Positions 1-20,657 of a stretch of 20,657 nucleotides of DNA are shown here, in pieces. Each line of letters begins with the position of its first letter. The stretch's first letter is position 1. Origin of the DNA: a virus. The stretch spans positions 1 through 20,657 of IMG/VR virus record IMGVR_UViG_3300029813_000066; one strand, given 5' to 3'. Position numbers and translations under genes: made by a program. The notes under the pieces are model-generated. The model made no database searches. It worked only from the letters and a program-made list of their open reading frames with translations, and was not told the origin of the DNA.

Positions 1-40
1 GGTATTGTGACGAGTGTTCAGCCTGGTTTATTATTTCCAT
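1..40 (-). CDS. Start of the next tail-tip gene (partial, runs off left edge)
   Basis: An ATG at 40-38 opens a frame (MEIINQAEHSSQY...) that stays open to the window edge, so only about 13 codons are visible. It begins 4 bases after the stop of the preceding Fn3-like gene, which fits the tight packing of this operon. A weak AGGA lies about 10 bases upstream of the ATG. No function can be read from so few residues; position suggests another tail-tip or fibre gene. The main doubt is that so short an open frame could be chance. Confidence 0.4.
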   Translation of the reverse strand, partial: MEIINQAEHSSQY

Positions 41-44
41 ATTT

Positions 45-731
45 TTATAGTCCTATTTCAAACTCTTGACCTCCGAATAATGATGCATCTTCCGCATCAA
101 TGTTATATATTTCAGCCACAGTATGTTCTATAACTGCTGATTCTCCGTATTCTCCATCGCCAGAATCAACTGACCTTCTAACAACAACCATACAATGATA
201 AACTAAACCGGGTGTAAGTCCATCCACAATAGCTGTCCAATTATATTCTGCTAATGGCCCATCAAATACTTCTGTAACAACAGGTGTATCATTATCTGGA
301 TCTGGGTCAACTCCTTCTTCAACATATAATTCCCAAGTGTCTGCTTCATTCCTATCTACACCCAAAGGATACCGGGAAAATACTTTAATCTCTCCACTAA
401 CAACATCAATCACATCAAGTATTTCAGGATCTGTTATTGGTCCAAGCTCTTCTTCTCCCAAATCATCAATTTCAATGATTGTAGGATACTGATTATGAGA
501 TAAAAGGTCATATCTATTTCGTTTCCGAGTCACTGCATATAATTTAATAGTAGTTCCAGAACCAGGTGTCGATGGAGTCCAAGAAATAGGAAAAGAAGCA
601 CCAGAGGCAACAGGTTGATCTGATGCATCAAAATCGGGTTCAGTATCTTCACCCACATACAATTCAAACTGTTCCAAAGTTGTATCTGCAACCCTATATG
701 ATTGTTGATATGTTTTCGTATGTGTTGCCAT
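45..731 (-). CDS. Tail-tip protein with two fibronectin III-like modules (228 aa)
   Basis: No family is recognised with certainty. The acidic, beta-rich sequence contains two related segments: one around residues 22-90 beginning FELYVGEDTEPDFD, and one around residues 131-205 beginning WELYVEEGVDPDPD. Each continues into a strand-turn-strand pattern with an L-x-P-G-x-x-Y-type turn in the second copy, as in Fn3/Ig-like domains of phage tail and fibre proteins. There are no membrane segments or signal peptide. It lies at the far downstream end of the tail module, after the tape measure and other tip genes, so a surface-exposed adhesion or tip role is inferred from context and fold. The ATG at 731 follows an AAGGAATAAAT-type ribosome site. 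Confidence 0.7.
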   Translation of the reverse strand: MATHTKTYQQSYRVADTTLEQFELYVGEDTEPDFDASDQPVASGASFPISWTPSTPGSGTTIKLYAVTRKRNRYDLLSHNQYPTIIEIDDLGEEELGPITDPEILDVIDVVSGEIKVFSRYPLGVDRNEADTWELYVEEGVDPDPDNDTPVVTEVFDGPLAEYNWTAIVDGLTPGLVYHCMVVVRRSVDSGDGEYGESAVIEHTVAEIYNIDAEDASLFGGQEFEIGL

Positions 732-742
732 TTATTTATTCC

Positions 743-1582
743 TTATGGTGCATTCAACTGTAATAATTCAACTATATATTCAAGCCAAAAAGTAGCTCTG
801 TTAAAAAACCAAAGGCCATCACCACCCCATGTCCACGGTATCATATTTTCAAAATGAGATTTCACTGAATTTTTCATTCTTGAAGCAGTTATCCAAGTAT
901 CGATATGAAAACTACTTTCCAAAGTTCCAATACTGTCCAATAATTCAGTTGCATAATCAACCCAATCATCAAAAGGGTCTAATGTAGAAAAAACCCAATA
1001 ATCAAAATCTGGCACACTATTAGGATCGATCATATAATTTAATGCATCATCGTAACAGTTTCCATTATAACATTCATCTCCTCCAAAACAACCCCCACCT
1101 GGTCCACCACAATCCGCTGTTTCCACATTCTCAATAGTCATCCCAAAACTCAAATCCTGCCAATCAGGTATTGGATCAAGTATAGTATCAAATGTTATAT
1201 TATCAAGTGGAAGTGAATCATAAGGCACATCTGGAAAAAGATCAGACTCGCTTCCTTGTGTGAGTATTTTATAACGTGATCCTTTTTTATTATACTTCTT
1301 GTATTCAGCAACCCAAAAATTCCAATCATCAATATCCCAACCCAAATTATTTACAGCAAAATCCCAGTCGGGTGTTATAAATATACCCCCATGTTTCAAA
1401 ACAGATATTCTATCATCAACCAATCTTGTTTTCAGTTTTCTCTTTTCTATAATAATTTGGTTGCCAGAAGAAAAGACATTGATATTTTTTCCTCCTGTAA
1501 TTCTATGTTTTATTCCATCCCGAATATTTCGTATATCTTGAGCCATAAGAAATTGACCTGGACGAAAAGGATTTATGCTCAT
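743..1582 (-). CDS. Tail-tip/fibre protein with N-terminal ITGGK module (279 aa)
   Basis: Unrecognised overall. Residues about 25-48 (HRITGGKNINVFSSGNQIII) closely match the module that makes up most of the small gene just upstream, so the two are paralogous over that stretch. The middle contains a Gly/Cys-rich segment around residues 155-175 (GGPGGGCFGGDECYNGNC) with several cysteines, possibly a metal- or disulfide-stabilised loop. The C-terminal half is rich in Trp, Phe and Tyr. The ATG at 1582 overlaps the preceding stop as ATGA, indicating translational coupling. Phage tail-tip proteins often carry ITGG-x-I-x-V modules in attachment regions, so a tail-tip role is likely but inferred. No catalytic signature was seen. 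Confidence 0.75.
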   Translation of the reverse strand: MSINPFRPGQFLMAQDIRNIRDGIKHRITGGKNINVFSSGNQIIIEKRKLKTRLVDDRISVLKHGGIFITPDWDFAVNNLGWDIDDWNFWVAEYKKYNKKGSRYKILTQGSESDLFPDVPYDSLPLDNITFDTILDPIPDWQDLSFGMTIENVETADCGGPGGGCFGGDECYNGNCYDDALNYMIDPNSVPDFDYWVFSTLDPFDDWVDYATELLDSIGTLESSFHIDTWITASRMKNSVKSHFENMIPWTWGGDGLWFFNRATFWLEYIVELLQLNAP

Positions 1583-1755
1583 AATCCACTATCCTCTATA
1601 ACAATTTGTCCACGGCCCATAGCTTTTACATTGATTCCTTTTCCACCTGTAATTCTTTTAACTGACATATCAACAATTAACCTTAATTGCTCTGCTGTAA
1701 GAACGGTTCCTTCTCTAGGTCTGTTTGGTAAAGGCCGTCCAAGTTGATTAACCAT
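1579..1755 (-). CDS. Small ITGGK-module tail-tip protein (58 aa)
   Basis: The open frame extends to 1791, but the start is placed at the ATG at 1755 because a GGAG sits 7 bases upstream and the previous gene stops at 1757; the longer form would sit inside the upstream gene without a ribosome site. The 58-residue product (MVNQLGRPLPNRPREG...) ends in KRITGGKGINVKAMGRGQIV, the same module found near the N terminus of the next gene. It looks like a free-standing copy of that module. Function is unknown; tail-tip location is inferred from the neighbours. Confidence 0.75.
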   Translation of the reverse strand: MVNQLGRPLPNRPREGTVLTAEQLRLIVDMSVKRITGGKGINVKAMGRGQIVIEDSGL

Positions 1756-1756
1756 T

Positions 1757-2530
1757 TTATGTCTCCGTAAACTGAATAAGAAAATCAACATCTTCTTTTA
1801 TAGCCACAATTCCTGATGATGGAAATATTCTTTTAAGCCATAGTCCAACTGTTTCATCTTCCAATAATCCTGTACTGTCATCTAAATCTATTGCTGAGGA
1901 TTCACTAACAGCATCTATCCATGCCAAACCACTTGGAGCAGTTCCTTCATCAGAAATAGTTTGAATACTTCCGTCTGTTTCTGGTATTTCAATAGCTAAA
2001 GAATAGGAGGATTGACCACTTGTAGTTATCCATGCAATAACATCTTCTACATCAGTAAAAGCTTTTACAAATAAAGCTCTATAAATAACACTACCAGCAA
2101 TCCTGTCAGCGTTAGAAATATCTGACATACCAATAACACCATTAAGCATATTTACAAGTTCAAATGCAGCCTTATCTGACCATACTTTTCCACTCTCCCT
2201 ATATATTCTTATAGCTTTATCAGTATCATCCCCAGTGAGTATTTTTCTTTCACCTTCTGCAATTGCTACTCCTGTTCCAGCTTGTCCGTCAGGAGGTGTA
2301 TAAACAGCTTTATCATCTGGATCAATAATAATAGATGCTTCTCCTTCTCCATTTTCATACACAGCATCTTCTATTACCAAGCCTTGTATGGATTGAGAAT
2401 AAATATAGGACATCCCTTTTACTTCTTTGGAACTAATCATACCGCCAAGAGAATCAGAAGGATTGTAGTTGGATGATCCTCCTGAAAGGAATAACCCGAG
2501 TGAATCAATACCTGTAAATGCTTCAGCCAT
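1757..2530 (-). CDS. Tail-tip structural protein, unknown family (257 aa)
   Basis: A soluble acidic protein with no signal peptide or transmembrane segment. The N terminus (MAEAFTGIDSLGLFLSGGSS...SLGG) is Gly/Ser-rich; the remainder alternates beta-like and short helical stretches and includes Trp-containing segments (DVEDVIAWITTSGQ, GLAWIDAV). I do not recognise a characterised family. The gene starts two bases after the end of the Fn3-like gene upstream and is followed by the ITGGK genes, all in one operon downstream of the tape measure, which makes a minor virion or tail-tip role the best inference. The start at 2530 lies just after an ACGGAAGCATAAA sequence containing GGAAG. Confidence 0.7.
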   Translation of the reverse strand: MAEAFTGIDSLGLFLSGGSSNYNPSDSLGGMISSKEVKGMSYIYSQSIQGLVIEDAVYENGEGEASIIIDPDDKAVYTPPDGQAGTGVAIAEGERKILTGDDTDKAIRIYRESGKVWSDKAAFELVNMLNGVIGMSDISNADRIAGSVIYRALFVKAFTDVEDVIAWITTSGQSSYSLAIEIPETDGSIQTISDEGTAPSGLAWIDAVSESSAIDLDDSTGLLEDETVGLWLKRIFPSSGIVAIKEDVDFLIQFTET

Positions 2531-2531
2531 T

Positions 2532-3056
2532 TTATGCTTCCGTTACAACAAGGTCACCAATACTATCTATTTCATATTCAACATCTGGTGGAGAGGGATT
2601 TCTAGTAAGTTCAAAAGTAAAAGTTATGGGTGTGCCTGAATTTCCTTTGGAGTCTGTGGTTGATATTCTAAATTGTTCCTGTGTTTGATCTTCTAATACA
2701 GCAGTTCTGTACCAATAATATCCTGCTCTGGTTTCGCTTATCGTTCCAACTGTTGTCCAAGAACCTGCTGAATATCTTTCTATTAAATAAGCATCAGCTT
2801 CATCCACTGCTTTCCATTGAAGTGTAGCAAAAGGAGGATATAAATCATTTTCAGCTTCACTATAACTCCCATCGTCAATAATTTCTAAAGGAGGAGGAAC
2901 ATTATCATACCCAGGTTCAGCAGAATCATATTCACCACCAACAACTGTATCTAATAATACGCCATTTAGCCAAATGTAAAAAGTTTCTGCACTGCCGCCA
3001 TCCCATTCAAATAACCAATGAGCTGCTTCAGTTTTAGTTGCTGTCCAAGTTTCCAA
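2532..3056 (-). CDS. Fibronectin III-like tail protein, TTG start (174 aa)
   Basis: The gene begins at TTG (3056-3054), supported by a GGGAGG ribosome site 6 bases upstream that also contains the stop of the previous gene (GGAGGTTAA). The product is Trp/Tyr-rich and beta-rich. Residues about 70-150 read like an Fn3 domain: a Pro-flanked strand (YPPFATLQWKAVDEADAYLI), the W-x-x-V segment, a YYWYRT strand and a closing F-R-I-S-x-T-D strand. A shorter beta segment precedes it. Such modules in phage tails usually decorate tail tube, tip or fibre proteins and bind carbohydrate weakly. The role is inferred from fold and from position after the tape measure. Confidence 0.75.
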   Translation of the reverse strand: METWTATKTEAAHWLFEWDGGSAETFYIWLNGVLLDTVVGGEYDSAEPGYDNVPPPLEIIDDGSYSEAENDLYPPFATLQWKAVDEADAYLIERYSAGSWTTVGTISETRAGYYWYRTAVLEDQTQEQFRISTTDSKGNSGTPITFTFELTRNPSPPDVEYEIDSIGDLVVTEA

Positions 3057-3058
3057 TA

Positions 3059-3880
3059 TTAACCTCCCTGAAACTTTGAGCCTATTTCGGTTTCAAAGTC
3101 TGCCCGTTCATATTTTTCTACTGTTTTATATCCTGTTTCTTTAATTAAATTGGGTGGTGGTTTTCCTGTTACATCATCAATAAAAGTAACACTTGGATCC
3201 CAACCATCAGGATTGAATTGAAATTCAAAATTCATAAAATAACTAATGTTGTCGCCTCTATGAGCAAGTTTCCAATCACAAGCCATGCATAACCAATATC
3301 CAGGTTTTTCTAAAGCAAACCATTTAATATTCGTTTTGCCTATACAATTATTGGCTATTAACCACGGAGTTCCTGTTTTTTTAATCCCTCTTACAAACAT
3401 TGTCCTTTGAGGTTCATAATATGAAAACTCCACCCCTTGTGTTACTAAACCATCATCATGATTCTCATCCCCTGAATAAGTATAAGATACTGTAACCTGC
3501 TTTCCATCCTTATCTAAATTAGAAGTTTTTTGGTTCAAATTAACTCTCATATTCGCCAGTATCTTAATAGCAACGGGTGTGTCAAGATTTTCTTCTATAT
3601 CTGCAAAATTTTCATATACCAATTGTATTTCCGCATGTGTTTTGGAAAGGATTTTGGGATTGCGTTCAACCAAAACTAAATCTTGTCCACCCTTGTCCTC
3701 AGCCACTGTAGATAAAACATCTCCAAATTCAGGCAATCCGGCTTCCTTCAAAGCCTGTGTAAGAATATCCCAATCAGTTGATTCTATACCAGAAACGTGA
3801 GCCACACGCACCAATCTCCGCAAAGCTCCATTTCTTTCAGTTGCTTCTAATAATGTCATTCCATCTATTTTTAAAGCCAT
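3059..3880 (-). CDS. Conserved-looking tail protein downstream of tape measure (273 aa)
   Basis: No named family assigned. It sits immediately after the tape measure gene (4-base gap), the usual place for distal-tail or baseplate-hub proteins. Visible features are an N-terminal helical stretch (MALKIDGMTLLEATERNGALRRLVRVAHVSG), a central beta-rich part, and an aromatic segment around residues 205-235 (WLCMACDWKLAH, then YFMNFEFQFNPDGWDPSVTF) followed by TGKPPPNL and a K-T-V-E-K-Y strand. The last part resembles the C-terminal beta ends of phage tail proteins that adapt to incoming genes. No signal peptide or TM segments. A distal-tail/baseplate role is inference from synteny only. Confidence 0.75.
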   Translation of the reverse strand: MALKIDGMTLLEATERNGALRRLVRVAHVSGIESTDWDILTQALKEAGLPEFGDVLSTVAEDKGGQDLVLVERNPKILSKTHAEIQLVYENFADIEENLDTPVAIKILANMRVNLNQKTSNLDKDGKQVTVSYTYSGDENHDDGLVTQGVEFSYYEPQRTMFVRGIKKTGTPWLIANNCIGKTNIKWFALEKPGYWLCMACDWKLAHRGDNISYFMNFEFQFNPDGWDPSVTFIDDVTGKPPPNLIKETGYKTVEKYERADFETEIGSKFQGG

Positions 3881-3884
3881 AATA

Positions 3885-5807
3885 TTATCCTAATACAGAC
3901 ACTTTTGTCTCTGACATTTTTTCAATAATTGTACCCAATAACGCAGCCACTGTTTTATCCTGTACCTCTTGTTCCTTTTTCTTGGCTGTAGTAGGTGATT
4001 CCAAAGAAAATCTCCGCAAGGAAATTTGTTGGCCCATTTGTTGGGATGCTTTATCAGCTGTTTTAAATTCAGGCATTTTAAATTCAGGCATCTCAAATTT
4101 AGGGGCAACCATCTGCGGCCTTTTACCACTCATCTTGGCAAAGGCTCCTATGAGATAATCCTTTTCTTTTTTTGCAATCTTTTTTCTATAATCTTCATCC
4201 AACTTGCCTATTTTATCATAATATTGCTTCCATCTATTCTCAGTATTTCTTAAACTGGCTTCCACTTCATAACCAAATAAATCTGTTGAATCAAATAATT
4301 CAGACATACCTAATGTAACTATAGCCGTCACACCTCTTACTGATTTAAGAAACACACGATACATTGTGGCCGCAACTTCAGTGGCTACTATTTCTAAAGT
4401 AAGTAACATGGCCATCACTTTTTCAATGCCCCATTCCCATTCTGAAAAAATAAAAGTGGTATCATTCATAGCATCATATATTGTCCAAATAGCAGCACCT
4501 GCGGCTAATATTATTGGAATGATGCCTCCGAACATAGTAAACAATCCTATAATACTACCAATAGCACTGGCTACAAATCCCAATATTATAAGTAAAGGCC
4601 CAATTGCAGCAACTGCTCCTGCTATTATTAAAATCCATTGCTTTTGTGTTTCATTTAAATTCCGAAACCACGTAGTGGCCTGTTTCACATATCCACCAAG
4701 TTTAAGTATCCAAGGAGCTAACATTTGACCAATTTCAATACCAACAAGTTTTACATTGTTCCAAAGTATTTTCATTTGTGAACTAAAGGATTTCATTTGC
4801 TTATCCGAAACCTTTTGAGTTATGCCTCCTGCTTTTTCAAGGCTGTCTTGATATCTTCTGATATTCTCTTCCAATCCTAAAAGAGGGAGGATGGCACCCT
4901 GTATACGTGCTTCAAATCCCAACATCTTTAAAGTTGCTGATTTCTGAATAGCTCCCATTCCAGCTGTGGCTTTTCCTATATCTTCCATAATGTCTGCAAT
5001 TGGTGCAAGATCACCTTGAGCATTTCGTGTTCTTATTCCTAATTTCTTAAACGCACCTGCATTATCATTTACACCTTTGATTAAGAGCCTTAACATTCGG
5101 GCAAACATATTACCAGCAAGTTGAGCTTTAATTCCCTGATCAGCATAAGCCGCAAGGACAGCAACACCTTCCTCCATCTTTATATTGTAGGACTTCATTG
5201 CAGTACCAGCCTTAGAAGTCAAAGCTGTGGAGAACTGTTGTACAGTAGCATTAGCAAGGGTGTTTGCTTTTACTAACACATCAGACACCCGGGTCATATT
5301 CAACATGTTCTGATTTGAATCAGCCACAGTCAACCCTAGAGCTGATTGAGCATCCGTTAACAGATCTGTTGCTGTAGCCATATCGAACATGCCCGCAATA
5401 CCAAATCTATTTACCGTACCTAATGCGGCCACAGATTGTTCAGCATCTAAACCTGCAGATGCTAGGAAGAAATAGGATTTGGCCAAATCTGTCGCTGAAG
5501 TAATAGTTTGGGAGGACATGACCTTTGCTGTGTCCTCCATCTCTTTCCTCATAACCGGGCCAACATCATCCATAATAGCAAGAGACTGGGTCATTGCATC
5601 ATCGAAATTAGCAAAAGCCTTTACAGCAGCACCTCCTACAATCGCAAGAGGAGCCGTAACATATAAGCTCATTGATCTTCCAGTCCTACGAAACTTTTTG
5701 CCCATTTTGTCTAAACGTGCTGATGCTTTATTCATTGCTCTGGTATACTGGGAAACGTCTGCTAACAGATGGATATTTAAGCTGCCAAGATTCATACTAA
5801 ATCCCAT
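3885..5807 (-). CDS. Tape measure protein, TP901 type (640 aa)
   Basis: The tape measure spans the tail lumen, sets tail length and is released during DNA ejection. Residues about 60-330 match the TP901-family core, including AFANFDDAMTQS, MSSQTITSATDLAKSYFFLASAGL, the helix MEEGVAVLAAYADQGIKAQL and LGFEARIQGAILPLL. Residues about 391-446 hold a strongly hydrophobic stretch with two to three membrane-like segments, typical of these proteins. A short F-x-MPEFK repeat occurs at 571-582, followed by a Lys/Gln-rich tail. At 640 residues it is modest for the family; at about 0.15 nm per residue a tail near 95 nm would be expected (inference). The ATG at 5807 overlaps the TAA of the chaperone GT frame (TAATG) and has AAGGA 8 bases upstream. 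Confidence 0.95.
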   Translation of the reverse strand: MGFSMNLGSLNIHLLADVSQYTRAMNKASARLDKMGKKFRRTGRSMSLYVTAPLAIVGGAAVKAFANFDDAMTQSLAIMDDVGPVMRKEMEDTAKVMSSQTITSATDLAKSYFFLASAGLDAEQSVAALGTVNRFGIAGMFDMATATDLLTDAQSALGLTVADSNQNMLNMTRVSDVLVKANTLANATVQQFSTALTSKAGTAMKSYNIKMEEGVAVLAAYADQGIKAQLAGNMFARMLRLLIKGVNDNAGAFKKLGIRTRNAQGDLAPIADIMEDIGKATAGMGAIQKSATLKMLGFEARIQGAILPLLGLEENIRRYQDSLEKAGGITQKVSDKQMKSFSSQMKILWNNVKLVGIEIGQMLAPWILKLGGYVKQATTWFRNLNETQKQWILIIAGAVAAIGPLLIILGFVASAIGSIIGLFTMFGGIIPIILAAGAAIWTIYDAMNDTTFIFSEWEWGIEKVMAMLLTLEIVATEVAATMYRVFLKSVRGVTAIVTLGMSELFDSTDLFGYEVEASLRNTENRWKQYYDKIGKLDEDYRKKIAKKEKDYLIGAFAKMSGKRPQMVAPKFEMPEFKMPEFKTADKASQQMGQQISLRRFSLESPTTAKKKEQEVQDKTVAALLGTIIEKMSETKVSVLG

Positions 5808-6525
5808 TATTTATTTCCTTTAATAGGAGGTTTTCTTGTTTTAACTTTCTTCTTACCCACTCCTGCTAGACCCTTCCAATAATTCTGACTGTTCTGAAGT
5901 CTCAGTTCTTTAGACATAGGCTTTTTCTCCTTTTCCGAAACAAATTTCAACATACTTCCTTCGGCAGTTACTTTGGAAGGATACTTTGCCCATCCTTTGA
6001 TTACATTCGCAGAGATCTGAGCCTGATAAAAATCTTCTCTGCGTTGCTGTTTCCATTCTTTCCAATCTAAAAACCATATCCATTTTAAAAATCCTGTTGA
6101 AGTTAAGGTGTCCTGAGCTTCATCAACAGTCCGGGTCAGGTGAGATGCTACTCTATACCATTGTAGCTCCTCACCTTCTAATCGTTTTTTTCTGTGTCCG
6201 AAGCATTCTGATCCAACCCCGACAGTTTCTGCGATCTTTCAAAAAGCTCCTGCTGGGCTGAGGCTGGCATACTTTCAATACAGTCTTTGGTAACAGATTC
6301 ACCGTTGGCAAACAAACTGATTTCCAAAAGGTCTGCCTGAAATCCATCAAAATTCTTGATTCCAATAACCTTTCCATCCTTGCTCACCTTTGCCCGGTTA
6401 GTCATCTTATCAAGGTATGTATTCCGCTCTTTTCCAGTAAGTTCTCGCAATATCCATTTCTCATCATCGTCTATTTCAACACTTACTTCTTTCAGTTTAA
6501 GTGTCACTTTCATTACTTCACTCAT
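5807..6525 (-). CDS. Tail assembly chaperone GT fusion, made by -1 frameshift (about 239 aa)
   Basis: This is the extended form of the tail chaperone. Ribosomes translating G reach the heptamer A_AAA_AAC at 6190-6184, slip back one base, and continue from CGA (6184-6182) through 125 sense codons to TAA at 5809-5807, giving 114 + 125 residues. I translated the -1 frame by hand and found no internal stop; it starts RLEGEELQWYRVASHLTRTV and is rich in Trp and charged residues, as expected for the T part of lambda GT-type proteins. There is no ATG, GTG or TTG in the first 77 codons of this frame, so frameshifting is the only evident way to express it. GT is known to bind the tape measure and recruit tail tube subunits. 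Its stop overlaps the tape measure ATG. Confidence 0.9.
6138..6176 (-). promoter_or_regulatory. Frameshift-stimulating stem-loop downstream of the slippery site
   Basis: Starting 7 bases after the slippery heptamer, AGGTGAG (6176-6170) pairs perfectly with CTCACCT (6144-6138), then a G-U pair (6169/6145), one A-A mismatch (6168/6146), then GCTAC (6167-6163) pairs with GTAGC (6151-6147). An 11-base loop closes the structure. A 5-9 base spacer and a 12-14 bp stem is the usual arrangement for stimulators of -1 frameshifting. The G stop codon lies in the spacer. Confidence 0.88.
6178..6525 (-). CDS. Tail assembly chaperone G (115 aa)
   Basis: The zero-frame product of the tail chaperone locus, lying between the tail tube and tape measure genes as in most siphoviruses. 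The protein has a beta-like N terminus (VTLKLKEVSVEIDDDEKWILRELTGKER) followed by helices, matching small phage tail-assembly chaperones that coat the tape measure during tail assembly and are absent from the mature virion. The ATG at 6525 is preceded by AAGGA with a 7-base gap. The gene ends ...DTEKND with TAG at 6180-6178, just after the A_AAA_AAC slippery sequence. Family assignment rests on position, size and the frameshift rather than on a catalytic motif. Confidence 0.9.
   Translation of the reverse strand: MSEVMKVTLKLKEVSVEIDDDEKWILRELTGKERNTYLDKMTNRAKVSKDGKVIGIKNFDGFQADLLEISLFANGESVTKDCIESMPASAQQELFERSQKLSGLDQNASDTEKND
6184..6190 (-). promoter_or_regulatory. -1 ribosomal frameshift slippery heptamer A_AAA_AAC
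   Basis: On the minus strand the zero-frame codons are GAA-AAA-AAC-GAT-TAG, so the heptamer A AAA AAC is in the X XXY YYZ register needed for tandem slippage. It lies two codons before the G stop and opens directly into the long -1 frame. This heptamer is a classical efficient bacterial slippery sequence. Confidence 0.93.
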
Positions 6526-6571
6526 AATTTTCCTTCCACAAAAATAAATTGTTCAGCCATCTACACCATAA

Positions 6572-6591
6572 CCTAATCACAATTGATTAAG
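6572..6591. repeat. Short inverted repeat at the end of the tail tube gene
   Basis: CCTAATCA (6572-6579) and TGATTAAG (6584-6591) form an 8-bp stem with one wobble pair and a 4-base loop, overlapping the tail tube stop codon. No T-tract follows on the minus strand, so it is not a convincing terminator. It might protect or process the abundant tail tube message, but chance in AT-rich DNA is also possible. Confidence 0.35.
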
Positions 6592-7009
6592 CAGAATAAG
6601 CAGGGGCAGTCTCTACATCCGAATCATTAAGATTGGATGCAATAATAGTAAGCTCAGCAGTAGGTTGTTCACCTTCAACAAGAGCATTAGGAATAAATTC
6701 ATCAATCCATCCCCAGAATATAAGGGTGGAACTGTTCGGAAAAGTGACTGTAATTGCCTGGTTGGTATTCGTCATTGCTATAATCTCATCATAAAAAGCA
6801 GGATCATAGACTATAGTTGCACCACCCTCTAAAAGAGTGAGCAAACTCTTTGGGCTCTTTGTACGCCACGCTGTATTTCGCATAGTGGAAACATCTATTT
6901 CTCCACCTCCACTCACACCTCCGGGTGTAACCTCTTTTTCTTCCATTTCCACATCACTATCCTCTGCGAAAGCAAGTAATGTTGCGAAACCATCTTTTAA
7001 AATAGCCAT
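6587..7009 (-). CDS. Major tail tube protein (140 aa)
   Basis: The product would polymerise into the hollow tail tube. The sequence is beta-rich with features of siphovirus tube subunits: an N-terminal GFATLLAFAED strand, an acidic loop with EVTPGGVSGGGEIDVSTMRN, a helix (SPKSLLTLLEGG), then YDPAFYDEII and the strand pair QAITVTFPNSSTLIFWGWIDEF followed by PTAELTIIASN. Length is typical for the family. It lies after the tail terminator and before the G/GT chaperone, the canonical position, and has a strong AAGGAG ribosome site (AAGGAGAATAAAA-ATG). No sheath gene lies next to it, supporting a non-contractile tail. Confidence 0.85.
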   Translation of the reverse strand: MAILKDGFATLLAFAEDSDVEMEEKEVTPGGVSGGGEIDVSTMRNTAWRTKSPKSLLTLLEGGATIVYDPAFYDEIIAMTNTNQAITVTFPNSSTLIFWGWIDEFIPNALVEGEQPTAELTIIASNLNDSDVETAPAYSA

Positions 7010-7021
7010 TTTTATTCTCCT

Positions 7022-7462
7022 TTAAAGTACAGTTAAAGTAACAAGAAAATTCACACTGAATATACTTCTTCTTTTTGAACCTTCTTCTTGAGACACTATT
7101 ACCACATCAGTAGTTTGTGTCACATTATTTATTTCATAAGTTGTGTCTAATATAACTTCTTCTTCATTTTGTATTTCAGCCAAAGCATCCGCCAAATCTT
7201 GAGCCTTGGCATATCCCACATTATATTCAGTAGCACGCAAGAGGATCTGAAACCCTTGATGAAACAAAGATACACCTGATTCCATACTGCGGCCATCTTT
7301 TATTCCAGCAGTATCCATACAAGCCACTATATCATCCTTAACTTCTGGACTATCTGGCAATATTCCTGTATACACAGGCCAGTCACCACTTTCATCAGGA
7401 GCAGTCAATAATCCTTCTCCAATTAAATATTGAGCTATGATATAAGCTGGAGTATGATTCAT
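7022..7462 (-). CDS. Tail terminator / minor capsid-like protein (146 aa)
   Basis: A tail terminator caps the tube and joins it to the head. The protein starts with a helix (TPAYIIAQYLIGEGLLTAP), followed by WPVYTGILPDSPEV, a central FQILLRATEYNVGYAKAQDLADALAEI segment and C-terminal strands, a pattern common in lambda gpU-like and minor capsid-like phage terminators. Size and position, directly between the gp10-like protein and the tail tube, are as expected. The ATG at 7462 overlaps the upstream stop as ATGA, showing translational coupling. Assignment rests on pattern and synteny, as this family is highly divergent. Confidence 0.7.
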   Translation of the reverse strand: MNHTPAYIIAQYLIGEGLLTAPDESGDWPVYTGILPDSPEVKDDIVACMDTAGIKDGRSMESGVSLFHQGFQILLRATEYNVGYAKAQDLADALAEIQNEEEVILDTTYEINNVTQTTDVVIVSQEEGSKRRSIFSVNFLVTLTVL

Positions 7463-7911
7463 TTTATCCCCTTTACCTTACCAGCTATAATTCTCAATAT
7501 CTTATGTCTAAAATCTCGTGCTGGCTCTTCTAAAAACTTTGCCTTCTGATTTACTCCTCTATTGAACCATACGGCCTTTTGAGCATCTGTCTTGGCATTT
7601 GCTATCTCTTTTCTGTGCTTGGCATTAAAAGCCTTACCATGCAATGCATCTGTTCTTTCGTGAACATATACAGCATAATCAGAAGTATAAAATACAATCA
7701 CATCTGAATCCCATCCACTTCCTATGGCCCGGGTGCCTGCAGTATTCTTCAAATTGCCAAGATGTACAGGTACAACTGCCTGACTTTTCCATTGAAGAAA
7801 CAACCCAGCCTTGATAAGACCTCTGCGGAAACCCGAACTTAATTGAGAATTCACTGACTGCAATCTTTTCTTGATTTCTTTCGCACCTGTGATCTTAATT
7901 AAACGTGCCAT
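7459..7911 (-). CDS. HK97 gp10-like head-tail/tail completion protein (150 aa)
   Basis: The protein begins with IKITGAKEIKKRLQSVNSQL, then a helix containing LIKAGLFLQWKSQAVVPVHLGNLKNTAG, then YAVYVHERTDALHGKAF, the pattern of the HK97 gp10-like family (amphipathic helix, P-V-x-x-G-x-L-K turn, Y-A-x-x-V-H-E segment, C-terminal helix ending in basic residues). Members act at the head-tail joint or in tail completion. The ATG at 7911 overlaps the TAA of the preceding gene (TAATG), and its own stop overlaps the terminator gene, forming a coupled set. The family is well known but its exact mechanical role varies between phages. Confidence 0.85.
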   Translation of the reverse strand: MARLIKITGAKEIKKRLQSVNSQLSSGFRRGLIKAGLFLQWKSQAVVPVHLGNLKNTAGTRAIGSGWDSDVIVFYTSDYAVYVHERTDALHGKAFNAKHRKEIANAKTDAQKAVWFNRGVNQKAKFLEEPARDFRHKILRIIAGKVKGIK

Positions 7912-9179
7912 TATAGATATGCCTGTCTTAAAAATCTTGTGCCTTTTTTATCCGGGAGCTTTGAATACAAAAGAATTTCCCAAGCTCCATCATTATTTTT
8001 AGGATCATCTGAATCAACTACATTTATCAAAAGACCTAACCACAAAACACCTTGTACCAATATATCCCGATCCACTATCAACTTGGCTCTGGACATTTGC
8101 TGCTCTCCATTTGGATCAATAAACTCTTCCTGCTTATCCGTCCAACGGCAATCTATTTCAACTGGATTTTCCCATGTAGGTTTTCCAAATTCATTTGGTC
8201 CTGCTGGAGCCCAGTAAACGGCCTTTTGGTTCATGGCTTTAACTGCTGACCTAACGTTGTCTGTGGCAGCAGAAGGTGCTGCCGTAGCAACGGTTATTCT
8301 AATCACATTACTTGGCGCGGATTGATTTATGGTGGCAGAACCACTCTGAGAAGCAACGGCAAAGAAGTCATAATTGCCTGCAACCAAACCTGTGATTTGA
8401 ACTATACCTGAACCGAGCCTTGTCTGTAATGCTAATGTCCAATCCTCTTCATCACTAAGGCTGTAATAAGTATACATCCTATCAGAACTAGATTCAGCCA
8501 CGTATGTCAATGTGACTGAAGTTCCTGTATCATCATTAACTCCAGACAAATCTGGAGGATCTGGAATTTCATAACTGGATGAGAAGTATGTCCATACACT
8601 TTGCTTTCCTTGTGGGAAACGAACTGAATCAATAACATCTACAAACCAATCACCTTCATCTCCACCACTACCAATTTCAAATCCTAAAAGAAACAATCCA
8701 TCTTCCAACTCTGTCAATGTGGGAGAAACTTCTGAGGAAACTTCTTCCATACTTGGATTGTAAATACGAACTGTCAACTCACTAATATCCACAGCACTAG
8801 GGGCACCACCATCCACATCTCTGATAATCAATTCTAATTGTGCTGAGGTGTCTCCTGTATCCCCTTGTAGAGTTACATAGGCATTAAATATACAAGTACG
8901 CTCACGGCCCAGAGGATCTGTTATAACTAAGGCATAAGCTCCCTCATCACCATCAGCAGGAATAGGAACTGCAAAGCGATAGGCTCCTATTGGAGAACCG
9001 GAAACTAAAAATTCGCTCATTGTAATAACTACATCGCCTGTAATATCATCCCCAGCAGGATCGTAGAATACAACTGTAAAGTCTCCAATCACATGACCAG
9101 TCTGTCGAACTTTGGCGGCATTGAATACTGTTACGTATCCATATGCAGTTGTTCCTATTCTTTCAAATGAACTGGACAT
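7911..9179 (-). CDS. Fusion of Ig/Fn3-like domains to a head-closure domain (422 aa)
   Basis: Four segments are visible. Residues about 13-105 and 110-200 look like two beta-sandwich (Ig-like) domains of similar layout, each with a VxFYDP/VRIYNP strand and a GDEG-A/W-turn. Residues 207-299 read like an Fn3 domain (PPDLSGVNDDTGTSVTLTY ... GLVAGNYDFFAVASQSG). Residues about 313-422 (QKAVYWAPAGPNEFGKPTWENPVEIDCRW onward) resemble the small stand-alone head-closure or head-tail joining protein commonly found just upstream of gp10-like genes. The position here matches that role exactly, so the beta-sandwich domains appear to be an N-terminal extension exposed at the neck. I saw no strong internal ribosome site before residue 313, so the fusion is probably made as one chain. 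Confidence 0.75.
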   Translation of the reverse strand: MSSSFERIGTTAYGYVTVFNAAKVRQTGHVIGDFTVVFYDPAGDDITGDVVITMSEFLVSGSPIGAYRFAVPIPADGDEGAYALVITDPLGRERTCIFNAYVTLQGDTGDTSAQLELIIRDVDGGAPSAVDISELTVRIYNPSMEEVSSEVSPTLTELEDGLFLLGFEIGSGGDEGDWFVDVIDSVRFPQGKQSVWTYFSSSYEIPDPPDLSGVNDDTGTSVTLTYVAESSSDRMYTYYSLSDEEDWTLALQTRLGSGIVQITGLVAGNYDFFAVASQSGSATINQSAPSNVIRITVATAAPSAATDNVRSAVKAMNQKAVYWAPAGPNEFGKPTWENPVEIDCRWTDKQEEFIDPNGEQQMSRAKLIVDRDILVQGVLWLGLLINVVDSDDPKNNDGAWEILLYSKLPDKKGTRFLRQAYL

Positions 9180-9181
9180 AA

Positions 9182-9730
9182 TTATCCTTTTTTAAATCCT
9201 GGAACTTTTTCTTCAGTTTCTTTCTTTTCAACAATAACAGGAAGTCCTGTAATTGGATCTTTCTTCTTTTCAGCAATAATAGGAAGCCCACCAATTGGAT
9301 CTTCTTCCTTCTTTTCCACAGGCTCAATACCATCATACTCACCTGTAATTTTACCAGTGGCATAAGCTATCATGTCAGGCCAGATACCTAATTTCTCTGC
9401 AAGCTCTTCTCTGTATTTTGTAACTTCAACATCCACATCATCAATCTCTTTTATCTTGTCCAAATACTCTTTAAAAATTTCACGTGGCAAACGTTTAATA
9501 GTTTTGCCATTAATTACTTTTCCTTCTACAATCTCAGCAAGTGGGTCATATATAGCTCCTGAACCCCAAGCAATCTGGTCTGGGTATAAATCCTGTTCTT
9601 CAGCTTTTTCCAACTGCCATTTTGCCAGGTCTTTTTGCTTCTGCTTTATCTCATTCATAAACCCGTTCAATTTCCAATATGCCTTCCCTTTAATTCTTTT
9701 CTGTTTCTTTTTGTCTTTTTTATCAGCCAT
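9182..9730 (-). CDS. Lys-rich protein with internal duplications, unknown function (182 aa)
   Basis: Not recognised. A very basic N terminus (MADKKDKKKQKRIKGK) leads into helical, Lys/Glu-rich sequence. Two internal repeats are visible: YPDQIAWGSGAI (residues 49-60) resembles WPDMIAYATGKI (117-128), and DPIGGLPIIAEKK (about 144-156) resembles DPITGLPVIVEKK (158-170). The first repeat implies duplication of a roughly 70-residue unit; the second is a short C-terminal tandem repeat also visible in the DNA. The ATG at 9730 has AAGGA about 9 bases upstream. Its position among head-tail genes suggests a minor virion or assembly protein, but that is inference. Confidence 0.75.
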   Translation of the reverse strand: MADKKDKKKQKRIKGKAYWKLNGFMNEIKQKQKDLAKWQLEKAEEQDLYPDQIAWGSGAIYDPLAEIVEGKVINGKTIKRLPREIFKEYLDKIKEIDDVDVEVTKYREELAEKLGIWPDMIAYATGKITGEYDGIEPVEKKEEDPIGGLPIIAEKKKDPITGLPVIVEKKETEEKVPGFKKG

Positions 9731-9748
9731 TTTCTTTTTCCTTTTCTA
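9723..9748. repeat. 26-base repeat, copy 1 (ribosome site region)
   Basis: A 26-base sequence covering an A/G-rich ribosome site and the first two codons of the 182-residue gene is identical to 19911-19936. Here it lies mostly in the gap between two genes. Confidence 0.85.
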
Positions 9749-9763
9749 AAGTTTCACTAAAAA

Positions 9764-10135
9764 TTATTTAGGTTCAACAGGTTCTAGTTCTGCTTTTTTT
9801 GCACATTCAGGACAGCGTCCATTTTCATCCAGTATATCAGCTTTAAAAGAGTTTTCACAGTCAATACAATCAGCCATTTCAGGAGGTAGTTTTTCAGGCC
9901 AGATTTCAGCGAGTTTGACTTTAGTGACTTCTGTTCCATCTTCCATTGTTTCACCCTCTTCCTGAGCAACCCAATTGAGGATGGTATTAACTGCATCCTG
10001 TACAAAATCAGGAGCTTCAGCAATAAGGCAAACTGTTTTGTTTTTTCCTCCTCTATAGTTCTTAATTATTGCACCTTGTTCTTCTTCAATAATAGTTCTG
10101 TATGATTTTGCTTCTGTGTTTTCTGTCTTAATCAT
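9764..10135 (-). CDS. Protein with C-terminal CxxC-CxxC zinc ribbon (123 aa)
   Basis: Unrecognised N-terminal region of mixed helix and strand (residues 1-80), followed by Cys90-x2-Cys93 and Cys108-x2-Cys111 separated by 14 residues (CIDC...CPEC), a typical treble-clef or ribbon spacing for one zinc ion. It ends in an acidic Pro-containing tail. AAGGAG lies 8 bases before the ATG at 10135. It follows the fibre-like gene and precedes the internally repeated Lys-rich gene. Zinc-ribbon proteins of this size in phage structural operons have no single established function; an assembly or nucleic-acid-contact role would be speculation. Confidence 0.75.
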   Translation of the reverse strand: MIKTENTEAKSYRTIIEEEQGAIIKNYRGGKNKTVCLIAEAPDFVQDAVNTILNWVAQEEGETMEDGTEVTKVKLAEIWPEKLPPEMADCIDCENSFKADILDENGRCPECAKKAELEPVEPK

Positions 10136-10148
10136 TTTGATTTCTCCT

Positions 10149-11993
10149 TTAAACTTCAGGTAATACTTGTTTCGTTTTATATCTAAAATTTATATGACTA
10201 ATTAAAATATCATCAACCTCACTTGTATCTGTTTCTAAATTTAATCTAACAGAAAATTTATCTCCTAAATCAACCACATTATCAACAAGATCATGATCCA
10301 CTATAATTGTTGCCACATACATGGTGTATTGTGCATCATCATCTACGACAACTGCTGTTTCAGGAGACTGTGTTTTGGTTGCTGTTTCTCCGTGTCCTTT
10401 ATAACGACATAGTGCTTTAATATCAACCGTGTCTCCTTCTAAAGTTCCAGCTACCATAATTTCAAAAGTAACTTTTATTTCCAAATCACTTGTTGCATCC
10501 CAATCACCATGTACACAAAAAGTCGCATATAAATATTCATCATTTGCATTTATTTGATACCCAGATAAATGATCAGCATCTGCATCTGTCCATGTAGCAC
10601 CTGAAGCTCCAACGGAAACATTAACTGCATCTACACATTCAGCATGCCACCATAAAGAAGTAGTTGCTCTGATAGGTGCGTTAAACCTATGTGCTGTTGT
10701 TGCTCCGTAATCCATATAACCATCATTAAGAGAATCAATAAATTCATTCCCATCCACCTGGGTATAATAAATTGCATTTGTAACAAGTAAAATATCATTA
10801 ACACTTAAAGCTGAGCCGTCATTATCTAAGTTCTGAGTTGATACTGTTACTGCTGTTATTTCTCCAACTCCTGTAATGTCATGTGAGTTTAAACTAAGTG
10901 GACCAGTTTCAATAATAACCTCACCATCACCTTTTAATCTCATTACCTCTACATCAGTACCATGTGTACGAGTTTCAAATACTATATCTCCATCTGCATT
11001 ATCAAATGTATTTACAATAAATAAATCACCTGTACTTGCCGCATCATATGATATAATGCCTCTTGCTGACGTGATTCCTCCAAGAAATAACGCACCGTTA
11101 CCATTGTTAGCAAACCCTCTTGCCCATCCAGTAAGTTCTAATTGAGGAGCAGCAACATCTACAATTTCTAAAGCTGCACCTGGAGTATCTGTTCCGATTC
11201 CAACATTACCTGTATAATCTATCATCATATGTTCAACTAATGAACCAGTTGAAGATTCAATATTTTCAAAAACTATGGCTGTTCCAAAAGAATCTGTTGC
11301 ATTATCTAATAATCTATAACTAATTCTTGCCAAGTCTCTTATAGTGCTACTTTGATATGTTCTACCTCTGAATGTTATACCTGTTCCAAATCCAGTTGAA
11401 CCTACATTTCCATAAGGCAATCCTCCAGAACAATTTGCCTGTATATAAAAGCAATCAAACTGTGTATTTCTTGAAGCAGAACTTTCATATAAATGAAACG
11501 GCATTGCTGGACTAATTCCAATTCCTACTAAGCCTGTTACTTGAACATCATCACCTATTGCTATTTCACTTCCATCATTATCTATAGTTCCCACGCTCAC
11601 AGTAGTGGCAGTTATCTCAGTTACAGCAGTTATATTCCCTCCCGTTATTGAAATAGTTCCATCTGTTAAAGTAGTAACAGTTACCTGATTAAATGTTGGA
11701 CTATCAGCTTGAGCAAGTGACTGGTCCATTGCTCCAACATATCCCCACTGACCTACACTAATTGTAGTATCATTTATATTTTCAAGCTGAGTTATTTCTC
11801 CAGCAGTTAAATTTTTTAAATCATCTGGAAATCCATCAACATCTGCTACAAGTGCTACTCCCCAAGCATCCAGAGTATTCAGAGCAAGCTGGACAGTAGT
11901 ATCATCACTATCTAAAACAGTACCACTAAATCCACCAACATCAACTAAGATGTCAGAAGCAAATTCAGCTGATGGAGCTAATGTAGTACCCAT
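10149..11993 (-). CDS. Fibre-like virion protein with internal repeats (about 614 aa)
   Basis: A Thr/Asp/Gly/Val-rich beta protein resembling phage tail or head fibres. Numbering from the longer start, residues 124-144 (ITAVTEITATTVSVGTIDND) recur at 376-395 (ITGVGEITAVTVSTQNLDND), and VGIGISPAMPFHL (about 159-171) recurs as VGIGTDTPGAALEI (267-280), both common in trimeric fibre shafts. Residues about 440-617 form a distinct C-terminal beta domain with LWWHAEC and a terminal FRYKTKQVLPEV. No S74-type chaperone motif was seen. The frame allows ATG at 12002, but ATG at 11993 overlaps the upstream TAA (TAATG) and has AGGGA at a workable distance, so I prefer it. Its place between head-tail genes rather than after the tape measure is unusual. 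Confidence 0.8.
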   Translation of the reverse strand: MGTTLAPSAEFASDILVDVGGFSGTVLDSDDTTVQLALNTLDAWGVALVADVDGFPDDLKNLTAGEITQLENINDTTISVGQWGYVGAMDQSLAQADSPTFNQVTVTTLTDGTISITGGNITAVTEITATTVSVGTIDNDGSEIAIGDDVQVTGLVGIGISPAMPFHLYESSASRNTQFDCFYIQANCSGGLPYGNVGSTGFGTGITFRGRTYQSSTIRDLARISYRLLDNATDSFGTAIVFENIESSTGSLVEHMMIDYTGNVGIGTDTPGAALEIVDVAAPQLELTGWARGFANNGNGALFLGGITSARGIISYDAASTGDLFIVNTFDNADGDIVFETRTHGTDVEVMRLKGDGEVIIETGPLSLNSHDITGVGEITAVTVSTQNLDNDGSALSVNDILLVTNAIYYTQVDGNEFIDSLNDGYMDYGATTAHRFNAPIRATTSLWWHAECVDAVNVSVGASGATWTDADADHLSGYQINANDEYLYATFCVHGDWDATSDLEIKVTFEIMVAGTLEGDTVDIKALCRYKGHGETATKTQSPETAVVVDDDAQYTMYVATIIVDHDLVDNVVDLGDKFSVRLNLETDTSEVDDILISHINFRYKTKQVLPEV

Positions 11994-12331
11994 TATAGCC
12001 ATCCCTGTGCTTTAAGCCATTGATATATACCTAAGAACAAGAACAAAAGAATATACGGGCCAAAGGCAATTAGTAGTTTAACCAACACATCCTTCCAACC
12101 TGCTTTTGTATCATGTCCATTATTTTTTTCTATACTGGTGGCCACCATACCAACAATCTTGGCTTCTTCCTGACCTTTTCTATAAGCAATTCCCTCTTTA
12201 ATTTCTCCCATGGCGGTCATTTGAGTTAGATGTTGGTCATCCATTTTATCAAACATATCTCGTTGCATATTCTGTCTCAAATCAGCACACTTGGAAACTG
12301 TCTGTGATTCAGGTGTAGGATGTTCACTCAT
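11993..12331 (-). CDS. Small membrane protein with one C-terminal TM helix (112 aa)
   Basis: The N-terminal two thirds is hydrophilic and helical with many Met, Gln and charged residues (residues 15-70). Residues about 84-105 (VKLLIAFGPYILLFLFLGIYQW) form a single transmembrane helix, leaving a short C-terminal tail. This layout, a coiled or helical domain followed by one TM helix, resembles XhlA-type haemolysin/holin-associated phage proteins, but sequence identity to them is not evident to me, so the lysis link is a guess. A very strong AAGGAGG lies 7 bases before the ATG at 12331. It sits between the head-tail adaptor and the fibre-like gene. Confidence 0.75.
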   Translation of the reverse strand: MSEHPTPESQTVSKCADLRQNMQRDMFDKMDDQHLTQMTAMGEIKEGIAYRKGQEEAKIVGMVATSIEKNNGHDTKAGWKDVLVKLLIAFGPYILLFLFLGIYQWLKAQGWL

Positions 12332-12343
12332 ATTCTTTCCTCC

Positions 12344-12745
12344 TTAATCTTCATCTTCAGAATCATAATCTTCTCCCGGCCAAAAGACCGAAACACCTGC
12401 TGCTTCTCCATCCTCCATTCGTTTGGACAGTTGAGCCAAATTCCCGGCTGTGTCAAGGGTTAAGGCCGCCTGACCTTGTTTAGTCTGTTGAAGGAATAAT
12501 CCAATCTTATACTGGAATTTTGTGGAAAGAACATCGACCCTGTCTGTATCTATAGCTTGATCTCTCATAGCATAAAAATGCCCGCTCAACCATTTTTCGA
12601 TTTCTTTAAGTTGAACATCAGAATAACCAGAATCAGTACACTCGCTGGTAACCAATAAATTGCCAGCAGTAATAAATGAATCCGACCATACATCATCATC
12701 AACCTCTACAATTTCTGCGACCTCAGCTTGCGTTACTCTCGCCAT
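12344..12745 (-). CDS. Head-tail adaptor / connector protein (133 aa)
   Basis: Predominantly helical. The sequence has the pattern of phage head-tail adaptors of the gp6/DUF4054-like type: a short N-terminal region, a helix with FITAGNLLVTSEC, then VQLKEIEKWLSGHFYAMRD (the L-x-x-I-E-x-W-L-x-x-H-F-type helix), a middle segment with KFQYKIGLFLQQTKQGQAALTLD and an acidic C-terminal tail. Such proteins form a ring under the portal, the first step in joining head to tail. The position downstream of the capsid gene agrees. The gene starts one base after the stop of the preceding gene, with AAGGA 8 bases upstream. Confidence 0.8.
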   Translation of the reverse strand: MARVTQAEVAEIVEVDDDVWSDSFITAGNLLVTSECTDSGYSDVQLKEIEKWLSGHFYAMRDQAIDTDRVDVLSTKFQYKIGLFLQQTKQGQAALTLDTAGNLAQLSKRMEDGEAAGVSVFWPGEDYDSEDED

Positions 12746-13036
12746 TTATTTTTCCTTCTTCAGAATATCTTCTATCTTACCCACTGGTTTACTACCTTTA
12801 AAATAACCACCTGCAGGGAGTATAGTCCACCCACCGTCAAACCACGCCTTTTTTTCTTCATCCCATATTAGGATTTCTGCTTTCACAGGGTGTTTTAATC
12901 TGACTGCTGGAGCATCAAGGTTAATAAAATAAGACTCACGGACAATCTTAGTCACAGGCTGTAAAAAACATGAACTAGTGAAAGTCAGTACTATCAAAAG
13001 CATCATCAGGATTATCAAATTGCGTATTCGTGACAT
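12746..13036 (-). CDS. Small exported, possibly lipid-anchored protein (96 aa)
   Basis: The frame opens at 13093, but the ATG at 13036 is preferred because GTGAGG lies about 8 bases upstream, while the longer form would add an unsupported N terminus. The 96-residue product starts MSRIRNLIILMMLLIVLTFTSSC: basic n-region, long hydrophobic core and a Cys at residue 23, like a lipoprotein signal, although the T-S-S-C lipobox lacks the usual hydrophobic residue at -3. The mature part has a V-R-L-K-H-P-V-K-A-E-I strand and W-x-x-G-G-W-x-x-LPAGGYFKG, a pattern seen in small phage lipoproteins of unknown function. An outer spanin role is possible given the nearby membrane proteins but unproven. Confidence 0.7.
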   Translation of the reverse strand: MSRIRNLIILMMLLIVLTFTSSCFLQPVTKIVRESYFINLDAPAVRLKHPVKAEILIWDEEKKAWFDGGWTILPAGGYFKGSKPVGKIEDILKKEK

Positions 13037-13130
13037 CTTTATATACCTCACTTTCTTCGTAGGGATGTTCCATGCTAACCGAAAAGATAGCACGGAACAA
13101 ACCCACGATCAGACTTATAATTGCTTGCAC
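12975..13130 (-). CDS. Small membrane-associated ORF overlapping the lipoprotein gene (51 codons)
   Basis: A GTG at 13130, two bases after the TAA of the upstream membrane protein gene, opens 51 codons ending TAG at 12977-12975. The product begins with a hydrophobic segment (VQAIISLIVGLFRAIFSVSM) followed by an acidic tail (EHPYEESEVYKD...DDAFDSTDFH). It fills the 96-base gap between the 168-residue and 96-residue genes and overlaps the latter by 62 bases in another frame. A hydrophobic head plus Asp-rich tail is common in small phage proteins, and the frame is unlikely to be random given this composition. The ribosome site is weak, so coupling to the upstream stop would be needed. Existence is plausible but not certain. 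Confidence 0.5.
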   Translation of the reverse strand: MQAIISLIVGLFRAIFSVSMEHPYEESEVYKDVTNTQFDNPDDAFDSTDFH

Positions 13131-13132
13131 AG

Positions 13133-13639
13133 TTAGTCTTTCTTCAAATTGCCGTTTGCTTCTGCAGACGCATGAACTGCTGTCAAAGCTCTTTTTAAAT
13201 CATCGGGAGGAGTCAACTTCAATTTCGGTTCCAACTCGATAAGATATGCAAGAGCATTATTTATTTTCGACAATCCCTTATTTTCAACATCGTCAGGGAT
13301 TTCCTTTTCAGCATACTTCACAGCCTGCATAATAGAAGGGCCAAATTTAAGAACTAACGCTTTCCATTTTGGCTTAGCTGTAAATACTTTCCCAAGAATA
13401 AATGATATCAAGGAAATAACTATTGTAATCCCAAGTGGAGAATTCAAGAAAGACACTATCACTTGACCAATAGCTCCTTCCTCTTTTACCTCTTCTTCAA
13501 GAATCACTTCAGGTTCTACACCATCCACATCTTCAGCAACAGGAAGTTCATCCTGTGCCATCACAATTGATATACCAATAAATGCTGAGCCAAAAAACAC
13601 AGCAAAAATTAGTATAGCAAACAACACAATGTTTCTCAT
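13133..13639 (-). CDS. Membrane protein with two hydrophobic segments (168 aa)
   Basis: Residues 4-27 form a signal or membrane helix ending VMA-Q, a possible signal peptidase site. Residues about 30-56 are acidic (EVILEEEVKEEG), then residues about 60-85 form a second hydrophobic helix (SPLGITIVISLISFILGKVF), followed by a basic, helical C-terminal domain of about 80 residues. The family is not recognised. The ATG at 13639 overlaps the upstream stop (ATGA), so it is coupled to the MptE-like gene. Together with the following small ORF and lipoprotein-like gene it makes a run of three membrane-associated products, which could be a lysis or superinfection-exclusion cassette; this is inference. 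Confidence 0.75.
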   Translation of the reverse strand: MRNIVLFAILIFAVFFGSAFIGISIVMAQDELPVAEDVDGVEPEVILEEEVKEEGAIGQVIVSFLNSPLGITIVISLISFILGKVFTAKPKWKALVLKFGPSIMQAVKYAEKEIPDDVENKGLSKINNALAYLIELEPKLKLTPPDDLKRALTAVHASAEANGNLKKD

Positions 13640-14280
13640 GATACTTTCTCCTTACAAAAATGAGACTTTAAACTTTCCTTTGGAAACATATTCAATACAC
13701 TCGTTCCATCCTCAAGATTAATTACTTGACGTCCTGGAAAAAATTCCTTCAAACCTTTATTTAAATTAGTCATACCTCGTATAAAACGATTGTAGGTTTT
13801 GGCATTAGGTTTGTGATTATATGCATTGTGAAAATTTCCTTTTCCTTCTTTGGACACTTGCATATCAAATCCTAATAAATAAATGGGATCTGCACCAAAA
13901 AGCAGTGCCAAATTTATGGCAACTGATCCTGTATTCCCATTCCAGGCTAACCCGTCAACAGCTATACCTTTCAATTGTTTTTTCATGCATTTAAGCCAGG
14001 GAGGAATTTCTTTTTGATTTATGCGACTTGAATTGGTAATGACCCAACCACCATTGTTTACATAAGACTCAAGTCCAGTCTTATGCTTGTCTAAAAAAGC
14101 TGAGTCACCAAAGATAGTAATGGGAACAATTCCAACACCTATCATAAAAGCCACATTACAGCCTAGCACATTTCTACTTTTTAGACTATTCCAAAGAAAG
14201 CCTTCAAGAGAAGGGCCACCACCTATAATATAACAGGGTTCATCTTCCCATATTGGATCTGGGAACCATCTTTTTCCCAT
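13636..14280 (-). CDS. MptE/DUF115-like, sialyltransferase-fold-like protein (214 aa)
   Basis: Two motifs place this protein. Residues 18-25 (IIGGGPSL) are the N-terminal Gly-rich nucleotide-binding loop of DUF115/MptE-like and GT42-like proteins. Residues 115-140 contain GNTGSVAINLALLFG and DPIYLLGFDM, the second conserved block, where the family typically has S/T-G, then A-x-x-x-G-x-x-x-I-Y-L-x-G-x-D. A short IVPITIFGDSAFL segment lies between. Known relatives include the archaeal pterin diphosphokinase MptE and bacterial glycosyltransferases that modify surface structures, so activity could be nucleotide transfer or sugar transfer. The neighbouring GDP-fucose synthase makes a glycosylation role attractive but unproven. 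It starts 6 bases after the upstream stop. Confidence 0.75.
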   Translation of the reverse strand: MGKRWFPDPIWEDEPCYIIGGGPSLEGFLWNSLKSRNVLGCNVAFMIGVGIVPITIFGDSAFLDKHKTGLESYVNNGGWVITNSSRINQKEIPPWLKCMKKQLKGIAVDGLAWNGNTGSVAINLALLFGADPIYLLGFDMQVSKEGKGNFHNAYNHKPNAKTYNRFIRGMTNLNKGLKEFFPGRQVINLEDGTSVLNMFPKESLKSHFCKEKVS

Positions 14281-14286
14281 TTCCGT

Positions 14287-14748
14287 TTATCCCTTTAAAT
14301 AATCTTTGACAAAGAAGTCAACCTCTTCTTTTTTGAGATTGTCTTTATTCAAAGCAACAAAGGGATCATCATCCTCTGTTATAAAGTATCCTTTGCCTTT
14401 AGCATAAAATACTTTGAGAGCCTGTTCTTCAACACTGGGAAATTTACTTGTACAATCCTCTCCCAGATATTTCTCTTTCTTCTTTTTAGGCTTTTCAGGA
14501 GGCATGACATCCTTTGCGCCTTCCTCTGCAGCCTTTTGGACTGGCGTTTTCTCCTTTTCAGGAGTGTCTGCAGTCTGAATAAGAGAGCCCAAATCAACCT
14601 TTTTAAATTTATTGGGGAACATTTTTACCAGATCGTTTTTTGATTCTATTATCCGGCCTTCACTTGCCTCATAGATAACAACCTCACCATCATCACCTGG
14701 TTGAGCATGACTTCCTGACTTAGGTAACAATTTAAAATACATTTTCAT
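14287..14748 (-). CDS. Lys/Glu-rich protein following the major capsid gene (153 aa)
   Basis: The frame extends to 14817, but ATG at 14748 has a clear AAGGAG 7 bases upstream and is taken as the start. The product has a small N-terminal beta region (MKMYFKLLPKSGSHAQPGDD...), a middle disordered segment rich in Lys, Glu and Pro (residues about 58-95, including PPEKPKKKKEKY), and a C-terminal domain with FYAKGKGYFITEDDDPF and a final helix. No known family recognised. Its position directly after the major capsid gene suggests a minor head protein or assembly factor; the basic linker could contact packaged DNA, but nothing in the sequence proves it. Confidence 0.75.
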   Translation of the reverse strand: MKMYFKLLPKSGSHAQPGDDGEVVIYEASEGRIIESKNDLVKMFPNKFKKVDLGSLIQTADTPEKEKTPVQKAAEEGAKDVMPPEKPKKKKEKYLGEDCTSKFPSVEEQALKVFYAKGKGYFITEDDDPFVALNKDNLKKEEVDFFVKDYLKG

Positions 14749-14851
14749 CTTGGTTCTCCTTCCCAAAAAGGGATAAAAATAATTCAGCCTTAAAACCCTA
14801 TTGCCGGGAAAATTCAATCATCTTCCCGGCTGTGGGTTCACTCTCTTTTAT

Positions 14852-15916
14852 TTAAGCAGTGGTACCGTGAACGATACCTGTATTATCATTCTGATCTGCC
14901 CGGATCTGAGGAACAAGAATAGCCATGACTTTAAAATTCAGCTGCATTCCTCCTTTGCTTTCCCACTGAACAGTGGAAATATCCATTCCAGTTACCTCTC
15001 GGACTACATCAGAAGTCATCTGAACAAGAAGCATTATGTATGCTGTTCCTGCTGTGTCCAAATAATCAAGGGTGCGCACGTCTGTGATCTCATTAATAGC
15101 TTTCAGACGGTCACGGAGGGTGTTATCACCCTTTGCACTGGAATAATCATCATCAAGAAAAACATCCCATGCTGTTGAGCAATATAGCATATATGGGCCA
15201 TAATGGAATGCCTGCTGAGCCTGTAGACGCATCTCAAGAACTTCTGACACTGTGGCCGCATTCGTTGTGATGCCTGTAGGTGTGGTCATGGTCTTGGTCA
15301 ATCTGCTAGGAAAGTTGGTGTACCCATAAATGAGTCCTCCACCAAACTCATATGTACCATATGTTCCTATAAGGAGCTGTTCAGCTGTTTCTGCAACTCT
15401 CCTCGCAGCAAGTTCGGCAGTAGATGTGTCCAAAGGACTTCCACCATTTCTACTTACCATCACCTGTCTTGCACTGAAGTTAAAATCCTTGTGGATGATC
15501 GGCAGGGGCAGGTTAGTAAGTTCAAACACTGGACGATCTGCGGCACCTTCCCGCATTCCATCCATACTGACTATTGCTTCATTGATGTCACTCTGAGTCT
15601 CGGTTTCAAGAACTGTCTTTGCCATTCCGTTAGGAATATTAAAGGTCAATCCCATAGATCGAAGATCAGCAACAGCTTTCAAACGGGGTTTTGCAGCTTT
15701 AACAATTGCTGCATCTAGCAACTTCCAGTCATCCTTGCGGAGTGTGGTTGTTACATTCCGTGCGAGAACAGCTTTTGGTTCCCCGTTCACTGTCATTGTG
15801 ACATAACTTTTTCCGTCTTTACCAATCCACGGACGGAGGACGCGCGGATCCATTCCATTCTGCAAAAGAGTTTCAGCCACGCTTCCACTCGCTTGTCCTT
15901 CGTATATAAAATCCAT
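14852..15916 (-). CDS. Major capsid protein, encapsulin/HK97 fold (354 aa)
   Basis: The shell-forming subunit. Residues about 135-206 carry the encapsulin/linocin-like signature: LTNLPLPIIHKDFNFSAR, then SRNGGSPLDTSTAELAARRVAET, then a loop with IYGYTNFP. The N-terminal block (MDFIYEGQASGSVAETLLQNGMDP...RPWIG) and VADLRSMGLTF match major capsid proteins of tailed phages of this group. Length is usual for an HK97-fold capsid without a long N-terminal scaffold; a separate protease-scaffold gene lies upstream. GGAGA with a 7-base gap precedes the ATG at 15916. There is no sign of truncation. The fold call is confident; assembly geometry cannot be read from sequence. Confidence 0.93.
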   Translation of the reverse strand: MDFIYEGQASGSVAETLLQNGMDPRVLRPWIGKDGKSYVTMTVNGEPKAVLARNVTTTLRKDDWKLLDAAIVKAAKPRLKAVADLRSMGLTFNIPNGMAKTVLETETQSDINEAIVSMDGMREGAADRPVFELTNLPLPIIHKDFNFSARQVMVSRNGGSPLDTSTAELAARRVAETAEQLLIGTYGTYEFGGGLIYGYTNFPSRLTKTMTTPTGITTNAATVSEVLEMRLQAQQAFHYGPYMLYCSTAWDVFLDDDYSSAKGDNTLRDRLKAINEITDVRTLDYLDTAGTAYIMLLVQMTSDVVREVTGMDISTVQWESKGGMQLNFKVMAILVPQIRADQNDNTGIVHGTTA

Positions 15917-15983
15917 ATTATCTCTCCAAAACTAAAGTAATTTAAACTTATCTAAATTTAAAAATATACAAAAACACACAAAC

Positions 15984-16430
15984 TTACAGTAGCATGACAC
16001 GAATAAGAGTGTCAACTGCCCCTGACCCACTAAGGTCTTCAGCCTCACGAGCCACAGCAATATAATCATAAACTGTAACACCAGATGATTCAGAGCCATT
16101 CTCAATCAATGTGCCGTCACCAGCACTAATAAGAATATCCCCAATATCCACATCCTCTCCTGCTTTGAGGAATGCCTGAACTTCGTTAGTAGGAAGTTCC
16201 ATATTTACACTTACAAGATCACCATCTTCATAATCATCATCCAATGTGTTTCCCTGAAGCGCATCTTCCACTGCAAATGCTCTCATAGCAATTCCACCCT
16301 CTGTAGCATGAACCACTAAAGTACCAGATGAATCTTCTTCAACCAAATGCCCCGGTGATATATCACCAGCTGCTTCGATTTCTTCCCTACGAAATGTCCC
16401 AATCAGATGAATTTTATTTTCATCACTCAT
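15984..16430 (-). CDS. Head decoration-like protein (148 aa)
   Basis: Placed directly between the protease-scaffold and major capsid genes, where capsid-stabilising decoration proteins are encoded. The protein is acidic and beta-rich, with IEAAGDISPGHLVEEDSSGTLVVHA and, later, AFLKAGEDVDIGDILISAGDGTLI, a pattern typical of small capsid-decoration proteins (gpD/DUF2190-like: a start-up strand, P-G-x-L-V, a D-I-x-x-G-D-x-L-x-S-A-G-D-G block, then a C-terminal I-R-V-M-L strand). It lacks cysteines and membrane segments. The ribosome site AAGGAG is strong and well spaced (8 bases), as expected for an abundant protein. Family identity is by pattern, not by a unique motif. Confidence 0.75.
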   Translation of the reverse strand: MSDENKIHLIGTFRREEIEAAGDISPGHLVEEDSSGTLVVHATEGGIAMRAFAVEDALQGNTLDDDYEDGDLVSVNMELPTNEVQAFLKAGEDVDIGDILISAGDGTLIENGSESSGVTVYDYIAVAREAEDLSGSGAVDTLIRVMLL

Positions 16431-16502
16431 TATATATCTCCTTCGATATAGAAAAATTTTAAAATATCAGTAGAAACCTTCAACATTCAAAAATGCCGCA
16501 AG

Positions 16503-17084
16503 CTACTCTTCTACAACGTTTAACACAGCTGGCATCTCAAGTGCTTCTTCTTCCTCATCAGCATTTTCCACGGGAGCCACGGGAGCCATACCCGCAAAAG
16601 TTGGCTTAGGAAGGGGAACTTCAGGCTTTGTTGCTGGGACTTCTGCCAGCTGAGCAATAGCTTTCAGTTCATCCAGACCTTTGGCCTGAAGCTGTTCCGG
16701 GGTAAAGGGATTGCGACTGTTGGCTGTAATCTGATTTATAAGACTTGCCTTTTCAGCCAAATGCGCCTGAACTCCTGAACGGAGCATATCCTGGATGCTT
16801 GCAGGTGCTTTTGCAATATACTCTTCCACAGTCTCTTCTTTGTTTTCCGCAGGTTTTTCCTGCAGATCCTCTTTTACAACAGTAGCATCATCTTTAGGCT
16901 CTGTAACCTTTGTTTCTTTCTTTTCAGGTTTTTCCTCTTCCTTTGCTTCTTCTTCTTTTTTCTGATTATCAACAATTGCCATCAGCTTTGTCTTAGAAAA
17001 AGCCATCAAACCCTCTCTGTCCTCTTCAGTCCAGTGAGAATTTTCATTTGAAATAAGACCTTCAACAATGTCTTTCTTGTTCAT
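16503..17084 (-). CDS. Internal scaffold protein from a nested start (193 aa)
   Basis: Within the protease-scaffold gene, an in-frame ATG at 17084 (Met389, MNKKDIVEGLIS) is preceded by AGAAAGGA with a 7-base gap, a good internal ribosome site. The product would be the scaffold part alone, which parallels lambda C/Nu3, where free scaffold is made from an internal start in the protease gene. The predicted protein is helical and highly charged, with no protease residues. Separate expression is inferred, not shown. Confidence 0.6.
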   Translation of the reverse strand: MNKKDIVEGLISNENSHWTEEDREGLMAFSKTKLMAIVDNQKKEEEAKEEEKPEKKETKVTEPKDDATVVKEDLQEKPAENKEETVEEYIAKAPASIQDMLRSGVQAHLAEKASLINQITANSRNPFTPEQLQAKGLDELKAIAQLAEVPATKPEVPLPKPTFAGMAPVAPVENADEEEEALEMPAVLNVVEE

Positions 17085-18248
17085 ATTGATATCCTTTCTA
17101 TGAACATTAGTATTTAAAACAGACATATCTTCATTACCCACGACTGTCCCATCTGTGAGTACATACTGGATTTGCTTTTCTGCCTCCTTTCGCAAGCCTA
17201 TTAACCTTGCTTCATCATCTTTTATTTCATATTCCTGATAATAAGATTTTTCACCTTTATGATAAATAAAGAAATCATCAAACACTTCATCCACCCAAGT
17301 ATCCATACTGGCTGAATTGATTTTGTCGTTTAACATTCTCCATATCTCAGAATGGCTTAATTCATTTTTTATAATTTCTTGGAAAGCTCTCATAGCATTT
17401 TTTACTGCCCCACTACCAACCATTTTAGCACTACACTTAGGGCAAGAAACATTAACACATGGAGTTCCTCTTTTATGGGGAGCAGTTGCTCCACATTCAG
17501 GACAAACACAAGTATCCGTTCCACCGTCACCCTGTTTAGCTCCTCCTGTACCTTGTCCCTTTCCACGTACTAAAATAATTATTGATTCTCCAAGAGCCTG
17601 AAGTGCTTCTGGTGTTGCTTCTGTCCTCGCTATTTTTTCATTGCGAAGAAATCCAGCTCCATCCTCTATAGAACAAGCTCCTTTAAGATCTGGGAGGATT
17701 GCAAGATGATCCGGCTGAAAGTTGCTGGCTATGCCTACATACTTCTCACCTTTCCATTCACCTTCAACCCGTTCAATCTCAGTAAACAATCCGGTGCTCA
17801 CTTCCATCATTAAGCCTTCATCAAGAGCATTAAGCACCCGGTCATCTACTTCTTTTGTCTTTTCTTCTTCAATCCAACATTCCGTTTTCAACCCTTCCTT
17901 TTCCCAGTGGGTATTCATCAACACGCCAATGCCATAAGTATTTATAATATCGGGATCGCAAGCAGAAACACCAACCCCATTTGCCTCTGGATGGTAAACT
18001 ACAACGGGTTTGTTATTCCATAGGCCGGGTCTTTTAGAGCATTCCTCTTCTGAATAAAATAGTGGTCCAAGAGAGCCATTATGAACTCCCTCTGTAATCA
18101 TCACAGCAGGAACCACCAAATGGTCTCTTCCATTCATTGTATCGTGGCGTATTTTAGCCTTGTCCACTTTGAGATTGAATGTGAAGGTTGAAAATTCCCC
18201 GGGTTTGTTTTTATTTAGTACAAGTTTCTTTTTGTCTTTCACTATCAA
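16503..18248 (-). CDS. Prohead protease-scaffold fusion, DUF2213-like, with zinc ribbon (581 aa)
   Basis: Residues about 25-205 resemble the DUF2213-type phage prohead protease: KPVVVYHPEANG with His86, EVSTGLF with Ser151, and DHLAILPDLKGAC with His181, plausible His/Ser/His catalytic residues. Residues 247-272 form an inserted Cys cluster (CVCPEC, then PC, then CPKC; Cys247, 249, 252, 264, 269, 272), probably a zinc ribbon. Residues 295-360 form a separate domain (HSEIWRMLNDKI...WVDEVFDDFFIYH). From Met389 the sequence becomes charged and coiled (Lys/Glu-rich 426-475), as in scaffolds. The start is TTG at 18248 (GGAGG 4 bases before) or GTG at 18242 (10 bases); the choice is open. Scaffold and protease act inside the prohead and cleave during maturation. 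Confidence 0.82.
   Translation of the reverse strand: MIVKDKKKLVLNKNKPGEFSTFTFNLKVDKAKIRHDTMNGRDHLVVPAVMITEGVHNGSLGPLFYSEEECSKRPGLWNNKPVVVYHPEANGVGVSACDPDIINTYGIGVLMNTHWEKEGLKTECWIEEEKTKEVDDRVLNALDEGLMMEVSTGLFTEIERVEGEWKGEKYVGIASNFQPDHLAILPDLKGACSIEDGAGFLRNEKIARTEATPEALQALGESIIILVRGKGQGTGGAKQGDGGTDTCVCPECGATAPHKRGTPCVNVSCPKCSAKMVGSGAVKNAMRAFQEIIKNELSHSEIWRMLNDKINSASMDTWVDEVFDDFFIYHKGEKSYYQEYEIKDDEARLIGLRKEAEKQIQYVLTDGTVVGNEDMSVLNTNVHRKDINMNKKDIVEGLISNENSHWTEEDREGLMAFSKTKLMAIVDNQKKEEEAKEEEKPEKKETKVTEPKDDATVVKEDLQEKPAENKEETVEEYIAKAPASIQDMLRSGVQAHLAEKASLINQITANSRNPFTPEQLQAKGLDELKAIAQLAEVPATKPEVPLPKPTFAGMAPVAPVENADEEEEALEMPAVLNVVEE
17082..17096 (-). promoter_or_regulatory. Internal ribosome binding site and ATG for the scaffold
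   Basis: The minus-strand sequence GAAAGGATATCAATATG places AGGA 7 bases before an in-frame ATG in the middle of the protease-scaffold gene, at the boundary between the folded N-terminal domains and the charged scaffold region. Confidence 0.6.
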
Positions 18249-18261
18249 GCAACCTCCAGTT

Positions 18262-18299
18262 AAAAAAAGAGACCAACCTCGTTTTATGAAGTGGTCTCT
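18262..18299 (-). terminator. Intrinsic terminator-like hairpin in front of the capsid module
   Basis: AGAGACCA and TGGTCTCT (18299-18292 and 18275-18268 on the minus strand) form a perfect 8-bp stem with a 16-base loop, followed by a run of T (7 consecutive T residues at 18268-18262). This is a convincing intrinsic terminator geometry on the minus strand. It lies between the small DUF2292-like gene and the protease-scaffold gene and just downstream of a promoter-like sequence, so it may act as a leader attenuator. Confidence 0.75.
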
Positions 18300-18331
18300 C
18301 TTTTACTGAAAGCTCCTACTTGTTCAATAAT

Positions 18332-18360
18332 AGTATACTCTATAAATTTGGAAAAGTAAA
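18332..18360 (-). promoter_or_regulatory. Sigma-70-like promoter upstream of the capsid module
   Basis: On the minus strand TTTACT (18360-18355) and TATACT (18337-18332) are separated by 17 bases; they match the -35 and -10 consensus at 4 of 6 and 5 of 6 positions. The predicted start point is near 18325, upstream of the terminator-like hairpin. The region is AT-rich, which raises the chance of a random match. Confidence 0.5.
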
Positions 18361-18381
18361 GAAAAAAATAAAAAAACTTTT

Positions 18382-18570
18382 TTACCCGTACTTTTTACCA
18401 GGTGGTTTCATTGTTTCCTCTGAACGTACTATGTCAATCATGCCATTTTTAAATTCTACAGTTATTTTTCCAAACCACCCTCTTTTTTGTGCTGATACTA
18501 AATTAGCAGTCACCCATTGCAACTCTTCTTCCTGTTTCCTCAATACATTTGGGTTCTTAATTTTGTCCAT
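18382..18570 (-). CDS. Small DUF2292-like protein (62 aa)
   Basis: A basic 62-residue protein. The C-terminal half (WFGKITVEFKNGMIDIVRSE) has the G-K-I-T-x-x-F-x-x-G-x-I-x-x-V-x-x-x-E pattern of small DUF2292-like proteins, a compact beta-hairpin family of unknown function found in bacteria and phages. The ATG at 18570 overlaps the end of the epimerase gene by 14 bases and has a strong GGAGG 4-5 bases upstream, so it is likely translated. It is the last gene before the terminator-like hairpin. Confidence 0.65.
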   Translation of the reverse strand: MDKIKNPNVLRKQEEELQWVTANLVSAQKRGWFGKITVEFKNGMIDIVRSEETMKPPGKKYG

Positions 18571-19477
18571 TGTCCCTCCACCACTTAATAGTTCTTTTCA
18601 ATCCTTCTTCTAAACCCACTTGTGGCTTCCAATCTATAAATCGCTCAGCTCTGGTGATGTCTAACATACGAGAGGGTTGTCCATCGGGTTTGCTTTCATC
18701 CCATTTGTAGATACCGGCATATCCCATCAAGTTGCCTATCAAATGAACCAAATCCATAATACTTATTTCTTGCCCGGTTCCTAAATTCATAGGTTCTGGA
18801 CTGTCGTATTGTTCTAGGGCATCGCAAATACCTTTCGCGCAATCTTCTACATACAAAAATTCCCTGGTTGCATTACCTGTACCCCAACAATTGACTTCTT
18901 TCTCATCATGCTGTATTGCTTCCTCTATTTTCCTAATGAGAGCCGGAATAACATGAGAAGATCTGGGATCGAAATTGTCCCCGGGGCCATAAAGGTTCAC
19001 TGGAAGGAGATAAATAGCATTGAATCCATATTGCTGACGGTATGCCTGTGCTTGGACCAACAACATCTTCTTAGCAAGGCCGTATGGGGCATTAGTTCTC
19101 TCTGGATACCCATTCCACAAGTCCTCTTCCTTGAACGGTATGGGAGTATGTTTGGGATATGCACAGACAGTTCCAACAGCCACAAATTTACTGACATCAT
19201 ATTGCCAAGATGTATGCATCAGCTCTATACCCATGCTTAAATTCTGGTAGAAAAACTCTGCTGGCCTTTTCTGATTGGCTCCTATACCTCCTACCACAGC
19301 AGCAAGATGAATAATAGAATCCATTTCATGTCTGGAAAGAATCCACTCAACAAATTTCTTATTCAACAGATCCATGTTCTCATGAGATGGATCAAATACC
19401 TCATGTCCACGATCCCGAAGGATTTGACAAACATGTTTTCCTAAAAAGCCTTGTCCACCTGTAACCAATACCTTCAT
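18557..19477 (-). CDS. fcl: GDP-L-fucose synthase-like sugar-nucleotide epimerase/reductase (306 aa)
   Basis: Converts GDP-4-keto-6-deoxymannose to GDP-L-fucose with NADPH, if it matches its closest family. The N-terminal nucleotide-binding loop GGQGFLG (residues 7-13) is present. Catalytic positions of the family align as Thr103 (in place of Ser) with Cys105 in GTVCAYP, Tyr132 and Lys136 in YGLAK, and His175 in SSHVIPAL. Further family blocks are NLYGPGDNF (161-169), WGTGNATREFLYVEDCA (198-214) and NLGTGQE (231-237). Length is normal for the family and the gene appears intact. It follows the preceding stop directly (AAGGA, 7 bases). The Ser-to-Thr change is the only departure at an active-site position. 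Metabolic genes in structural operons are uncommon, suggesting acquisition from a host. Confidence 0.92.
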   Translation of the reverse strand: MKVLVTGGQGFLGKHVCQILRDRGHEVFDPSHENMDLLNKKFVEWILSRHEMDSIIHLAAVVGGIGANQKRPAEFFYQNLSMGIELMHTSWQYDVSKFVAVGTVCAYPKHTPIPFKEEDLWNGYPERTNAPYGLAKKMLLVQAQAYRQQYGFNAIYLLPVNLYGPGDNFDPRSSHVIPALIRKIEEAIQHDEKEVNCWGTGNATREFLYVEDCAKGICDALEQYDSPEPMNLGTGQEISIMDLVHLIGNLMGYAGIYKWDESKPDGQPSRMLDITRAERFIDWKPQVGLEEGLKRTIKWWRDNGQN

Positions 19478-19918
19478 TTAATATCCTTCCTGATCACGAT
19501 CTGGATTGTACAACTCTCCATTTGGACCAATTTCAAGTGGTTCCTTTTCATCCTTCTTTTTCTTTGTAGTTGTTGTTTTCTTCTCAGGTGGTATATTAGC
19601 GACAAATGGTTTAGGCTCCCTTTTCAGTTTAGGCTTGGGAAAATCCTTTTTCTTCCCCATTGTCCCACTTCCACCTAAATCATCCAGTCCCATACCCACT
19701 ACTTTAAGCTGTTCACCCACCTCATAATACTGGTCCAAAATCCTTTTCAAACCATACGGTGCAGCCGTCTTTGAAAACGTAGGATGATCTATAGACTTAG
19801 CAAGCACCTTCATTAAATGACCCATCCTAGCATACTGTTGACACAATGTCAAAAATCCTTCTTTGGTATTTACCAAAGTAACCAATTTCATTCCTGTAAT
19901 CTTTTCTTTTTCAGCCAT
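19478..19918 (-). CDS. Unknown protein with Lys/Pro-rich tail (146 aa)
   Basis: Not recognised. The N-terminal two thirds looks helical (LVTLVNTKEGFLTLCQQYARMGHLMKVLAK, then GLKRILDQYYEVGEQLKVVGMGL), followed by a Lys/Pro/Thr-rich, probably disordered tail (residues about 88-125) and an acidic end. The ATG at 19918 overlaps the previous gene by 8 bases, with AAGGA upstream in the end of that gene. Its ribosome-site region is identical over 26 bases to that of the Lys-rich gene at 9182-9730. Being next to head morphogenesis genes, it may be an assembly or ancillary protein, but no function is supported. Confidence 0.7.
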   Translation of the reverse strand: MAEKEKITGMKLVTLVNTKEGFLTLCQQYARMGHLMKVLAKSIDHPTFSKTAAPYGLKRILDQYYEVGEQLKVVGMGLDDLGGSGTMGKKKDFPKPKLKREPKPFVANIPPEKKTTTTKKKKDEKEPLEIGPNGELYNPDRDQEGY

Positions 19919-19936
19919 TTTCTTTTTCCTTTTCTA
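19911..19936. repeat. 26-base repeat, copy 2 (ribosome site region)
   Basis: Identical over 26 bases to 9723-9748. Here the sequence also encodes the last residues of the Cys-rich protein and the start of the 146-residue gene, yet the two downstream genes look unrelated. Confidence 0.85.
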
Positions 19937-20123
19937 CAAATTGAATACCGTTATCACCTTCAATAGGCTTTAAATGTAAATTATCTCCATACGCTATATC
20001 ATCGGGGATGCCGTTTGGGAAAGCTCTACAATAATTCACCTCTGTTTTCTCTGTCCCATCTGGCTGAACTACACCTAGAAAATTAACACAATTTCTTTTT
20101 GAACAATTTGGTTCTCTCATCAT
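19911..20123 (-). CDS. Small Cys-rich protein (70 aa)
   Basis: The start is placed at the ATG at 20123, which overlaps the upstream stop as ATGA and has AGGGA about 8 bases before; a longer frame to 20141 exists but lacks a ribosome site. The product has Cys7, Cys12 and Cys32 and His50, within NCSKRNCVNF and YCRAFPNGIPDDI. The C-x-A-F-P-x-G-I-P-x-x-I pattern recurs in small phage and bacterial proteins of unknown function; metal binding by the cysteines is a reasonable inference. It couples the head-morphogenesis gene to the next gene. Confidence 0.75.
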   Translation of the reverse strand: MMREPNCSKRNCVNFLGVVQPDGTEKTEVNYCRAFPNGIPDDIAYGDNLHLKPIEGDNGIQFVEKEKENG

Positions 20124-20657
20124 AATGATTTCCCTATCCATTTATCCATATATTTTTCTATTGGTTTTTGAAGAAATCCTCTTTTGTAATAAGGAGATGT
20201 GTACGCACTAAAGGATTCAGCAAAAACCTCCTTGAGATTGGTGCTTCCATACTGACTTACAGAATGTTGCAATGAAGGATCAATTAAATTCTCCCACTGT
20301 ATTCCAGCTTGATAACCCAAAGATTCATTAACTGCATGTCCCACTTCGTGTCTTATTGTCCCACTAAATGACTCATCAACTAGGTATTTATTCTTTCCTA
20401 ATTTTTTCTGAATCATAGAAATTCCTGATTCACTTTTTGCAAATTCAACTCCTTTGCCTGGAACAAATCTTCCAATACCATCTTCTGTACCCGGAAGCAC
20501 CTTTGATTTAAAGAATGAAAATCTTTCAACAATATCATCCGCTGCTTCGTGACTCAAAAGTCCTTTTCTTTTTAAAGCATCTCTCACACTATTTGCTGCT
20601 GTGTTAAACTCCTCTGAACCTTTTAACTTCTTTATATCTGATTTAGAATAACCAACA
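20120..20657 (-). CDS. C-terminal zincin metallopeptidase domain of a head-morphogenesis-type protein (partial)
   Basis: The frame is open to the right edge, so the gene is 5'-truncated by the window; about 178 codons are visible. A HEVGH motif lies at 20350-20336, the zinc-binding and catalytic HExxH of zincins, preceded by GTIR and followed about 40 residues later by NLKEVFAESFSAYTS, whose glutamates could supply the third ligand. In phages such domains are often fused behind MuF-like head morphogenesis or portal-proximal proteins, and the position at the start of the head module agrees; the N-terminal domain is outside the window, so the full identity is inferred. The GTG at 20587 is in frame but is probably not the start, since 23 plausible codons precede it. 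Confidence 0.75.
   Translation of the reverse strand, partial: VGYSKSDIKKLKGSEEFNTAANSVRDALKRKGLLSHEAADDIVERFSFFKSKVLPGTEDGIGRFVPGKGVEFAKSESGISMIQKKLGKNKYLVDESFSGTIRHEVGHAVNESLGYQAGIQWENLIDPSLQHSVSQYGSTNLKEVFAESFSAYTSPYYKRGFLQKPIEKYMDKWIGKSL

Follow-up and report, generated by a model that had tools for sequence, protein, structure and literature searches.

In an uncultivated tailed virus, two overlapping reading frames, G and T, directly precede the tape measure gene and are almost certainly joined by programmed −1 ribosomal frameshifting, as in the G/GT pair of lambda. The window, that is, the whole stretch of DNA analysed, was the complete virus record IMGVR_UViG_3300029813_000066 of IMG/VR (20,657 bases), and all features described for the cassette lie on its minus strand. 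Slippage, its rate and the chaperone action of the products are what we infer; the reading itself was supported by an invariant kind of slip site, the −1 relation of the frames, conservation of both halves, a covarying stem beyond coding needs, the chaperone family and fold of G, the tail protein family of T, and the place of the cassette before the tape measure gene.

The zero-frame G open reading frame (6525..6178) encodes 115 aa. As the sequence-only reading had claimed, it ends in GAA AAA AAC GAT TAG, with the stop at 6180-6178, and the heptamer A_AAA_AAC (6190-6184) stands in slip register; both were confirmed base by base. A spacer of 7 nt, read from the sequence (6183..6177), contains the zero-frame TAG and is followed by a stem-loop at 6176..6138. 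Its arms (6176..6163 and 6151..6138) form seven pairs, a G-U pair, an A.A mismatch and five further pairs, thus 13 pairs in total, around an 11-nt loop, exactly as had been proposed. From 6238 onward the −1 frame is free of stops, and the T-like extension (6184..5807) runs for 125 codons past the slip to a TAA at 5809..5807, the last A of which is the A of the tape measure ATG (5807); this overlap and the length of the stop-free frame also agreed with the earlier reading. The tape measure protein gene follows directly downstream (3885..5807; phrog_1533, E 5.6e-80; PF10145, E 2.1e-27).

On the proposed mechanism, most ribosomes would read G and terminate at the TAG, giving the 115-aa chaperone. 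A minority would be held up by the stem-loop while AAA occupies the P site and AAC the A site; these would move back by one base onto AAA/AAA and then read 125 more codons. The predicted product is a GT fusion of 238 aa (239 aa when K-N, the two slipped codons, are both counted), in which K-N-R-L-E spans the junction. If the pair acts as in lambda, the tape measure protein would be coated by many copies of G and few of GT, with the T part recruiting the major tail protein. An arrangement of this type would further be expected to yield both G and GT in unequal amounts, with neither present in the virion.

Protein G matched phrog_344 (tail assembly chaperone, E 2.9e-5), and a Pfam scan of G yielded no match. 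The AlphaFold model of G reached a pLDDT of 82, and its top Foldseek match was the HK97 tail assembly chaperone 2OB9 (E 9e-3, probability 1.00), at 13% identity and with a moderate score. VIA-align Z values for the model were 7.8 for YqbN (3KLU), 7.2 for 2OB9, 6.2 for ORF19 of a Vibrio PICI-like element (5IR0) and 5.4 for RBSTP2171 (3FGX), the next structure scoring 2.0; identities to the three structures other than 2OB9 were 9-18%. For this predicted model, the fold match to chaperones can be regarded as moderate. Matches of G to Plk4_PB1 and NAGLU were weak, fell under the cut-offs and were taken as chance. Every one of the 15 T family members compared matched phrog_337 (tail protein), and differences in T were distributed as 123, 67 and 271 over codon positions 1, 2 and 3, mainly in third positions, indicating that it evolves as a protein in its own frame. 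A tail terminator gene lies upstream (7022..7462, minus strand; PF12691, E 1.1e-9). An open reading frame at 6587..7009 (minus strand), free of PHROGs or Pfam matches, is by its position a candidate for the major tail protein gene, which commonly sits there.

A search of viral contigs with the single G protein returned none, and relatives were found through the tape measure protein, the T region and a T profile instead. The slippery site played no part in selection; the only pattern used in the T profile search was W[YF][RK][LVI]ASHL, which lies downstream of it. T and G profiles were then positioned on every locus. In this way, 97 loci were obtained, corresponding to 61 distinct loci at 90% identity, the window included. 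In five of the 97 (three of the 61), the heptamer stood one codon off the T-profile placement, and the register was set by hand.

Each of the 61 distinct loci carried a canonical X_XXY_YYZ heptamer at the equivalent codon, and five versions occurred: AAAAAAC (49), GGGAAAC (5), AAAAAAA (4), CCCAAAA (2) and CCCAAAC (1). For comparison, canonical in-register heptamers occurred at only 14 of 5673 other positions of the same G genes (0.25%). The XXX triplet switches from A to G or C as a unit, with slip pairing retained, as double slippage predicts. At every locus where both are intact, T lies in the −1 frame of G. The zero-frame stop, one codon past the heptamer in the window, is found 6-11 codons past it, within the stem-loop, in 13 of the 61 loci (e.g., L006, L035, L041 and L045).

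These data bear on two readings that dispense with ribosomal slippage. On the first, G and T would be a single fused gene whose frame break arose in sequencing or assembly. Homopolymers are indeed error-prone, and in L020 (2638-3001) a frame change interrupts G close to a run of T (about 2933-2938), with the slip site intact further downstream; a homopolymer error is the probable cause. However, 61 divergent loci, drawn from many metagenomes, share this −1 break at one and the same codon, several of them without a homopolymer, and the probability left to this reading is virtually nil. The second holds that transcriptional slippage on the A7 run produces mRNAs of altered length in which G is fused to T. 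The window does carry seven consecutive A (6191-6185), but eight of the 61 loci have GGGAAAC, CCCAAAC or CCCAAAA and no run longer than four, and the 3' stem is conserved at a constant distance from the slip site, as a ribosomal stimulator requires; transcriptional slippage is considered extremely improbable.

In the relative L007 (2570-2986), the N-terminus of G is fused in one frame to the C-terminus of T, and an internal deletion takes out the slippery site, the stem and the T core; the fusion is either a natural variant or an assembly chimera.

Both halves of the cassette proved to be conserved proteins, T being 28-53% identical to the window T protein in 14 relatives. Conservation of T alone would also fit a separate gene, with its own and possibly non-canonical start, expressed by reinitiation after the G stop and giving no fusion. 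The sequence-only reading had pointed out that the first 77 codons of the −1 frame lack ATG, GTG and TTG. This held in the window, where none appears before codon 78 of the extension (5953), but several relatives carry an early ATG, GTG or TTG, which would suit a separate start in those loci. In the window itself, however, initiation at codon 78 would lose most of the conserved T domain, and T is conserved from its very first post-slip codon onward (R1 is invariant, followed by G4 and E5). Moreover, a separate gene gives no reason for the heptamer kept in 61 of 61 loci, and among these loci none had a separately started gene without a slippery site, the case named earlier as contradicting frameshifting. 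A separately initiated T is accordingly regarded as very improbable.

Evidence for the stimulatory element of the programmed frameshift came from fold energy, a synonymous-codon null and covariation. The 73-nt region beginning at the heptamer folds at −19.7 kcal/mol, compared with −11.6 for shuffled sequences (z −3.1), and none of 200 shuffles was as stable. Compared with dinucleotide shuffles, z for the stem stretch averaged −3.6 over the 61 loci. Because conserved codons (G-E ... A-S-H-L) run through the stem, its conservation alone proves little. In the synonymous null, T codons were recoded with each locus's own codon usage in 300 rounds for 58 loci. The mean z was −3.51, 84% of the loci beat 95% of their recodings, and the window stem reached −4.64. 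Stem pairs over the 58 loci numbered 601, compared with a null mean of 464 and a null maximum of 488. Codons favouring the stem exceeded expectation (observed/expected: GAG 48/23.7, TCT 33/11.7, CAC 37/22.3, GGT 39/18).

Covariation was thin in a first alignment of 15 sequences; the set of 58 sequences, together with the synonymous-codon test, was decisive. In the latter set, 80.5% of stem cells were paired, compared with 38-55% in slid registers. Stem covariance in relatives, which had been suggested as a check, was found: changes on both sides of the stem occurred in 45 cells, compared with 19.2 expected from shuffles, and 0 of 500 shuffles reached 45. Examples of compensation are GGTGAG/CTCACC replaced by GGTGTG/CACACC (L092) and by GGTGCG/CGCACC (L102). 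About 20% of the cells were unpaired, and in five of the 61 loci the stem z was −1 or weaker. Overall, the stability of the stem goes far beyond the demands of the encoded protein, and the stem covaries.

The arrangement is already known in kind, and the window cassette is a further case of it. The chaperone frameshift of lambda G/GT is described by Levin 1993 and by Xu, Hendrix and Duda 2004, and reviewed in PMC5009743; the same article, citing Xu et al. 2004, presents G-T frameshifting as widely conserved in long-tailed dsDNA phages. As in the window, overlapping reading frames precede the tape measure gene in lambda, G carries an X_XXY_YYZ heptamer close to its 3' end, T is in the −1 frame, and tail genes surround the pair. 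The lambda slip site is G_GGA_AAG. In contrast, the window has A_AAA_AAC, with a conserved stem of 13-14 pairs 7 nt downstream. G-T frameshifting is also assigned to the haloarchaeal viruses HCTV-1, HCTV-2 and HCTV-5, with the slip sites G_GGA_AAC in HCTV-1 and A_AAA_AAC in HCTV-2 (PMC5009743); both heptamers occur in the window clade, and the likeness is drawn from the heptamers. A_AAA_AAC and G_GGA_AAC are reported to be weak in E. coli (PMC4066793), and two HK97-like chaperone genes shifted frame at 6-7% in the measurements of Antonov et al. (PMC3711429). These heptamers combined with a strong stem can be viewed as a mild variant inside the known range. It is possible, if rather unlikely, that an almost obligatory 3' stem is what keeps a slip site weak in E. 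coli working here; this could reflect a host Asn tRNA or ribosome making AAC a better slip codon. The natural variants of heptamer and stem provide a ready test set for a strong stem offsetting a weak slip site.

Unlike those of lambda, G and T of the window gave no tblastn match to named phages, and by sequence comparison the clade appears to be without close relatives among them. The cassette DNA pattern was not found in 84,980 prokaryote genomes. A tape measure protein profile identified three distant loci in bacterial genomes (L106-L108), in which the reading frames upstream of the tape measure gene gave no match to G or T. In one of them, from Dethiobacter (L106:3892-3976) and without detectable G or T homology, a −1 overlap directly preceding the tape measure gene contains AAAAAAC in slip register. 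An archaeal host was considered, given the heptamer and a haloarchaeal virus among the best-scoring named tape measure matches, and was not supported, since the three genome matches are bacterial.

For annotation, ORF callers will lose about half of the GT protein throughout the window clade. The heptamer, the GGTGAG stem and the motif W-[YF]-[RK]-x-A-S-H-L can serve together as a marker of the cassette.

Further genes of the window were recorded. In or beside the structural gene block, a nucleotide-sugar epimerase is encoded at 18557-19477 (phrog_540, PF01370) and a sialyltransferase-like protein at 13636-14280 (phrog_4603); the two are possible virus-carried surface-sugar genes. An open reading frame at 20120-20656 runs past the contig end and contains an HExxH-type motif (HEVGH) with a sub-threshold PF07737 match; this metallopeptidase-like domain possibly belongs to a head morphogenesis protein.
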